From Neoroseomonas marina (lineage in GTDB: Bacteria; Pseudomonadota; Alphaproteobacteria; Acetobacterales; Acetobacteraceae), in the NCBI RefSeq assembly GCF_012927745.1, contig NZ_JABBKX010000010.1, forward strand, positions 1 through 64,000: a stretch of DNA of 64,000 bases, given 5' to 3'. The position numbers and the translations under genes are program-made. Below are positions 1-64,000 of the stretch, piece after piece. The stretch's first letter is position 1. Each line of letters begins with the position of its first letter. Under the pieces are notes generated by a model. The model saw nothing but the letters and a program-made list of their open reading frames with translations, was not told the origin of the DNA and did not search any database.

Positions 1-88
1 CTGCTGGCCTCCTGCCCAGCCAGCAGCTTGAATCACATCAGACGCCCGTGCCGGAATCCCCCACGACTCAAAAAGATGCGATCATGCT

Positions 89-1048
89 CTAGCGCGCCGG
101 CCGGATGACGACGCCGCGCAGCACCAGCCGGCCGCCCTCGAGCGCGAGGCGCGCCTCGGCAATGCCCCCGGTCGGGCAGCAGGGCGGGTCGGTGTGCCGG
201 ATCAGGCGGAAGGCGGCGGTCAGCCGCTCGGGGTCAAACCGCGGCTCCGAAAAGACGTCCATGGCTGGCGGCAGGTGGCGCTCCAGCCCGCTCTGCCAGG
301 CCCTCGGATCCATGTCCTCCCAGCGACGGAAGGACGGCGGGCCCGCGCGGCGATAGAGCTGTGGGATCTGGCTGCCGGCCGTGCCGGTCTCCTCGCAGGG
401 GAGGAACAGCAGCGTCTCCTCCCCATGACGGGCGATCACGGGGCGCATGCAACTCGCATGGGTCAGCCGCTCGGCGATCTCCACGGTCCATTCGCCCGGC
501 TGGCCCGCGGAGAATACGAGGATGGCGGTCTCGTGCGGCAGTTCGCCGGTCGGATCGGGCGTATACTCATAGAGCGCATGGGCGAAGCGCCGCCCATCGA
601 CCGTGCCGAGGATGCGGAACTCCGCCACGCGGCAGGGGCGCCGTTGCGCGGCGGCGTCCTCGAGTGTCGGCAGCGCGAGGCAGGTGGTCCGCAACCGGCG
701 CTCCGGCGCTTCCTCGAGCCCATGGGTGGAGAACCAGGCGTTCTCTTCCCGCAACGCGGCCAGGCGCGCCTGCAGGCCGCGGCGGATCGCTTCCGGATCC
801 TGGGCCGCATCGCGGCGCAGCACGGCAATGGCGGTCTCGTGTCGCTCGCGCAGGCCGCGCCGCCAGGGAATGCCCTGCATGCCGGCGAAGGTCGCTGCGA
901 CCTCGGCCTCGAGCGCCGTCAGCGTCGGATCGGCACAGATCGTGCGCTGCCAGTCATCGGCGGGGCGCGTGCAATCGACGCCAGCGGCCTTCGCAGGAAC
1001 GGCGAGCAGGGCCGCCAGGCCCAGAACGGCGAGAGGAATCTTGGTCAC
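89..1048 (-). CDS. Exported protein with LprI-like N-terminal domain
   Basis: Exported protein of unknown role, 319 residues from a GTG start at 1048. Residues 1-22 form a signal peptide (MTKIPLAVLG..., cleavage near AKA-AG). The following segment, about 25-60, carries spaced cysteines C26 and C38 and a D-x-x-L-x-x-L-E pattern typical of the DUF1311/LprI-type domain, which in known members is periplasmic and has been linked to lysozyme inhibition. The remaining 250 residues match no family I recognise; they hold further cysteines, including a CCPTGG stretch near the C-terminus. The gene stands alone, with 119 bp between it and the next gene upstream. The domain call is by eye; the function is open. 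Confidence 0.75.
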   Translation of the reverse strand: MTKIPLAVLGLAALLAVPAKAAGVDCTRPADDWQRTICADPTLTALEAEVAATFAGMQGIPWRRGLRERHETAIAVLRRDAAQDPEAIRRGLQARLAALREENAWFSTHGLEEAPERRLRTTCLALPTLEDAAAQRRPCRVAEFRILGTVDGRRFAHALYEYTPDPTGELPHETAILVFSAGQPGEWTVEIAERLTHASCMRPVIARHGEETLLFLPCEETGTAGSQIPQLYRRAGPPSFRRWEDMDPRAWQSGLERHLPPAMDVFSEPRFDPERLTAAFRLIRHTDPPCCPTGGIAEARLALEGGRLVLRGVVIRPAR

Positions 1049-1167
1049 GACGAGTCCTGGTGCGGTGATGCAGCGGACCGCCGTCCTAGCGCAGCGTTGG
1101 CGACCGGGCGACGACCCGGGTCACCGCGCGGTGAAGGGTTTCACCGCGCGGCGTTGCCGCGACGGCC

Positions 1168-2280
1168 TTACGCGATCTCGGCCAGGACCTGTGCCGTGTG
1201 CTCGCCGAGCGCCGGCGCCGGTGCGTGCCAATGGCCGAGGCCCGGGAGCATCGGCAGCGGCACCTCGCCCAGTTGCGGCTGCTTCACGCGGGACGCCGCG
1301 CCATAGGCGACGACATGCTCGTTCGCCAGCCAGTCGAGCGGGGAATTCACCCGGTCCGCGAGCAGGCGCGCGCCCTGCAGCCGCGCGATCCAGTCCTCGG
1401 ACGGGCGCGTGGCGAAGGTCGCGCGCATGATGGCATAGAGCGCCTCGCGGTTCTCGTAACGGAGCTTGAAGTCCTGGAAGCGCGGATCCTGGGCGATCTC
1501 CGGGATGCCGAGCGCGTCGCAGATGCCGCGCCATTCGGATTCCCGCACCAGCGTCACCATCACCCAGACGCCGTCCGAGGCCTGGTAGGCGCCGGCCGGC
1601 ACGTTGGGCGGCGCCGCCGACTTCCCCTGATAGCCCCATTCGGCGATCTGATGCGTCATGAGGTTGGTCGTCGCGGCCATCAGCGACATGTCGATGACGC
1701 GCCGGCGCGGCGTCGCGTCCTGCGCGCGCGCCGCAAGCGCCGCCTGCACGGCCGAGAAGGCATAGATCCCCGTCGCCATGTCCGCGAGGAAGCAGCCCGC
1801 CTTGTGCGGCGCCCCGTCCGCGCCTGGATTCAGCGCGACGAAGCCGGTGAAGGCCTGCGCCACCGAATCGGTGCAGGGGCGTTCCGCATAAGGGCCGGTC
1901 TGGCCGAAGCCCGAGATCGACAGGCACACCGCGTCCGCCTTCGCATTGTCGGGACCGAGGCCGATGCGCGCGGCGACGCCGGGGCGGAAGGCCTCGATCA
2001 GCACATCGGCCTGCGATGCCAGCTTCGCCGCGGCCCGCTTGCCGTCCTCGGACTTCAGGTCGAGCACGACGCTGCGCTTGCCGCGGTTGAAGCAGACCGT
2101 CATCACCGAGACGCCGTCCCTCGCGGTGCCGAGCCCCCGCGACCAGTCGCCTTCCGCCGGTTCGAGCTTGATCACGTCCGCGCCGCAGGCCGCGAGCATC
2201 ATCCCGCAATACGGCCCGGCGATACCCTGCCCTGCGTCCAGCACGCGGATGCCCTTGTAGGGGCGCATCGCCTCGTCCAT
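1168..2280 (-). CDS. CaiB/BaiF family (type III) CoA transferase
   Basis: Probable acyl-CoA transferase that moves CoA between carboxylic acids in the cytosol. The 370-residue length, the N-terminal motif (IRVLDAGQGIAGPYCGMMLA, residues 11-30), the K-x-E-x-x-x-GD segment (38-45) and the NRGKRSVVLDLK signature (65-76) are characteristic of family III. The catalytic Asp that forms the acyl anhydride is probably D167 in CFLADMATGIYA. A strong AGGAGG lies just upstream of the ATG. It is divergent from the Bug-receptor operon across 65 bp, a common pairing in carboxylate catabolism. The substrate cannot be read from the sequence. Confidence 0.9.
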   Translation of the reverse strand: MDEAMRPYKGIRVLDAGQGIAGPYCGMMLAACGADVIKLEPAEGDWSRGLGTARDGVSVMTVCFNRGKRSVVLDLKSEDGKRAAAKLASQADVLIEAFRPGVAARIGLGPDNAKADAVCLSISGFGQTGPYAERPCTDSVAQAFTGFVALNPGADGAPHKAGCFLADMATGIYAFSAVQAALAARAQDATPRRRVIDMSLMAATTNLMTHQIAEWGYQGKSAAPPNVPAGAYQASDGVWVMVTLVRESEWRGICDALGIPEIAQDPRFQDFKLRYENREALYAIMRATFATRPSEDWIARLQGARLLADRVNSPLDWLANEHVVAYGAASRVKQPQLGEVPLPMLPGLGHWHAPAPALGEHTAQVLAEIA

Positions 2281-2345
2281 CGCGTTTCCTCCTGCGCGTT
2301 CCGGGCCTATCCTGACGCGAAGGCCGCCGAAGGGAAGGGGACCGG

Positions 2346-3302
2346 ATGAAGATCACGCGACGCGCCGCACTCGGGACGTTGCTCGCCGCGCCCGCGCTGG
2401 CGCAGGATTGGCCGACGCGGCCGGTACGCTGCATCATCCCCTATCCGCCCGGCGGGCCGACCGACCTGGTCGGCCGCGTGATCGCGCAGCGGGCGCAGCA
2501 GGAGCTCGGCCAGCCGCTGGTGCCCGAGAACAAGCCCGGCGCGTCCGGCACGATCGGCGCAGCCGAGGTCGCGCGCGCCACGCCGGATGGCCAGATCTTC
2601 CTGATGAACGCGTCGATCCACGTCATCATCCCGCACCTGAACCGCAACCTGCCCTTCGACGCGCTCAACGACTTCACGCCGGTGACGAACATGGCGATGG
2701 TGCCGCTCGTCGCGCTGGTGAATCCCGGCCTGCCGGTGCGGTCGCTGCGGGATCTCGCGGACCATGCGAAGGCCAATCCGGGCCGGCTGTCCTACGGGTC
2801 CTCGGGCAATGGCGCCGCCCAGCACCTCGCGGGCGAGATGTTCAAGCAGATCGCGGGCGTCGACATGACGCACGTCCCCTATCGCGGCGCCGGGCCGGCG
2901 ATCCAGGACCTGATTGCGGGCAACATCCAGGTGATGTTCGACAGCGTGCCGGCCGGCGCGGGCGCTGTGCGCCAGGGGCTGCTGCGGCCGCTCGCGGTCA
3001 CGACGCCGGCGCGCATCGCCGCCTATCCCGACCTGCCGACCACCGCCGAGGCGGGCTTCCCGGGCCTGGTGATCTCCACATGGTACGGCATCTGGGCGCC
3101 GCCGCGCATGCCGATGGCGATCGCGGAGCGGATGCAGCGCGCCGTCGCCGTCGCGGTGCAGGACAGCGACGTGCGGGCGCGGCTCGCGACGCTCGGCGCC
3201 GATCCGGTGGCCGACACGCCGGCCGACTTCGCCGCCTTCTGCCGCAGCGAGTACGAGAAATTCGGCGCGATCGTCCGCACCGCGAACATCAGGCTCGACT
3301 GA
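2346..3302 (+). CDS. Bug/TctC family periplasmic solute-binding protein
   Basis: Extracytoplasmic receptor of the tripartite tricarboxylate transporter (Bug) family, 318 residues. The N-terminus has a twin-arginine-like export signal (KITRRAALGTLLAAPALA) with cleavage before QDWP. Family hallmarks follow: RPVRCIIPYPPGGPTD, then VPENKPGASGTIGA, and later YGSSGNGAAQHLAGEMF and VPYRGAGPAIQDLIAG. Bug receptors bind dicarboxylates, citrate or aromatic acids; no TctA/TctB membrane partners are in the window, as is usual for this expanded family. A GGAAGGGG Shine-Dalgarno precedes the ATG. Its stop overlaps the next start (TGATG), so it heads an operon with the dehydrogenase and MFS genes. Confidence 0.92.
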   Translation: MKITRRAALGTLLAAPALAQDWPTRPVRCIIPYPPGGPTDLVGRVIAQRAQQELGQPLVPENKPGASGTIGAAEVARATPDGQIFLMNASIHVIIPHLNRNLPFDALNDFTPVTNMAMVPLVALVNPGLPVRSLRDLADHAKANPGRLSYGSSGNGAAQHLAGEMFKQIAGVDMTHVPYRGAGPAIQDLIAGNIQVMFDSVPAGAGAVRQGLLRPLAVTTPARIAAYPDLPTTAEAGFPGLVISTWYGIWAPPRMPMAIAERMQRAVAVAVQDSDVRARLATLGADPVADTPADFAAFCRSEYEKFGAIVRTANIRLD

Positions 3303-4294
3303 TGCGCGCGATCCTCTGCGAGACCTGGCGCGACTTCGACGAACTCGAGATCCGGGACGTCCCGCCGCCGCCGATGCGCCCGCGCGGCGTGCGCATCCGG
3401 GTCGCGGCCGTCGGCGTCTCCTTCGCGACGCAGCTCGTGGTCGCGGGCAAGTACCAGCGCAAGCCGCCGCTGCCCTTCATCCCCGGCACCGAGGTGGTGG
3501 GCACCGTCATCGAGGCCGCGCCGGACGCCGAGGCCCCGCCGCCCGGCACGCGCGTCTTCGCCGTGCTCGACTGGGGCGGCTATGCCGAGGAAGCGGTCGC
3601 CGACGACATCCATGTCGTGCCGATCCCGGACGGGCTGCCGATGGAACCGGCGGTGGCCTTCCCGATCTCCTACCCCACGGCGGGATCGGGCCTGCTGTGG
3701 CGCGGACGCATCGCGGCCGGCGACTGGGTGCTGGTGCATGGCGCGGCCGGCGGCGTCGGGCTCGCCGGGGTCGAGATCGCCAAGGCCATGGGCTGCCGTG
3801 TCATCGCGCGCGCGGGCGCGGCGAAGCACGACCTGCTGCGCGCGCGCGGCGCCGATGTCGTGCTCGACAGTGCGCAATCGTTCCGAGAGGCGGTGCGCGC
3901 GGCGACGGGCGGCGCGGGCGTCGGATGCGTCCTCGACACCATCGGCGGCGATGCCTTCGACGATTCGCTGCGCTGCCTCGGCGATGGCGGCACGCTGGTC
4001 GTTGTGGGCTTCGCGGGCGGCGGCATCCCGACCGTGGCGGCGAACCTGCTGCTGCTGAAGAACATCGCGGTCGCGGGGGTGAACTGGGGCACCTATGTCG
4101 GCTGGTCGCCGGGCGACAATCGTCGGGCCCATGCGCCGCGGGCGCACGAGCTCTGGGCGCAGCTCATGGCCTGGTGGAAGGCCGGCGCGTTGAGGCCCGA
4201 GGTGCACGCCGCCTTCCCGCTCGAAGGCTTCCGCGAGGCGATGGCCGAGGTCCGCGCGCGCCGCAGCGCCGGCCGGGTGATCCTGACGCCGTGA
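3302..4294 (+). CDS. Zinc-independent MDR oxidoreductase (NADPH:quinone reductase-like)
   Basis: Medium-chain dehydrogenase/reductase of 330 residues, closest in layout to NADPH:quinone oxidoreductases. It has the GroES-like N-terminal half (PFIPGTEVVGTVIEAAP) and the nucleotide-binding half with HGAAGGVGLAGVEIAKAMGCRVIA, the AXXGXXG motif of quinone-reductase-type MDRs. Neither the catalytic-zinc nor the structural-zinc cysteines are evident, so a zinc alcohol dehydrogenase is unlikely. The ATG overlaps the receptor stop, and the C-terminal end overlaps the next gene's GTG by four bases, implying translational coupling. Substrate unknown; probably an enoyl or quinone-type compound imported by the neighbouring system. 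Confidence 0.88.
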   Translation: MRAILCETWRDFDELEIRDVPPPPMRPRGVRIRVAAVGVSFATQLVVAGKYQRKPPLPFIPGTEVVGTVIEAAPDAEAPPPGTRVFAVLDWGGYAEEAVADDIHVVPIPDGLPMEPAVAFPISYPTAGSGLLWRGRIAAGDWVLVHGAAGGVGLAGVEIAKAMGCRVIARAGAAKHDLLRARGADVVLDSAQSFREAVRAATGGAGVGCVLDTIGGDAFDDSLRCLGDGGTLVVVGFAGGGIPTVAANLLLLKNIAVAGVNWGTYVGWSPGDNRRAHAPRAHELWAQLMAWWKAGALRPEVHAAFPLEGFREAMAEVRARRSAGRVILTP

Positions 4295-5685
4295 GCGAGG
4301 CGCGCGACCATCGCGGCATTGCGCTGATCGTCGCCTCGGCCCTGTTCATGCAGAACCTCGACAGCGCGGTGCTGGCCACCGCGCTGCCGGCCATGGCGCG
4401 GGACCTGCACGAGGATCCCTATCGCCTTGGCGCCGCCATCACCTCCTACCTGGTGGCGCTGACCGTCTTCATCCCCTTCTCCGCCTGGATCGCCGACCGC
4501 TTCGGGGCGAAGCGCGTCTTCATGTTCGCGATCCTGACCTTCGTCGCGTCCTCCGTCCTGTGCGGTCGGGCGCAGGGCCTGGGCGAACTCGTCGCGTTCC
4601 GCGTGCTGCAGGGCCTGGGTGGCGCAATGATGGTGCCGGTCGGGCGGCTTCTGCTGCTCCGCGGCGTGGCGAAGAAGGACATGCTCTCGGCCATGGCCTG
4701 GCTGACCATGCCGGCGCTGCTGGGGCCGGTGACGGGCCCGCCGCTCGGCGGCGTGCTGACGGACCTGTGGTCCTGGCGCGCGGTGTTCTGGATCAACGTG
4801 CCGATCGGGCTGATCGGCTTCGCGCTGGTGGCGTGGAAGATCCCGCATGTGCCGCCGACGCGGCCCGGGCCGCCGGACGTGGTGGGCCTCGCGCTGACTG
4901 GCACGGCGCTGGCGCTGGTGATGTTCGGCATCGAGACGGTGGGCCGTCACGTGGTGCCGGGATGGGTGTCGGTGCTCGCGCTGGCGGCCGGGATCCTCGC
5001 CGGATGGCTCGCGGTGCGGCACTGCCAGCGCGTGCCGCAGCCCGCGCTCGACCTCTCGCTGTTCCGCATCGCGACCTTCCGCGACCCGGCCGTCGCTGGC
5101 AGCCTGTTCCGCACCGGCGCGGGCGCGGTGCCATTCCTGATCCCGGTGATGCTGCAGATCGGCTTCGGCATGAGCGCCTCGCAGAGCGGCTTCGTGTCCT
5201 TCGCGACGGCACTCGGCGCCTTCGCGATGAAGCCGCTGGTGCGGCCGCTGCTGCGGCGCACCGGCTTCCGCGGGGCGCTGGTGATCAATGGCGTCGTCGC
5301 ATCCTTCGGCATCGCCGCGCTGGCGCTGGTCACGCCGGCCTGGCCGGCCGCTGCGATCTTCGCGCTGCTCGCGGCCGGCGGCCTGGCGCGCAGCCTGCAG
5401 TTCACCGCGCTCAATACCCTGGCCTTCGCGGATGTCCCGGCCGAGCGCATGTCGCGCGCGACCGCGCTCTACGGCACGCTCCAGCAATTGACGCCGGCGC
5501 TCGGCGTGGTGCTGGCGACGACGACGCTCGAGACCTGCCTGGCGCTGTCCGGGCGCTCGGCGCTGGTCGCCGCCGATTTCTCCTGGGGCTTCGTCGTCGC
5601 GGCGGTCGTGGTGCTCGCCTCCATCCCCCTGCATGCACGGCTCGCACCGGATGCGGGGGCGGAGGTGTCGGGGCACAACCGCTAG
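4291..5685 (+). CDS. DHA2-type MFS drug/metabolite exporter
   Basis: Inner-membrane secondary transporter, 464 residues from a GTG at 4291 that overlaps the preceding stop (GTGA). The reading frame stays open further upstream, but that part is antisense to function and lies inside the dehydrogenase gene. Motif C of antiporters is visible as WLTMPALLGPVTGPPLGGVLTD, and motif A as DRFGAKRVFM after the second membrane segment; hydrophobic segments fit 13-14 spans, the EmrB/QacA (DHA2) arrangement. Third gene of the Bug operon, so it may export a pathway product or a toxic substrate. The stop codon is followed at once by a strong palindrome shared with the convergent liv operon. Confidence 0.88.
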   Translation: MSEARDHRGIALIVASALFMQNLDSAVLATALPAMARDLHEDPYRLGAAITSYLVALTVFIPFSAWIADRFGAKRVFMFAILTFVASSVLCGRAQGLGELVAFRVLQGLGGAMMVPVGRLLLLRGVAKKDMLSAMAWLTMPALLGPVTGPPLGGVLTDLWSWRAVFWINVPIGLIGFALVAWKIPHVPPTRPGPPDVVGLALTGTALALVMFGIETVGRHVVPGWVSVLALAAGILAGWLAVRHCQRVPQPALDLSLFRIATFRDPAVAGSLFRTGAGAVPFLIPVMLQIGFGMSASQSGFVSFATALGAFAMKPLVRPLLRRTGFRGALVINGVVASFGIAALALVTPAWPAAAIFALLAAGGLARSLQFTALNTLAFADVPAERMSRATALYGTLQQLTPALGVVLATTTLETCLALSGRSALVAADFSWGFVVAAVVVLASIPLHARLAPDAGAEVSGHNR

Positions 5686-5692
5686 AGCAGAT

Positions 5693-5720
5693 CCCGATCA
5701 GGTGGAATCACCTGATCGGG
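5693..5720. terminator. Perfect 12-bp palindrome between convergent operons
   Basis: Arms CCCGATCAGGTG (5693-5704) and CACCTGATCGGG (5709-5720) are exact complements around a GAAT loop. It lies 7 bp after the MFS stop and 65 bp after the livF stop on the opposite strand, so it could end transcription from both sides. There is no clean T-run, so a protein-binding or intergenic-repeat role is also possible; an AT-rich stretch (aaaacaaaaatatag) follows on the plus strand. Confidence 0.5.
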
Positions 5721-5785
5721 TGAAGATGCTCGCGAAAACAAAAATATAGAGATGTTGCCGTGAGCCATGGCGAACGGAAACGGCT

Positions 5786-6499
5786 CTAGAACAGCTCCAT
5801 CAGCTTCGCGTGGTCGTCGAGGTCCGCGGGCGTGCCCTCGTAGATGAAGGCGCCGGAGCGCATCACCAGCACGCGGTCCGAGACGGCGAAGGCCTCGCGC
5901 ACATTCTGCTCGACCAGCAGGATCGACATGCCGCGGGTCTCGCGTAGCGCGGCGATCGGGCGGATCAGGTCCTGGAACAGCTTCGGCGCCAGGCCGATCG
6001 AGGGTTCGTCCAGCAGCAGCACCTTCGGGCGCGTCAGCAGCGCCCGCCCGATCGAGACCATCTGCTGCTGCCCACCCGAGAGCGTGCCGGCACGCCGCGT
6101 GCGGAACTCCTTGATGCGCGGCAGGACCTCGAGGACTTCCTCGATGCGCTCGCGCTGCTCGGCCTTCGCCACGCCGGCCGACCACAGGGCGAGGCCGAAG
6201 ATCTCCTCCACCGTCAGGTCGGGGAAGACGCCGCGGCCTTCCGGCACCAGCGCGACGCCGACGGCGCCGAGCGCGGCTGGCGTATAGGTCCCCGGCGTCT
6301 GCCCGAAGATGCGGATGCTGCCGGCCGAAGGGCGGTGCAGCCCGAACAGCACGCGCAGCAGCGTCGACTTGCCCGCGCCGTTGTGGCCGATGAGGCAGAG
6401 GATCTCGCCGGCCTTCAGCGTCAGCGCGACATCCTGCAGCACCTCGCGCCCGCCATAGCCGGCGGCGAGGCCCTGCGCCTCGATGGCGTCCTGGCTCAT
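5786..6499 (-). CDS. livF: Branched-chain amino-acid-type ABC transporter ATPase LivF
   Basis: Cytosolic ATPase subunit, 237 residues. Walker A GHNGAGKST, signature LSGGQQQ and Walker B KVLLLDEPSIGLAP are all intact, and the sequence shows LivF-type landmarks such as ALVPEGRGVFPDLTVEEIF and the short C-terminal tail. The ATG at 6499 (MSQDAIEAQG...) is chosen because it overlaps the livG stop by four bases; the open frame further upstream lies inside livG. Last gene of the SMP30-livKHMGF operon. LivF pairs with LivG to drive import of branched-chain amino acids, amides or aromatic compounds. Confidence 0.95.
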   Translation of the reverse strand: MSQDAIEAQGLAAGYGGREVLQDVALTLKAGEILCLIGHNGAGKSTLLRVLFGLHRPSAGSIRIFGQTPGTYTPAALGAVGVALVPEGRGVFPDLTVEEIFGLALWSAGVAKAEQRERIEEVLEVLPRIKEFRTRRAGTLSGGQQQMVSIGRALLTRPKVLLLDEPSIGLAPKLFQDLIRPIAALRETRGMSILLVEQNVREAFAVSDRVLVMRSGAFIYEGTPADLDDHAKLMELF

Positions 6500-7254
6500 G
6501 CGGCCTCCTGCGGGCGGTCGCCGAAATAGATGGCGGCGAGCGCCGGGTCGCGGAGGATGGTCTGCGGGTCGCCTTCCGCCAGCACCTTCCCCTGGTCGAG
6601 GAAGGCGATGCGGTCGGAGAGTTCCGTCACCACGTCGAGGTTGTGCTCGATCAGGCAGATCGCGACGCCCCGCGCGGTCGCGCCGCGCAGCAATTCCCCG
6701 AAGCGCAGGCGCGAGGCCAAATCGAGGCCCGAGGCGGGTTCGTCGAGCAGCCAGATATCGGCCTCGGCGGCGAGGATGCGCGCCATGGAGAGGAACTTGC
6801 GTTCCGCATAGGCGAGGTCGACCGCGCGGGCATGGGCGAGCGCGGCGAGGCCGGTCGCCTCCAGGGCGCGCGCTGCCCGGTCTTCCCGCGCACGTCGCGC
6901 CGCGCCGCCGCCGGGCTGCCAGAACCACGAGGCGGTCTCGGTCGCGGCGAGCACGTTCTCGCGCACGGTCATATGCGTGAACAGACGCAGGTCCTGGAAG
7001 GAGCGCGCGACGCCGAGCCGCGCGACCTGCCAGGGCTTCAGCCCCATGATCGGCTTGCCGCGGATCTGCGCCGCGCCGGAATCGGCGCGCAGGTTGCCGG
7101 TGATGAGGTTGAAGGTCGTCGTCTTGCCGGCGCCGTTCGGCCCGACCAGTGCCGTGACCTTTCCAGCATAGAGCGAGAGCGACACGCCGGCCACCGCCTG
7201 CAGCCCACCGAAGGCGCGCGCCAGGTTCTCGGTGCGGAGGACCTCGTCCGTCAT
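6496..7254 (-). CDS. livG: Branched-chain amino-acid-type ABC transporter ATPase LivG
   Basis: Second ATPase of the importer, 252 residues from the ATG at 7254 that overlaps the livM stop. Walker A is GPNGAGKTT (about residues 38-46); Walker B is DIWLLDEPASGLD. The signature loop reads LAYAERKFLSMARIL where LSxGxQR would be expected, so the canonical LSGGQ motif is clearly degenerate. The long insert between Walker A and the signature and the terminal VLAEGDPQTILRDPALAAIYFG are typical of LivG. Function depends on heterodimerising with LivF, whose signature is intact; in such pairs one degenerate site can be tolerated. Confidence 0.93.
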   Translation of the reverse strand: MTDEVLRTENLARAFGGLQAVAGVSLSLYAGKVTALVGPNGAGKTTTFNLITGNLRADSGAAQIRGKPIMGLKPWQVARLGVARSFQDLRLFTHMTVRENVLAATETASWFWQPGGGAARRAREDRAARALEATGLAALAHARAVDLAYAERKFLSMARILAAEADIWLLDEPASGLDLASRLRFGELLRGATARGVAICLIEHNLDVVTELSDRIAFLDQGKVLAEGDPQTILRDPALAAIYFGDRPQEAA

Positions 7255-8126
7255 GCCGTGGCCCTCCCCTTCGAGAGGTCGCCGACCAGTCCGGCCGGGC
7301 GGAAGATCATCAGCAGCGTCATGGCGAGGCCGTAGATGATCTGTTGCACGGCCCCGACCTCGGTCGCCGGGATGAAGGGCACGAAGGCGAGGCCCGCCGG
7401 CAGCGAGAGCAGGATGATCGCGCCGATGACCGGACCCCACAGCGTGCCCGTGCCGCCGATGATGACCATCGCCATCACCAGCACCGATTGGTCCATGGTG
7501 AAGGATTCGACGTTCACGAAGGACAGGTGCAGCGCGAACAGCGCGCCCGCGATGCCGGCCCCGGCACAGGCGAACAGCATGGCGAGTGTCTTCGCCGCCG
7601 CGACGTTCTTGCCCAGCGCCTCGGCCGCGCTTTCGGCGTCGCGCAGGGCCTGCAGCGTGCGCCCGAAGGCGCCGCGCTGGAGCAGCGCGGTCGCAAACAG
7701 GATCAGCGCCAGCGCGACGAGCGCGAGCGGCAGCACCGAGACCTCCATGCCGAACAGCGTCGGGCGCGGGATGGCGACCAGCCCGCCGATGCCGCCGGTG
7801 AAGGCCTTGGCTTCCGAGAACAGCGTGGTCGCCATCATCTGCAGCCCCAGCGAGGCCGCGACGAAGTATTCCCCTCTCACCCGCAGCGCCGGCAGCGCCA
7901 GGCACAGCGACAGCCCGCCCGCCACCACCGCCGCGACGACGCAGGCGAGGAGTGCATCGGGGACGATGTGCAGCGCCACCTGCGCCCCCGCATAGGCACC
8001 GAGGCCGAAGAACACGGCGTGGGCGACCGAGAAGATCCCCGCGAAGCCCACCACGAAGTTCAGCGTGGCGGCGAGGATCCCGAAGATCGCGACGATCGTC
8101 GCGAGGTTTGCGGCATAGGCGATCAT
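7251..8126 (-). CDS. livM: ABC transporter permease LivM
   Basis: Inner-membrane permease, 291 residues, from ATG 8126 (MIAYAANLATIVAIFGILAATLNFVVGF). The opening helix followed by GFAGIFSVAHAVFFGLGAYAGAQVAL is the LivM hallmark, and about eight hydrophobic spans follow, with the coupling segment GRTLQALRDAESAAEALGKNVAAAKTLA at about 185-212. Overlaps livH and livG by four bases each. With LivH it forms the translocation pore of the importer. Confidence 0.94.
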   Translation of the reverse strand: MIAYAANLATIVAIFGILAATLNFVVGFAGIFSVAHAVFFGLGAYAGAQVALHIVPDALLACVVAAVVAGGLSLCLALPALRVRGEYFVAASLGLQMMATTLFSEAKAFTGGIGGLVAIPRPTLFGMEVSVLPLALVALALILFATALLQRGAFGRTLQALRDAESAAEALGKNVAAAKTLAMLFACAGAGIAGALFALHLSFVNVESFTMDQSVLVMAMVIIGGTGTLWGPVIGAIILLSLPAGLAFVPFIPATEVGAVQQIIYGLAMTLLMIFRPAGLVGDLSKGRATA

Positions 8127-8992
8127 CGCGTCTGGGCCACCCCGAAGAAGCCGCTCGGGCGGAAGATGATGAAGGCGAACAGCACGAGGAACGACACCGC
8201 CTCGGCCCATTGCGTGTCGACGAACTGCAGGGCGACGGATTCGGCCACGCCCAGCATCAGCCCCGCAAGCGCCGCGCCGCGCAGCGACCCCACGCCGCCG
8301 ACGATGGTCGCGGCCATGGAGATCAGCATGACGTGGTGGCCGATCGCCTCGTTCAGCCCGGTCGTCATCGCCGTCAGGATCGCCGCCGGCGCCGCCATGG
8401 CGGAACCCACTGCGAAGGCCAGCATCGACAGCCGGTTCGAGGACAGTCCGTAGGCCCGCAGCAGGTCCGGGTTCTGCGCCAGCGCCCGCAGCGCGACGCC
8501 CGCATGGGTGCGCGTGAGGAAGGCCGACAGCGCGGCGAACAGCACGACCGCCACCGCGATCGCGATCCAGAAGATCGGCGCGAGGAAGACGTCCGGCAGC
8601 ACCTCGGTCGCGAGCGACAGCCGCGTATCCACCGATGCGAAGCCGCGCCCGGCGACCATGCCGACCAGGTTCTGCACCACGACGGCGACGCCGAAGGCAG
8701 CGACGAAGACCGTGAAGAAGGACCCCTCGTGCCGCTGGATCGGCCGGTAGACCAGCCGTTCCATGGCGAGGCCGAACAGCATCGCGACCGCGATGCCCGC
8801 GAGCGTGCCGATCCATCCCGGCAGCCCCCCGTTCCAGCAGAACAGGAAGGCGTAGCCGGCAAGGGTGAAGGAGGTCCCGTGCGCGAAGTGGAAGATGCGG
8901 GTCGCACCGAAGATCAGCGCGAAGCCGGCGGCGGTCAGCGCATACAGGGCACCCGTCTGGATGCCCTGCAGCAGGAGTTGCAGGAAGAGCAC
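8123..8992 (-). CDS. livH: ABC transporter permease LivH
   Basis: Second permease of the importer, 289 residues from a GTG at 8992, 9 bp after the livK stop codon. Typical LivH features are the N-terminal LLLQGIQTGALYALTAAGFALIFGATRIFHFAHG and the cytosolic EAA-like loop TRTHAGVALRALAQNPDLLRAYGLSSNRL (about 163-191). Six to eight hydrophobic segments. Followed by livM with a four-base overlap. Confidence 0.94.
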   Translation of the reverse strand: MLFLQLLLQGIQTGALYALTAAGFALIFGATRIFHFAHGTSFTLAGYAFLFCWNGGLPGWIGTLAGIAVAMLFGLAMERLVYRPIQRHEGSFFTVFVAAFGVAVVVQNLVGMVAGRGFASVDTRLSLATEVLPDVFLAPIFWIAIAVAVVLFAALSAFLTRTHAGVALRALAQNPDLLRAYGLSSNRLSMLAFAVGSAMAAPAAILTAMTTGLNEAIGHHVMLISMAATIVGGVGSLRGAALAGLMLGVAESVALQFVDTQWAEAVSFLVLFAFIIFRPSGFFGVAQTR

Positions 8993-9000
8993 GCGGGGTC

Positions 9001-10128
9001 TCAGGCGATCGGGACGACGCGCCCGCCGCGGATCTCGTTGACCTGGATGTCCGCCGACATGTTGCCCTGGTCGTCGAAGCGGCCCTTGCCGCCGACCAGG
9101 TCGAATTCCCGCACGCGCAGCAGCGTGGCGCGCAGGCTGTCCCCGTTCACCTCGGTGTTCTGGGCCTCGAGGTCCTTCGCCAGCAGGGCGAAGAGCCGCA
9201 CCGCGTTGTAGTAGTTGGCGTTGTAGGCGCCGGGTTCGCTGCCGTGCTTCGCCTTGAAGTCGGTCGCGAAGCGGCGGGTGATCTCGGATCCGCCGGTGTA
9301 GTCGAACTTCTGGCTGGTGAAGATCACGCCCTCGGCTTCGGGCAGCGCGGTGACGGACGCGATCGACAGCGCCGAATAGCCGACGATCGGCTGGCGGATG
9401 CCGTTGTCGCGCAGCCCCTTGATGATCTGCGCCTGCTGCGCGCCGAAGGAGGCGACATAGACCGCATCCGCCCGCACCTGGCGCACGCGCGCCGCGACGG
9501 GGCCGAACTGCTGCGCCGTGCGGGGCACCGAGAAGGTGCCGGCCAGCTCGCCGCCGGTCTTCGGCAACTCGGTCCGCAGCAGGCCCAGGATCGCATCGCC
9601 CAGCGGATCGTCCACATAGACGAGGGCGATGCGCTTCAGGTTCCGCTGCATCAGGAAGGGCAGGAAGGCCTGCGTCTCGAGATGCGCGAGGGGGATGACG
9701 TTCCAGAAATAGGGCGACAGGCCGGCCAGGTCCGGGCCGACGGCGCCGCCATTGACCATGATGGTCTTCGCCCGGTCCCCGACAGGCGCGACCGCCTTGG
9801 ACACGGCGGTGAAGCCGACCAGGACGTAATGCGCCTTGTCCACGTTCACGAGCTTGGTCATGCCGATGACGCCCTGCTGCGGCAGGGCCTGGGTGTCCTC
9901 GGCCTGGATGCGCATCGGACGGCGCAGCATGCGATCTTGCGCGGCGTGCTCGATGGCGAGCGCCGCACCGCTGGTGAACAACGTCCCGTACTCGCCGTTC
10001 GGGCCGCTCATCGGAAACAGCGTGCCGATCACGTAGGGATCGCCGCCCTGCGCGGCGGCGGGGCGGATGAAAGGCGCGGCCAGCGCCGTGCCCATCAAGG
10101 CGCGGCGCGCGATCTGCGGACCGGACAT
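9001..10128 (-). CDS. livK: Periplasmic substrate-binding protein of the liv-type importer
   Basis: Type I periplasmic binding protein, 375 residues, of the LivK/AmiC family. I place the start at ATG 10128, where MSGPQIARRALMGTALAAPFIRPAAAQGG gives a twin-arginine-like signal and a GGGAG Shine-Dalgarno lies 8 bp upstream; an in-frame ATG 66 bp earlier would spoil the signal peptide. Mature part begins YVIGTLFPMSGPNGEYG, the usual first strand of the fold, and includes NANYYNAVRLFALLAKDLE near the end. It sets the specificity of the importer; the ligand may be an amide or cyclic compound given the neighbouring lactonase and hydantoinase-type genes. Confidence 0.9.
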   Translation of the reverse strand: MSGPQIARRALMGTALAAPFIRPAAAQGGDPYVIGTLFPMSGPNGEYGTLFTSGAALAIEHAAQDRMLRRPMRIQAEDTQALPQQGVIGMTKLVNVDKAHYVLVGFTAVSKAVAPVGDRAKTIMVNGGAVGPDLAGLSPYFWNVIPLAHLETQAFLPFLMQRNLKRIALVYVDDPLGDAILGLLRTELPKTGGELAGTFSVPRTAQQFGPVAARVRQVRADAVYVASFGAQQAQIIKGLRDNGIRQPIVGYSALSIASVTALPEAEGVIFTSQKFDYTGGSEITRRFATDFKAKHGSEPGAYNANYYNAVRLFALLAKDLEAQNTEVNGDSLRATLLRVREFDLVGGKGRFDDQGNMSADIQVNEIRGGRVVPIA

Positions 10129-10148
10129 GGACGATACTCCCACGGGGA

Positions 10149-10166
10149 TTTGCTTAATTGCGCAAA
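10149..10166. promoter_or_regulatory. Inverted repeat TTTGC-N8-GCAAA upstream of livK
   Basis: An 18-bp dyad in the 62-bp gap between the lactonase gene and livK, ending 21 bp before the livK ATG. The centre is AT-rich (TTAATTGC), unusual here. It could be an operator for a local regulator or a weak processing hairpin; no regulator gene lies beside it. Confidence 0.3.
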
Positions 10167-10190
10167 GGTTCCGCTGCGCGCTGGCGCCTG

Positions 10191-11129
10191 TCAACCGTGC
10201 GGCAGGCGGAATCCCGGCTCATGCCACGGCATCGCGACCAGCTTCCCGCTGGTGGACAGGGTGATGTACGCGGTCCGCATGTCGGCGCCGCCGAAGCAGA
10301 TGTTGGTCGGCATGCGCTCGGGCATCTTCACGACGTGGACGATCTCGCCGGCGGGCGAGACGGTGGTGATCTCGCCGCTCACCAGCGTCGCGACGACGAT
10401 GTTGCCCGATGCCGCGATGGCCAGGCTGTCGAGCCGCCGGTAGCCCGGGAACTGGCACAGCACCCGCCCGCCATTCGACGACGGCCAGGGTTCCTTCCGC
10501 ACCTTGCCCGGCCCCTCGATATCCCAGGCCCAGAGCCGCCCGGTCTCGGTCTCCGCGACATACAGCGTCTTGCCGTCGGGGCTGATGCCGATGCCGTTGG
10601 CGCCGCCGAAGACGGGGAAGGCGGCCTCGACCACGCGGGATCCGTCCGCCGCGCCCCAATAGGCGCCGCCATGGTCGCGGTCCCGCGCGCGCACCTTGCC
10701 GAGGTCGCTGAACCAGAAGCCGCCCTGGCCGTCGAACATCAGGTCGTTCGGCCCGCGCAGCGGCCGCCCGTCGACGGCGCGATACAGAGTCTCGACCTTG
10801 CCGGTGGCGGGGTCCACCGTCTCGATGCGGCCGCCGGAATAATCGGGCGACTGGCCGGTGGGGCGCAGCATCCCGGGCTCATCATGCCAGGAGAAGCCGC
10901 CATTGTTGCAGACGTAGAGCACCCCCTTCGGCCCCAGCGCCAGACCGTTCGGCGCGCCCGTCACGGTGGCGATGGTGGATTTCGTGCCGTTCTCTGCGAC
11001 GCGGGTGATGCGCCGTGCCTCGATCTCCACCAGAGCCACGGAACCGTCCGGCATGCAGACCGGGCCTTCGGGGAAGCGCAGCCCGTCCGTGACGATGCGC
11101 AGGTCCGGGTTCTCGACGGTGACGGTCAT
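10191..11129 (-). CDS. SMP-30/gluconolactonase family lactone hydrolase
   Basis: Six-bladed beta-propeller metal-dependent lactonase, 312 residues from ATG 11129 (MTVTVENPDLRIVTDGL). Family metal and substrate residues are recognisable: E in GLRFPEGPVC (about 21), N in GAPNGLALG (about 60), N in RGPNDLMFDGQGGFWFSD (about 125) and D in GISPDGKTLYVAET (about 184). No signal peptide, so cytosolic. First gene of the operon leading into livKHMGF, and divergent from hyuBA over 99 bp, so it likely opens a lactone in the same pathway that the importer feeds. The open frame runs far upstream but only antisense to hyuB. Confidence 0.9.
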   Translation of the reverse strand: MTVTVENPDLRIVTDGLRFPEGPVCMPDGSVALVEIEARRITRVAENGTKSTIATVTGAPNGLALGPKGVLYVCNNGGFSWHDEPGMLRPTGQSPDYSGGRIETVDPATGKVETLYRAVDGRPLRGPNDLMFDGQGGFWFSDLGKVRARDRDHGGAYWGAADGSRVVEAAFPVFGGANGIGISPDGKTLYVAETETGRLWAWDIEGPGKVRKEPWPSSNGGRVLCQFPGYRRLDSLAIAASGNIVVATLVSGEITTVSPAGEIVHVVKMPERMPTNICFGGADMRTAYITLSTSGKLVAMPWHEPGFRLPHG

Positions 11130-11228
11130 GGCGCTTCCTTCCCTTGGAACTTGCGCGGGATCATGGCCCGGCATCCCGCCGCTGCGAAGCCTTGACGCCG
11201 CGCGCGCCGCGCCGGAGCGTGCCGTCCC

Positions 11229-12872
11229 ATGACGACGCCCGATCCCGTGACGCTCTCGGTCCTCGACAATCGCTTCCGCGCCATTGTCGAGGAGATGGGG
11301 GAGGCGATGCTGCGCACCGCCTATTCCCAGATCCTGAACTCCTCGCGCGACTTCTCGATCGCGCTGTGCGACGCGGGCGCGCGGCTGCTCGCCCAGGCGG
11401 ACCACATCCCGGTCCATGTCGGCGCCATGCCCTTCGCCGTGCAGGCGGTGGTCGAGGCCTTCGGCGCTGGGATCGCCGAGGGCGACATCTACCTGCTGAA
11501 CGATCCCTATCATGGCGGATCGCACCTGCCGGACCTGACCATCGTGGTGCCGGTCTTCGCCGACGGGCGACTGATGTTCTTCTCGGTGGTGCGCGCGCAT
11601 CACACGGACATCGGCGGCGGCACCCACGGCGCCTACAACCCTGCGGCGACCGAGATCTTCCAGGAAGGCCTGCGCCTGCCGCCGATCCTGCTCGGCCAGG
11701 GGCGGATGGCGCGACCGGACCTGGTGCGGATGATCGTCACCAACACCCGTCTGCCGCGCGAGGTGCGCGGCGACCTGATGGCGATGATCGGCGCGGCGCA
11801 CCTGGGCGAGAAGCGGCTGCTCGCCGTGCTCGACAAGCATGGCGCGGCGGAGACCGAGGCCGCGGTCGCCGCCATCCTCGCGCTGTCCGAGGCGCATGCC
11901 CGGCGCATCATCGCGTCCTGGAAGGATGGCGAATGGAAGGGCGAGGCCTTCCTCGACGACGACGGCTTCGGGCACGAGGATATCGCGATCCGCGCGACCG
12001 TCACGAAGAAGGGCGATTCCATCACGGTGGACCTGTCGGATTCCGCGCCGCAGGTGCCCTCCTTCCTCAATTCCTCCTGGCCCAACACCGCGAGCGCGGT
12101 GCGCATGGCGATCGCCTTCCTGCTCGACCCCGAGGTCGCGAAGAACGACGGCTGCTTCCGCCCGATCGAGATCATCGCCAAGGAAGGCACCATCGTCCTG
12201 CCGCGCGAGGGCGCGCCCGTGACCATGTGCACCTCCCACTGCTCGAACGAGATCGTGGAGGCAGTGGTCAAGGCGCTGGCCAATGCCTGTCCCGAGCGCG
12301 CCATGGGCGGCTGGGGCCGGCGCTTCCGCGTCGCGATCAAGGGCAGCGACGCACGGCGGCCGGGCCGGTCCTTCGTCTGGCACCTGTTCCATGCGCGGCC
12401 TGGCGGCGGTGGATCCTCGCGCGGCGACGGCTGGTCCACCGCGGGCGAATGGCATTCCGCCGGCGGCCTGAAGTTCGGCAGCGTGGAGATGGCCGAGGCG
12501 CGCTTCCCGCTGTTCTTCGCCAAGCACGAATTCCGTCCCGGCAGCGCCGGCGACGGCACCTATCGCGGCGGCCTCGGCGGCGAGCTCGTCATGCGGCTCG
12601 AGACCGATGGCCCTTCGGTGGCGAACACCGCGGGCGACGGCGTGCGGTATGGCGCGGCGGGGATGCTCGGTGGCCAGGACGCGGCGCCGCACCACTACAC
12701 GCTGAACCGCGCGGATGGGACGTCGCGTGATCTGAAGACGAAGGAAGTCGGCATTCCGCTCGCGCCGGGCGACACGCTGCATGTGCGCGCGGGTGGCGGC
12801 GGCGGGTGGGGCCCGCCGGAGAAGCGCGATCCGGCGGCGCGCGCCCGCGATGCCGAGGAAGGGCTGCTGTGA
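11229..12872 (+). CDS. Hydantoinase B/oxoprolinase-type subunit (HyuB)
   Basis: 547-residue subunit of the ATP-dependent hydantoinase/oxoprolinase/acetone-carboxylase superfamily. Landmarks: SVLDNRFRAIVEEMGEAMLRTAYSQILNSSRDFS near the N-terminus, HVGAMPFAVQAV, NDPYHGGSHLPDLTIVVPVF, HHTDIGGGTHGAY, and a C-terminal YRGGLGGE segment with a GGGGGWGPP tail. It works with HyuA (13036-15096) to hydrolyse a cyclic amide or a similar ring at the cost of ATP; the precise substrate is not predictable. Gene order B-then-A with an intervening structured repeat is unusual, since such subunits are normally adjacent. Confidence 0.92.
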   Translation: MTTPDPVTLSVLDNRFRAIVEEMGEAMLRTAYSQILNSSRDFSIALCDAGARLLAQADHIPVHVGAMPFAVQAVVEAFGAGIAEGDIYLLNDPYHGGSHLPDLTIVVPVFADGRLMFFSVVRAHHTDIGGGTHGAYNPAATEIFQEGLRLPPILLGQGRMARPDLVRMIVTNTRLPREVRGDLMAMIGAAHLGEKRLLAVLDKHGAAETEAAVAAILALSEAHARRIIASWKDGEWKGEAFLDDDGFGHEDIAIRATVTKKGDSITVDLSDSAPQVPSFLNSSWPNTASAVRMAIAFLLDPEVAKNDGCFRPIEIIAKEGTIVLPREGAPVTMCTSHCSNEIVEAVVKALANACPERAMGGWGRRFRVAIKGSDARRPGRSFVWHLFHARPGGGGSSRGDGWSTAGEWHSAGGLKFGSVEMAEARFPLFFAKHEFRPGSAGDGTYRGGLGGELVMRLETDGPSVANTAGDGVRYGAAGMLGGQDAAPHHYTLNRADGTSRDLKTKEVGIPLAPGDTLHVRAGGGGGWGPPEKRDPAARARDAEEGLL

Positions 12873-12883
12873 TGCGGGCGATG

Positions 12884-13014
12884 AAGGTCGGGGGGAGTGA
12901 ACTCCCCCCGAGCCCCCCTCCTTCTTCTGTCACCTCGGCGCTGGCCGCGGCAGTCAGTTCCCCAGTTTCCAGAGAAGGGAGGGGGATCGGGGGAGGTTCC
13001 CCTCCCCCGACCTT
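12884..13014. repeat. Structured intergenic repeat, family A, copy 1
   Basis: 131-bp element filling the hyuB-hyuA gap. Its ends pair (AAGGTCGGGGG at 12884-12894 with CCCCCGACCTT at 13004-13014). Inside are a perfect 11-bp hairpin (12888-12898 with 12901-12911), a long central stem with C-rich left arm (from about 12913) and G-rich right arm (to about 12985), and a 10-bp hairpin (12987-12996 with 13001-13010). A second copy with the same plan but different arm sequence is at 20602-20739. Confidence 0.8.
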
Positions 13015-13035
13015 CCTTTTCTCCGGAGCGCAGCC

Positions 13036-15096
13036 ATGAGCGCCACCTACCGCATCGGCGTCGACGTCGGCGGCACCTTCACCGACGTGGTCTGCGTCGC
13101 TTCGGATGGCGTGACGACTCTCGCCAAGGCATCGAGCACGCCCGCGGACCAGAGCGAGGGCGTCGTGAACGGCCTCGGCGTTCTGGCGGATCGCCTCGGC
13201 CTGTCCCTGAAGGATCTCCTCGCGCGCACCGAGCGCATCGTCCACGGCACCACCGTCGCGACGAATGCGCTGCTGGAGCGCAAGGGCGCCAAGGTCGCGA
13301 TGCTCACCACGGAGGGCCACCGCGATGTCATCGAGATGCGCGAGGGCCTCAAGCCCGACCGCTACGATCTGCGCCTGCCGGCCGCGCCCGCGCTGGTGCC
13401 GCGCCGCCTGCGCCTGCCGGTGCGCGAACGCATCCGCCCGGACGGGCGCGTGGAAACCGCACTGGACAAGGCTTCGCTCGACGCCGCCATCGCCACGCTG
13501 AAGGCCGAGAAGGTCGAGGCGGTCGCGGTCTGCTTCCTGCATTCCTGGCGGGACGACGCGCATGAACGCGCGGCGGCCGAGGCGGTGCGCGCCGCGATGC
13601 CCGGCATCTTCGTCACGACCTCGGCCGAGGTCCTGCCGCAGATCAAGGAATTCGAGCGTTTCTCGACCGCCTGCGTGAACGCCTATGTCGGCCCGATCGT
13701 CTCGCGCTACCTGGCGCGGCTGCGCGGGCGACTGTCGGATGCGGGCTATGACGGGAACGTCTTCGTCATCCTTTCCCATGGCGGCGTCGCGCCGGTCGAG
13801 GAAGCGGCGCGCCTTGCGGCCGGCACGGCGCTGTCCGGCCCGGCGGGCGGCGTCGCGGCGGGCGTGGCGTTGGCCGAACGCGGCCTCGGGCAGGATCTCA
13901 TCACCTTCGACGTCGGCGGCACCTCCACCGACATCGCGCTGGTCCAGGACGGCGAGGCTGCGCTGGGCCGCGGCCGCACCGTGGCCGGCGAGCGCATCGC
14001 GCTCGAGAGCCTCGACATCGTGACGCTCGGCGCTGGCGGCGGGTCGATCGGCCATGTCGGCGCCGGCGGCACGCTGCAGGTCGGCCCGCGCAGCGCCGGC
14101 GCGGTGCCGGGCCCGGTCGCCTATGGCCAGGGCGGGACCGAACCCGCGGTGACCGACGCCAACCTGGTGCTCGGCTACCTCGACCCCGGCAACTTCCTCG
14201 GCGGCGCGCGGAAGCTCGACCGCGATGGCGCGCTGCGCGCCTTCGAACGGCTGGGCGCCGCGCTCGGCATCGATGCGCTCGCGACGGCCGAGGGCGTGCA
14301 TCGCCTGGCGAATGTCCGCATGGCGGACGGCATCCGCGTCGCGACGGTGCGCCGCGGCGTCGACCCGCGCGACTTCACCCTGCTCGCCTTCGGCGGCGCG
14401 GCGGGGCTGCATGCCTCTGCCGTGGCGCGCGAGCTCGGCATGCGCAAGGTCGCGGTGCCGGTCTTCGCGGCCGGGCTGTCGGCCTGGGGCATGCTGCACA
14501 CCGACCTGCGCTACGAGATGGCGCGCAGCGAGCTCGGCACCGGCGGGGTGCCGGACGATGCCGCGCTGCGCACGATCTGGGCGGGCCTCGAGCAGGAGGG
14601 CCGTGCCCGCGTCGCTACCTGGTTCGGTGGCGAGGTGGAGACCAAGCGCGCCGCGGACATGCGCTACGGCGAACAGGTCTTCGAGATCGCCGTGCCGCTC
14701 GAGCACCTGGCCTGGGACGCACCCGGCCTCGCGGGGCGCGTCGCCGAGGCCTTGCACGAACGCCACGAATCCCTCTTCACCTACGCGCTGCGCGGGGAGG
14801 AGGTGGTGCTGGTCAATGCCCGTCTCGCGGTGATCGGCCGGCTGCCGCCCATGCCGGTGCCCGAGGGCGCGGGTCGCGCCGAGCCCGCCGCGCCCTTCGC
14901 GCGGCGCCGCGCGCGCCTGGGTGGCGCCGAAGCCGACCTGCCCGTCTTCGACTTCGCCGCGCTAGCCGCGGGGCAGGACGTCGCGGGCCCGGCGATCGTC
15001 GAGAGCGACACCACCACCGTGCTGCTGCTGAAGGGCGATGTCGCGCGCATGGACGGGCGCGGCTGGCTCTCGGTGACGCTGCCTGAGGAGGGGTGA
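13036..15096 (+). CDS. Hydantoinase A/oxoprolinase-type ATPase subunit (HyuA)
   Basis: 686-residue ATP-binding partner of HyuB. It opens with the actin/hexokinase-type phosphate-binding motif YRIGVDVGGTFTDVV (residues 4-18), has the HGTTVATNALLERKGAKVAMLTTEGHRDVIEM segment (about 72-103), and the second phosphate motif ITFDVGGTSTDIALVQ (about 288-303) followed by GAGGGSIGHVG. The C-terminal RYGEQVFEIAVPL domain is typical. Start chosen at ATG 13036, 22 bp after repeat A1, with GGAG upstream. Its stop overlaps the following membrane-protein gene (TGATG). Together with HyuB it would cleave an amide ring supplied by the liv-type importer. Confidence 0.93.
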   Translation: MSATYRIGVDVGGTFTDVVCVASDGVTTLAKASSTPADQSEGVVNGLGVLADRLGLSLKDLLARTERIVHGTTVATNALLERKGAKVAMLTTEGHRDVIEMREGLKPDRYDLRLPAAPALVPRRLRLPVRERIRPDGRVETALDKASLDAAIATLKAEKVEAVAVCFLHSWRDDAHERAAAEAVRAAMPGIFVTTSAEVLPQIKEFERFSTACVNAYVGPIVSRYLARLRGRLSDAGYDGNVFVILSHGGVAPVEEAARLAAGTALSGPAGGVAAGVALAERGLGQDLITFDVGGTSTDIALVQDGEAALGRGRTVAGERIALESLDIVTLGAGGGSIGHVGAGGTLQVGPRSAGAVPGPVAYGQGGTEPAVTDANLVLGYLDPGNFLGGARKLDRDGALRAFERLGAALGIDALATAEGVHRLANVRMADGIRVATVRRGVDPRDFTLLAFGGAAGLHASAVARELGMRKVAVPVFAAGLSAWGMLHTDLRYEMARSELGTGGVPDDAALRTIWAGLEQEGRARVATWFGGEVETKRAADMRYGEQVFEIAVPLEHLAWDAPGLAGRVAEALHERHESLFTYALRGEEVVLVNARLAVIGRLPPMPVPEGAGRAEPAAPFARRRARLGGAEADLPVFDFAALAAGQDVAGPAIVESDTTTVLLLKGDVARMDGRGWLSVTLPEEG

Positions 15097-15764
15097 TGGA
15101 GACCTGGGCGCCGCCCAAGGACTTCGCCGGACGTTGGGTCCTCGCCTGCATGGCGGGGCTCGCGATCGGCGCGCCGCTGGCGACGCTGTGGGGGTTGTCG
15201 GTGCGGCCCTCGGTCCTGGCGACGGAAGCCGGGCGCTTCGGCGCCTTGCTGGTGGTGGTTCGGGCCGTGGGCGGCGCCATCGCGGGCGGCGTGCTCGGCG
15301 CGGCGCAGGCCTGGGCGCTGCGGCGGGCCTATCCGGACCTGCCTGCGGCCGCCTGGATCGGTGTCTCGGCCGGGGCGGGTTTTGCGGTGGCGGTGGTTTC
15401 AGGCCTCGCCATCGGGGCCTTGGCGCGTCATGGCGGCGCGATGCCGATCGCCGGCTATGTCGTGGTGGGTGCGGCGTTGCACGGCGTCCTGGGCGGCGTC
15501 CTGGGCGGCGTGCTGTTCGGCATCGGGCAGGCGCGGGTGCTGCGCAGCGTGACGGACCGGCGTGGCACCTGGCCGCTGGTGGTCACGCTCGGCGTCATGC
15601 TCGGCACGCTGGTCGCGAGTCTGCGCTGGATCTTCGGCCTCGGTGCGGCAGGGTCGGTATCGCTGGTGGTGGGCGCCGCCATCGGCGGGGCGGTCGAAGG
15701 GCTGGTGCTCGGCCTGGTGACGGCCGGCGCCTTTCGCGTCATGCCGCCGCGGCGAGCGAGGTGA
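15096..15764 (+). CDS. Small hydrophobic membrane protein, six predicted spans
   Basis: 222-residue integral membrane protein of unknown role. Six glycine- and alanine-rich hydrophobic stretches are visible (about 15-35, 48-72, 85-110, 118-150, 160-180 and 188-215), with few charged residues between them. The ATG at 15096 overlaps the hyuA stop, so it is co-translated with hyuBA; an in-frame GTG three bases earlier is an alternative. The 3' end overlaps the convergent HD-hydrolase gene by 26 bp. I do not recognise the family; the operon position suggests at most a link to the hydantoinase pathway. Confidence 0.7.
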   Translation: METWAPPKDFAGRWVLACMAGLAIGAPLATLWGLSVRPSVLATEAGRFGALLVVVRAVGGAIAGGVLGAAQAWALRRAYPDLPAAAWIGVSAGAGFAVAVVSGLAIGALARHGGAMPIAGYVVVGAALHGVLGGVLGGVLFGIGQARVLRSVTDRRGTWPLVVTLGVMLGTLVASLRWIFGLGAAGSVSLVVGAAIGGAVEGLVLGLVTAGAFRVMPPRRAR

Positions 15765-16392
15765 TCTCCGCGGCGAGGTTCTCCCGCGCCGGCACCTCGT
15801 AGGCCGCGCCCAGGCGCGTGCGGAAGATCGCGGGTGCCGCGGCGAAGCCTTCCAGCACGCGACGCCGCCCGGCACGCCAGACCGGCTCGGGCACCGCCGC
15901 GTATTCGCGGCGCAGGAACGCGGCGTTGCGCGCGAAGGCTGCGGGACGTTCGGCAAGCGGACTCAGATCGAGGTCGAGCAGCCGCAGGACCCGGCAATCG
16001 GCCCCCGCATAGGCCATGTGGTCGCCCGTCGCGAGGATGGCCTGCTGTGCCCAGGCGGTGTCGCCGGGGACCATGGCCGCGAGCAGGGCCGCGGACTGCG
16101 CCTCGTTGTCCTTCGCGCGCGGATCGTAGACGGCATCGTGGAACAGGATGGCGAGGGCGAAGTCGCGGTCGCCCGGATCGCCGCCATGCAGCAGGTGGCG
16201 CAGCCACAGCAAGCCGACATGCGCGGCGTCGTGATAGGCGCGATGCGGCTCGGCGTGCCGGCGGCGGATCTCGCTCGCCGCACTGGCCGGCAGGTCGGCG
16301 CGCGCCAGGAGCGCGCCGAAGCCGGCGCGGCATTGGTCGAGATCGGCCGCGAGATCGAGCGAGGCTTCGATCTGGGAAATGGACATGCCCAT
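15739..16392 (-). CDS. HD-superfamily metal-dependent phosphohydrolase-like protein
   Basis: 217 residues, cytosolic. The pattern RRHAEPHRAYHDAAHVGLLW (about 44-63) followed by LAILFHDAVYDPRAKDNEAQSA gives the H...HD metal-binding set and the flanking YDP-x-x-x-DNE signature of the uncharacterised COG4339 group of HD hydrolases. The final catalytic Asp may be in VLRLLDLDLSPLAE, also usual for the group. The substrate is unknown; family members are often annotated as N-methyl-D-aspartate-receptor-like only through error. Two in-frame ATG codons (16392, 16386) are possible starts. Convergent overlap of 26 bp with the membrane-protein gene. Confidence 0.8.
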   Translation of the reverse strand: MGMSISQIEASLDLAADLDQCRAGFGALLARADLPASAASEIRRRHAEPHRAYHDAAHVGLLWLRHLLHGGDPGDRDFALAILFHDAVYDPRAKDNEAQSAALLAAMVPGDTAWAQQAILATGDHMAYAGADCRVLRLLDLDLSPLAERPAAFARNAAFLRREYAAVPEPVWRAGRRRVLEGFAAAPAIFRTRLGAAYEVPARENLAAEITSLAAAA

Positions 16393-16397
16393 CGCTG

Positions 16398-16787
16398 CTA
16401 TCCCGCGCGCCGGAAGGCCAGGCGGCCACCGGTGTCCTCAAGGAGAAGCGTGTCGCCGCCGCGAAGGGCGTACCGATAGGTCTCGCCCGGCAGCATCCGG
16501 ATTTCGGCGCATCCGGTCAGGCCGCAGGCCTGCCGGGGCGACCAGTCCTCGATCACCAGCCGGAGCCAGGGGGCCTGGTCGGCCAGCGTCCAGTGCCCGG
16601 TGACGGTCGTCGCGCGGCCATCGGGGCCGATGTCGCGGCGCGCAAAGCGGCCATCGGCGGAGAGCTCGATCTCGACCGTCTGGCCGTCCGCGGCCAGGCG
16701 CCAGGTGCCCGCCAGCGGATTCGCCCCTGCCACGGCCGGCAGGGCCAGCAGCAGGACGGCGAGAACGGCGATGCAACGGCGAATCAT
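16398..16787 (-). CDS. Small secreted lipocalin-like protein
   Basis: 129 residues with a clear signal peptide (MIRRCIAVLAVLLLALPAVAGA). The mature part begins NPLAGTWRL and reads as a succession of short beta strands with W-x-L spacing (GHWTLADQAPWLRLVIEDW), similar to small lipocalin-like or META-type barrels, plus one probable disulfide (CGLTGC). Its stop lies 6 bp upstream of the HD gene start, so the two may be co-transcribed. No function can be assigned. Confidence 0.65.
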   Translation of the reverse strand: MIRRCIAVLAVLLLALPAVAGANPLAGTWRLAADGQTVEIELSADGRFARRDIGPDGRATTVTGHWTLADQAPWLRLVIEDWSPRQACGLTGCAEIRMLPGETYRYALRGGDTLLLEDTGGRLAFRRAG

Positions 16788-16857
16788 GGCCTGCCCCCGG
16801 GATGCGGATGCGATGACGCAGCGTGGCCCGGAGCGGCGAGGGGGGCGCTGAAGCGTT

Positions 16858-17580
16858 TCAGGGGGCGGCGAAGATCCGGCCGAGCGGGGCGAGCGGCGCC
16901 GTCGCGACCCCGGCCATGGCGAGCAGCCCGGCCAGCCCGGTTGCGGCGCTGTCCAGGACGGGAATGCCGAGTTCGGCTTCGAGTGGCGCCATGGCGTCGA
17001 AGCCGGGCAGGTTGGTGCTCCAGACCAGGATGGCGTCGGGGGCGGCCTCGATGGCCAGGGCACGGACCACCGCGGCCATGGTCGAAGGGGCGACCGCGGC
17101 GGCGGCGAGGTTGTCGCGGCACCCCAGCCCCCGCGTCGCGACCGTGGCGAAGCCCGCCGCCGCGAAGCCGACGGCGTGGGCATCCGCTTCCATCGTCGCG
17201 CCGGGTGCGAGGATCGCAATCCGCCGGGCGCCGAGCCGCTCCAGCACCTCGGCCGTAAACAGCGCCGTGGTGGTCGCCGGGCAGCCGGCCGTCCCCGCCA
17301 TCAGCACGACCAGCGCGCGGTCCTTTGCCAGGCCCAGCGCCGCCCCGCGCGTGCCGTTCCAGGCGACTGCCGTGACCCCGGCATGGCCGAGCAGCCGGGC
17401 CGCCTCGGCATAGGACGCTGCGTCATAGGCCCCCGCCGGCTGGCCGCTGCCGTCGGGCGCATAGGGGATGCGGGCGATGCAGGAATCGACCCCGGGCAGG
17501 TGGCGCAGGATCGACGCCGTCGTCCGTTCCACCACCCGGTTGGAGGAGGGGACGATGCTGCCGATCGCGATGCGGGCCAC
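16858..17580 (-). CDS. Asp/Glu racemase-superfamily protein lacking both catalytic cysteines
   Basis: 240-residue protein of the maleate isomerase/arylmalonate decarboxylase group: N-terminal GSIVPSSNRVVE and central PATTTALFTAEVLERLGARRIAILAP match the family closely. The two positions that carry the catalytic cysteines in active isomerases read AWNGTRG (N75) and LVWSTNLPG (S188), so neither cysteine is present. It may be a binding protein, a decarboxylase using other residues, or inactive. Start is a GTG at 17580 overlapping the stop of the upstream dehydratase gene (TAGTG), which ties it to the polysaccharide operon although its chemistry seems unrelated. Confidence 0.75.
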   Translation of the reverse strand: MARIAIGSIVPSSNRVVERTTASILRHLPGVDSCIARIPYAPDGSGQPAGAYDAASYAEAARLLGHAGVTAVAWNGTRGAALGLAKDRALVVLMAGTAGCPATTTALFTAEVLERLGARRIAILAPGATMEADAHAVGFAAAGFATVATRGLGCRDNLAAAAVAPSTMAAVVRALAIEAAPDAILVWSTNLPGFDAMAPLEAELGIPVLDSAATGLAGLLAMAGVATAPLAPLGRIFAAP

Positions 17581-19499
17581 TACCGGCTCGCCGCCGTGCC
17601 TTCGGGTGCGTGGTCGAATTCGGGCACCAGCCGCCCGAGCTGCTGCAACGCCGCGCGCGGATTGCCGCTGCGCGCCGCGCCGGCGATCTCGTCGATGGCC
17701 CGGCCGACCAGGGCGGCGTCGGCCGTGCGCGGCGTCGCGACCAGCAGGCCAGGATACTCGGTCGGGCGCGGCGCTTCCTTGCCGTGGAAGAGTTCCTCGA
17801 ACAGCTTCTCGCCGGGACGCAGGCCGGTGAAGCGGATCTCGACATCCTCCTCCGGCCGCAGGCCCGCGAGGCGAATCATGCGCCGTGCGAGGTCGACGAT
17901 CTTCACCGGCTCGCCCATGTCGAGGACGAAGATGCCGCCATCGGCGAGCTCGGGCGGCATGTTCTCGGGATCCGTGGTGCCGACCACGGAGGCCTGCAGC
18001 ACCAGCCCGACCGCCTCGCGCACCGTCATGAAGTAGCGGCGCATGTCGGGGTGCGTGACCGTGAGCGGCCCGCCGCGCTCCAGCTGCCGGCGGAACAGCG
18101 GCACCACCGAACCGGTCGAGCCCAGCACATTGCCGAAGCGCACGGTGATGCAGCGCATCGTGCCCTGGCCGTGCCGCGCTTCGCGGTCGAAGGCCTGGCA
18201 GTACATCTCCGCCAGGCGCTTCGATGCGCCCATCACCGAGGTCGGGTTCACCGCCTTGTCGGTCGAGATGAACACCATCGCGGTGGTGCCGACCGCGCGC
18301 GCCGCGTCGGCGACGATGCGCGTGCCGAGCGCGTTGGTGAGCAGGCCTTCCAACGGGTCGTTCTCGACCATCGGGACGTGCTTCAGCGCGGCGGCGTGGA
18401 AGACGAGCTCCGGCTTGATCTCTTCGAACAGGCGGCGGATGCGCGCCTCGTCGCGCACATCGGCCAGCACCGCGCGGCGCACGACCTCTGGGTGCTTCTC
18501 CCGCAGCTCTAGGTCGATCTCGTAGAGCACGTATTCGCCGTGATCGAGCAGCGTGAGGCTCGCCGGGCCGAGGGCCGCGACCTGCCGCGCCAGCTCCCCG
18601 CCTATGGTCCCGCCGGCACCGGTGACCAGCACGCGCCGCCCCTGGACCAGCCGCGCCATGCCTTCCCGGTCGAGCGGCACCTGCGGGCGGTCGAGCAGGT
18701 CCTCGATCGAGACGGGGCGCAGTTCGACGCGCCGCGCCTCCTCGCCCCCCGCGGGGGCGAGGCGCGTCGGCGCCGGGGCGCGGCGCACCGGCACGCCCTG
18801 GCGGTCCGCGGCGTCCAGCACGTTTTCCAGCGCCGGACCGGACAAGCCGGAAGCGAGCACGATGACGGAAGGCAGCCGCCCCTCGGCGCGCATGGTGTCG
18901 AGCACCGCCTCGATATCCTCGACCGTGCCGAGGATCGGCGTGCCCTGCATACGCCGCCCGGCCTGCCGCGCGCGGAGCGACAGGATGCCCATCACGCGGT
19001 AGGGCGCCCGGCGGTCATGGGCGAGGGCGCGGAGAAACAGGTCGGTGCCCTCGGCCGCGCCGACCAGCAGCACGTTCTGGGCGTCCGGTGCCGCGTCCCG
19101 TGCATGACGGGCGGCCTGGAGCAGACTCGCAACCCGTCCGCCGACCAACAGCACGGCCATCGTCGCGGCATGGATCACCGGGAAGGCGGGATTGGGCGGC
19201 TGCCAGGTCCCCGCGACCCAGAGCCCCGCGGCGAACAGCGCCGCCGCGCCGATCGCCGCGCCGCCGACCGCCAGCAGGTCCCGCAGCCCGGCGAAGCGCC
19301 AGTATTGCAGCGGCAGGCGCAACGGGGCCCCGGCCGCGGCCAGGGCCAACACCGCTCCGGGCAGCGCCCCGGTCCACCAGGAACCGGGCGGCCAGGCGCC
19401 GGGCGCGGCGAGCCAGACCGCCGCCGGCAGGGCCGCGCAGGCAAGCAGGCTGTCGAGCGCCAGGTTCAGCAGGATTCGGTGCGAGGGGCCTCGGGCCAT
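17580..19499 (-). CDS. CapD/WbpM-type nucleotide-sugar 4,6-dehydratase
   Basis: Membrane-bound polysaccharide biosynthesis enzyme, 639 residues, likely converting UDP-GlcNAc to the 4-keto-6-deoxy sugar. Four hydrophobic spans occupy residues 10-130, followed by a CoA-binding-like domain (NVLLVGAAEGTD) and the SDR catalytic domain with VLVTGAGGTIGGELARQ, HAAALKHVPMVE and STDKAVNPTSVMGASKRLAEMY, where Met replaces the usual Tyr of YxxxK as in WbpM relatives. The C-terminus has TGLRPGEKLFEELF. Start at ATG 19499 (MARGPSHRILL), 7 bp after the upstream stop. Makes an activated sugar for the glycosyltransferases upstream. Confidence 0.92.
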   Translation of the reverse strand: MARGPSHRILLNLALDSLLACAALPAAVWLAAPGAWPPGSWWTGALPGAVLALAAAGAPLRLPLQYWRFAGLRDLLAVGGAAIGAAALFAAGLWVAGTWQPPNPAFPVIHAATMAVLLVGGRVASLLQAARHARDAAPDAQNVLLVGAAEGTDLFLRALAHDRRAPYRVMGILSLRARQAGRRMQGTPILGTVEDIEAVLDTMRAEGRLPSVIVLASGLSGPALENVLDAADRQGVPVRRAPAPTRLAPAGGEEARRVELRPVSIEDLLDRPQVPLDREGMARLVQGRRVLVTGAGGTIGGELARQVAALGPASLTLLDHGEYVLYEIDLELREKHPEVVRRAVLADVRDEARIRRLFEEIKPELVFHAAALKHVPMVENDPLEGLLTNALGTRIVADAARAVGTTAMVFISTDKAVNPTSVMGASKRLAEMYCQAFDREARHGQGTMRCITVRFGNVLGSTGSVVPLFRRQLERGGPLTVTHPDMRRYFMTVREAVGLVLQASVVGTTDPENMPPELADGGIFVLDMGEPVKIVDLARRMIRLAGLRPEEDVEIRFTGLRPGEKLFEELFHGKEAPRPTEYPGLLVATPRTADAALVGRAIDEIAGAARSGNPRAALQQLGRLVPEFDHAPEGTAASR

Positions 19500-19506
19500 G
19501 CCCGCG

Positions 19507-20610
19507 CTATAGGCCCACGGCGCCGCCGGGGCCAGCGCCGAGGTCGCGGTAGAGGGCCACCAGCCGGGCGGCTTCGCCTTCCCAGGCATAGGGGCCGCGG
19601 GCGGCCTGCCAGCCGGCCTCGCCCAGGGCCGCGCGGCGGACCGGGTCGGCCAGCGCCGCGACGGCGCCGGCGATGGCGGCGGGGTCGCCGGTATCGACCA
19701 GCATTCCGCAGCCGGCAGCGCGCAGGATGGTGGCGACCTCCTCGGCGAAGTCCGGGGCGATCACGGGCACGCCGGCAGCCATGGCGTCGAACAGCTTGTG
19801 GGGCAGGGCCAGGCGGTGGTTCTCCTCCCCACGCTGGAACAGGACCAGCGCGACGTCGCAGGCGCGCAAGCGGTCGATGGCCTGGCCCTGGGGCAGCCAG
19901 CCCGTCACCTCGACGCGTCCGGACAGGCCGAGCGCGGCGGCGCGGTCGTGGAAGTCCCCTTCGGTCCCGTCGGTGAAGCGGCCGACCAGCAGCAGCCGGG
20001 TCGTGGGCGGGCAGCGCGCCAGGGCGTCGAGCATCTGCGGCCAGCCACGCGACCGGCCGATGGCGCCGAGATGGCCCAGCACCAGCGGGCCCTTGGCGTG
20101 CGTCCGTGGTGGCATCGCCGGGGCGGGCGCGTAGTTCCGCACACGGACGATCCGGGCCCCCGCGAAGGCATCGTCGAGCCCGTCCTTCGCCACGACCACC
20201 GCAGCCGCCGCGCGGCCCATCAGCCGGCAGGCGAGGGCGATCGCCCCGCGCGCGACCGGCCGCAGCGGCGCGGGCAGCCTGGCATCGAGCCGCGAGGGGT
20301 AGTGTTCATGCACGTCGAGCACGACCCGCGCTCCGCAGCGCCGTGCCGCGATCAGCGCGGCGAGCCAGGCGTCGGGCTCGGAGGCATGGATCACGGCGGG
20401 CCGCAGCGCCGCCGCATCGCGCGCGAGGGCGAGCAGCCCACGGATGCGGCGGTGGCGGTGCGTGCGGATCGTGACGCCGTCGACGTGGTCCGCCGCATCG
20501 CCGCCAGGGCAGAGATGGATCACGCGATGACCGGCGGCGGCCAGCGCCGCGCCTTCCTTGCGGACCACGCGGGTGTCGGCCGGGGGGTGGGCGGCGGACA
20601 GGAGAAGCAC
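19507..20610 (-). CDS. GT-B glycosyltransferase (family 4-like)
   Basis: Cytosolic glycosyltransferase of 367 residues. The N-terminal Rossmann half has DTRVVRKEGAALAAAGHRV and LDVHEHYPSRL; the C-terminal nucleotide-sugar half has VLGHLGAIGRSRGWPQMLDAL, EVTGWLPQG and LPHKLFDAMAAGVPVIAPDFAEE, the E-x7-E-like region of GT4. No ATG opens the domain; the frame runs back through the family A repeat. The best start is the GTG at 20608-20610 (then LLLSAAHPPADTR), which sits just outside a repeat hairpin, so initiation may be structure-controlled. Acts in assembly of the exopolysaccharide repeat unit; donor and acceptor unknown. Confidence 0.85.
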   Translation of the reverse strand: MLLLSAAHPPADTRVVRKEGAALAAAGHRVIHLCPGGDAADHVDGVTIRTHRHRRIRGLLALARDAAALRPAVIHASEPDAWLAALIAARRCGARVVLDVHEHYPSRLDARLPAPLRPVARGAIALACRLMGRAAAAVVVAKDGLDDAFAGARIVRVRNYAPAPAMPPRTHAKGPLVLGHLGAIGRSRGWPQMLDALARCPPTTRLLLVGRFTDGTEGDFHDRAAALGLSGRVEVTGWLPQGQAIDRLRACDVALVLFQRGEENHRLALPHKLFDAMAAGVPVIAPDFAEEVATILRAAGCGMLVDTGDPAAIAGAVAALADPVRRAALGEAGWQAARGPYAWEGEAARLVALYRDLGAGPGGAVGL

Positions 20611-20739
20611 AGGGGGAGTGAACTCCCCCCGAATCCCCCCTCCTTCCTTGGATACCTGGGTGCTGGCCGCCGCGGCAGGCGCCCGAAAATCCAAGGAAGG
20701 GAGGGGGAACGGGGGAGGTTCTCCTCCCCCGCCCTTCTC
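20602..20739. repeat. Structured intergenic repeat, family A, copy 2
   Basis: 138-bp element between wecB and the glycosyltransferase gene. Outer ends pair as GAGAAG (20602-20607) with CTTCTC (20734-20739). The central stem pairs about 19 bp ending in TTCCTTGGAT on the left (near 20642-20652) with ATCCAAGGAA on the right (about 20689-20698). Two G/C-rich hairpins flank it. It shares its plan and G/C-run ends with copy 1, while arm sequences differ in a way that keeps pairing. It contains the glycosyltransferase GTG start and touches the wecB stop. Confidence 0.8.
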
Positions 20740-21814
20740 AACGACCTGCATTCGCGAAGACCTCCGCGAGATGCGCCCGCATCCTCGCCCCCGCCTTGCC
20801 ATCCCACAACGGGATCGGCGCCGAGCGCCGCGGCGGATCGGCCACCGCTGCCGGCAGTTCCGCCGCGGTGACCAGGCGGTTGCCGCCCGCCTCGATCGTC
20901 ACCGGCCGTTCTGTGGTGTCGCGCAGCGTCAGGCACGGCACGCCCGCCGCCGCCGCTTCCTCCTGCACGCCGCCGCTGTCGGTGGCGACCAGCCGCGCGC
21001 GGGAGAGCAGGGCGAGGAAGTCGAGGTAGCGCAGCGGCGGCAGCATGGTGACGCCGGGCGGCGGCGCGAGGCCGAAGGCCTCCATCCGCTGCCGCGTGCG
21101 CGGATGCAGCGGCCAGGCGAGCGGCAGGCGCCGCGCGGCCGCCTCCAGCGCGGCGAGCAGCGCGGCGAGCGCGGCCGGGTCATCCACATTGGCCGGCCGG
21201 TGGAGCGTGACGATGCCGTAGTTGCCTGGCGCCAGGCCCTGCGGCAGCGGGCGCCGCATCGCCGCGGGCAGGTGGCGCAGCAGGCTGTCCACCATGGCGT
21301 TGCCGACGGCGCGGACGCGGGCGTGACCCTCGCGGCGCAGGCGCGCGGCGGAGGCGTCGTCCGGCGCCCAGTGGATGTCGCTGATGGCATCGAGCGCGCG
21401 GCGGTTGATCTCCTCCGGCATGTCCGGATCGCCGGAGCGCAATCCTGCTTCGAGATGCGCGACGGGGATGCGCAGCTTCCGTGCTGCGAGCCCGGCGGCG
21501 AGCGCGCCGTCTACGTCCCCCGCGACGACGACCAGGCCGGGGCGCGCCTGCCGCCACGCGGCCTCGCAGGCGATCATCGTGCGCCCGGTCAGCTCGGCAT
21601 GGCTGCCGCCGCTGACACCGAGGGCGATGGCCGGTGCCGGCAGGCCGAGATCCTGGAGCAGGTCCCCGAACATGGCCGCGTCGTGGTGCTGGCCCGTGTG
21701 CAGCAGGAGCGGCGTGCAGATCGGCGGCGCCTCGGCGAGCGCGTGCCAGAGCGCGGCGATCTTGGGCAGGTTCGGCCGCGCGGCGACGACCAGATGGACG
21801 ACCGGCAGGCTCAT
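20738..21814 (-). CDS. wecB: UDP-N-acetylglucosamine 2-epimerase (non-hydrolysing)
   Basis: 358-residue cytosolic epimerase that interconverts UDP-GlcNAc and UDP-ManNAc. Family motifs are intact: LLHTGQHHDAAMFGDLL, VAGDVDGALAAGLAARKLRIPVAHLEAGLRSGDPDMPEEINRRALD, TLHRPANVDDP, and DSGGVQEEAAAAGVPCLTLRDTTERP. The N-terminal RPNLPKIAALWHAL replaces the commoner RPEFIKMAP but keeps the fold. It overlaps the start of the next gene downstream only through repeat A2, and its own ATG overlaps the upstream glycosyltransferase stop (21811-21814). Supplies ManNAc-type sugar to the repeat unit. Confidence 0.92.
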   Translation of the reverse strand: MSLPVVHLVVAARPNLPKIAALWHALAEAPPICTPLLLHTGQHHDAAMFGDLLQDLGLPAPAIALGVSGGSHAELTGRTMIACEAAWRQARPGLVVVAGDVDGALAAGLAARKLRIPVAHLEAGLRSGDPDMPEEINRRALDAISDIHWAPDDASAARLRREGHARVRAVGNAMVDSLLRHLPAAMRRPLPQGLAPGNYGIVTLHRPANVDDPAALAALLAALEAAARRLPLAWPLHPRTRQRMEAFGLAPPPGVTMLPPLRYLDFLALLSRARLVATDSGGVQEEAAAAGVPCLTLRDTTERPVTIEAGGNRLVTAAELPAAVADPPRRSAPIPLWDGKAGARMRAHLAEVFANAGR

Positions 21815-23061
21815 GGCCGGCCCGCCACCTGGATCAGCCCGCGTGGCGCGGCGACGGCGCCCTCCAGGATCGAGACGAAGCGCGCGGCGAGCAGCCGCCG
21901 GTCCCAGCGCTGCACCGCCTGCCGGCGACCGGCGGCCCCGCGCCGCGCGCGCAGCGACGGATCATGCGCGAGCCGCATCAGCGCGGCGGCCAGCGCGCCG
22001 GGATCGTTCGGCGGCACGGCGATGCCGGACGGCCCTTCCTCGACGATGCGGGCGGCGCGGCCGGGCTGGTTGGTCACCACCGGCAGGCCGGCGGCGAGCC
22101 CGTCCATGATCTTGTTGGGCGAGGTCCATTCCGCGAAGGCCGGCACGCCAGCCAGCAGGTGCAGCGCGACCTGGCAGCCCGCGTGCAACGCCCCGAGCGC
22201 TGCGCGCGGCATCGGATCGAGGAAGGTGACGTTGGTCAGGCCGAACGTGGCGGCGCGGGCCATCAGCGCGGGTTTCTCGGAACCCTCGCCGACCAGGAGG
22301 ATGCGGATGTTGCGTTCCCCGCGCGCCTGCAGCATCGCCGCGGCGTCGAGCAGCACGCCAAGCCCGTTCGCCCGCCCATGCGCGCCGGCATAGAGCGCGA
22401 GGCATTCCCAGGGTGCGGCCTCGGCCGGGCGCCAGGGCGCGACATGCGGGCCGAACAGCGCGAGGTCGCAGCCATTCGGCACGACATGCACGCGGGCGGG
22501 ATCGGCGCCGCGCGCGATCGCCGTCTTCGCCATGCCGTCCGACAGCGCGACCACGGCCGCGGCGCGGCGGCAGGCGGCGGTGGCGAGGCGGTCCATGGCC
22601 CACAGCGCCGACGCCGGCACGCCGCCCATGGCGCGCGGCAATTCTGGCCAGGGGTCGCGGATCTCGAAGACGAAGGGCGTGCCGCGCAGCGCCCGCGCGG
22701 CCAGCGCCGGCAGCGCGACGGTGAGCGGCGTCGAGGAGGCGAAGACGAGATCGGTCCCGCCCGCGGCAGCGAGCGGTGCGGCGGCCGCGGCGAAGCGGAG
22801 GAAGGCCGCGCTGCGCGCCGCGAGGCCCATCGCATTGCCGCAGGGGATGTCGAATTCCACGACGTGGTGGCGGCCGACGCGGCCCTCGCGCCGCCCGCGC
22901 CGGAAGGGTCCGTCGAGGCCGGTCGCCGCACCCGCGTAGCGGCCGCAGGCGATGGTGACGTCGTGGCCCGCGGCGGCGAGCGCCTCGGCGAAGGCGTGGC
23001 TGCGCGTCGCCGTACTGCCGCCGGGTCCGGAGTGATGCTGGTGCAGGTAGAGGATGCGCAT
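21811..23061 (-). CDS. GT-B glycosyltransferase (WcaI/WbuB-like)
   Basis: 416 residues from ATG 23061 (MRILYLHQHHSGPGGSTATRSHAFAEALAAAGHDVTI). The start motif with a glycine-rich loop, FEIRDPWPELPRAMGG in the N-terminal domain, and VPNGCDLALFGP plus EWTSPNKIMDGLAAGLPVVTNQPG in the C-terminal domain place it in the GT4 WcaI/WbuB-like group that transfers fucosamine-type or related sugars. The open frame extends upstream only antisense to reading in the aminotransferase gene. Two bases separate its ATG from the aminotransferase stop. Likely adds an amino sugar to the undecaprenyl-linked unit. Confidence 0.9.
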   Translation of the reverse strand: MRILYLHQHHSGPGGSTATRSHAFAEALAAAGHDVTIACGRYAGAATGLDGPFRRGRREGRVGRHHVVEFDIPCGNAMGLAARSAAFLRFAAAAAPLAAAGGTDLVFASSTPLTVALPALAARALRGTPFVFEIRDPWPELPRAMGGVPASALWAMDRLATAACRRAAAVVALSDGMAKTAIARGADPARVHVVPNGCDLALFGPHVAPWRPAEAAPWECLALYAGAHGRANGLGVLLDAAAMLQARGERNIRILLVGEGSEKPALMARAATFGLTNVTFLDPMPRAALGALHAGCQVALHLLAGVPAFAEWTSPNKIMDGLAAGLPVVTNQPGRAARIVEEGPSGIAVPPNDPGALAAALMRLAHDPSLRARRGAAGRRQAVQRWDRRLLAARFVSILEGAVAAPRGLIQVAGRP

Positions 23062-23063
23062 GC

Positions 23064-24257
23064 TCAGCCGCGGCAGACGCCCCGGATGGCGGCGATGACG
23101 CGGTCCTGCTCGGCGGCGGTCATGCCGGTGCCGGAGGGCAGGCAGAGGCCCTCGTCGAATAGCGTGCGCGCGACGGCGCCGCCGGCCGATGGCGCGTCGC
23201 GGAAGACCGGCTGGTCGGGCAGGGGCTTCCAGACCGGGCGGCTCTCGGCGCCGATCGCCTCCAGCGCGAGACGCACCGATTCCCGGTCCGCACCGAAGCG
23301 CGCGGGATCGATGCGGATGGCGCTGAGCCAGCGCGTCGCGCGGGCCCAGTCCGCCTCGGGCATGAAGCCGATGCCCGGCAGGTCGGCGAGGCCCGCGACA
23401 TAGCGCGCGAAGACCGCCCGCCGCGCGGCGACGCGCTCGGCCAGCACCGCGACCTGCGCCAGCCCCACCGCGGCGAGGATCGAGGACATGCCGTAGGCAT
23501 GCCCGGTGGTAGAATGCTGGTAGTGCGGCGCGTGGTCCTTGGCCTGGCTCGCCAGGTGCCGCGCGCGCGCGACCAGCACCGGATCGTCCGAGGCGAGCGC
23601 CCCGCCGCCGCCCGCGGTGACGATCTTGTTGCCGTTGAAGGAATAGGTCGCGATGCGTGCGCCGCGCCCCGCCGGCCGGCCGTGCAGCGTCGCGCCGAGG
23701 CCTTCCGCGCTGTCGCTGACCACCGGCACGCTCCACCGGTCGCAGGCCGCGACGATGGCATCGAGGTCCGCCGCCTGGCCGTAGATGTCGACCGCCACCA
23801 CCGCGCGCGGCAGCCGCCCGCGCCGTGCCGCCGCACGCAATTCCCGCCGCAGCAGGTCGGGGTCGAGCGTCCAGGACCCCGGATCGACATCGAGGAAGCG
23901 CGGCACCGCGCCCATCTGTACCGCGGGGGCGATGGTCGCGACGAAGGTGAAGCCGGGTGTCCAGATCTCGTCCCCCGGCGCGATGTCGAGCACGCGATAG
24001 GCAAGGTGCAGCGCCGCGGTGCCCGAGGCGGTGGCGAGGACATGCGGGAAGCCGGTCGCTGCGCCGACCGCGGCCTCGAAGTCCTGGATGGCCGGGCCGG
24101 CGGGGGCGACCCAGCCGCTGTCGAGCACCGCCGCGAGGAAGGTCAGTTCCCGCCCCGTCAGATGCGGCGGGGAGAGGGGGATGCGCCGGCTGGCCCAGCC
24201 CTCCGCGGTCGCGTCGGGCAGGGTGAGTCCATGTCGGGGAGGCAGCAGGACCGTCAC
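23064..24257 (-). CDS. DegT/DnrJ/EryC1/StrS family sugar aminotransferase
   Basis: PLP-dependent aminotransferase of 397 residues. The catalytic lysine is K211 in YSFNGNKIVTAGGGGAL, with the cofactor-binding D182 in VVSDSAEGLGATLHG, and the typical N-terminal segment RIPLSPPHLTGRELTFLAAVLDSGWVAPAGP. It would aminate the 4-keto sugar made by the CapD/WbpM dehydratase, giving a 4-amino-4,6-dideoxy sugar nucleotide. Start shown is a GTG at 24257; the family core begins at about residue 25, so later starts are possible. An AT-rich promoter-like stretch lies directly upstream. Confidence 0.9.
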   Translation of the reverse strand: MTVLLPPRHGLTLPDATAEGWASRRIPLSPPHLTGRELTFLAAVLDSGWVAPAGPAIQDFEAAVGAATGFPHVLATASGTAALHLAYRVLDIAPGDEIWTPGFTFVATIAPAVQMGAVPRFLDVDPGSWTLDPDLLRRELRAAARRGRLPRAVVAVDIYGQAADLDAIVAACDRWSVPVVSDSAEGLGATLHGRPAGRGARIATYSFNGNKIVTAGGGGALASDDPVLVARARHLASQAKDHAPHYQHSTTGHAYGMSSILAAVGLAQVAVLAERVAARRAVFARYVAGLADLPGIGFMPEADWARATRWLSAIRIDPARFGADRESVRLALEAIGAESRPVWKPLPDQPVFRDAPSAGGAVARTLFDEGLCLPSGTGMTAAEQDRVIAAIRGVCRG

Positions 24258-24264
24258 ACTCAGG

Positions 24265-24296
24265 ATTTAATTATAGTAACTCAAATCAACCAAGAG
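24265..24296 (-). promoter_or_regulatory. AT-rich promoter region upstream of the aminotransferase gene
   Basis: The 39-bp gap before the aminotransferase is strongly AT-rich in a GC-rich region. On the minus strand it contains an exact TATAAT (plus-strand 24270-24275) but no well-spaced -35 hexamer (TTGGTT is 12 bp away). If this is the -10 box, the transcript would begin within a few bases of the GTG, nearly leaderless, and would give the five downstream genes their own promoter. Confidence 0.45.
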
Positions 24297-24890
24297 TTAT
24301 ATTCGATCCGTTGTCAGTTCCGGCATGGTGGCGTGCCCGGGCGCCGAGGCGCCGCGGCCCGTGAGCGCGAGAATCGCGCAGCGCCGCAGGATGGCCGCAT
24401 CGCGAAGCAGGTATGGCGGCGTCGTCGCATAGCGGGCATCGAGTTCGAGGCGTTCCGCCCAGCCTACGGCATTGCGCCCCGCCGCCTGCGCGAGCCCCGC
24501 GAGCCCGGGACGCACCGACAGCCGCAGCGCCTCTCGCGGCGTGTAGCGGTCGAGATACGCGATCGGCAGCGGCCGCGGGCCGACCAGGCTCATCTCCCCG
24601 CGCAGCACGTTCACCAGCTGCGGCAACTCGTCGAGCGCGAAGCGGCGCAGCAGGCGCCCCATTGGCGTCAGCCGCGCCGCGTCCTCGCCCGGGCCGTCGC
24701 GCATGGTGCGGAATTTCAGCAGGGTGAAGGGCGCGCCGCCGAGCCCCGCGCGGTCCTGCCGGAACAGCACCGGCGCGCCGAGGGCGATCCGCACCATGAC
24801 CGCGACAACCGCCATCACCGGCGCGAGCGCCGCCAGCAGCAGCGCCGCGCCGACGACGTCAGCGATCCGCTTGCCGCAGCGCGCATACAT
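24297..24890 (-). CDS. PglC-type initiating sugar-phosphate transferase
   Basis: Small monotopic phosphoglycosyl transferase, 197 residues, that loads a sugar-1-phosphate onto undecaprenyl phosphate. One N-terminal hydrophobic hairpin (residues 8-35) precedes FRQDRAGLGGAPFTLLKFRTM, the catalytic Asp-Glu pair in FALDELPQLVNVL, and EMSLVGPRPLPIAYLDRYTPREALR with RPGLAGLAQ. The length is that of PglC rather than the long WbaP/WcaJ forms. Overlaps the upstream polymerase-like gene by 32 bp. It is one of two initiating-type transferases in this locus; the other is the WecA-like protein at 34148. Confidence 0.9.
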   Translation of the reverse strand: MYARCGKRIADVVGAALLLAALAPVMAVVAVMVRIALGAPVLFRQDRAGLGGAPFTLLKFRTMRDGPGEDAARLTPMGRLLRRFALDELPQLVNVLRGEMSLVGPRPLPIAYLDRYTPREALRLSVRPGLAGLAQAAGRNAVGWAERLELDARYATTPPYLLRDAAILRRCAILALTGRGASAPGHATMPELTTDRI

Positions 24891-26091
24891 GCCGGGGTTC
24901 CGCCGTCACGCCGAGGCCGAGTGCGAGGCCCAGCGCGAACCAGGCCATGCGGTTGCCGAGGTCGGTCGAGACCATCACCGTCAGCGCCACCGGCAGCACC
25001 AGCGCGGCGATGCGGGCCACGCGCCAGCCGTCCTCCCGCAGGCCGAGCCGCATCGCCGCCACCGCCCCGCCGCCGAAGGCGCCGAGCCAGAGCAGCAACC
25101 CGGGCAGGCCGCCCTCGGCCAGTGCCTCGATGGCGTGGTTGTGGGGGTGCGCGCCGCGCCAGTCGCCGTTGCCGGTGGCGATGGCGAAGCCGCCGGTGCC
25201 GAGGCCGAAGGGCAGCGCCGCGCCACCCTCCTCTGCCGCGACCGACCACAGCCAGGATCGGCCGGAGGTCTCGAAATCGCCTTCCGTGAAGCGTTCCACC
25301 GTTCGCAGCCCGGCCGAGAGCGAGGGATCGGCGAGGATGATCGCCAGCGCCGCCAGCGCCGCGCCGATGGCCCCAAGCGGCCAAGTCAGCGCCAGCGCGC
25401 GCCGCCCCTGCCGCCACAGCGCGACGGTCGGCGCGATCGCGACGGCCAGCGCGAGCCCCGCCAGTGCCGTCCGCCCGCCCGGCAGCAGCGCCGCCGCGCC
25501 GAGGCCCGCGACCAGCGCCGCCCAGGCCAGCACCGGCATGACGCGCCGCACCTCCGCCGCCCGCACCGCGGCGAGACCGGCGGCCGAGGCGATGGCGAGC
25601 CCCGCGATCTGGTACTGCACCCGCACCAGGTCCGGATTGGCGCCCACCTGCCCGCCAAGCACGACCTGGTCCGTCGCGATGCCGAACGCCACGGATCCCG
25701 CGGTGAAAATGCCGATCATGAGGCTGGTCCGCGCCGCCGCGCGCAGCGCGCCGGCATCGGCCGCGACGGCGATGCCCGCGGCAAGCATCGCCGGGCCCAC
25801 CAGCACTGTCTCCTGCAGCTTTGCCGACAGCACCAGCCGCGCCGGGCTCCAGCTGCCCGCGACCACCATCCAGAGCCACAGCGCGCCGACGGCGGCGAGG
25901 GGCAGCGCGATGGCGCGGTCGGCCCGCCAGTCGCGCGCGGCCACCAGCAACGGCAGCACCGCCAGCAGTCCGAGCCCCGCGGCCAGCGTGAGATCGAAGG
26001 GCAGCGACGCGAGCGCGGGCGTCGACTTCAGCGCGCCCGCGAAGTGCAGCGTCGCGGCCAGCCCGCCGACGAGTGCGGAGAGCATCGTCAT
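24859..26091 (-). CDS. O-antigen ligase/Wzy-type polymerase-like membrane protein
   Basis: 410-residue integral membrane protein with about ten to eleven hydrophobic spans and a large loop between about residues 250 and 310 holding RTVERFTEGDFETSGRSWLW and GAHPHNHAIEALAEGGLPGLLLWLGAF. The H-x-H-N-x-x-x-E-x-x-x-x-G-x-x-G pattern is the Wzy_C/O-antigen ligase signature. It would polymerise the exopolysaccharide units in the periplasm, or ligate them to an acceptor; these cannot be told apart by sequence. Overlaps both neighbours (32 and 4 bp), so it is co-translated with the chain-length and PglC-type genes. Confidence 0.88.
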   Translation of the reverse strand: MTMLSALVGGLAATLHFAGALKSTPALASLPFDLTLAAGLGLLAVLPLLVAARDWRADRAIALPLAAVGALWLWMVVAGSWSPARLVLSAKLQETVLVGPAMLAAGIAVAADAGALRAAARTSLMIGIFTAGSVAFGIATDQVVLGGQVGANPDLVRVQYQIAGLAIASAAGLAAVRAAEVRRVMPVLAWAALVAGLGAAALLPGGRTALAGLALAVAIAPTVALWRQGRRALALTWPLGAIGAALAALAIILADPSLSAGLRTVERFTEGDFETSGRSWLWSVAAEEGGAALPFGLGTGGFAIATGNGDWRGAHPHNHAIEALAEGGLPGLLLWLGAFGGGAVAAMRLGLREDGWRVARIAALVLPVALTVMVSTDLGNRMAWFALGLALGLGVTAEPRHVCALRQADR

Positions 26092-26972
26092 TCGGCCGGC
26101 GTCGGTGGCGCGATCTGTGGTTCGTGCCGCGGCCGCGGCAGGGACGGTGCCGAGCGCAGCAGCGCCAGCGCCGCGCCGCCCAGCAGCACCGCCACCGGCC
26201 CCGCGACGCCGAGCAGCGCCAGCAGCAGCGGACGGTTCGGCTGCGACGGCCGCGCTTCCACGACCGGCGCGGAGACCAGCCGCGCGGCGACCGCCTCGTC
26301 CGCCGAAACGACCAGCCCGGCGCGCTGCTGCTGCGCCAGCAATTCATAGAGGCTGTTTCGGACGAAGAGGTCGCTCTCGCGCGCCAGCCGCTGCTCGAGC
26401 GCCGCGACGCGCCGCGCCGCCTGGTCGGCGAGGTCGGCGCGCACCTTGGCCTCCGCGAAGGCATGCAGGCGACGCAGCATGTCGAGGGCCAGGGCGGCCT
26501 CCTGGCTCGGCAGCTCGATCGTCCAGGTGACGGAGACAAGGCTCTGCGTCGTCGCGAGGTTGCGGCCGAGCCAGTCGAGCACGTCGTCCGCATCGGTCGG
26601 CCGGTCGGCGCCGAGCGCGATGCGCAGCGGCGCGAGCAGGCTGCGCGCGCGGATCGCGGCGAGGGAGGAGAGGATCGGCGTGTCGCGCGCCAGCATCGCC
26701 GCTGCCTCGGCCGAGCGCAGCGCGCCGAGGTAGATCGCGAAGTTCCCGGTCGGCCGCGTGTCGAGCAGCCCGCCGGGCGCGAAGGGGCTCGGCGAGAGCA
26801 GCGACGACACCGCGAATGAGGTGGTCTCCGCCGGCGCGACCACGGCGCGCGCGACGTAGGATTGCGGCGCGGTCAGCACGATCGTCGCACCCGCGCCCCA
26901 GACGATGGCGAGCGCGAGGGCGAGGCCACGCCGCATCTCCCACAGCGCGCGGAGCAGGGCGGGAAGCGTCAT
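26088..26972 (-). CDS. Wzz-type chain-length determinant protein
   Basis: 294-residue inner-membrane protein with two membrane segments (about 13-34 and 246-270) enclosing a periplasmic domain with a coiled-coil stretch rich in Ala, Arg and Glu (VRADLADQAARRVAALEQRLARESDLF). This is the Wzz/PCP1 plan; the C-terminus has no BY-kinase ATPase domain. The second membrane segment is preceded by PSQPNRPLLLALLG, the proline-rich signature of PCP proteins. ATG 26972 overlaps the upstream lyase stop by four bases; an ATG 18 bases earlier is possible. Sets the polymer length together with the adjacent polymerase. Confidence 0.88.
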   Translation of the reverse strand: MTLPALLRALWEMRRGLALALAIVWGAGATIVLTAPQSYVARAVVAPAETTSFAVSSLLSPSPFAPGGLLDTRPTGNFAIYLGALRSAEAAAMLARDTPILSSLAAIRARSLLAPLRIALGADRPTDADDVLDWLGRNLATTQSLVSVTWTIELPSQEAALALDMLRRLHAFAEAKVRADLADQAARRVAALEQRLARESDLFVRNSLYELLAQQQRAGLVVSADEAVAARLVSAPVVEARPSQPNRPLLLALLGVAGPVAVLLGGAALALLRSAPSLPRPRHEPQIAPPTPAE

Positions 26973-28741
26973 GGCGCGACCTCGAGGCATGTCGTGATGC
27001 GGCTGACCGGCGCCTCGGCCGCGAGTTCCAGAACCGGAGCGGGGCGCACCACGCCGTAGGCGGGGCTTTCCCAGCCCTGGGTCAGGCGGATTCGGGCCGG
27101 CGCATCGGCGGCGAGCGTCAGCGCGACGTCGTCGCACGCCGCGCCGAGGCCGGTCGTGCGCCAGTCGCGCGGCGCCAGGCGCCAGCGCAGCACGACGCTG
27201 CGGAAGGGGCCGGAGAGGTGGTCCTCCACGTCCAGCCGCCGCGCGCCGAGGCGGAAGCGGCGTTCGTGGCGGCGGCCGCGCGCGTCGGTCAGCGCGGCGC
27301 CGTCGGGCAGAGCCTCGCAGCGCGGCCAGCGGCCCATCAGGAAGCGCGACAGGCGCGGCATCTGCGCCTCGCCGTCGAACTCGACGGTGTTGTGGCCGGC
27401 GGATCCGGCGAATGCTTCCGCCCACCAGCCGCAGCCCGGCGGCGGGTTGTAAGCACCGGTGCCGCCGTCGCGCAGCAGGGCTTCTTCGCCGTGGCGCAGG
27501 TCGAGATGCAGCAGGTCGGCATGGCCGGGGCGGAATCGCAGCGGCGCGCCCGTGCGCAGCAGCAGCGCGAGGTCGCCGGCGCGCGCGCCCACCCAGCCCT
27601 CGCTGCGCCAGGCGCCCGTGTCGGGCAGGCGAGAGGCGGGGCAGGGCAGGCCGAGCGCGGCGCAGCCGGGATCCTCGGGCCGCCCGGCGCCGGCGTCGCA
27701 GAACAGCCGCGCGGCGCGCTCGATGGATGCGCGCGCATCCTGCGGGCCGGCGCGCGAGAAATCTGCGAAGGCCGAATCGTCGGTCGGCCCGCAGCGCGGC
27801 AGCGCGCCGCCCGGCGAGGCGATCCGATGCAGCCAGTGCGTCGCGGCGCGCGCGCGATCGGCGAAGGCGAAGGCTGCGGCGCCGTGGCGGCGGCGGAACC
27901 ACTCGGCGACCGCCAGCGTGTCGAGCAGCAACCGTTGATAGCCCGGCGATGCTTGCGCGAAGGCGCCATCCGGCGCGACCAGCCGGTCCACGGCGCGCGC
28001 CAGGTCTGCCGCGCCCTCCCGCGCCATCGCCGCATCGCCCAGCACCAGGCCGAGCACGAACAGTCCCGCCGGCTCGCTGACCGCGTGGTTGTTGTCCTGC
28101 GCGGCCGCATAGGCGCGCGTCGCCAGGATCCGCCGCGCATGGGCATCGAGCAGCGCGCGCATCGCCGCCGTCGGCGCGCGGTCCGCGCCTGCCAGCGCGA
28201 GCGCCAGGGCGAGGTGCATCCCCCTGAGCGCCGCTTCCTGCCCGCAGGCCCAGGCCGGGCCGCGAAAGGGCGGGTTGGCGTCGCGCCAGGCGGCGAGCAG
28301 CGCCTCGGCCTCCGCCGCACGGCCGTCCATCGCGAGCAGCGGCACCGCCAGCAGCCGGTTCCGTTCCCAGACCGGCCGGATGTCCCCGGGGCCGAACAGG
28401 TCGAGGTCCAGCGCATGGACGCCCGGATCGAAGGGGCCGTACCAGTCCTCGGCCGCTGGGGCGCCCGGTGCCGCGCCGGGCGCGAGCAGCGGTCCGTCCG
28501 GAACGTCCGCGTCCGGCAGCGCCGCGCGCGCCAGACCCGCGTGCAGGCGCAGCCGGTGCCAGGCCATCCGCCCGCAGGCCCGCGGCCCCAGCCGCCAAGC
28601 GGCGTCGGCCAGCAGGGCCAGCCGGCCAGCCGGCCGAACGGGAAACCCCAGGGTCGCGCCGCGCGTCAGTTCTGCCTCCGTGAATGACGGCCGACGATAC
28701 TCGCAATCGCCAATAAGTTGTATAGAGTCCTTATAAATCAC
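26969..28741 (-). CDS. Heparinase II/III-fold polysaccharide lyase
   Basis: Alginate-lyase-type alpha-barrel followed by a heparinase II/III beta domain, 590 residues. N-terminal LLADAAWRLGPRACGRMAWHRLRL is common in this family; later marks are NNHAVSEPAGLFVLGL, GHADLLHLDLRHGEEALLRDGG and GHNTVEFDGEAQMP. Such proteins sit in many alphaproteobacterial exopolysaccharide loci, where they may trim or degrade the polymer. No signal peptide is evident at the chosen GTG (28741); the frame has no ATG before residue 66, so the start is uncertain. Divergent from the Wza-like gene over only 32 bp. Confidence 0.82.
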   Translation of the reverse strand: MIYKDSIQLIGDCEYRRPSFTEAELTRGATLGFPVRPAGRLALLADAAWRLGPRACGRMAWHRLRLHAGLARAALPDADVPDGPLLAPGAAPGAPAAEDWYGPFDPGVHALDLDLFGPGDIRPVWERNRLLAVPLLAMDGRAAEAEALLAAWRDANPPFRGPAWACGQEAALRGMHLALALALAGADRAPTAAMRALLDAHARRILATRAYAAAQDNNHAVSEPAGLFVLGLVLGDAAMAREGAADLARAVDRLVAPDGAFAQASPGYQRLLLDTLAVAEWFRRRHGAAAFAFADRARAATHWLHRIASPGGALPRCGPTDDSAFADFSRAGPQDARASIERAARLFCDAGAGRPEDPGCAALGLPCPASRLPDTGAWRSEGWVGARAGDLALLLRTGAPLRFRPGHADLLHLDLRHGEEALLRDGGTGAYNPPPGCGWWAEAFAGSAGHNTVEFDGEAQMPRLSRFLMGRWPRCEALPDGAALTDARGRRHERRFRLGARRLDVEDHLSGPFRSVVLRWRLAPRDWRTTGLGAACDDVALTLAADAPARIRLTQGWESPAYGVVRPAPVLELAAEAPVSRITTCLEVAP

Positions 28742-28745
28742 TCTC
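28705..28745. promoter_or_regulatory. AT-rich divergent control region between lyase and Wza-like genes
   Basis: The stretch around the lyase start (aataagttgtatagagtccttataaatc) is far richer in A/T than its surroundings and must carry the control signals for the divergent lyase and export genes, as only 32 bp separate their proposed starts. I see TATAGA and TATAAA boxes on the plus strand and TATACA on the minus strand but no well-placed -35 partner. A silencer-type regulator is as likely a reader as sigma-70. Confidence 0.4.
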
Positions 28746-28773
28746 GAGTTCTGCCGGAGCGCCGTCGCCACCC

Positions 28774-31488
28774 ATGCCGAATCTGCCCCGCTGCTCCCGA
28801 ACCTGGCTGGGCCTGGCGGTTGCGCTTGCGGTGGCGCTCGGCGCGACGCTCGGCCTGGCGCAGACGGGGCCGGGGCCGTCGCCGCTGTTGGCACCCCCGA
28901 CGCTGCCCTCGGTCCTGCCGAGTGGGGCGCCGCTGCCCAGCCTGCCGCCGGGCGTCCAGCAGGACGTGCTGCAACGGCTGCTCGACGCGGGTGCGACGCG
29001 CGGCCCTCCCTCCGGCCTGCCGGGCAGCGCACCACGCGCCCCCGTCCAGGCCGCGCCATTGCCTGCCTTCGCCGCGCCCGCCGCGCCCGAGGAACCGCTC
29101 TCGGCCGCCGAGGCCTTCTTCGCCGCGCGGCTCGACCCGCCGGTGCTGCGCCAGTTCGGCTACGAGACCTTCCGTGCCGGCCCCGCGCCGCCGCCGGGGT
29201 TCGGCGCGCTGCCCGAGGACTATGTGCTCGGTCCCGACGACGAGGTGATCCTCGCCTTCCGCGGCCGCGCGCGGCAGACGCTGACGCTGCGGATCGGCCG
29301 CGACGGGATGCTGATGCTGCCCGACATCGCGCCGGTGCCCGCCGCCGGGCGCAGCCTCAAGGACCTGCGCGCGCATCTGGAAGGCCTCGCCGCGCGGGAC
29401 CTGGCGGGGTCGGAGGTGTTCCTCTCCATCGGCCAGGTCCGGCAGATGAACATCTTCGTCGCCGGCGAGGTCATGCGGCCCGGCTTCCAGCCGCTCAACG
29501 CGCTGTCGACCGTGCTCGACGCGCTCTCGGCCGCCGGTGGCGTGCGCAAGACGGGGTCGCTGCGCGCCATCCGCATCGAAGGGCCGCGCGGGCGGCGCGT
29601 CGTCGATCTCTACAGCGTCATCGCCGATGCGCCGGGCGATGCGGACCTCTCGCTGCGCGAGGGCGACCGCATCATCGTCCCGCCCGTCGGCGGCACCGTC
29701 GCGGTGGCGGGCGACGTCGCGCGGCCGGCGATCTACGAACTGCCGGCGGGCCAGTCCGGCGCGCCGCTCGCGGCCATGCTGGCGCTCGCCGGCGGCACCA
29801 TCCGCCAGGGCGGCAACCGGCTGATGGTGCAGCAGAACGACGGCGCGGGGCGGCGGTCCTACGCCGAACTCTCGCCCGCGCAGACCGTGCGGCGCGGCGA
29901 TGCCGTGCTGGTGCAGCCCGGCGCCGACGTGGTGGCGAACCAGGTGCGGCTCGCCGGGCATGTCTCGATCCCGGTGACGCGCGCTGCGGCGGGCGGGCGG
30001 CAGAGCCAGACGCTGCGCGGTCTGATCTCCGACCGGCGGCTGTTGCGCAACGATCCCTACGTCCGCCTCGGCGTCGTGTGGCGCGCCGACCGGCAGACCG
30101 GCAGCCGGGGGTTCATCCCCTTCGACCTCGGCCGCGTGCTCGAAGGTCGCGCCAACTTGGCGCTGCACGAAGGGGACGAGGTCATCGTCTTCGGCCGCGC
30201 GGACATCGCCTGGCTCGCCTCGCCCGCCGTGCAGCGCGCGCTGCGGGGCGAGGCGCCCGCTGCCGCCATCCCGCAGCCCGGCGCCCCGCCGCCGCCCGAC
30301 TGCGCGGCGCTGACGACGCTCGCGCTCGCGTCCCGCGCGTCGCCCCAGCGCTTCGCCCATGTGAAGGGCGCCGGCTTCCCCGAGATCGGGCCGACCACCT
30401 GCCCGCAGGTGATGGCCGACTACCCGGACCTCGCCTCCTACCTGCTCGACCAGACCGTCGTGCTGACGGGCGAGGTCCGCGCGCCTGGCCCGATGCCGAT
30501 CGTGGACGACACCGGGCTCGACCTGCTGATCGCCTCGGCCGGCGGGCTGTCGGATGCAGCCGACCTGCGCGTCGTGGAATTCGCGCGCGAGCCGCCTGAC
30601 CAGGGCGGGGCCATCCCGCTCGCCCGCACGCGGCTTGACCTCAGCAGCCGGAACTTCGCCGCGGTGCGCCTGTCCCCACGCGACACCGTGCGGATCCCGC
30701 GCGCCTTCGGCGACCGCGACACCGGGCCCGTCATCCTGGTCGGTGAGTTCCTGCGCCCCGGCACCTACGACATCCGCCGCGGCGAGCGCCTGTCCGAGGT
30801 CATCGCCCGCGCCGGCGGCCTGACGCCCCAGGCCTACCCCTACGGCGCCGTCTTCACGCGCGATTCCGTCCGCCAGCGCCAGCAGGAAGGCTTCGCCCGC
30901 ACCGCGCGCGAGCTCGAGACCAGCCTGATCCAGGTCGCCGCCGGGCAAGCGGTCGCCGGCACGCGCGGATCGACCATCGACGTCGGCTCGGCCATCACCG
31001 CCGGGCGCGAGCTCGCCAATTCCCTCCGCGAAGCCCGCGCCGCCGGCCGCATGGTCGTCGAGGCCAACCCCGTCATCCTCGCCGCGCGTCCCGAACTCGA
31101 CGTCCTCCTCGAGCCCGGCGACGTCATCGCCATGCCCAAGCGGCCGAGCGAGATCACCGTCGTCGGCTCGGTCCTCAACCCCGGCTCGCTGCAGTTCCGC
31201 TCCGGCTGGCGCGCCAGCGACTACGTCCGCGCCGCCGGCGGCACGCAACGCTTCGCCGACCCCTCCCGCGCCTTCATCGTGCTGCCCAACGGGCAATCCA
31301 CCGCCGCCGGCCTGTCCGCCTGGCAGCAAGGCGGCCCGCCCGTCCCGCCCGGCAGCCTCGTCGTCGTCCCCCAGGACCCAAGCCCCTACGAAACCTGGGG
31401 CTTCGTGCGCGACCTGACCCAGGTCCTTGGCCAGGTTTCCGTCTCCGCCGCCGCCCTGGCGGTGATCGCCCGCGAGGCGAACCGGTAG
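28774..31488 (+). CDS. Wza-like polysaccharide export protein with multiple SLBB domains
   Basis: 904-residue outer-membrane/periplasmic exporter, more than twice the length of Wza. A signal peptide ends near LGLAQ; there is no lipobox, so it is not a typical Wza lipoprotein. After a Pro-rich linker comes the poly_export domain (DYVLGPDDEVILAFRG, about 149-200), then at least five SLBB-like units starting near residues 223, 308, 562, 651 and 792 (for example VAGEVMRPGFQPL, LVGEFLRPGTYDI, VVGSVLNPGSLQF), and a C-terminal hydrophobic segment. It would form or line the secretion channel. The following gene yjbH fits a YjbE-H-like export system. Confidence 0.9.
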   Translation: MPNLPRCSRTWLGLAVALAVALGATLGLAQTGPGPSPLLAPPTLPSVLPSGAPLPSLPPGVQQDVLQRLLDAGATRGPPSGLPGSAPRAPVQAAPLPAFAAPAAPEEPLSAAEAFFAARLDPPVLRQFGYETFRAGPAPPPGFGALPEDYVLGPDDEVILAFRGRARQTLTLRIGRDGMLMLPDIAPVPAAGRSLKDLRAHLEGLAARDLAGSEVFLSIGQVRQMNIFVAGEVMRPGFQPLNALSTVLDALSAAGGVRKTGSLRAIRIEGPRGRRVVDLYSVIADAPGDADLSLREGDRIIVPPVGGTVAVAGDVARPAIYELPAGQSGAPLAAMLALAGGTIRQGGNRLMVQQNDGAGRRSYAELSPAQTVRRGDAVLVQPGADVVANQVRLAGHVSIPVTRAAAGGRQSQTLRGLISDRRLLRNDPYVRLGVVWRADRQTGSRGFIPFDLGRVLEGRANLALHEGDEVIVFGRADIAWLASPAVQRALRGEAPAAAIPQPGAPPPPDCAALTTLALASRASPQRFAHVKGAGFPEIGPTTCPQVMADYPDLASYLLDQTVVLTGEVRAPGPMPIVDDTGLDLLIASAGGLSDAADLRVVEFAREPPDQGGAIPLARTRLDLSSRNFAAVRLSPRDTVRIPRAFGDRDTGPVILVGEFLRPGTYDIRRGERLSEVIARAGGLTPQAYPYGAVFTRDSVRQRQQEGFARTARELETSLIQVAAGQAVAGTRGSTIDVGSAITAGRELANSLREARAAGRMVVEANPVILAARPELDVLLEPGDVIAMPKRPSEITVVGSVLNPGSLQFRSGWRASDYVRAAGGTQRFADPSRAFIVLPNGQSTAAGLSAWQQGGPPVPPGSLVVVPQDPSPYETWGFVRDLTQVLGQVSVSAAALAVIAREANR

Positions 31489-31510
31489 CCGGTGGAGGCG
31501 CTGGCAGGCG

Positions 31511-31726
31511 AAGGTCGGCCGCAGGGGGGCGCCGCCCTCCTGCACCCCCCGCCAGAGGCCGAAAGGCCTCTGGACACCGTCAATTGGCCGGTTGGGGGGA
31601 GGGGCACGGCGCGTCCGCCGGGTCCGAAGCGCGTTCCGTGCCCCTCCCCCCAGCCGGCCAAGTATTGGGTTCCAAGGGCCCTTAGGCCTTTGGCGGGAGG
31701 GGTCCGGGGAGGGCAGCGCCCTCCCC
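31511..31726 (+). repeat. Structured intergenic repeat, family B, copy 1
   Basis: About 216 bp between the Wza-like gene and yjbH. Four stems are clear: 31552-31560 with 31565-31573 (9 bp, GAAA loop); 31584-31609 with 31636-31661 (26 bp, one G-T wobble); 31672-31680 with 31685-31693 (one wobble); and GGGGAGGGC (31706-31714) with GCCCTCCCC (31718-31726). A second copy with the same order of stems lies at 33841-34107 in the same orientation. The 3' stem is fused to the start of yjbH. Confidence 0.85.
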
Positions 31727-33840
31727 GCGCCGCCATCGCTACCTTCGCCCTCCTCCTGCTCCTGTTCGCTCCCGCGCGAGTCGCCGCCCAGGTCGTGGAG
31801 GGGACGGGGTCGGACTGGGGCGGGGTCGGGTTGATCGAGATGCGCAATGCGCGGTTCCGGCCGGATGGGACGATGGAGGCCGGGACGTCGCTGCGGCACC
31901 AGCGGCAGTTCTATTTCCTGGGGTTCCAGGCCTTGCCGTGGCTCGAGACGACCTTCCGGGTGGGGGAGCGGCTGAACGGCACCACCGGGCAGGGCATGAG
32001 TTCCGACCGGTCCTTCGACATCAAGATCCGGCTCTGGGAGGAGAATGACTGGCGGCCGGCGCTCGCCGTCGGGATCCAGGACATCGCGGGGACGGGGATC
32101 TATGGCGGGGAATACCTGGTCGCGTCGAAGCGCTTCTGGGATTTCGACCTTTCGCTGGGCATCGGCTGGGGGCGGATCGGGACGGAGGCGGATGCGCCCA
32201 ATCCGCTGACGGATCTCTGGTCGGGCTTCGCGAACCGCACGCGCAATGTGGGGCAGGGCGGCACGCCGCGCTGGGGGACCTATTTCCACGGCGAGGACAT
32301 CGCCTTCTTCGGCGGCGTGGAGTGGAGCGTCCCGCCGATCCCGACGCCCTGGGGCGTGTTCGAGGGGCTGCGCGCGAAGGTCGAGGTCAGCGGCGACCGG
32401 CTGCGGGACGAGCGCGGCGGCTATCCCGGCAACACGACGAACCTGCGCGGGGAGACGCGCACGCGAGTGAATGCGGGGCTGCAATGGGCCAACGACTGGC
32501 TCGATCTTGGCGTGCACTACGTGAACGGGACGGATGTTCTGCTGCGGGCGTCGATCCGCATGGATGCGGCCGATCCGCCGCGCGCGCCGCTGCCCGCGCC
32601 GCCAGCGATGGCGCCGCGCCCGGCCGAGGGCGGTTCGGCTGAATCGCGCGCGCTGGCGCCGCGCATCTTCGCAGCACTCGAGGAGGCAGGGCTGCGCGGG
32701 ACCGCCTTCGCGATCGAAGGGCAGGAGGCGCGCATCGCTGTCTCCGGCGGGCGGTTCCGGACGCTGGCGCAGGTCGCGGGGCGCGTGGTGCGCGCGGTGC
32801 AGCCGGTGTTGCCGCCCGAGGTCGAGCGCGTGGTCATCGCCTGGTCGCGCGACGGGCTCGAGATCGCGCGGCTGATGGTGCTGCGATCGGCGATGGAAGC
32901 CGCCGCGCGCGGCCATGGCAGCGCGGAGGAGGTCTTCGCCACCGCGATGCTGATGGCCCCCGGCGATCCCTTCGCGAATGCCGCCCGTGCGACCGGCCTC
33001 TTCATCGACTGGGGGTTCGAGCCACGGGCGCGGGTGATCCTGGGCGATCCGTCGCGCACCGTGCTGTGGCAGGTGGCGCTGGCGGCGAGCGCGCGGGTCG
33101 AGCTCGGCGCCGGCGTCTCGATCGCGGGCAGCGTGGCGCAGGTGGTGGCGCAGAATCTCAACAGCGCGCTGCCGTCCGACAGCGTGCTGCCGCATGTGCG
33201 GTCCGACTACGCATTGTATGCGGAGGAAGGACGCACCCTCGCGGTCCCGACGCTTTATGCCGAGGGGCTGTGGACGTTCGCGCCCGACGTCTTCGCGCGC
33301 GCCAGCGCCGGCTACCTCGAGCCGATGTTCGCCGGCATCTCGGGCGAGGTGCTGTGGCGGCCGCATGACCGGCCCTGGGGGCTCGGGCTCGACATCGCCC
33401 ATGTCGGGCAGCGCGATTACGACCAGCGCTTCGGGCTGCAGGACTACCGGGTCACGACCGGGCAGGTCTCGGTCTATGCCGACCTGCCCTGGTGGAACCT
33501 GACCACGACGCTGCGCGGCGGGCGGTACCTGGCCGGAGACTGGGGCGGCACGGTCGAGATCGCGCGCCGATTCGATTCCGGCATCGAGGTCGGCGCCTTC
33601 GCGACGCTGACGGACGTGTCCTTCTCCCGCTTCGGCGAGGGGTCCTTCGACAAGGGGATCTTCTTCCGCATCCCGCTCGACATCTTCGGGGTGCAGAGCC
33701 GGTCCTCCTTCGGCGCGGTCATCCGCCCGACGCAGCGCGACGGCGGACAGCGACTGCAGGTGGACAACCAGCTCTGGGACCTGACGCGGGACGGGCGGGA
33801 GGACTCGTTGCAGCGCGGGGCGGGGTGGTTCACGCGGTGA
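31690..33840 (+). CDS. yjbH: YjbH-family exopolysaccharide outer-membrane protein
   Basis: YjbH (DUF940) protein: after the signal peptide (ATFALLLLLFAPARVAAQ) come GLIEMRNARFRPDGTMEAGTS, RQFYFLGFQALPWLETTFRVGERLNG and DRSFDIKIRLWEENDWRPALAVGIQDIAGTGIYGGEYLVASKRF, all characteristic. The rest is beta-rich with YLEPMFAGISGEVLWRP and ends in a barrel-like domain, consistent with an outer-membrane location. Start is uncertain: the only codons before the signal peptide lie in repeat B1, with TTG at 31690 and GTG at 31492 in frame. I use TTG because an AAGGG lies about 10 bp upstream. Probably aids secretion of the polymer exported by the Wza-like protein. Confidence 0.85.
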   Translation: MAGGVRGGQRPPRAAIATFALLLLLFAPARVAAQVVEGTGSDWGGVGLIEMRNARFRPDGTMEAGTSLRHQRQFYFLGFQALPWLETTFRVGERLNGTTGQGMSSDRSFDIKIRLWEENDWRPALAVGIQDIAGTGIYGGEYLVASKRFWDFDLSLGIGWGRIGTEADAPNPLTDLWSGFANRTRNVGQGGTPRWGTYFHGEDIAFFGGVEWSVPPIPTPWGVFEGLRAKVEVSGDRLRDERGGYPGNTTNLRGETRTRVNAGLQWANDWLDLGVHYVNGTDVLLRASIRMDAADPPRAPLPAPPAMAPRPAEGGSAESRALAPRIFAALEEAGLRGTAFAIEGQEARIAVSGGRFRTLAQVAGRVVRAVQPVLPPEVERVVIAWSRDGLEIARLMVLRSAMEAAARGHGSAEEVFATAMLMAPGDPFANAARATGLFIDWGFEPRARVILGDPSRTVLWQVALAASARVELGAGVSIAGSVAQVVAQNLNSALPSDSVLPHVRSDYALYAEEGRTLAVPTLYAEGLWTFAPDVFARASAGYLEPMFAGISGEVLWRPHDRPWGLGLDIAHVGQRDYDQRFGLQDYRVTTGQVSVYADLPWWNLTTTLRGGRYLAGDWGGTVEIARRFDSGIEVGAFATLTDVSFSRFGEGSFDKGIFFRIPLDIFGVQSRSSFGAVIRPTQRDGGQRLQVDNQLWDLTRDGREDSLQRGAGWFTR

Positions 33841-34107
33841 GGGTGCCGGGCGGAGAGGGGCTTCGCACCCCTCCGGACCTCCCCCCACCACGGGTTCCCA
33901 GCGGCGTTGCTTCGCAACGTCACTGGGTGCCCGCAGAGGCCGAAGGGCCTCTGGACACCAGCAGATGGCCGGGAGAGGGGAGGGGCACCGTGCGCGCGCC
34001 GGGCTCGGCGGCCGCCTCGCGCCCCTCCCCTCTCCCGGCCATGTTGAGGGTTCCAAGGGCCTTTAGGCCTTTGGCGGGTGGGGTCCGGGGAGGGCAGCGT
34101 CCTCCCC
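33841..34107 (+). repeat. Structured intergenic repeat, family B, copy 2
   Basis: Fills most of the 307-bp gap after yjbH. Contains a small hairpin at 33905-33919 (CGTTGC-TTC-GCAACG), an 8-bp stem around 33934-33953 (CAGAGGCC with GGCCTCTG), a perfect 22-bp stem (33965-33986 with 34021-34042, 34-nt loop), and the same TTCCAAGGGCC...GGCCTTTGG and GGGGAGG...CCTCCCC ends as copy 1. The last 40 bp before the next ATG hold no further feature. The long stem differs from that of copy 1 in sequence but pairs fully. Confidence 0.85.
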
Positions 34108-34147
34108 GTCTGGACGCCCCGCCCGGCGCGGGGCATAGCCCCCGCCC

Positions 34148-35203
34148 ATGCTGCTCGAAGCCGTCATCCGGCACCTGGCCTTCGCGGCCGCGCTGGCGCT
34201 GCTCTCCGCGGCGGCCGTGCGGGCGATGATCGCCTGGCCGATCCTCGACCATCCCAATGCGCGGTCGAGCCATGTGCGTCCGACGCCGCGTGGCGGCGGG
34301 GTGGGGGTCGTGCTCGCCTTCGTGGTGGGGATGGCGGTGTTGTATGTCGCGGCGGACTTCGCACGGCTGCCACCGCCGCAGTTCATCGGTGTGATCGCGG
34401 CGGCGGTGGCGATCGCCGGCGTGTCGCTGTGGGACGACGTCGCGGACCTGCGCTTTTCGGTGAAGCTCGCGGCGCAGGCGATCGCCGCGCTGGTGGCGAT
34501 CGGCTCGGGCCTGGTGCTCGAGCGCGTGGCGCTGCCCGTCTGGGGCGAGGTGCCGCTGGGCTGGGTCGGCGTCGGGCTGACGCTGTTCTGGATCGTCGGC
34601 TGCACCAACGCGATCAACTTCATGGACGGGCTGGACGGGCTGGTCGGCGGGTCGGTGTTCCTGGCATCCGTGATCCTCTGCGTCATCGCGGGGCAGGAGG
34701 GCGGGTGGTTCGTCTACGCAGCCTCCCTGTTCCTCGCGGCGGGGCTGGCGGGGTTCCTGCCCTTCAACCTGCATCCGGCGCGGATCTTCATGGGGGATGT
34801 GGGCAGCCAGTTCCTCGGCTTCGTGATGGCGGTGCTCGCGGTGGCGGCGGCGCGTTTCGACGCGGCGCAGATCTCCTTCCTGATCGTGCCGCTGCTGCTG
34901 TTCGGGCTGCTGTTCGACGCGGCCTTCACGCTGATCCGCCGCGCGGCGATGGGGGAACGGGTGGCGGCGGCGCATCGGACGCATCTGTACCAGATGGCGC
35001 AGCGCTCGGGCCTTGGCGTGCGGGCGGTCGCCGCCGTGCATTGGGGCTTCGTGCTGTTCCACGGGCTGCTGGCCTGGGCCTTCCTGGAACTGCCGGTCGG
35101 CAGCAAGCCGCTGGTGGTGCTGCCGGCGCTGGCGGTGCAGCTGGGCTGGTGCGCCTATGTGGTGCACCGCATGCGGCGGGCCGGGCTCACCTGGGCAGGG
35201 TGA
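34148..35203 (+). CDS. WecA/MraY-type undecaprenyl-phosphate sugar-phosphate transferase
   Basis: 351-residue polytopic membrane enzyme (about ten to eleven spans) of the polyprenyl-phosphate N-acetylhexosamine-1-phosphate transferase family. Catalytic motifs: SLWDDVADLRFSVKL (Asp-Asp, about 97), NAINFMDGLDGLVGG (about 153-167), FNLHPARIFMGDVGSQFLG (about 207-225) and a histidine-rich loop RVAAAHRTHLYQ. It starts a lipid-linked glycan by moving GlcNAc-1-P or a similar group to undecaprenyl phosphate. No MraY pentapeptide-specific features. Last plus-strand gene of the locus; its end overlaps the convergent YjbF-like lipoprotein gene by 17 bp. Confidence 0.92.
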   Translation: MLLEAVIRHLAFAAALALLSAAAVRAMIAWPILDHPNARSSHVRPTPRGGGVGVVLAFVVGMAVLYVAADFARLPPPQFIGVIAAAVAIAGVSLWDDVADLRFSVKLAAQAIAALVAIGSGLVLERVALPVWGEVPLGWVGVGLTLFWIVGCTNAINFMDGLDGLVGGSVFLASVILCVIAGQEGGWFVYAASLFLAAGLAGFLPFNLHPARIFMGDVGSQFLGFVMAVLAVAAARFDAAQISFLIVPLLLFGLLFDAAFTLIRRAAMGERVAAAHRTHLYQMAQRSGLGVRAVAAVHWGFVLFHGLLAWAFLELPVGSKPLVVLPALAVQLGWCAYVVHRMRRAGLTWAG

Positions 35204-35882
35204 TGACCTCGGCGGGCGGTGCCGCGCCGACCACTTCGACCACCAGGGGCGGCAGGTCGTCACCGATCCATTGCTCGGAGCGGAAGACGGCATAGGACCG
35301 AGCATCCGCCCAGAATCGGTTGGTGAAGCGCGCGGCGCCGCGGCAGGTTTCCTCGAACAGCAGCGTGTCCTCGGCGGGGGAGGGCGCGGCGCGAAGCAGG
35401 CAATCGAGCCGCAGGCCGAAGCGCATCCGCGCGGGGTCGCTGGCGGACCGCATGACGTCGATCACCCGCGCGCTGCGGACGCTGGCGTCCCCGACCTCCG
35501 ACAGGCGGGACAGCGGATCGGTGGTGCCGTCGAAGCGCGTCGCGGCGAGGACCTGGCGCAGCCCCGCGGTGGCGACCACGCGCGGCCCCTCGGTCGCGAC
35601 CACCACGCCGCCCTGGGTCCGCCACATGCGGCGTTCCCCTTCGGCCTGGGTCAGACGCGCGAGGCCCCGGCGGCTGCCGAGGGCGAGCGCGAGCGCCGTC
35701 TCGCCGTCCTCCGTCGGCGCTTCGGCCGCGTCCCATTCGGCCTGCGGCAGGGGGTCAGAGGGCGTGAACAGCGAATCCGGCAGCGGGATCGGCCAGACCG
35801 CGGCCCGCAGCAGGTCGGCGCCCGTGGCATTGCCGCAGGCGGCGAGCGGCAACAGCAACAGGAGGGTCAGCAGGCCTCGCAC
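35187..35882 (-). CDS. YjbF/GfcB-like exopolysaccharide lipoprotein
   Basis: 231 residues with a short lipoprotein signal (MRGLLTLLLLLPLAAC, lipobox LAAC, Cys16). The block RRMWRTQGGVVVATEGPRVVATAGLRQVLAATRF resembles the core of the YjbF/GfcB family, partner of YjbH in group-4-capsule and Yjb polysaccharide secretion. The rest is beta-rich with a CRGAARFTNRFWADARSYAVF end. Start is a GTG at 35882 with no Shine-Dalgarno and a promoter-like -10 only a few bases upstream, suggesting a leaderless mRNA. The family call is by eye, supported by yjbH 1.3 kb away. Confidence 0.65.
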   Translation of the reverse strand: MRGLLTLLLLLPLAACGNATGADLLRAAVWPIPLPDSLFTPSDPLPQAEWDAAEAPTEDGETALALALGSRRGLARLTQAEGERRMWRTQGGVVVATEGPRVVATAGLRQVLAATRFDGTTDPLSRLSEVGDASVRSARVIDVMRSASDPARMRFGLRLDCLLRAAPSPAEDTLLFEETCRGAARFTNRFWADARSYAVFRSEQWIGDDLPPLVVEVVGAAPPAEVITLPR

Positions 35883-35889
35883 AATGCGC

Positions 35890-35919
35890 GAATATAGACG
35901 GAAAAATTAAACCGTCACG
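35890..35919 (-). promoter_or_regulatory. Promoter of the YjbF-like gene with an internal dyad
   Basis: On the minus strand GTGACG (plus 35913-35918), a 16-bp spacer and TATATT (plus 35891-35896) make a reasonable sigma-70-type promoter. Predicted transcription start is within two or three bases of the GTG codon. The spacer and -35 box overlap a dyad, GACGG (35897-35901) and CCGTC (35912-35916) around an A/T-only centre, that could be an operator. Confidence 0.45.
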
Positions 35920-35931
35920 CGCATTGGAGGG

Positions 35932-36756
35932 CTACTGCGTCACCAGCCGCTCCAGCAGCACGCGCAGCAGGCCGGCACCTTCGGCCAGGGCCTCGACGGC
36001 CACGGGCTGGCCCGCGGCCGCACCGTTGCCTGGTGGGAATGCCGCGCGATCCTGCCCCAGCTCGGCCGCCGAAAGCCGGCCATCGCCATCATAGTCGAGG
36101 CTCTCGACCAGCAGCCGGGCCGCGGCGACGGCCGCGACGGCGCCGATGGCGCTCGCGGCGGCGAAGGTCTCGGCCTCGCCGCCATCCTGCGCGGCGAGCG
36201 CCCAGGCGGCCCCGCGCAGCAGCCGCGCGATTTCCGCCGTGCCGAGCAGCCCGTCGCCCGATACGTCCCCCGCCTGGACCACGGCCTGCAGGCAGGCCGG
36301 CGCGGTGCCGCCCTGGCAGGCGGCCTCGATGCGTTCCATCGCGCCCAGGAAGGCGATGCCTTCCCCATGCAGCAGCGCGAGGACGGGTGGCGGCGCAGGG
36401 CAGCGTGTCCAGCGCGTGACCGGCGCGTTGCCCGGCAGGCGGTCGTCGCGGGTTTTCGGGTCGGGCTCGACGGTCTCGATGGCGTCGCCGGCGGGCCGCA
36501 GCATGACGCGCGGCGCCTCGCCGCCACCGCCGGTGCCGAGCGTCCAGCCATCCTGGGCCTGCACGCTGCGGAAGCGCACCAGCCGTGCCGGTCCCTCGGT
36601 GGGAAGTCGGGCGACGCTGCGCGCCGTCACGTGCAGCAGCGCCTCCGGCGTCGCGCAGTCGCCCACCGACCAGGTGCCCCGCATGGACTCGGGGATGCCC
36701 TGCGCCACGGCCGGCGTCGCCCCGAGCAGCAGCGCAGCGAGGAGGATGCGCTTCAC
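35932..36756 (-). CDS. Exported protein with two EF-hand calcium loops
   Basis: 274 residues; signal peptide MKRILLAALLLGATPAVAQ. Two twelve-residue EF-hand loops are intact: D164-V-S-G-D-G...E175 and D221-Y-D-G-D-G...E232, with acidic ligands at positions 1, 5 and 12, so calcium binding in the periplasm is likely. The N-terminal half (GTWSVGDCATPEALLHVTA) resembles small beta domains that contain a W-x-x-G-x-C motif, no family recognised. ATG overlaps the stop of the five-repeat protein gene by four bases, so the two are co-translated and probably work together. Confidence 0.78.
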   Translation of the reverse strand: MKRILLAALLLGATPAVAQGIPESMRGTWSVGDCATPEALLHVTARSVARLPTEGPARLVRFRSVQAQDGWTLGTGGGGEAPRVMLRPAGDAIETVEPDPKTRDDRLPGNAPVTRWTRCPAPPPVLALLHGEGIAFLGAMERIEAACQGGTAPACLQAVVQAGDVSGDGLLGTAEIARLLRGAAWALAAQDGGEAETFAAASAIGAVAAVAAARLLVESLDYDGDGRLSAAELGQDRAAFPPGNGAAAGQPVAVEALAEGAGLLRVLLERLVTQ

Positions 36757-38210
36757 TGCACCACCACCTCGACCCCGGCGCAGAGATCGGTCGCGGGCAA
36801 GGTCACCTCCCGCCCGTCGCGGAAGACCGCGGTGAGGTCGGCACGGCAGGGAATGCCCTCGGGCGGGGCGAAGTCGACCGTCTCGCCCACGCCGAGCACG
36901 GTGCGGCCGAGCCGGTCCGGCCCGCGCGCCGCGCCAGGCGCATCGGCGTAGAGTTCGGCGATCGGCACCGCGCCGCCGTTGCGCAGCCGCACGCTGCCCG
37001 GCCGTGGACCGGGATCGGGCACCTCGCCCTCATCGAGACGCTCGGCCAGAGTCCAGCCCGGGCGCAGCACGATCGTGCCGACCTCGCAGAGGTTGATCTG
37101 GGCGCGTTCCTCGGCGGCGCGGCGCTCCTCGAAGACGACGCGCAGATCGGCCTCGCAGTCGCGCAACCGTGCGGAGACCTCGCGTCGCGCGCCGCGCGGC
37201 AGCACCTCGTCGCCGAGCCGGTCCGGGCCCCAATCCTCTTCCGAGGTGCCGGAGATGTAGACCTCCTGCACCATGGCGGCGTGGCGGTTCACCAGGGTGA
37301 CGCGGCGTTCGGGCGGTCGCGGGGCGCCGGATCCGTCGAAGGCGACCTGACGGGTCGTGCAGAGGTCGACGCCCGGCTTCACCTCCTCGGCGGAATCCTC
37401 GTAGACGGCGCGGAGATCCCACAGGCAGCCCTCGCCGCGCACGCGCAAGGTGAAGCCGGATCCGGCCGGCAGCAGGTCCGCGCCGAGGCGGTCCGGCCCC
37501 CAGGCGGCTGGCGCCCGGGTCGAGGCGTAGAACTCGCGCATTGTGCGGTCGGACGTGTTGTCGATTCGCGCCTCGCGCCGCGGCGCGTTGGGGTCGCCGA
37601 AGACGAGGCGCGGTTCGCGGCACAGGTTCACGCCACGGCGGATGTCCTCCTCGCCATCCTCGAACACGGCGACGACGTCAAAGACGCAATCGCGCGTGCG
37701 CCCCAGGCGGAAGCGGAACTCGCGCCCGGCATCGACGACGTTCTCCCCGAGTCGGTCCGGCCCGCGACCGCTCGTGCCCGAAGGCGCGGCGAACAGTTGC
37801 AGGATGATGGTGTCCGTCTCGTTGCGGACGACGCCTTCGCGCAGCGGGATGGCCGGGTCGCCGAACTGGACGCGGCGATTCTGGCAGATGTTCTGCCGGC
37901 GGCGTTCCTCCGACCCGTCCTGGAAGACAGCGCGGAATTCGAGGTCGCAGGCCGTCCCGGCGATGCGGGCGCGGAAACTGCCGCGATCGGGCACGGTATC
38001 CGCGCCGAGCAGGTCGGGGCCGAAATCGGTGGCGCCCGGCGGGGCCGCATAGAGCTCCCGCAGCGTCAGGCCGGACTGGTTGGCGACGGTGGCTTCGCGC
38101 TCGCGCGCGGGCGGCGGCTGCGGCGCGGCCTGGCGCGGCGCACCCTGTCCCAGCGCGGCGAGCGGCAGGAGGGCGAGCAAGAGGGCCAACGCCATGGGGG
38201 GAAGGCGCAT
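36753..38210 (-). CDS. Secreted protein of five tandem two-cysteine repeats
   Basis: 485 residues from ATG 38210; signal peptide MRLPPMALALLLALLPLAALG and a short Gln/Pro-rich linker. The rest is five tandem repeats of about 80-100 residues (near 38-123, 124-211, 212-300, 301-404, 405-485). Each has an N-x-S-type start, an E-(L/F)-Y element, a GPD-x-LG motif, then C-x-x-D-(L/F)-x-A-V-(F/Y)-x-D/E and a closing (N/D)-(L/I)-C, giving two cysteines per repeat and ten in all. This suggests a string of disulfide-bonded beta domains. I do not recognise the family. Co-translated with the EF-hand gene downstream and near an OmpA-like gene. Confidence 0.8.
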   Translation of the reverse strand: MRLPPMALALLLALLPLAALGQGAPRQAAPQPPPAREREATVANQSGLTLRELYAAPPGATDFGPDLLGADTVPDRGSFRARIAGTACDLEFRAVFQDGSEERRRQNICQNRRVQFGDPAIPLREGVVRNETDTIILQLFAAPSGTSGRGPDRLGENVVDAGREFRFRLGRTRDCVFDVVAVFEDGEEDIRRGVNLCREPRLVFGDPNAPRREARIDNTSDRTMREFYASTRAPAAWGPDRLGADLLPAGSGFTLRVRGEGCLWDLRAVYEDSAEEVKPGVDLCTTRQVAFDGSGAPRPPERRVTLVNRHAAMVQEVYISGTSEEDWGPDRLGDEVLPRGARREVSARLRDCEADLRVVFEERRAAEERAQINLCEVGTIVLRPGWTLAERLDEGEVPDPGPRPGSVRLRNGGAVPIAELYADAPGAARGPDRLGRTVLGVGETVDFAPPEGIPCRADLTAVFRDGREVTLPATDLCAGVEVVVQ

Positions 38211-38321
38211 CGGGGGCCTTTCGGGGGAAACGGCGACCCCAGGATGCGGGCCTTGTGCACCGCGGCGCAAGGACATGGATGCAACACTGTGGCGGAAAAG
38301 CGCCACAGTAGATGCTGTGCC

Positions 38322-38750
38322 TCAGGGGGCAGGCAGGACCACGATCGTGACGGTGCGGGCCGGCGGTTCGGCGGCGCGGACACGGGGGCTGAACTGGGCG
38401 CTGCGGGCCTCGGCGCGCAGGCGGTCGCGCTCGATGCCGCGGGTGGACAAGGCCTCGGCGACCGCGCGGGCGCGCTCGGCGGCCAAGCGGATCGAGGTGC
38501 TCGCCCCGCCTTCCTGCCCCGAATGGCCCAGCACGCAGGCGACGCGATCCGGGTTGGCGCGCAGCGCTTCCTCGGCCGAGGCGAGGGCGGTCCGCGCCGC
38601 GTCGGTGACCCGCGCCGAACCCCGCGCGAAGGGCACGGAGAAGACGTCGTCCTCCACCTGCTCGGCGCCGACGCAGGAGAAGGGACGGACCTGCGCCGTG
38701 GCCGGAAGGGCGAACAGCAGCAGCGGCAGCAGCGCCGCGAGGTGGATCAT
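38322..38750 (-). CDS. Small OmpA-like domain protein
   Basis: 142 residues with a signal peptide (MIHLAALLPLLLFALPATA). The C-terminal part follows the OmpA/MotB peptidoglycan-binding pattern: F-x-x-G-S-A-x-V near 43, CVLGHSG (the GHTD-like loop, about 72), then IRLAAERARAVAEALSTRGIERDRLRAEARS, the N-x-x-L-S-x-x-R-A-x-x-V-x-x-x-L helix. The usual Asp of GHTD is Gly here (GHSGQEG), so meso-diaminopimelate binding may be weakened. ATG overlaps the cupin gene stop. A free-standing domain that may anchor a surface assembly. Confidence 0.78.
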   Translation of the reverse strand: MIHLAALLPLLLFALPATAQVRPFSCVGAEQVEDDVFSVPFARGSARVTDAARTALASAEEALRANPDRVACVLGHSGQEGGASTSIRLAAERARAVAEALSTRGIERDRLRAEARSAQFSPRVRAAEPPARTVTIVVLPAP

Positions 38751-39982
38751 GCGGCGAGCACCCCCGCATCCCGCAGCCGACCGATCAGCGCCGCCGCGTC
38801 GAGCGCGGGATAGGCGGCGCGCAGCTCGGCCTCCGACACGCTGGGCCGGGCGAGGATCCAGGCCGAAGCCTCGACCTCGCCGTAGGACATCGCGATGACG
38901 CCGGTCCCGGTCTTCAGGCCGAACTCGTTGCCGCGCCGCACGGGGCGGGCCTCCCCGACCACGCGCAGGGACGGGCCGGCGGGCGCGGCCGGAGCGGGGG
39001 CGCTCGGCGCCGCTGTCGGGGCCGGTGTCGTCTCGCCGCGGGCGGCGAGCAGGTCGTAGCCGCCCCGCTGGAAACGGTAGTCGCGCACATAGCCCTCGAG
39101 GATCTCCATCACCCTCGGTTCGCGTGCGAATTCCGCCAGCTTCTGGCCGAGCAACGCAGCGCGCTGGGTCAGCGCGTACTTCGCCGCCGGGCTGCCGTCC
39201 TGGCGCGGCAGCGGCTTGCGGAATTCGGGGTCGTGCAGCGCGCGCTCGGCGAGGATGTTCGCGAAGTCGAGGCCGAGCGGGGCGTGCACACCGTAGGCGA
39301 CGTGGACGGAGTTCGGCGCCTCGGCCAGCGCGTCATGGTACCAGCCGCGCGGCAGGTAGAGGATGTCGCCCTTCTTGATCACCAGGCGCTGGCGCAGCGC
39401 GCCCTTGGCCTGCTCGTGATGCTCCTGCTTCTGGCCGCGGAACAGCGGGTGGGCGATCGGCCACTCGGCGCGCCCTTCCCAGATGTTCCAGGCCTTCTCC
39501 CCTTCCACCTGCACCGCCCAGACGTCGTGGGTGTCGTAATGGGCGTGGAAGGCCTTGTGCGACTGCCAGGAGATGTAGACGTTGCCCTGCGCCTTCCCCA
39601 GCCCCGCGCCTTCCAGCGCCGCGGAGACGGCCGCGAGGCCGGGCGTCAGGCTGTCCACGTCGTTCATCACCACCGAGGCGCCGCGCCTGACCCAGTCCAG
39701 CACCTTCGCCGCGACGGGCTGGAGCACCTGTGCGCCATCGCGCGAGGTCGCCTTCACGCTGTACTGGGCGGGCGGCACCGGCACGCTGTCCATCACGAGG
39801 CGGAAGCTCGTCTCGGTCCAGATATGCGTCATGTCGAGCAGGCGATTGATCGCCGCCCAGTCGAGCACCTGCGCGAACTTGTCCGCCGCGCCCGGGATAT
39901 GGAGCGGCTGGCGGTCGTAGTACTCGGCCATGAACTGCTCGGGCGTGATGGGCGCGAGCAGGGTTTCGAAGGTGATGCTCAT
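38747..39982 (-). CDS. JmjC-type cupin oxygenase (ribosomal-oxygenase-like)
   Basis: 411-residue cytosolic 2-oxoglutarate/Fe(II) oxygenase of the cupin-4 group that includes YcfD/RoxA and NO66. Probable iron ligands are H148 and D150 in HAHYDTHDVWAVQVEGEKAW and H216 in LPRGWYHDA. The N-terminus ITPEQFMAEYYDRQPLHIPG and the Ala/Pro-rich linker near 320-340 leading to a winged-helix-like C-terminal domain are as expected. Known relatives hydroxylate residues of ribosomal proteins; the target here is unknown. First gene of the minus-strand group with the OmpA-like, repeat and EF-hand genes, though it is functionally unlike them. Divergent from NAD-GDH over 104 bp. Confidence 0.85.
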   Translation of the reverse strand: MSITFETLLAPITPEQFMAEYYDRQPLHIPGAADKFAQVLDWAAINRLLDMTHIWTETSFRLVMDSVPVPPAQYSVKATSRDGAQVLQPVAAKVLDWVRRGASVVMNDVDSLTPGLAAVSAALEGAGLGKAQGNVYISWQSHKAFHAHYDTHDVWAVQVEGEKAWNIWEGRAEWPIAHPLFRGQKQEHHEQAKGALRQRLVIKKGDILYLPRGWYHDALAEAPNSVHVAYGVHAPLGLDFANILAERALHDPEFRKPLPRQDGSPAAKYALTQRAALLGQKLAEFAREPRVMEILEGYVRDYRFQRGGYDLLAARGETTPAPTAAPSAPAPAAPAGPSLRVVGEARPVRRGNEFGLKTGTGVIAMSYGEVEASAWILARPSVSEAELRAAYPALDAAALIGRLRDAGVLAA

Positions 39983-40086
39983 GCCGCCTTTCTAGCCTCT
40001 CGCCGCGCCGCGCGGCAGGGGAATGGTGGACGGACCCGCCCCGCCCGGCGCACCCTGCGCCACCCGGAGGAACACGGAGACCCAAC

Positions 40087-43000
40087 ATGCCGGACGATAC
40101 GGCCGCCCTGCCAGACACGGCGCGCGGGGAAATCCTGCGGGTGGCGGAGGAAGCCCTGGCCCGGCTCGCCCCGAACCTGCCGGGCGACGCCGCCGTGCTG
40201 CTGCGCCTGCTCCATGCCGGGGTGCCCACCGCCGAACTCGCGACCGAGCCGCCCGAGGCCATCGCGGCCGCCGCGGCCAGCCTGTTCTCCTTCGCGGCCG
40301 AGCGCGCCCCCCGCACGGCCAAGGTCCGGGTGCTGCCGCCCGGCCCGCGTACCGGGCCGCGTCCGGTCGCCGAGATCGTCACGGACGACATGCCCTTCCT
40401 GGTCGATTCGGTGCTCGCCGCGCTCGCGCTGCACGGCCGCGCGGTGACCTCGCTGCTGCACCCCGTGCTCGGGGTGCGGCGCGATGGGGCGGGGCGGCTC
40501 GAGACGCTCGACCCGGCCGCCCCGACGCGGGAGAGCATGATGCGCGTGACGCTCGGCGCCGCGGGTCCGGTGCTGTCCGGCATGCCGGCCGGCGCGGGCG
40601 ATACGCTGGAGACGCTCGAGACCGCGCTGTCCAACGCGTTGCGGGACGTGCGCGTCGCGACCTCCGCCTTCCCGGCGATGCTGGCGCGACTGCGCGGGGC
40701 CGCGGCCGAGGTGGCCGCGCCCGGCGGCCCCGAGGCCGAGGAAGCCGCCGCCTTCGTGCAGTGGCTGAGCGAGGACAATTTCGTCCTGCTCGGCCACCGC
40801 CGGCTGGAAGTGCGGCCGGATGGCTCGATCGCGATCGACGAGGCCGAGAATCTGGGCCTGCTGTCCAACCCTGCGGTGCCGGTCTTCGACGTGCTGCGCG
40901 ACCTGTCGGCCCTGCCGCCGGCGGTCCGCGCCGCGCTGTCCGACCCGACGCCCCTGACCGTCGCCAAGGCGAACATGCGGGCGACGGTGCATCGGCCGCA
41001 GCACGCCGATGCCATCGCGACACGCATTTTCGACGCGGAAGGGCGTGTCGTCGGCGGGCGGATCTTCCTCGGCCTGTTCGCCGCCGCGGCCTACAACCGC
41101 AATCCGCGCTCCATCCCGCTGCTGCGGATGAAGTGCGAGCGCATCCTCGAAATGGCGGGCGTCGAGCCGGGCAGCCATGACGGCCGGGCGATGCGCAACA
41201 TCCTCGACACCTGGCCGCGCGACGAGCTGTTCCAGGCGCCGGAGGCGGCGATCCTCGCCGGCGCGCGGCGGGCGCTCGACCTCAGCATCCGCCCGCGTGC
41301 CGCGCTCGCGGTACGCCACGATCCCTTCGAGCGCTTCGTCTCGGCCATCGCCTGGCTGCCGCGCGACACCTTCGACACCAAGCTGCGCGAGCGCATCGGC
41401 CAGATGATCGCGCGCGCCTATGGCGGTCGTCTCTCGGCCTTCTACATCGCGCTCGGCGACGCGCCGCTGGCGCGCGTGCACTACATCATCGCGACGCGTC
41501 CGGGGCAGGTGCCCGTGGTGGACGTGCCGGTGCTCGAGGCCGCGGTGGCGCAGGCGGCGCGCGGCTTCGGCGACCGGCTGGCCGAGGCGCTGGCGGCCGC
41601 GCAAGGCGAGGCCGAGGCGCCGGCGACCCTGGCGCGCTGGCGCGACGCCTTCGCCCCCGCCTATCTGGAATCCGCGACGGCCGCCCAGGCCGTGGCGGAC
41701 ATCGGCCTGGCCGAACGCTCCATCGCCGCCGGCGGCGCGCGGGCGGAGCTGGTGCGCGCACCGGGAGACGGACCGCGGGTGCTCACGCTGCGCCTGGCCA
41801 ATCCGGGCGGGCCGCTCGCGCTCGCGGATGCGCTGCCGCTGTTCGAGAGCCTCGACCTGCGGGCCATCGAGGAACAGCCGCATCACCTGCGCCCGGCCGG
41901 CGGGCCGGAGGTGGTGCTGCACGTCTATCGGCTCGAGGCCGGGGTGGAGGCACCCGAGGACCGCTTCGAGGCGGTGCTCGAGGCGCTGGGCGCGCTGCTG
42001 GACGGGCGGGCGGAAGCGGACGGCTTCAACCGCCTGGTGCTGCGTGCGGGCATTTCGTGGCGCGAATCCTGGCTGCTGCGGGCGATGTTCCGCTGGCTGA
42101 AGCAGGTCGGCTTCCCCTTCGCGCAGGCGAGCGTGGAAGCGGCGCTCGCGGCGCATCCCGAAGCCGCGGCGCTGCTCGTCGCGATCTTCCGGGCGCGCTT
42201 CGAACCGGGTGGGTCGCGGACGGAGGAGGGGTTGCTCGCGCGCTGGACGGCGTTGCTCGACGCGGTGGCCAACCCCGACGAGGACCGCATCCTGTCGCGG
42301 CTGCGCACGCTGCTCGATGCCATGCTCCGGACCAACTACTTCCAGGGGAAGGAATATCTCGCCTTCAAGCTGGACAGCGCGCGGGCGGGCGAGATGCCGG
42401 CCCCGCGCCCCTGGCGGGAGATCTTCGTCCATTCGCCGCGCATGGAAGGCTGCCACCTGCGCGGCGGTCCGGTCGCGCGCGGCGGCATCCGGTGGTCCGA
42501 CCGGCGGGAGGATTTCCGCACCGAGATCCTCGGCCTGATGAAGGCCCAGGTGCTGAAGAACGTCATCATCGTGCCGACCGGGGCGAAAGGCGGCTTCGTG
42601 CTGAAGCAGCCGCCCGCCATGGCCGATCGCGAGGCGTTCCAGGCCGAGGGCATCGCCTGCTACCGGCTGCTGGTGCGTGGCATGCTCGACCTCGCGGACA
42701 ACTACAGCGGCGTCGAGGTGATCACGCCGCCGGGCATCGTGCGGCGCGACGGCGACGATCCCTACATCGTCGCGGCCGCCGACAAGGGCACCGCGACCTT
42801 CTCCGACATCGCCAACGGGCTGTCGGCGGAGTATGGCTTCTGGCTGGGCGATGCCTTCGCCTCGGGCGGGTCGGCCGGCTACGACCACAAGGGCATGGGC
42901 ATCACCGCGCGCGGTGCCTGGGTGATGATCGACCGGCATTTCCAGGAAGTGCTCGGCAGGTCGGTGCAGGACGCGCCCTTCGACATGGTCGGCGTCGGCG

Positions 43001-44754
43001 ACATGTCGGGCGACGTCTTCGGCAACGGGCTGCTGGTCTCGCGCAAGACCAGGCTGCGCGCGGCCTTCGACCATCGCCACATCTTTCTCGATCCCGATCC
43101 GGACCCCGAGGTCTCCTACACCGAGCGCGAGCGGCTGTTCCGCCTGCCGCGCTCCTCCTGGGCCGACTATGAGGCGCGGCTGATCAGCGAGGGCGGCGGC
43201 GTCTTCCCGCGCAACGCCAAGTCGCTGCCGCTGTCGCCACAGGCCCGCGCGATGCTCGGCATCGAGGCCGAACGCGTCGAGCCGGCGGCGATCATGCAGG
43301 CGATCCTGCGCATGCCGGCGGACTTGCTCTATTTCGGCGGCATCGGCACCTATGTGAAGGCGACGAACGAGACCCAGGCCGATGCCGGCGATCGCGCCAA
43401 CGACAGCATCCGCGTCGATGGCCGCGAGTTGCGCGTGAAGGTGGTGGGGGAGGGCGCCAATCTCGGCGTCACCCAGGCCGGGCGCATCGAGGCGGCGCGC
43501 CAGGGCATCCGGATCAACACCGATGCGCTGGACAATTCGGCCGGCGTCTCGACCTCGGACCACGAGGTGAACATCAAGATCCTGCTCGCCGATGCCGAAG
43601 GCGAGGGCGTGCTGACCCGCCGCGCGCGCGACGAGCTGCTGCGCGAGATGACGGACGAGGTCGCGGGCCTGGTGCTGCGCGACAACGACCAGCAATCGCT
43701 GGCGGTCACGCTGGAATCGATGGGCGGGGCGGACGACCTCGCCGCGCAGGGCACGCTGATGGAACGGCTCGAGGCGGCGGGGCTGCTGGACCGCGCCGTC
43801 GCCGGTCTGCCGGATGTGGCCGTGATGGCGCGGCGCATCGCCGCGGGCGATGCGCTGACGCGGCCCGAGATCGCGGCGCTGCTGCCCTTCGCCAAGCTGT
43901 GGCTGACCGATGCGCTGGGGGATTCCGACCTGCCGGACGACCCGGCGCTGCTGCCTGCGCTGGTCGCGTATTTCCCGCGGCCGCTGCAGGAGCGCTACGG
44001 GCGCTACATCGAGCGGCACCGGCTGCGGCGGGAACTCGTCGCGACGATCGTCACCAATGCCGTCGCGAACCGGCTCGGCTGCGCGGCGATCGGGCGGCTG
44101 ACGACCGGGGCGGATCCCGTCGCGGCCTGCCGGGCGGCGCTGCTGGCCAGCGAGGCCTTCGGGCTGGAAGCAGCGTGCGACGTCATCGATGATGCTGCGG
44201 CACCGGCCGACACGCGACTGCCCGCGCTGCTGGCGTTGCGGCGCCTGCAGGAGGCGGCGGCGCATGACCTGCTCGGCGCCCCGGCGCAGCCGCTGGAGGC
44301 GGCGCTGGCGGAGTTGCGGCCGGGCATCGCGGCGCTCGCGGCTGCGGCGGCCGACGACGTCACGCCCCTGCCAGGGCTTCCGGAAACGGCGGCAGTGCTT
44401 GCCGCTGCGGCGCCGCGCCTGGCGGCGGCGCCGGCCGTGGTGCGCCTCGCCGGGGCGACAGGCGTCGGCGCGGCTGCGGCAGCCGATGCCTGGAACGCGG
44501 TCGGCGAGGCCTTCGCCATCGACGCGCTTCGCGCCGGGATCGCGGCAGCGCCGGCGCCCGGCGCCTTCGGGCCGCGGGCCCGCGCAGCCCTGTTCGACGA
44601 TCTGGGCAGCGCGCAGGCACGGCTGGCGGCGCGGCGGCTTGCCGGCGGACTGCCGGACGCGACGGAGGCTGCAGCGTTGGCGCGGGAGGCGGCGGCAGCC
44701 CGGGACCTGGCGGCCGCGACGGTGGCGGTGCGGGCGCTGGCGCGGCTCGGGTAA
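40087..44754 (+). CDS. NAD-specific glutamate dehydrogenase, large (GDH-180) class
   Basis: 1555-residue catabolic enzyme that deaminates glutamate to 2-oxoglutarate with NAD. The long N-terminal regulatory region (1-690, ACT-like modules) is followed by the catalytic core: [42 protein letters not shown] (from about 799), with the catalytic Lys in PTGAKGG, then [15 protein letters not shown] (about 977), [17 protein letters not shown] and [21 protein letters not shown]. Length and order match the class, with no frameshift. The C-terminal 400 residues are Ala-rich and less conserved. ATG preceded by GGAGGAACACGGAGACCCAAC. Links amino-acid use to the TCA cycle. Confidence 0.96.
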   Translation: [1555 protein letters not shown]

Positions 44755-44939
44755 CGGGCGGAGTTAGGGGCCTTCTCCCGAATGCCCCTTCTGTCGAACC
44801 GGCGGGCAGGGCGGACACGCCGAAGGCCGCCCCGCCGACGCTGACACGTCGGCCACGCGGCGTCCGGGTGCGCCGGCAAGCGGCCGATCAGACGCCGGCG
44901 CTGCGCGCGGAGGGCGCGGTTTCGTCGCGCGCAACGCTG

Positions 44940-46562
44940 TCAGGCGTGGAGACCTGGTGCCTCCTGACCCGTTCGCGCGACGTATTCGGTGTAGCCACCG
45001 TCATATCGGTGCACGCCGTCCGGCGTCAGTTCCAGGACGCGATTGGACAGGGCCGCCAGGAAGTGCCTGTCGTGCGAGACGAAGAGCATCGTGCCCTCGT
45101 ACTGCGCCAGCGCCGCGACCAGCATCTCCTTCGTCGCCATGTCCAGGTGGTTCGTGGGTTCGTCGAGCACGAGGAAGTTCGGCGGATCGTAGAGCATCCG
45201 CGCCATCACCAGCCGCGCCTTCTCCCCGCCGGACAGCACGCGGCAGCGCTTCTCGACATCATCGCCGGAGAAGCCGAAGCAGCCCGCCAGCGTGCGCAGC
45301 GATCCCTGCCCGGCCTGCGGGAAGGCGCTCTCCAGCGCCTGCAGCACGGTGAGGTCTCCGTCCAGCAATTCCATCGCGTGCTGCGCGAAGTAGCCCATCT
45401 GGACGCTGCCCCCCACGGACACCGTTCCCTCGTCCGGCTGCGCGGCTCCGGCGACCAGCTTCAGCAAGGTGGACTTCCCGGCGCCGTTGACGCCGAGCAC
45501 GCACCAGCGCTCTCGCCGTCGCACCATGAAGTCCAGCCCGGCATAGATCGTGCGCGTGCCATAGCGCTTGTGGACCTGGCGGAGGTTCACCACGTCCTCG
45601 CCGGAGCGCGGCGCCGCGGGGAAGTCGAAGGAGACGGTCTGCCGCCGCTTCGGGGGCTCGACGCGCTCGATCTTGTCGAGCTTCTTCACGCGGCTCTGGA
45701 CCTGGGCCGCGTGGGAGGCCCGCGCCTTGAACCGCTCGATGAAGCTGATCTCCTTCGCCAACATGGCCTGCTGCCGCTCGAACTGCGCCTGCTGCTGCTT
45801 TTCGTTCAGCGCCCGCTGCTGCTCATAGAAAGCGTAGTCGCCGGAGTAGGTGGTCAGGGCACCGCCATCGATCTCGATGATCTTCCGGACCACGCGGTTC
45901 ATGAATTCGCGGTCGTGCGAGGTCATGAGCAGCGCGCCCTCGTAGCCCGCCAGGAACTGCTCGAGCCAGATGAGGCTCTCGAGGTCCAGGTGGTTGCTCG
46001 GCTCGTCGAGCAGCATGACGTCGGGCCGCATGAGGAGGATGCGGGCGAGCGCCACGCGCATCTTCCAGCCACCGGACAGTGCGCCGACGTCGCCGTCCAT
46101 CATCTCCTGGCTGAAGCCCAGGCCGGCCAGCACTTCGCGGGCACGGCCATCCAGCGCGTAGCCACCGAGTTCCTCGAAGCGGGACTGCACTTCGCCGAAG
46201 CGCTCGATCATGCTGTCCATCTCGTCGGCGCGGTCCGGGTCCGCCAGGGCGGTCTCGAGCGCCGCCAACTCCGCCGCCACGGCGCTGACGGGGCCGGCGC
46301 CGTCCAGCACCTCGGCCACGGCGGAGCGCCCGGCCATCTCGCCGACATCCTGGCTGAAGAAGCCGATGGTGACGCCCCGATCCACGAGGATCTGGCCCTC
46401 ATCCGCGGCTTCCTGTCCGGTGATCAGTCGAAAGAGCGTCGTCTTGCCCGCACCGTTGGGGCCGACCAGGCCGATCTTCTCCCCCTTCTGGAGTGCCGCC
46501 GAGGCTTCCACGAAGAGGATCTGTCGTCCGTTCTGCTTGCTGACGTTGTCGAGGCGGATCAT
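44940..46562 (-). CDS. ABC-F family ATPase (ribosome-associated)
   Basis: 540-residue soluble protein with two ABC domains and no membrane segments. Domain 1 has GPNGAGKTT, LSGGWKMRVALARILLMRPDVMLLDEPSNHLD; domain 2 has GVNGAGKST, LSGGEKARLVMARMLYDPPNFLVLDEPTNHLD. Between them is the charged linker rich in K, Q and E (YEQQRALNEKQQQAQFERQQAMLAKE, about 250-280) that in ABC-F proteins reaches the ribosomal P-tRNA. Both catalytic glutamates are present. Likely helps translation under stress; no antibiotic-resistance role can be assumed. Isolated between long intergenic gaps. Confidence 0.93.
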   Translation of the reverse strand: MIRLDNVSKQNGRQILFVEASAALQKGEKIGLVGPNGAGKTTLFRLITGQEAADEGQILVDRGVTIGFFSQDVGEMAGRSAVAEVLDGAGPVSAVAAELAALETALADPDRADEMDSMIERFGEVQSRFEELGGYALDGRAREVLAGLGFSQEMMDGDVGALSGGWKMRVALARILLMRPDVMLLDEPSNHLDLESLIWLEQFLAGYEGALLMTSHDREFMNRVVRKIIEIDGGALTTYSGDYAFYEQQRALNEKQQQAQFERQQAMLAKEISFIERFKARASHAAQVQSRVKKLDKIERVEPPKRRQTVSFDFPAAPRSGEDVVNLRQVHKRYGTRTIYAGLDFMVRRRERWCVLGVNGAGKSTLLKLVAGAAQPDEGTVSVGGSVQMGYFAQHAMELLDGDLTVLQALESAFPQAGQGSLRTLAGCFGFSGDDVEKRCRVLSGGEKARLVMARMLYDPPNFLVLDEPTNHLDMATKEMLVAALAQYEGTMLFVSHDRHFLAALSNRVLELTPDGVHRYDGGYTEYVARTGQEAPGLHA

Positions 46563-46945
46563 GGGGCGCGGAAGGCTCGTAACTGTGACGCCGCCTTATG
46601 CCACGAGAACCTGCCGCGTGAAGGTGCGGCCGGCGGCCGCATGCGCCGGATGTGTGCGGGCAGTCTCGTGCCCGTTCGGCACCGACCAACCGTCGTCGCC
46701 CGGTGCTGAACGGATGCGATGGCGGGGTCCGCCGGGGCTTAGAGCGCCGGCCAGTCCTCGGGGCTCACGCGCCTGCGTAGGCCGGCCCACGCTGGAGGCG
46801 TTCGCCGCGCACGGCCCGCCCGCGGGTTCCAGGGCGGGACCGGGGAACTCCAGGTTGACGGCCTTTGCGGTGCCTGAGGTGCAGTTGCAACGCGCGTCAA
46901 GCAAAGCTTACGCTTTCAAGCGAGGGGACGCCTGGGGGGCGTAGG
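46563..46945. other. Intergenic region upstream of the SulP transporter gene
   Basis: 383 bp between the divergent ABC-F and SulP genes with no supported gene. Base composition remains GC-rich with a short A/T-richer patch before the SulP start, where an inverted repeat AAAGC-TTAC-GCTTT lies at 46903-46916. No convincing sigma-70 promoter is visible; TTGCAA at 46885 has only a poor -10 partner. Confidence 0.5.
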
Positions 46946-49153
46946 ATGCTTGGTAGGCCTGACGCCGAACCGGAAGGAACAGCGCGCGCCACCGCCGTTG
47001 GCAAAGGGATCGCCGGCGCCCTCATCGTGTCCGTCTGGAGCGTCACGAGCGCCATCGCCTATGCCGGCCTCCTGTACGCCGGGTTCTCGACTGCCGGGCT
47101 GCAACTCGGGATCTCCGGGGCGCTGCTCGGAGTCCTGACGGTGACCCTGGTCGGCGCGCTGGCCAGCGCCCGGTCCGGCATCGCCTTCGCCGCCCTGGGA
47201 AGCGCGGCGGTCCTGCACGCGGCTGCGGTGCAAGCCGTGGATGCTGCGCTGGAGGCGAAGGGCGTACCGGCCGGGCTGGCTCGCGAAGGTGCTGCGGTGC
47301 TGGCCTCCGGCATCATGACGGCGACGACCGGCGTGGCCCTTGCCGCGGTCGGGTTTGCGCGTCTCGGCTCCCTTGTCCGGCTCCTGCCGCACCCGGTTGC
47401 GGTCGGCTTCTACGCCGGCCTCGGCGTGGCGTTCACGGCGGGCGGGATCACCCTGGCAACCGGGATCGCGCCGCGCCTGGAATCCCTCGACGCCCTGGCA
47501 TTGCCGGAGCACCTCCTGCAGGCGGGCGTCGCCTGTGGCGTCGCATCGCTCCTGGTCGTCCTGCCGCGATGGATCCGGCACGGCGCCGTCATGCCGGCCG
47601 TCCTTGCCGCTGCCATCCTCGTCTTCCATGCGTCCTGGGCGGCCCTTGGCCGGAGCGTGGCGGACGGCCAGCAGGCGGGTTGGCTGCTCGGCCCGTTTCC
47701 GTCGGGGCGCATCCTCTCGCTCCCGCCGGCGCTGTCGTTCGATCTGTTCGACGGGGATCTCGCCACGAGCCTGCTGCCCTATGCGGCTTCTTCGGCGCTT
47801 CTGAGCGCCACCACCCTCGCGCTGATGGTGACCGGCATCGAGGCCCTGACCGGCCGCGCCATGGACGTCGACCGCGAGATGCAGGTCGCCGGATTCGCGA
47901 ACGTCGCGGGAGGGGCGCTGGGTGGCTTGCCGTCAGGGCATGCGCTCGCCCCGACCACCCTGCTCGCACGGTCCGGCCTGGTCGCCCGCTGGGTCACCGC
48001 GGTGCCCGCCGCCGTCGCGCTGACCGTCCTGCTGGTCGGCGCGGATGCGCTGGAGCTGATGCCGCGGCCGGTTCTCGCCGCCTTGCTGATCGCGGTCGGC
48101 TTCGAATGGATGGTCCTGCACAGTTGGCGCGAGGCCAGGGTCCTGCCGCGCCATGAAGTCGTGATCCTTCTATGCGTGGCGACGTCCATCGTGGTCGTGG
48201 GAATCCTCGGCGGAATCGGCATCGGTCTCGGCCTGTCACTGCTCATCTTCGCCTGGACCTATCGCCGCGTCCCGGTGATCCGCAGCACGGTGCGCGGCCA
48301 CGAGATGCGCAGCAGCGTGACGCGGTCGGCCGCGATGGCGCATGTGCTCGAGACGCAGGGACGACGGATCCTGCTGCTGCGCCTGCAGGGCTACATGTTC
48401 TTCCTCAATGCCGAGACGGTCCAGCGCGCCTTCGCCGCCGCGGCGGCCGACGGCGTCCGCTTCCTGATCCTCGACTTCCAGCACGTTCTCGGCATCGACA
48501 GTTCCGCGATCGACGTCTTCGGCCGGCTGGAACGCGATGCGCGGCAGCGCGGGGTCGTCATTGCGCTCAGCGCCGTCCCCGAGGTGGTGATGGATCGCTT
48601 CGCGGCCCGCGACGTATTCCACGCCTGCGCGCGCGTTTCGAGCGCTGATCAAGGGCTGGAGCAGGCGGAGGAACTCGTCCTCGCGGAACAGGGCAAGTCC
48701 GTGCACGAGGAGCGGGCGAGTTTCGCGGCGCATCTGGCCGCAGCCGCCGACATGCCCGACGCCGGGCGGCGGCTCGAGCCCTTCGTCACCCGGGTCGTCT
48801 TCGCGCCCGGTACGGTCCTGATGCGCCAGGGTCAGCCGGCTGACCACATGATCTTTCTCGAGAGCGGGCGGGTGTCGACCGTGCTGCACGAAGGCAGCGC
48901 GACGCCGATCCACCTGCGCACGCTCACGCCCGGGACGCTTGTCGGGGAGATCGCGCTCGTCCGCGGCGGCAGCCGCACCGCGTCGGTGATCGCGGTCACA
49001 TCCTGCGAGGCTGTCCGCATCGGCCGTGCGGAGCTCGCGCGCCTCGAGGTCGAGGACCCGGCGCTCGCCTTCGCCCTGCATCGCCTGATCATGCTGCAGG
49101 TGTCGGACAAGCTGGTCGACAACACCCGCGCCATGGAGTTTGCCCTGCGATGA
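46946..49153 (+). CDS. SulP anion transporter fused to STAS and cyclic-nucleotide-binding domains
   Basis: 735-residue inner-membrane protein. About ten hydrophobic spans fill residues 20-440 in the SulP/SLC26 pattern (AIAYAGLLYAGFSTAGLQLGISGALLG; later GGLPSGHALAPTTLLARSG). A STAS domain follows (about 465-570: LLLRLQGYMFFLNAETV, LILDFQHVLGIDSSAIDVFGRL) and a cyclic-nucleotide-binding domain (about 612-720) with VFAPGTVLMRQGQPADHMIF, LVGEIALVRGGSRTASVIA, where G-E and R of the phosphate-binding cassette are intact. ATG 46946 chosen because it begins the transmembrane unit. Transports sulfate, bicarbonate or another anion, probably gated by cNMP. Leads into the cytochrome/dehydrogenase genes. 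Confidence 0.9.
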   Translation: MLGRPDAEPEGTARATAVGKGIAGALIVSVWSVTSAIAYAGLLYAGFSTAGLQLGISGALLGVLTVTLVGALASARSGIAFAALGSAAVLHAAAVQAVDAALEAKGVPAGLAREGAAVLASGIMTATTGVALAAVGFARLGSLVRLLPHPVAVGFYAGLGVAFTAGGITLATGIAPRLESLDALALPEHLLQAGVACGVASLLVVLPRWIRHGAVMPAVLAAAILVFHASWAALGRSVADGQQAGWLLGPFPSGRILSLPPALSFDLFDGDLATSLLPYAASSALLSATTLALMVTGIEALTGRAMDVDREMQVAGFANVAGGALGGLPSGHALAPTTLLARSGLVARWVTAVPAAVALTVLLVGADALELMPRPVLAALLIAVGFEWMVLHSWREARVLPRHEVVILLCVATSIVVVGILGGIGIGLGLSLLIFAWTYRRVPVIRSTVRGHEMRSSVTRSAAMAHVLETQGRRILLLRLQGYMFFLNAETVQRAFAAAAADGVRFLILDFQHVLGIDSSAIDVFGRLERDARQRGVVIALSAVPEVVMDRFAARDVFHACARVSSADQGLEQAEELVLAEQGKSVHEERASFAAHLAAAADMPDAGRRLEPFVTRVVFAPGTVLMRQGQPADHMIFLESGRVSTVLHEGSATPIHLRTLTPGTLVGEIALVRGGSRTASVIAVTSCEAVRIGRAELARLEVEDPALAFALHRLIMLQVSDKLVDNTRAMEFALR

Positions 49154-49254
49154 GCCTGCGACGCCATCCCGGGAACCGTGCGATGCGCAACTGGTGCGAT
49201 GCGCGGCGCTCCCCTAGAGTCCAGCCATCGATCGGCGGAAGATTCGGTTCCGAC

Positions 49255-49596
49255 ATGGCGAAGCGCGGCGCAGTTCCAGTGAAGCGGTTATGCGCCGCGC
49301 TGTTGGCCATCATCATCCTCGGCGACCGCCACGCGGGAGCGCAGGCGCCGGCCGTCCCGGATGCGGCGGCGGTCTGCCTGTCATGCCACGGCCCCTTCGG
49401 CCGGCCGGAGACACCGGAGTATCCCATCATCGGCGGGCAGAACGCGGCCTACCTGGCATCGGCATTGCGCGCCTACCGCGCCGGGCAGCGAACGGGCGAA
49501 GCCGCCGGCGTGATGACGGGTGTCGCGGAGCCGCTCGACGACCGCACGATCGAGGACCTCGCCGCCTTCTTCTCCTCACTGAGGTCGCTGCGATGA
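49255..49596 (+). CDS. Small class I cytochrome c
   Basis: 113 residues with a signal peptide (VKRLCAALLAIIILGDRHAGAQ). Haem-binding motif C41-L-S-C44-H45, distal ligand probably M87 in GVMTGVAEPL. Single haem, c553/c5-like size, periplasmic. I choose ATG 49255 over an ATG at 49150 because the latter adds a charged tail before the signal peptide. Its stop overlaps the phytochelatin-synthase-type gene (ATGA), the first of three such overlaps. It is the likely electron acceptor of the GMC dehydrogenase two genes downstream, replacing the multi-haem subunit of gluconate-type dehydrogenases. Confidence 0.88.
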   Translation: MAKRGAVPVKRLCAALLAIIILGDRHAGAQAPAVPDAAAVCLSCHGPFGRPETPEYPIIGGQNAAYLASALRAYRAGQRTGEAAGVMTGVAEPLDDRTIEDLAAFFSSLRSLR

Positions 49597-50294
49597 CGCG
49601 CCGGCTCGCCCTTGCGCTCCTGCTCTGCGGGCTTCTGTTTCCGTGGCACCTGCGCGCCCAGCTGGTGGCGCTCGACACGCCCGATGGCGCGGCGCGCTTT
49701 CACCGCGCCATCGGCGGGCCTCAGGCACTCGGTCTGCTGGCGAACCTCGAGACGGAGGTCTTCCTGACCTTCTGCGGGCCGGCCTCCCTGGCGACCGCGC
49801 TGAACGCGCTCGGCCTGCACGAGCCTTCGCCCGCGGCCTTCTTTCCGCACCGGCGGATGACCCAGGATTCTCTGTTCACGCCGGCGAACCTCGCGGTGAA
49901 GAGCTACGCCGCCGTGCAGGCCGGCGGACTGACGCTCGAACAACTCGCCGATTTCGCGCGCAACCTCGGCGCGGCGGCCGAGGCCGTTTATGCGGACACA
50001 GTCGACGCCGCTGCGCTACGCGCCAGGATCTCGGCCGCCCTGGCCGATCCGGCGAGCCGCGTGATCGTGAACTATTCGCGCATCCCGCTCGGGCAGGAAG
50101 GCGACGGGCACATCTCCCCGGTCGCGGCCTATGACGCCGAATCCGACAGCGTCCTGATCCTCGATGTCGCCCGCTACAAGTATCCGCCGGTCTGGACGCC
50201 GATCGCGACCCTGCTCGTGGCGATGCAGCACGTGGATCCGGATGCGGGGCGTGTCCGGGGCCTGCTGTTCCTCACCGCGCGACGGGCGCAATGA
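49593..50294 (+). CDS. Phytochelatin synthase-family periplasmic cysteine peptidase
   Basis: 233 residues; signal peptide about 1-22 (RRLALALLLCGLLFPWHLRAQ), so probably periplasmic. The papain-like catalytic triad of phytochelatin synthase is complete: C61 in LTFCGPASLATALNALG, H173 in GDGHISPVAAYD and D191 in LILDVARYKYPPVW; spacing (112 and 18 residues) is within one residue of that of the cyanobacterial enzyme Alr0975. Also typical is TPANLAVKSYAAVQAGGLTLEQL. Short bacterial forms mainly cleave the glycine from glutathione rather than polymerise it. Overlaps both neighbours by four bases, within a dehydrogenase operon, an arrangement I have not seen described. Confidence 0.9.
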   Translation: MTRRLALALLLCGLLFPWHLRAQLVALDTPDGAARFHRAIGGPQALGLLANLETEVFLTFCGPASLATALNALGLHEPSPAAFFPHRRMTQDSLFTPANLAVKSYAAVQAGGLTLEQLADFARNLGAAAEAVYADTVDAAALRARISAALADPASRVIVNYSRIPLGQEGDGHISPVAAYDAESDSVLILDVARYKYPPVWTPIATLLVAMQHVDPDAGRVRGLLFLTARRAQ

Positions 50295-50710
50295 GGCGGC
50301 GCGACCTCCTCTGCGGAACAGCGGTCGCCCCCTTGCTGGTCGCGGCGCCGCTCGGCGCGACGCCGCTGGGTGGTTTCGAGGAAGCGGCCGTTGCGCTCGC
50401 CGGCAGCCGCGACCTGCCGCCCTTCGTGCTGGACATGGCGCAGCGCATGCTGGTGGCGGAGTTCGGAGCGGCGCCGGTCGGTGATCTCATCGCCGCTGTG
50501 GCGGCTTGGCGCCGCGGCGCCGCTCTGCCGGACACTCTGGAGCCGCTGGCGCAGCGGCTGCTCGTGATCCTCTACACAGGTGAGACCGACGCCACCAATC
50601 CGCGTGCGCAGGTCGGCCATTACCCCTGGGCGCTCGCGTGGCAGGTGCTTCGCTTTGCCAAGGCCCCAGGGCTGTGCAGCGGCGGCTTCGGCGACTGGGC
50701 CCGCACATGA
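50291..50710 (+). CDS. Small (gamma-like) subunit of a membrane-bound FAD sugar dehydrogenase
   Basis: 139 residues with a twin-arginine signal (MRRRDLLCGTAVAPLLVAAP). The C-terminal YPWALAWQVLRFAKAPGLCSGGFGDWA resembles the end of the small subunit of FAD-linked sorbitol/gluconate/fructose dehydrogenases (PF12318-type), which carries the catalytic FAD subunit through the Tat pore. Overlaps the preceding and following genes by four bases each. Together with the GMC protein at 50707 and the cytochrome at 49255 it would form a periplasm-facing dehydrogenase of an unknown alcohol or sugar. Confidence 0.82.
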   Translation: MRRRDLLCGTAVAPLLVAAPLGATPLGGFEEAAVALAGSRDLPPFVLDMAQRMLVAEFGAAPVGDLIAAVAAWRRGAALPDTLEPLAQRLLVILYTGETDATNPRAQVGHYPWALAWQVLRFAKAPGLCSGGFGDWART

Positions 50711-52332
50711 CCGCCGACGCGAACGAAACCTGTGACGTCGCCATCGTCGGGTCCGGCGTCGCCGGAGCCCACGCGGCGCACGGCCTGGCGGCCAAGGGCC
50801 TGCGGGTGATCGTGCTGGAGGCCGGGCAACGGCGCAGCCGCGCCGAGCTGACGCGGACCTTCTTCGACAACCCGGTCAAGGGGCCGCAATCCGCCTACCC
50901 ACCCGACCCCTTCGCACCCTTTCCGGAGGACGATCGCTACGCGGACTTCTACGTGCAGGGCGGGGAGATGCCGTTCATCGGCGCCTATCTGAGGCTCGTC
51001 GGCGGCACCTCGTGGCACTGGACGGGCTTCGCCGACCGCCTGCGGCCGAACGACCTGCGCATGCGTTCCCTCTACGGGGTGGGCGAGGACTGGCCGATCG
51101 CCTACGCGGAACTCGAGCCCTATTACGAGCGCGCCGAGCGCGAATGGGGCGTGTCCGGGGATCCGCGCTTCACCTGGGGGGCGCCGAGGCGCGGACCGTT
51201 TCCCCAGCCGCCGATTCCGCCGAGCGCGCTCGATCTCGCGCTCGCGCCCGCGTTGGCGCAACTCGGGCTGACGGCCGGGCTCTTCTCGCATGCCCGCAAC
51301 GCGGTGCCCTTCGACGGGCGCCCGGCCTGCTGCGGCAACAACACCTGCGTGCCGATCTGCCCGATCGGCGCGAAATACGATGCCTCCGTGCATGTGGCGA
51401 AGGCGGAGGGCGCGGGCGCGCGGCTGATCGAGCGCGCGCGCGTCGACTTCATCGAACTGGACGCCGCGCGCCGGGTTTCGGCCCTGGCGGCGAAGCGCCC
51501 GGATGGCTCGACGCTGCGTGTGACCGCGCGCCACTACGTGCTCTGCTGCCATGCGATCGAGACGCCCCGCCTGCTGCTCGCGAGCCGCCAGGCCCAGGCA
51601 CCCAACGGCGTGGCGAACGGCAGCGACAATGTCGGGCGTTGGCTGTTGACGCAGGCGAACCAGGATTGCCAGGGACTGACGCGCGAGGCCGTCCTGCCGT
51701 ATCGAGGCCCGCAGCAGACCAGCGGCATCGAACAGCTGCGCGACGGACCCTTCCGCAAGGACCGCGCGGCGGTCGGCACATCCTTCATGAACAGCGGATG
51801 GTCGGGCAACAGCGATGCGACCCGCGTCGCGCGGGACCTCATCGCGCAGGGGCTGAAGGGCAGCGCGCTGGTCGAAGCCCTCAACCAGCGCGTCTCGCGG
51901 CACCTGCGGCTCAATGCCTCGGCCGAGACGCTGGCGCGACGCGAGAACCGCGTCGAACTCGACCCCGTGCTGCGCGACGTCGCCGGCATCCCGCGGCCGC
52001 GGGTCACATTCGCGCTCGACGACTACACGCGCCGCGGCCTGGAGGAGGCGCTGAAGGTGAACCAGCGCATCCTGGATGCGATGGGCTCGACCTACGTCAC
52101 CTGGAACGCGCCCTACCTGTCGAATGCGATCATCGCCGGCACGACGCGCATGGGCCGCGACCCGGCAAGTTCGGTGGTCGGCCCTGATCTGCGCACGCAT
52201 GAGCATCCGAACCTGTCGATCCTCGGCCCGTCGACGCATGTGAGCGCGCCGGTGAACGCGCCGAGCCTGACGGTCGCCGCCATGGCCTATCGGCTCGCCG
52301 ATCGCCTCGCCGCGCCGGGTGGGCTCGACTAG
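50707..52332 (+). CDS. GMC-family FAD dehydrogenase, catalytic subunit
   Basis: 541 residues from ATG 50707, overlapping the gamma-like subunit. FAD-binding Rossmann motif VAIVGSGVAGAHAAHGLAAKGLRVIVLEAG (residues 11-40); GGTSWHWTGFADRLRPND marks the GMC signature; CCHAIETPRLLLAS and the C-terminal STHVSAPVNAPSLTVAAMAYRLADRL with a likely catalytic His in the STHVS region. It has no signal peptide, fitting export as a hitchhiker with the Tat-tagged small subunit. Closest in plan to gluconate 2-dehydrogenase/sorbitol dehydrogenase large subunits. Oxidises an alcohol or sugar and passes electrons to cytochrome c. Confidence 0.9.
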   Translation: MTADANETCDVAIVGSGVAGAHAAHGLAAKGLRVIVLEAGQRRSRAELTRTFFDNPVKGPQSAYPPDPFAPFPEDDRYADFYVQGGEMPFIGAYLRLVGGTSWHWTGFADRLRPNDLRMRSLYGVGEDWPIAYAELEPYYERAEREWGVSGDPRFTWGAPRRGPFPQPPIPPSALDLALAPALAQLGLTAGLFSHARNAVPFDGRPACCGNNTCVPICPIGAKYDASVHVAKAEGAGARLIERARVDFIELDAARRVSALAAKRPDGSTLRVTARHYVLCCHAIETPRLLLASRQAQAPNGVANGSDNVGRWLLTQANQDCQGLTREAVLPYRGPQQTSGIEQLRDGPFRKDRAAVGTSFMNSGWSGNSDATRVARDLIAQGLKGSALVEALNQRVSRHLRLNASAETLARRENRVELDPVLRDVAGIPRPRVTFALDDYTRRGLEEALKVNQRILDAMGSTYVTWNAPYLSNAIIAGTTRMGRDPASSVVGPDLRTHEHPNLSILGPSTHVSAPVNAPSLTVAAMAYRLADRLAAPGGLD

Positions 52333-52338
52333 TACCGG

Positions 52339-54114
52339 TCAGCCGGTGCCGGGGTCGGCCTCTTCGCCCGACGGCATCCCGGCCCGCCGGAGCCCCTCGA
52401 CAAGGGCATCGACGGCCGCCGGCTTCTTGATCGACACGCTGTAGTAGGCGCGGATGCTCGCCTGCGTTTCCTGCGGGCTGAAGGCCAGCAGGCGCAGCAC
52501 CGCCTCCCGCCCTTCGTCGAGGCGGCCGAGCAGGCCAAAGCATGCGGCGCGCATGCGCCAGGCCGGGACGTAGTCGGCCTTCTCCTTCAGCGTGCGGTCC
52601 GTCCATCCGAGGCTATCCTCGTAGCGGGCGGCCGTGAAGCTGGCGAAGGCGGCGGCGAGGAACTTGTTGTAGGTCTGGGCATCGAGCGGACTGAGACGAT
52701 GCGCGCGCTCGAGATGCGCGAGCGCGACGTCGCTCTCCCCGAGATAGGCCCGCGCCATGCCGCTGTAGGTCAGCGCGTCGGCCGAGTTCGGATTGATCTG
52801 CAATGCCCGGTCGATGAGCGCGATGCCGCCCGTCACGTCGCCGCCCGCCAGGGCGACCACGATCCCGGCCATCCACAGCACTTCGGAATCGTCCATCGCG
52901 AGTTCCGCCGCGCGACGGCCCATCCGCGCGCCTTCGGCGATCGAGGGATGATTCGGTGGAACCCAGCCCTGCACCTTGCGGTGCAGGCGGCAACGCCCCC
53001 CAAGGGCCAGGTTGCGCGCGCTGTCCGGGTCGAGGCGCAGCGCGCGGTCGGTCAGTTCCTTCGCCTTCTCGATGTCGTCGCGCGTCATGCGGTAGAAATG
53101 GCCGGTGGCGCGCAGGAACAGGTCGTAGGCCTGGATGCTCTCGGGCGGCCGCCGCGCGACGCGTTCGACCTCGGCGAACAGCACGCGCGGCTCGATCACC
53201 GCGGCCACGCCCTCGGTGACACGGTCCTGCAGCGCGAAGATGTCGGCAACCTCGCCCTCGAACTGGCCGGCCCAGATCTGGATGCCCGTGTCGGCCTCCA
53301 CCAGGTGGCTGGCGATGCGGATCCGGTCGCCGGCCCTCCGCACGGTGCCATCGAGCGCATAGCGCACGCCGAGCTCCCGTCCGATCTGACTGACCGGCAC
53401 GTCGCGGTTGCGATAGGTGAAGGACGACCCGCGCGCGATCACGAAGAGGGAACGGATCCGCGACAGCGTGTTGATGATGTCCTCCGCCACGCCATCCGCG
53501 AGGAATTCCTGGTCGGGGTCCGTGCTCATGTTGGCAAACGGCAGCACGGCGATCGACGGCTTGTCCGGCAGCGGCGGGAAGGCACGCTGGCCGGCGACCT
53601 CGGCGGTCAGCACGCGGAAGCAGCGCACCCGTTCCGCGACCCCCCGCACGTCCAGCGCGCCGAGATCCTCGAAGCCGCAGTCCACGGCGCCGCGGACCGC
53701 CTCGTGCACGGGGCCGGAGACGATGATGCCGCCAGGCTGCGCGATGTTCTGCAGCCGGGCGGCGACGTTCACCACGCTGCCGAAGACCTTCTCCCCCCGC
53801 ATCACCACGTCGCCGGAATTGATCCCGACCCGGCACAGCAGCCGCTGGTCTTCCGGCTCGGCCGCACCGGCCGCGGCGAGGTCGTCCTGGAACTGCCGGG
53901 CCGCCCGCAGCGCCGCCGGAGCGGTCTCGAAGCACGAGATCAGGCCGTCGCCGGCAATGCTGACGACGCGGCCGCCCAGGCCGGAGATCGTGCGGGAGAT
54001 GTGTTCGATGAGCGCCGAGACGCGCTCGAAGGCGCGCTCCTCGTCGGACTGCATCATCGCGGTGTAGCCCGCGACATCCGCGGCCAGGATCGTCGCGCTG
54101 CGCCGCTCGTTCAT
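52339..54114 (-). CDS. Class III adenylate/guanylate cyclase with TolB-like and TPR domains
   Basis: 591-residue cytosolic signalling protein. N-terminal cyclase domain (1-175): metal-binding D13 (LAADVAGYT) and D56 (AGDGLIS), transition-state N116 and R120 (VNVAARL). The two substrate-selecting positions are serines, S52 where Lys is usual and S113 where Asp/Thr is usual (FGSVVN). Next comes a TolB-like domain (IAVLPFANMSTDPDQEFLADGVAEDI, about 195-330) and TPR repeats (about 340-560). No membrane span. Divergent from the His-rich TPR gene; convergent overlap is avoided by 6 bp with the GMC gene. May make cAMP read by the Crp and SulP proteins nearby, if active. Confidence 0.88.
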   Translation of the reverse strand: MNERRSATILAADVAGYTAMMQSDEERAFERVSALIEHISRTISGLGGRVVSIAGDGLISCFETAPAALRAARQFQDDLAAAGAAEPEDQRLLCRVGINSGDVVMRGEKVFGSVVNVAARLQNIAQPGGIIVSGPVHEAVRGAVDCGFEDLGALDVRGVAERVRCFRVLTAEVAGQRAFPPLPDKPSIAVLPFANMSTDPDQEFLADGVAEDIINTLSRIRSLFVIARGSSFTYRNRDVPVSQIGRELGVRYALDGTVRRAGDRIRIASHLVEADTGIQIWAGQFEGEVADIFALQDRVTEGVAAVIEPRVLFAEVERVARRPPESIQAYDLFLRATGHFYRMTRDDIEKAKELTDRALRLDPDSARNLALGGRCRLHRKVQGWVPPNHPSIAEGARMGRRAAELAMDDSEVLWMAGIVVALAGGDVTGGIALIDRALQINPNSADALTYSGMARAYLGESDVALAHLERAHRLSPLDAQTYNKFLAAAFASFTAARYEDSLGWTDRTLKEKADYVPAWRMRAACFGLLGRLDEGREAVLRLLAFSPQETQASIRAYYSVSIKKPAAVDALVEGLRRAGMPSGEEADPGTG

Positions 54115-54140
54115 TTGACAGCCATCATGCGCCAGAATGG

Positions 54141-54170
54141 GATTATCATAATCTCGTGAGATCGCATCAA
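54141..54170 (-). promoter_or_regulatory. Sigma-70-type promoter of the cyclase gene with overlapping palindrome
   Basis: On the minus strand TTGATG (plus 54165-54170), a 17-bp spacer and GATAAT (plus 54142-54147) form the best promoter in the window, 27 bp before the ATG. The -10 box lies inside an exact odd palindrome, GATTAT-c-ATAATC (54141-54153), a plausible repressor site. Confidence 0.6.
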
Positions 54171-54252
54171 GGCGCTTGGACAATCGATCCGCCATCGCAG
54201 CGGCGGGCAATCCGGGACTTTGGCCACTATAGGGGCGCGTGAGGGAGCCGTC

Positions 54253-55842
54253 ATGACCAGGAAGACGAGCGCGCCGTGGCAGGCGGTTGTCGCAGCCGGC
54301 ATTCTGCTGGCGCCCGCCCTGGCGGCTGGCCAGCATGGCGACCACGGCGCCGCGCTCGGCCGCGCGCATATGGCGGTTCAATGCAGCGCTGCGGCGCAGG
54401 CGGCCTTCGACCAGGGATTGGTGCGCCAGCATTCCTTCGACCACGCGGCGGCGCGCGAGCACTTCGCCGCGGCGCTCGCCGCCGATTCGTCGTGTGCGAT
54501 GGCCCGCTGGGGCATGGCGCTGGCGACCCTCGACAACCTCTTCGGCGTGCCGTCGCCGGAGGAGGTCGCGCGCGCGGCCGCGCTGCTGCGTGAAGGACCC
54601 CCTCCGCCGCCGCCCTGGAACGGCTGGATCGACGCGCTGGCTCAGCTGGTCCGGCCAGGGCCACCCGGCTGGCCGGACCGGCTCGGCGGCTTCGCCGGGG
54701 CGATGGAGCAGATCGCCGCCGCGGCGCCCGACAACGACGAGGCGCAGATCTTCTACGCGCTCGCATTGCTGATGGCGGCGCCGTCGGACGACCCCGTGGA
54801 CGCCGCCCAGCGCCAGGCGGCTGCGATCCTCGAGCCGATCTGGGCACGTCAGCCCGAGCATCCGGGCGCGATGCACTACCTCATCCACGCCTATGATACG
54901 CCCGCGCTGGCGGGCCGTGGGTTGCCGGCGGCCAGGCGCTACGCGACGGTCGCCGCGGCCTCGCCGCATGCGGTGCACATGCCGTCGCACATCTTCACCA
55001 GGCTGGGCGACTGGCCCTCCTCGATTGCGGCGAACCAGCGTTCCGCGGCCCTCGCCCGCGCGGCCGGCGAGGCGAACGACGAGCTGCATGCGCGCGACTA
55101 CCTCGTCTATGCCTTGCTGCAATCGGGCCGTGGCGGTGCGGCGCGCGCCGCCTGGAACGAGGCGGCGGAGGCCGCGGCGAACCGGAATTCCGACCATCTC
55201 GCGGGCCCTTTCGCCGTGGCGGCGATGCCGGCGCGCCTGGCGTTGGAGACCGGCGACTGGGCGGGCGCCGCGGCGTTGGCGCCGGTGGAGAGCGGTTTCC
55301 CGCAAGTCCTCGCCATCACCCACTTCGCCCGCGGGATCGGTTTGGTTCGCAGCGGCCAGCGCGCCGAGGCCGAGATCACGGCCCTGGCCGCGCTCGAAGC
55401 CGGCCTGCGGAGGTCAGGGCAGGCGGCCTGGGCGGCAGAGGTCGGCGTCCAGCGTGCCGCGGTGGCGGCCCTGGCGGCCATCACGACCGGCGACGCCGCG
55501 ACCGGCCTCCGCGACCTGCAGGCTGCGGCGGAGGTAGAGGACGCGTTGTTGAAGAGCGTCGTCGAGCCCGGTCCGCTCGCTCCGGCACGCGAACTGCTCG
55601 GTGAGGCCCTGCTCGCCCTGGGGCGGAATGCCGAGGCCGAGGCCGCCTTCGAGGCGGTCCTTCGCGTCAACCCGAACCGCTTCAGGTCGCTGGCCGGCGC
55701 GGCGGCGGCGGCCGAGGCGAACGGGCGGCCTGAGGTGGCGGCGGCCCGCTACCGGCTCCTGCTGGCCGTCGCCTCAGGGGCGGATGAAGCCCGCCCCGAG
55801 CTCGCCGCGGCCTCCAGGGCGCTCGGCCGCCGGGGGGAATGA
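54253..55842 (+). CDS. Exported histidine-rich TPR protein
   Basis: 529 residues from ATG 54253 with a signal peptide (QAVVAAGILLAPALAAG). Alpha-helical TPR repeats fill the chain, and histidines cluster at GQHGDHG (mature N-terminus), RQHSFDHAAAREHF, HPGAMHYLIHAYDTP and SPHAVHMPSHIFTRLGDWPSS. These clusters are conserved in a wide, uncharacterised family of periplasmic TPR proteins and could bind metal or haem. A GAGGGAG Shine-Dalgarno precedes the ATG. Divergent from the cyclase over 138 bp; its own promoter is weak (CACTATAGG near 54226). Role unknown. Confidence 0.8.
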   Translation: MTRKTSAPWQAVVAAGILLAPALAAGQHGDHGAALGRAHMAVQCSAAAQAAFDQGLVRQHSFDHAAAREHFAAALAADSSCAMARWGMALATLDNLFGVPSPEEVARAAALLREGPPPPPPWNGWIDALAQLVRPGPPGWPDRLGGFAGAMEQIAAAAPDNDEAQIFYALALLMAAPSDDPVDAAQRQAAAILEPIWARQPEHPGAMHYLIHAYDTPALAGRGLPAARRYATVAAASPHAVHMPSHIFTRLGDWPSSIAANQRSAALARAAGEANDELHARDYLVYALLQSGRGGAARAAWNEAAEAAANRNSDHLAGPFAVAAMPARLALETGDWAGAAALAPVESGFPQVLAITHFARGIGLVRSGQRAEAEITALAALEAGLRRSGQAAWAAEVGVQRAAVAALAAITTGDAATGLRDLQAAAEVEDALLKSVVEPGPLAPARELLGEALLALGRNAEAEAAFEAVLRVNPNRFRSLAGAAAAAEANGRPEVAAARYRLLLAVASGADEARPELAAASRALGRRGE

Positions 55843-55892
55843 CCCGGCCGGCAACCGCGGCCCGGATCGGTCCCGATTGTGGCCCCCTGTGG

Positions 55893-56588
55893 TCAACGTT
55901 GCAGTGCCACTCGGACCGACGCCAGGCCCGTTCTGAGCTCCGTGGCGCAGGCCAGCCCGTCCGCCGTGTTGCTGCGGCCAAGTGCGTCGCACAGGAGGCC
56001 GAGCCGCGCTTCGGCTCGCTCCGGCGCAGCCACCGCGGCGCCGAGGCGGAGCCTCGGTCTTTCGTCGCCGAGCGCGAGGGCGGCGGCAAAGCGGGGGCCA
56101 TGGGAGCCGAGCCTGGCAGAGGCCTCCGCTTCGTCCGCCGCCGCCAGCGCCAACCGGCCCTCTCGCCCGTGGCCGATGGCGACGACGAGCCCGCCGGCGC
56201 CTTGCTGCCGGGCAGCGAGAAGCCCGCCGTACAGGAGATCGAGAGATGCGGCCTGGGCCGCGGACCCAAGGGCATCGGCACCGCCCTGGTGGCATGCGGC
56301 AGGCGAGGCGGACGGGACCTCCAGCACGCCGGCCTGCTCGGCGAGGATCTCCGCGATCAGGGAGTCGCGCTGCTGGCTGTACTCCGGCTCGGTGGTCAGA
56401 AGGACGACGACGGCGTCACCCGCCTGCCAGCTCGCGGGCAGATTCAGCAGTGCCGTCGTTTGGCAGCCGGTCGCGCTCGATGCGCCGGCAGGCGTCACGA
56501 ACAGCGAGAGATAGGTGGCGTATTCGTCGGCCACGGCGGGCCCGGAGAGGCCGGCGAGGAGTGCGGTGGCAATCAGGGTCCTACGCAT
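55893..56588 (-). CDS. Exported hypothetical protein
   Basis: 231 residues from ATG 56588, chosen over an ATG six bases upstream because AGGAGG lies exactly six bases before it. Signal peptide MRRTLIATALLAGLSGPAVA. The mature chain is Ala/Gly-rich with a mixed alpha/beta look and cysteines at about 42, 98 and 203-215; TTEPEYSQQRDSLIAEILAEQAGV is the most distinctive segment. I do not recognise the family. Convergent with the TPR gene, 50 bp apart. Confidence 0.65.
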   Translation of the reverse strand: MRRTLIATALLAGLSGPAVADEYATYLSLFVTPAGASSATGCQTTALLNLPASWQAGDAVVVLLTTEPEYSQQRDSLIAEILAEQAGVLEVPSASPAACHQGGADALGSAAQAASLDLLYGGLLAARQQGAGGLVVAIGHGREGRLALAAADEAEASARLGSHGPRFAAALALGDERPRLRLGAAVAAPERAEARLGLLCDALGRSNTADGLACATELRTGLASVRVALQR

Positions 56589-56938
56589 GGTCATCCTCCT
56601 GCTCGGGCGGTGGGCGGAATCACGTGATGGAGGCCGGCGTGGGCTGATGCTCCGAGGGCAGGCGCGCCGTCACGAGGCGAGCGAGCCATCGGTCGATCTG
56701 CCGGTGGAACCTCGCCGCACGGTGCTGCGCCGGCCGCTGCGAAGGCGGGGGTCTCCGTGGACGAGGTCCCTCGGATCCTGACTGACGCGGCGGCGATGCC
56801 ATTTCGGACCATCAAGAGGCCTCGGCCATGCTTGCGGTGCGCCGACGATGGCCGTCCCGCACCGGTCGCGTGGTGCCAAACGGCACAGTCCGGGTTGCGT
56901 CCGGGCAGGGGTGCCGACAGACTCCGTCATCGAGTCCG
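56589..56938. other. Divergent region between the hypothetical and Crp/Fnr genes
   Basis: 350 bp without a supported gene. Holds the exact palindrome ATCACGTGAT (56619-56628), 30 bp upstream of the minus-strand gene, which resembles the short symmetrical sites used by Crp/Fnr-type regulators, and a small GTGCC-AAAC-GGCAC hairpin (56873-56886) 52 bp before the Crp/Fnr start. No clear -35/-10 pair is visible. Confidence 0.4.
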
Positions 56939-57634
56939 ATGGCTATGCCCGACCTTCTGAGCCTGCCGTTTTTCCGACCGTTCACGCCGCAGGCCGTGGC
57001 GCCGCTCTCGGCGCAGGCGCGCTGGCGCAGTTGCGAGGCCGGCCAGACGGTGATCGAGGCTGGCGACGATGCGCCGGACGTCTATTTCGTCGTCCAGGGG
57101 ACGCTGCGGGTCGCCACGCGCAGCATCGGCGGGCATGAGATCATCCTGAACGAGATCGGTCCCGGCGCCCTGTTCGGCGAGATCGCGGCGATCGATGGCG
57201 CGAAGCGCTCCGCCGGGATCGTGGCCGTTACCAAGACCCAGCTCTGCGTGATCGCGGCGGGCCCATTCCTGGAGTTCGCGCTCTCGACGAGGGACGCGAC
57301 CCTGCACCTGATGAAGACCCTCGCCGCGCTGGTGCGCGAGAAGGACAAGAGGATCTTCGAGCTCAGCGTTCTGGCGACCCGGCCGCGGTTGATCGCGCTG
57401 CTCTTGCGACTGGCGCGGCCTCGGGAGGACTCGGGCCTGATCGTCTCGCCGCCGCGGCCGCACCATGAGCTCGCCGCGATGATCGGCACGCGCCGGGAGG
57501 TTGTGACACGGACCCTGGCCGGCCTGCAGCGAGACGGGCTTCTCGAGCCGATGCGCGGGGGGCTTCTATTGCCGCGACCGCAGGCACTTAGGGCGGAGCT
57601 GGATGCCGCCTGGGCCAATGCACCTGCCCGCTAA
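56939..57634 (+). CDS. Crp/Fnr-family transcription regulator
   Basis: 231 residues; start at ATG 56939 (MAMPDLLSLPFF; a second ATG is six bases later). The N-terminal cyclic-nucleotide-binding fold includes CEAGQTVIEAGDDAPDVYFVVQGTLRV and GALFGEIAAIDGAKRSAGIVAV, with the G-E and R of the phosphate cassette in place. After the dimer helix comes the winged helix-turn-helix (PPRPHHELAAMIGTRREVVTRTLAGLQRDGLLE, about 170-202). There are no Fnr-type N-terminal cysteines, so oxygen sensing by an iron-sulfur cluster is unlikely and cNMP is the probable signal. Located near the cyclase and cNMP-gated SulP genes. Confidence 0.9.
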   Translation: MAMPDLLSLPFFRPFTPQAVAPLSAQARWRSCEAGQTVIEAGDDAPDVYFVVQGTLRVATRSIGGHEIILNEIGPGALFGEIAAIDGAKRSAGIVAVTKTQLCVIAAGPFLEFALSTRDATLHLMKTLAALVREKDKRIFELSVLATRPRLIALLLRLARPREDSGLIVSPPRPHHELAAMIGTRREVVTRTLAGLQRDGLLEPMRGGLLLPRPQALRAELDAAWANAPAR

Positions 57635-58295
57635 CGAGGTGACGTGCAGCGGCTGCGCGAAACGTCGCATGGCCCTGCGGGGCGGGCCCCGAAGGCCGCG
57701 GGTTGTCGGAGGACAATCCCGGCCGGTCAGACTTGGACGCGCCCGATGGCTGTCGGCGGCGATCCTGGCGCCGCCCTTCGTCGAACGATCGCGTCCGCGA
57801 GCGCCGAGTGCCCGGCCAGAGCCCGAAGCGTTGGGGGACGCCGCATCGTTGGCGGACGGGGCCTCCGCACCGCCGCCTTGAGTCCCAATCCGCATGACGA
57901 GGTCGCCTGCAGGAAGGGCGACAGCGGTACGTCCCGCAGAACGACCTGGCCTGACGTGACGATGTAGACCGCACCCGGCATCGGCGCGCCGGGCACGCAG
58001 ACCAGGAGCCGGCCATCACGAAAGCATGGCGGTCCCCATCCTCGATCGTGGCCGGCGCAGGCCGCATCGCGCGCCCCGCCGGTCGAGACGCAGTCCCTCG
58101 CCCGTGAAGGCCTTGGCGGGCCGAAATGCCGGACATCGCTCGACCGGCAATGCTTCGAGCACCTCCCCGCGAGCGCCGCCCCGCCGCGGAACGGTCGCCA
58201 GGCCGATCGCCGTGCAGCGGGTGGCGCGTGCGACGACGGATACGACCGCGGATTGACCGAACGGGCCCGGGGGGCCGCCGCGCGCTCGAGGACCT
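57635..58295. other. Long non-coding or decayed stretch
   Basis: 661 bp between Crp/Fnr and the GMC oxidoreductase with no intact gene. Only the fragment at about 57905-58045 on the minus strand looks protein-like. The rest is GC-rich without obvious repeats or RNA structure. Confidence 0.5.
57905..58045 (-). pseudogene. Possible remnant of a cyclic-nucleotide-binding domain
   Basis: A minus-strand frame reads FRDGRLLVCVPGAPMPGAVY followed by IVTSGQVVLRDVPLSPFLQ. The spacing of F-x-x-G, P-G-x-P, V-Y-I-V-x-S-G-x-V resembles the start of a cNMP-binding barrel and the same region of the Crp protein at 56939. The frame has no matching continuation or start, so it is either a relic of a former regulator or chance. 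Low confidence. Confidence 0.25.
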
Positions 58296-59888
58296 TCAGG
58301 CCGCCGCGTCCTCCCGGATCATCGCCGCGCCCTTCTCGCCGATCATGATGGTCGGCGCGTTGGTGTTCCCGGTCGTCAGCGTCGGCATGACCGAGGCGTC
58401 GATCACCCGCAGCCCGGCGAAGCCGTGCACGCGGAGCCGGCTGTCCACCACGGCGTCCGGCCCTTCGCCCATGCGGCAGGTGCCGACGGGGTGGTAGATC
58501 GTCGTGCCGTATTGCCGGTTGAAGGCGAGGATCTCGTCGTCCGAGGCCACGCCGGGGCCGGGCAGGATTTCCTGCACGCTGTGCTGCGCGATGGCGGGCT
58601 GCGCGAAGATCTCCCGCACCATGCGGATGCCGGCAGCGAGCAGCGCCTGGTCCGACCGCGCCGAAAGGTAGTTCGGCCGGATCGCAGGCTTCTCGAAGGG
58701 ATCGGCCGAGCGCGCCATGACCGTGCCGCGGCTGTCCGGCTTCACCGGGCAGATGGCGCAGGTCATGCCCGGTTCCTTCTCGAGCACGCCGAACTGGCCG
58801 AGCGCGTAGGAGGCCGGCGTGAACAGCAACTGCAGGTCGGGGCTGGCGAGGCCTTCGCGTGACCGCGCGAAGACCTGCGCGGTGGTGACGCCGAAGGTCA
58901 GCGCGCCGTTGCCGCGCAGGAAGAAGCGCGCGACCTCGCCCGCCAGCCGGATGCCGCGCGCGAGCTGATTGGTGCTGAGGCCGTCCTTCACGCGGTGCTG
59001 CACGCGGGAGACGTAGTGGTCCTGCAGGTTGGCGCCGACCGCCGGCATGTCGGCCAGCACCTCGATGCCGAGGGAACGCAGGTGCTCCGCCGGCCCGATG
59101 CCCGACATCTGCAGCACATGCGGGGAATTCACCGCGCCGCCGCACAGGATCACTTCGCGCGTGACCGTGATGCGCCGGATGGCGCCGCCCTGGCGGAACT
59201 CGGCGCCGATGCAGCGGCGGCCATCGAACACCAGGCGGCTGACCTGGGCCTCGGTCTCCACGCGGACGCGGTCGCCGGCGCCGCGCAGATAGGTGCGCGC
59301 CGTCGACCCGCGCCAGCGGCCGACGCGCGTCATCTGGGAATAACCCACACCTTCCTGCTCCTCGCCGTTGAGGTCCTTCCGGAAGGGATGGCCGGCCTGC
59401 TGCGCGGCCTCGATGAATCGATGCGTCAGCGGCAGGATGGTGCGGTAGTCCTCCACCTGCAGCGGGCCGTCGGTGCCACGGAACTCCGGATCGCCGCCGT
59501 TGCGGTAGGTCTCGGACTTGCGGAAGAAGGGCAGGACCTCGTCAAAGGACCAGCCGCGGCAGCCCATCTGCGCCCAGATGTCGAAATCCGCCGGATTGCC
59601 GCGGACGTACAACATGCCGTTGATCGAGGAGGTGCCGCCGAGCGTGCGCCCCCGCGGCCAGCGGATCTCGCGGTCGTTCACGCCGGGCTGCGGTTCCGCG
59701 ACATAGCCCCAGTTCATCAGCGACTGGTTCTGCAGCAGCTTCAGCATCCCCGCGGGGATGTGGATCCAGGGATGGCGGTCCTTGGGCCCGGCTTCGAGCA
59801 GCGTAACGCGCGCGCCGGTCTCGGACAGGCGCGCGGCGACGACGCAGCCCGCTGAACCGGCGCCGATGACGAGGTAATCCGTGTCCAT
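58296..59888 (-). CDS. GMC-family oxidoreductase (choline dehydrogenase-like)
   Basis: 530-residue cytosolic FAD enzyme from ATG 59888, with GAGG upstream. [30 protein letters not shown] binds [32 protein letters not shown] and [21 protein letters not shown] are the two GMC signatures; the C-terminus has [12 protein letters not shown] (catalytic His) and [27 protein letters not shown]. Relatives oxidise choline, long-chain alcohols or polyethylene glycol. Third gene after the HpaI aldolase and thioesterase genes; only 7 bp separate it from the thioesterase stop. Substrate unknown, but the operon suggests an alcohol or hydroxyacid breakdown path. Confidence 0.92.
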
Positions 59889-59895
59889 GGCAGCC

Positions 59896-60369
59896 TCAGC
59901 GTGACGTGCCGAAGTCGCGCCCTTCATAGGCGCCGAGCATGGCGCGCAGGCGGTCCGGAATGGGGATCGGACGGCGGCTCGCCTGGTCGGTGAGCACCCA
60001 GACGATCTCCCCGGTGGCGAGCAGCGTGTCCTCGCCCTGCGGGAAGACCGCGGGCAGGAAGGTGATGGAGGACCGCCCGATGCGCGTCGTGCGCGCCGCG
60101 ATCTCGATGCGCGCGGCGCGGCCGATTGCGACCTTGTACTCGACCAGGCCGCGGACGACGTGGAAATCGGCGCCCGAGGCCTTCACCTCGGCCTGGTAGC
60201 TCCAGCCGGCGGCGCGGATGTAGTCCGACACCGCCTCGTCGTACCAGGTCAGGTAGTGGGCGTTGAAGACGATGCCCTGGGTGTCGAGCTCGACGTAGCG
60301 GACCTGGTGCGGGCGGAAGAAGCGGAAGTCGGCGCGGGTGGGCAGACCCGCGCCCGCGCCGTCCGGCAT
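59896..60369 (-). CDS. Hotdog-fold acyl-CoA thioesterase (4HBT family)
   Basis: 157 residues. The hotdog signature VRYVELDTQGIVFNAHYLTWYDEAVSDYI (about 23-51) has the catalytic Asp in ELDTQGIVFN, as in 4-hydroxybenzoyl-CoA and YbgC-type thioesterases. It releases a free acid from a CoA thioester in the cytosol. Its ATG overlaps the aldolase stop (TGATG), tying it to the aldolase and GMC genes. Confidence 0.92.
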   Translation of the reverse strand: MPDGAGAGLPTRADFRFFRPHQVRYVELDTQGIVFNAHYLTWYDEAVSDYIRAAGWSYQAEVKASGADFHVVRGLVEYKVAIGRAARIEIAARTTRIGRSSITFLPAVFPQGEDTLLATGEIVWVLTDQASRRPIPIPDRLRAMLGAYEGRDFGTSR

Positions 60370-61127
60370 CAGCCCCGCGCCACCTTCACCGCCGCCGTCG
60401 CGGCCTGGACCATCAGCCCGACCTCGTTGGCGATCGTGACGAGCTTGAAGCCCTTCTGGATCATCTTGTTGGCATAGGCCGGCGAGCCGTTGTGCAGGCC
60501 GGCCGCGATGCCGCGCTTGCCCGTTTCGGCGAGCAGCATGTCGTAGATCGCGAGGATCTCGGGGTCCTCGACGTCGAGCTTCGGCTCCTTGCCGTAGGAG
60601 AAGGAGAGGTCGGACGGCCCGACATAGATGCCGTCGATGCCCGGCACGTCGAGGATCTCGCGGATGTTCTCGATCGCCGTCTTGGTCTCGATCATCGGGA
60701 TGACGAGGATCTCGTCATTCGCGGTCTTCTGGTAGTTGCCCGAGGAACCGTAGGCGCCGGCGCGGATCGGACCGTTGGACCGCGTGCCGGCCGGCGGGTA
60801 CTTGCTGTACTGCACCAGGGCGCGGGCCTCGGCGGCGGTGTTCACCATCGGGCAGATCACGCCCATCGCGCCGGCGTCGAGCACCTTGCCCACGATGCCC
60901 GGCTCGTTCCACGGCACGCGCACCATAGGCGTGGCGGGCGAGAGCTGGATGCCCTGGAAGCAGGCCACGCAGGACAGGTAGTCCTGCACGCCGTGCTGCA
61001 TGTCGACGGTGACGGAATCCCAGCCCGCCTTGCTGTACATCTCGGCGCTGAAGGCGTTGGGGATGGCCAGCCACCCGTTCACCACGGCCTTGCCGGCCTT
61101 CCACGCTTCCTTGACCTTGTTCGCCAT
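60369..61127 (-). CDS. HpcH/HpaI-family class II aldolase
   Basis: 252 residues of the HpaI/citrate-lyase-beta superfamily, a divalent-metal aldolase that cleaves 4-hydroxy-2-oxo acids to pyruvate or a related keto acid. Visible landmarks: VTVDMQHGVQDY (catalytic His, about 45), MVRVPWNEP, PMIETKTAIENI (metal Glu) and GIYVGPSDLSFSYG (metal Asp). Cytosolic. First gene of its operon, divergent from the DDAH-like gene over 112 bp. With a thioesterase and a GMC enzyme it probably forms a short catabolic path; the substrate is unknown. Confidence 0.92.
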   Translation of the reverse strand: MANKVKEAWKAGKAVVNGWLAIPNAFSAEMYSKAGWDSVTVDMQHGVQDYLSCVACFQGIQLSPATPMVRVPWNEPGIVGKVLDAGAMGVICPMVNTAAEARALVQYSKYPPAGTRSNGPIRAGAYGSSGNYQKTANDEILVIPMIETKTAIENIREILDVPGIDGIYVGPSDLSFSYGKEPKLDVEDPEILAIYDMLLAETGKRGIAAGLHNGSPAYANKMIQKGFKLVTIANEVGLMVQAATAAVKVARG

Positions 61128-61239
61128 TGCGCCGCTTCCTCTCTTGTCGGGCTGCTATGGCAGGGACGCTAGGACGCGACCCCAGATGCGTCAAACGCGC
61201 CCCTGGACGGGCAGGCATGCCGCAGGCAGGGTGCGCGCC

Positions 61240-62088
61240 ATGGCCGACTGGACCGTCTCCTCGGAAACCGGCGCGCTGACCGACGTGCTCGTCTGCCCGC
61301 CCGATCACTACCGCTGGATCCCCACCAACACGATCGTGCGGCGCACGCTGGCGGGCGCGCAGCAGCCCTCGGCGATGGCGCTTGCGGCGCAACACAAGGA
61401 ACTGGTGCACGCCTTGCGGCAGGGCGGCGCGCAGGTCCATGTGCTGCCGCCCGAACCGCATCTGCCCTACATGGTCTACACGCGCGATTCAGCGGTGGTG
61501 ACGCCCTGGGGGCCGGTGCTGTGCCAGCTCGAGCGTCCGCAGCGGCGCGGGGAATATGCGGGCATCATCGACTTCCACGCAGCGCGGTTCTGGCGCAAGT
61601 CGAGCGCCGGCACGCTCGAGGGCGGCGACATCCACGTCATGAAGCCGGGTGTCGCGGTGGTCGGTGCCTCGGGCGGGCGCACCGACCTCGCGGGCGCGGA
61701 GCAGTTCGCCGGCTGGCTGCGCGCCGAAGGCTGGGAGGTGCGCGTCGAGCCCTTCGACGAGCATTTCCTCCATCTCGACGTGCTGTTCTGCATGGCGACG
61801 CCGGGCCTGGCCGTGGCGTGCCTCGACGTCCTCGATCCCGACTTCATCGCCTGGCTGAAGGGCCACGGCATCCGCTGCATCGACGTGCCGTACCGCGACG
61901 CCATGGCGCTCGGGTGCAACATCCTCGCCCTGGGTGGCGGGCGCGTGGTATCGGCGCGCGGTTCGGCCGGGCTGAACGCGGCGCTGCGCGCGGAGGGCCT
62001 GTCCGTCCTCGACCCCGACCTCTCGTTGTTCACCGCCGGCGGCGGCGGACCCCATTGCCTGACCTGCCCGCTCAAGCGGGAGGAGTGA
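61240..62088 (+). CDS. Dimethylarginine dimethylaminohydrolase-like guanidino hydrolase
   Basis: 282-residue enzyme of the arginine deiminase/DDAH superfamily. Key blocks: YMVYTRDSAVVTPWG, AGTLEGGDIHVMKPG, a catalytic His in DEHFLHLDVLFCMATPG, and the nucleophile C273 in GGGGPHCLTCPL at the C-terminus. It would release a methylamine or ammonia from a guanidino compound, forming citrulline or a ureido product. ATG 61240 is chosen because homologues start with a short segment like MADWTVSSETGALTDVLVCPP. First gene of the plus-strand operon with the FAD dehydrogenase, RidA-like and MFS genes. Confidence 0.85.
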   Translation: MADWTVSSETGALTDVLVCPPDHYRWIPTNTIVRRTLAGAQQPSAMALAAQHKELVHALRQGGAQVHVLPPEPHLPYMVYTRDSAVVTPWGPVLCQLERPQRRGEYAGIIDFHAARFWRKSSAGTLEGGDIHVMKPGVAVVGASGGRTDLAGAEQFAGWLRAEGWEVRVEPFDEHFLHLDVLFCMATPGLAVACLDVLDPDFIAWLKGHGIRCIDVPYRDAMALGCNILALGGGRVVSARGSAGLNAALRAEGLSVLDPDLSLFTAGGGGPHCLTCPLKREE

Positions 62089-62090
62089 CC

Positions 62091-63479
62091 ATGACCACCA
62101 CCACCGAAGCCGATACCGTCATTGCCGCCGCGCGCGGCTTCCTCGGCGATCGCATCAGCGTCAACCGCGCCATCCGCGAACAGCACAGCCGCGGCGAGGA
62201 CACCACGCCGCCGACGATGCCCGATGCCGTCGCCTTCGTGGAGACGACGGAGGAGGTCAGCCGCCTCCTCGCGCTGTGCCACCAGCACGGCGTGGCGGTG
62301 ACGCCCTTCGGCGCCGGCACCTCGCTCGAAGGGCATGTGAACCCTGTCCGCGCGGGCATCTCGCTCGACCTTTCCCGCATGAAGGCGGTGCTCGAGGTGA
62401 ACGAGGAGGACATGGACTGCCTCATCGAACCGGGCGTGACGCGGCAGGAGCTCAACGCCTTCCTGCGCGACAAGGGCCTGTTCTTCCCGGTCGATCCCGG
62501 CAGCCACGCCTCGATCGGGGGCATGTGCGCGACTCGCGCCTCCGGCACCAACGCGGTGCGCTACGGCACGATCCGCGAGAACGTGCTGGGGCTGGAAGTC
62601 GTGCTGGCCGATGGGCGCGTCATCCAGACCGGCGGGCGCGTGCGCAAGGCGTCGAACGGCTACGACCTGACGCGACTCTTCATCGGCTCGGAAGGCACGC
62701 TCGGCGTCATCACCAAGGTGCGGCTGCGCCTGCACGGCATCCCCGAGGCGATCTCCGCCGCCGTCTGCCAGTTCCCGTCTCTCGCCGCCGCGGTCGAGAC
62801 CGTCATCACCGTCATGCAGTCCGGCATCCCCGTCGCGCGGATCGAACTGCTCGACGAGGACCAGATGGAGGCCTGCATCAAGTACTCGAAGCTGGAAGGC
62901 TTCGAGGCGCTGCCGACGCTTTTCCTCGAGTTCCACGGCACCGATGCCGGCGTGAAGGAACAGGCGGAATCGGTCGAGGCGATCGCGGCCGATTTCGGTG
63001 CTTCGGGCTTCGCCTGGGCGACGGATGCCGAAAGCCGCAACCGGCTGTGGCAGGCGCGGCACGATGCCTATTGGGCGGCGGTGAACCTCAAGCCGGGCCA
63101 TCGCGGCATCACCACGGATGTCTGCGTGCCGATCTCGCGCCTGGCGGAAGCGGTGCTCGGCGCCAAGGCGAAGTCGCGCGAGAGCGGCCTCACCTCCTGC
63201 ATCGTGGGTCATGTCGGCGACGGCAATTTCCACTGCCTGATCCTGTTCCCCGAGGACGATCCGCAGGGGCTCGAGCGCGCCTGGGCGCTCGACCGCGCGA
63301 TCGTCGCCGAGGGCCTCTCGCTCGGCGGCACCTGCTCCGGCGAGCATGGTGTCGGCCTCGGCAAGCGCGAGTTCCTCGAACAGGAGCATGGCGTCGAAGC
63401 GCTGGCCGTGATGCGCAGCGTGAAGACGAGCCTCGATCCGCGTGGTATCCTGAATCCGGGGAAGATGTTCAGGAACTGA
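62091..63479 (+). CDS. FAD-linked 2-hydroxyacid dehydrogenase (GlcD/LDHD-type)
   Basis: 462-residue flavoenzyme. FAD-binding segment VTPFGAGTSLEGHVNPVRAGISLDLSRM (about 72-98), GGMCATRASGTNAVRYGTIRENVLGLEVVLADGR, and C-terminal HVGDGNFHCLILFPEDD, GTCSGEHGVGLGKREF and PRGILNPGKMF place it with D-lactate dehydrogenase (cytochrome) and GlcD. AGGAG lies 5 bp before ATG 62091, 2 bp after the preceding stop. Probably oxidises D-lactate or another 2-hydroxyacid; the quinone or cytochrome acceptor is unknown. Confidence 0.92.
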   Translation: MTTTTEADTVIAAARGFLGDRISVNRAIREQHSRGEDTTPPTMPDAVAFVETTEEVSRLLALCHQHGVAVTPFGAGTSLEGHVNPVRAGISLDLSRMKAVLEVNEEDMDCLIEPGVTRQELNAFLRDKGLFFPVDPGSHASIGGMCATRASGTNAVRYGTIRENVLGLEVVLADGRVIQTGGRVRKASNGYDLTRLFIGSEGTLGVITKVRLRLHGIPEAISAAVCQFPSLAAAVETVITVMQSGIPVARIELLDEDQMEACIKYSKLEGFEALPTLFLEFHGTDAGVKEQAESVEAIAADFGASGFAWATDAESRNRLWQARHDAYWAAVNLKPGHRGITTDVCVPISRLAEAVLGAKAKSRESGLTSCIVGHVGDGNFHCLILFPEDDPQGLERAWALDRAIVAEGLSLGGTCSGEHGVGLGKREFLEQEHGVEALAVMRSVKTSLDPRGILNPGKMFRN

Positions 63480-63484
63480 CGGCG

Positions 63485-63868
63485 ATGCGGCTGATCGCGC
63501 ACGACGCGCCGGAGGCACCGGCGGCGCAGGGCGGCTACGCCCAGGCGGTGGAGGTCGTCGCACCGGCGCGGCTCCTGTTCGTCTCGGGTCAGGTGCCGCT
63601 GTTCGCCGATGGCAGCCGGCCGGACGACTTCGCGGGACAATGCCGCCAGGCCTGGGCCAATCTCGAGGCGCAGCTGCGCGCCGCCGGGATGGGCCTCGAC
63701 AACCTCGTGAAGGTGACGACCTTCCTCGCCCGGCGCGAGGATGCCGTCGAGAACCGCGCCATCCGCAGCGAGATCCTCGGCGGACGGCGCGTCGCGCTGA
63801 CCGTGATCCTGCCGGCCATCTTCGACGAGGCCTGGCTGATCGAGATCGAGGCGGTGGCCGCGGCGTGA
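63485..63868 (+). CDS. RidA/YjgF-family protein without the canonical arginine
   Basis: 127-residue RidA-like trimer-forming protein (FVSGQVPLFADGSRPDDFAGQCRQAWANLEAQLRAAGMGLDNLVKVTTFLARRED). The Arg that in RidA binds the substrate carboxylate (PAR-S/T) appears to be Leu here (VALTVILP), so classical 2-iminoacid deaminase activity is doubtful. It starts 5 bp after the dehydrogenase stop and overlaps the following MFS gene by four bases. Many such proteins act on enamine or imine products of neighbouring catabolic enzymes. Confidence 0.85.
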   Translation: MRLIAHDAPEAPAAQGGYAQAVEVVAPARLLFVSGQVPLFADGSRPDDFAGQCRQAWANLEAQLRAAGMGLDNLVKVTTFLARREDAVENRAIRSEILGGRRVALTVILPAIFDEAWLIEIEAVAAA

Positions 63869-64000
63869 ACGCGCTGGGACTGGCGATCCTCGCCCTGGCG
63901 CTGGGGCATGTCTTCTCCAACGCGGTGCGCACGCTGCCGGCGATGGCGGCGGACGTGCTGCAGCGGGATCTCGGCGTCACGGCGGATGGCCTCGCGGCGC
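63865..64000 (+). CDS. MFS transporter, N-terminal part (runs off the window)
   Basis: GTG at 63865 overlaps the RidA-like stop. The 45 codons present give a first hydrophobic segment (LGLAILALALGHVFSNAVRTLPAMAADVLQRDLGVTADGLAA), typical of the first span of a major facilitator transporter. The gene is incomplete at the right edge; family is a best guess from this single segment and from the operon. Confidence 0.55.
   Translation, partial: MNALGLAILALALGHVFSNAVRTLPAMAADVLQRDLGVTADGLAA

Follow-up and report, generated by a model that had tools for sequence, protein, structure and literature searches.

The closest described relatives of the flavoenzyme considered here are the FAD-dependent glucose dehydrogenase complex of Burkholderia cepacia (BcGDH; PDB 6a2u/8hdd) and the fructose dehydrogenase of Gluconobacter japonicus (FDH; PDB 7w2j). 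Both have a catalytic subunit with 3Fe-4S cysteines and an FAD-linking histidine, a Tat hitchhiker subunit with a conserved cysteine, and a three-heme cytochrome c partner. Three subunits have been described for the FAD complex, and the catalytic pair of BcGDH is His476/Asn519 (PMC6719666). The active-site histidine is described as conserved throughout the GMC superfamily (PMC8171062).

The phytochelatin synthase (PCS) family provides the second point of comparison. The Nostoc enzyme NsPCS (Alr0975; PDB 2btw/2bu3) has the PF05023 domain, a Cys-His-Asp triad, and Arg, Lys and Tyr residues in the second-substrate cavity, and lacks the C-terminal domain of eukaryotic enzymes. NsPCS deglycylates glutathione, and SmPCS deglycylates glutathione S-conjugates. 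The oxyanion-hole glutamine (NsPCS Gln64, AtPCS1 Gln50) is required for activity in AtPCS1, where the Q50N substitution abolishes activity and Q50A almost does. The cellular roles of bacterial PCS proteins are poorly known. Through the conserved gene order reported here, one of them is tied to a particular respiratory enzyme, so that its function can be tested directly.

A cytochrome c, PCS and dehydrogenase gene cassette

The locus lies within a 64,000-nucleotide stretch of Neoroseomonas marina DNA (hereafter, the window) and comprises genes for a cytochrome c, a PCS-type peptidase, a small subunit and an FAD subunit (Table 1). A sequence-only reading of this DNA had described four genes at positions 49255-52332 that each overlap the next by four bases, and the open reading frame coordinates agree, every junction being an ATGA. 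Such overlaps are by themselves frequent in operons; a chance arrangement is excluded because the same gene order occurs in 35 other loci, in many cases with identical -4 or -1 overlaps. All four genes are under purifying selection (dN/dS of 0.06-0.48 against two relatives), and the genome has one PCS gene.

Table 1. Features of the four-gene locus, with positions in the window
Feature	Position	Strand	Basis
Cytochrome c gene	49255..49596	+	Single-heme c-type with N-terminal export signal; PF00034; homologues in 35 linked loci
Heme motif CxxCH of the cytochrome c	49375-49389	+	Sequence
PCS-type papain-fold peptidase	49593..50294	+	Likely Sec signal peptide; PF05023
PCS residues	C61 49773-49775; H173 50109-50111; D191 50163-50165; E55 49755-49757	+	Triad kept; E55 replaces the oxyanion-hole Gln
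Small Tat-tagged hitchhiker subunit, PF12318-type	50291..50710	+	Invariant Cys129
FAD catalytic subunit, BcGDH/FDH type	50707..52332	+	412 bits to BcGDH; TM-score 0.88-0.89 to FDH and BcGDH
His104 of the FAD subunit	51016..51018	+	Equivalent of BcGDH His105 (FAD-linked); 28/28 cassette members
Cys208, Cys209, Cys214, Cys218 of the FAD subunit	51328..51360	+	3Fe-4S ligands and inter-subunit Cys; 28/28
Ala474-Ile475 of the FAD subunit	52126..52131	+	Position of BcGDH Asn475-His476; Ile throughout the cassette, His throughout the outgroup
His511, Asn517, Ala518 of the FAD subunit	52237..52260	+	His511/Asn517 new and invariant; Ala518 at the position of BcGDH catalytic Asn519

The FAD subunit has the hallmarks of the GMC superfamily: the PF00732 and PF05199 domains (59.5 bits for the Pfam model GMC_oxred_C), the N-terminal Gly-X-Gly-X-X-Gly motif (VGSGVAG) and the fold. 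Its closest solved relatives are BcGDH (412 bits) and the Gluconobacter FDH, which are also the nearest structures to the predicted model (pLDDT 80; TM-score 0.88-0.89), in which loops 102-107 and 211-215 are poorly modelled. The 3Fe-4S and FAD-linking residues, as compared with BcGDH (PMC6719666), are retained, with His104, Cys208, Cys209, Cys214 and Cys218 present in all 28 cassette-type proteins.

The cassette FAD subunits lack the catalytic His/Asn pair and, with it, the active-site histidine of the GMC superfamily. The column of BcGDH His476 holds isoleucine in 28 of 28 cassette-type proteins versus histidine in 31 of 31 outgroup proteins. The Asn519 column holds alanine in 27 of the 28 versus asparagine in all 31 outgroup proteins; the exception is the protein of genome G372, the one Ile/Pro case (motif INPP). 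The position of BcGDH Asn475 is alanine in all 30 cassette-type members compared. Two other residues, His511 and Asn517, are invariant in the cassette proteins and absent from the same outgroup columns; an alternative alignment with a one-residue insertion could pair Asn517 with Asn519, a choice that leaves the loss of His476 unaffected. Relatives from a phylum-level sample follow the same split, with the altered pair in the cassette type and His/Asn outside it, and the altered subunits form a single clade (support 100/98). The FAD gene is under strong purifying selection (dN/dS 0.06-0.12), and 41 positions of the subunit are near-invariant and cassette-specific. The protein had been taken for an ordinary sorbitol/gluconate-type dehydrogenase subunit, a classification that fails because the catalytic His/Asn pair is replaced. 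A GMC clade in which the catalytic histidine is uniformly replaced implies that catalysis is solved in a new way or that a new type of reaction is carried out.

The cytochrome c matches the Pfam model Cytochrom_C (25.8 bits; cut-off 21.3) and has a single CxxCH in 113 residues, in contrast to the three hemes of the BcGDH and FDH cytochromes. The small subunit of the window begins with an RR Tat-type N-terminus and had no match of its own in the Pfam search; among 23 aligned small subunits of the cassette, six matched PF12318 (FAD-SLDH; best 1.3e-7). The RR pair and Cys129 are invariant among these subunits, as in a Tat-tagged hitchhiker. For a low-confidence model of the window's protein (pLDDT 71), the best PDB matches include the small subunits of FDH and BcGDH (E > 0.1), a resemblance that is only supportive of the small-subunit assignment.

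The PCS protein matches PF05023 with 164 bits (cut-off 24.9), aligns with NsPCS over 179 residues and, like it, has no eukaryotic-type C-terminal domain. The alignment confirms the C61/H173/D191 triad proposed from sequence, and the Cys-His-Asp triad is present in all 36 PCS proteins linked to the other cassette genes. The sequence-only reading was thus right to recognize a PCS-type protein with an intact triad; it overlooked the replaced oxyanion-hole glutamine, which is glutamate in 36 of 36 linked proteins. Glutamine is the residue in NsPCS and in 34 of the 44 unlinked PCS proteins with a residue at this position; the other ten have glutamate, and eight of these belong to the same tree group as the linked proteins. 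This change may weaken or alter the peptidase activity. The cassette proteins also retain Arg163, Lys196 and Tyr197 (NsPCS Arg173, Lys206 and Tyr207), which together with the triad makes recognition of gamma-Glu-Cys plausible.

Distribution and ancestry of the cassette

Searching 84,980 genomes with a PCS alignment yielded 212 relatives, and the 80 best were retained. The order cytochrome c, PCS, small subunit and FAD subunit on one strand recurs in 35 of these best 80 of the 212 PCS loci. The carriers are nearly all Alphaproteobacteria from about nine families (NCBI names Roseomonadaceae, Acetobacteraceae, Rhizobiaceae, Phyllobacteriaceae, Paracoccaceae, Roseobacteraceae, Thalassospiraceae, Kiloniellaceae and Rhodovibrionaceae). 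Beyond these, one Comamonadaceae metagenome-assembled genome and some unplaced ones carry a linked PCS. The intergenic gaps in the linked loci are mostly -4 or -1 bases, a few values being unreliable through automatic start choice.

Closer relatives show the same arrangement. Six of 35 genomes in a genus-level sample have the PCS gene, and it accompanies the cytochrome c, small-subunit and FAD genes in four of them (the window, G005, G021 and G011). The run is split in G016, where the PCS and FAD genes lie at the ends of contigs C74 and C20, respectively, and G023 has a frame-broken PCS gene and no such FAD gene. In a class-level sample, 20 of 385 genomes have the PCS gene; three (G335, G291 and G193) carry the full core, with 46-51% identity in PCS and 59-63% in the FAD subunit, and in G372 the PCS gene lies apart from the FAD gene. 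The genus, class and 84,980-genome searches exclude a neighbourhood unique to this genome, an outcome that the earlier reading had allowed for, and we rejected a one-genome oddity on the recurrence of the order in the 35 loci.

A tree built from 82 PCS rows places every one of the 36 linked rows, the window included, in a single 46-row group (support 99/91). The sister group of 36 rows (cyanobacterial, Gallionella and other proteobacterial sequences) contains no linked row, and NsPCS stands in a separate tree group from the cassette proteins. Of the ten unlinked rows inside the 46-row group, three (L066, L077 and L106) come from genomes that hold an altered FAD subunit elsewhere, and the genome of L107 has a 157-residue fragment of the subunit (51% identity) without motif assignment. 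A decayed cytochrome gene precedes the PCS gene in L079 and L080, L083 is frame-broken, and in L099, L105 and L128 the PCS gene is alone. By these comparisons, PCS and the dehydrogenase have a genuine association of long standing, which bears out in part the inference of the sequence-only reading that the peptidase serves the dehydrogenase.

A possible periplasmic pathway and its alternatives

We propose, with a probability of roughly one in three (0.35), that the cassette encodes a conserved periplasmic two-enzyme pathway in which PCS deglycylates a glutathione-type substrate and the FAD complex oxidises the product, with electrons passing to the cytochrome c. The PCS protein would be exported by Sec and might remove glycine from a gamma-Glu-Cys-Gly compound, either glutathione or a glutathione S-conjugate. 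By comparison with its family, the FAD subunit would be exported folded by Tat with its hitchhiker subunit. It could then oxidise either the thiol of the gamma-Glu-Cys product or a group borne by its sulfur, by a route without the usual histidine base, and electrons would be expected, as in related complexes, to flow from FAD through the 3Fe-4S cluster and the one-heme cytochrome c to respiration. We favour this pathway because the same gene order occurs in 35 loci plus the window, with the linked PCS proteins in one supported group, and because the 3Fe-4S cysteines, the FAD-linking histidine and the hitchhiker cysteine are invariant. A gamma-Glu-Cys-Gly substrate is more tentatively favoured because Arg163, Lys196 and Tyr197 are kept and other PCS enzymes act on glutathione and its S-conjugates. 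The GMC enzyme HMFO oxidises thiols with its catalytic histidine serving as the base, so loss of the histidine alone does not predict thiol oxidation.

The cassette is usually part of a larger unit. A Tat-signal multicopper oxidase is encoded directly upstream in 29 of the 35 linked loci, and an MFS-like membrane protein (weak MFS_1 match, below the cut-off) directly downstream in 28, the one without it being cut by a contig end. The four-gene core described in the sequence-only reading is real; that reading missed the oxidase and MFS-like protein of most genomes. The oxidase is CueO/laccase-like: it shares the Tat signal and multicopper oxidase domains of CueO-type enzymes and has a CueO-like HCHILPHEDTGMM end, but matches the CueO models only in part (142 bits versus a family cut-off of 525). 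Both flanking genes are absent within the stretch read in the branch of the window (L067-L071) and in L110, and a search for the oxidase elsewhere in the window's own genome gave no match. In the proposed pathway, the oxidase and transporter would catalyse later or accessory steps dispensable in the lineage of the window.

The oxidase also bears on the possibility that the cassette handles metals, most likely copper. From periplasmic or environmental glutathione, PCS would then make gamma-Glu-Cys or phytochelatins that bind Cu(I), the CueO-like oxidase would oxidise Cu(I), and the FAD subunit and cytochrome would manage thiol redox. PCS is a classical metal-response enzyme, and the end of the oxidase and its partial match to CueO models are consistent with such a role. 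We nevertheless consider it unlikely, as the core occurs without the oxidase in the window and its relatives. Upstream of the oxidase, 20 loci shared no 8-mer beyond shuffled sequences and had no CueR-, Zur-, Fur- or SoxR-like boxes, and a reading of metal regulation from these motifs was rejected. Apart from the oxidase and MFS-like protein, no flanking gene family is shared between bacterial families, and the other flanks vary. Nor does a glutathione-related neighbour recur in the linked loci, which counts against the proposed pathway; the flanking genes were set aside as a clue to the substrate.

A second alternative, which we rate just as low, is that PCS is a maturation or assembly peptidase of the dehydrogenase, or that it cuts a peptide other than glutathione, such as the precursor of a redox compound re-oxidised by the FAD enzyme. 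The samples at genus, class and phylum level covered roughly 770 genomes, each with a small number of scored candidates, and in none of them was the altered FAD subunit present without PCS; both were found in five genus members and in G193, G335, G291, G372 and G752. The converse fails, because a few genomes of the PCS clade keep PCS but have no FAD gene. The FAD enzyme thus seems to depend on PCS and not the reverse, as expected if it acts after PCS; a product-substrate relation and a maturation role would fit this dependence equally. The translational coupling of the genes and the changed oxyanion residue, with which the substrate or chemistry may differ, are also consistent with maturation or another peptide. 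On the other hand, some genomes keep PCS by itself, and in G372 the PCS and FAD genes are separated. An unsystematic look at short open reading frames revealed no gene for a precursor peptide, and we know of no PCS involved in producing the characterised FAD complexes of the BcGDH/FDH family.

Since every member has lost the two canonical catalytic residues, the FAD subunit could also be a catalytically silent or reverse-running electron carrier, with PCS and, where present, the oxidase as the functional enzymes. We find this quite improbable: the low dN/dS of the FAD gene, the new invariant His511 and Asn517 and the 41 cassette-specific positions look like a new function rather than decay. 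That PCS is a passenger in a functionally meaningless operon position is scarcely credible and was rejected on the conserved order in the 84,980-genome scan, for although a few genomes of the clade have PCS without the FAD gene, order and coupling are kept across about nine families and the altered subunit never occurs without PCS in the sampled genomes.

The proposed pathway departs from the described systems in several respects. BcGDH and FDH share the FAD fold with the cassette enzyme, but the latter has Ile/Ala in place of His476/Asn519, a one-heme cytochrome, and a PCS gene inside the operon, usually with the oxidase and MFS-like genes; NsPCS, in turn, has the glutamine that all cassette members have changed and is not part of a dehydrogenase cassette. 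MftG of the mycofactocin system (PMC11778925) is likewise described as a GMC flavoenzyme passing electrons from a small redox compound to respiration. It belongs to another organism group and is a different GMC protein, whereas the cassette is periplasmic with no mycofactocin genes seen, and the likeness is one of analogy only. Each cassette protein comes from a known family; what appears new is the way they are combined and the rebuilt active site, with a fair chance that the pathway is new as well. The sequence-only reading knew of no described system like this, in agreement with our finding no paper on the gene set in the open-access literature, most subscription papers lying outside it.

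The conserved cassette probably points to an undescribed periplasmic pathway acting on glutathione-type compounds. We give somewhat less than even odds to the wider proposition of a respiratory pathway new in alphaproteobacteria, in which a PCS-derived peptidase and a rebuilt GMC-fold flavoenzyme would metabolise glutathione-type compounds or a gamma-Glu-Cys metabolite and couple thiol chemistry to cytochrome c, mostly with the oxidase and transporter. Cultured carriers such as Thalassospira, Kiloniella, Rhizobium and roseobacters make experiments feasible.

Apparently reduced and split cassettes in other genomes

The two Mesorhizobium genomes with loci L079 and L080 carry an intact phytochelatin-synthase-type peptidase (PCS) gene of the cassette type after a decayed cytochrome c gene and are devoid of the altered FAD subunit, the GMC-type protein lacking the catalytic His/Asn pair. 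Apparently, the cassette was lost and the PCS retained. At L182 (genome G372), the PCS is on a different contig from the altered FAD gene and a multicopper oxidase (39% identity), which occupy opposite strands with about 2 kb between them.

PCS proteins with unusual placement

The PCS proteins of L109 and L122 fall outside the cassette clade yet have the glutamate that replaces the oxyanion-hole glutamine. L122 also has a cytochrome c gene of a similar kind, divergent to the PCS gene and close to the contig end. Identical PCS proteins are encoded at L069 and L070 on contigs of a 'Methylocystis' and a Roseomonas metagenome-assembled genome, one of which is probably mis-binned.

Neighboring genes

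The SulP-type permease closely 5' of the operon lies outside the conserved cassette. Three genomes unrelated to one another have putative phytanoyl-CoA dioxygenase-type ORFs, judged by eye, close to the cassette or to PCS.

Coordinates of neighboring genes and cassette features
Locus	Position (strand)	Feature
Window	46949-49150 (+)	Permease of the SulP type, bearing a STAS domain and a cyclic-nucleotide-binding domain
Window	52339 to about 54150 (-)	ORF convergent to the operon; from its sequence, resembles a class III nucleotide cyclase (putative), then repeats
L079, L080	about 5722-6690	Decayed cytochrome c gene, PCS
L182	about 6901-12185	Multicopper oxidase, altered FAD gene
L092	10378-11235	Putative dioxygenase-type ORF
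L184	12225-13052	Putative dioxygenase-type ORF
L107	6630-7673	Putative dioxygenase-type ORF
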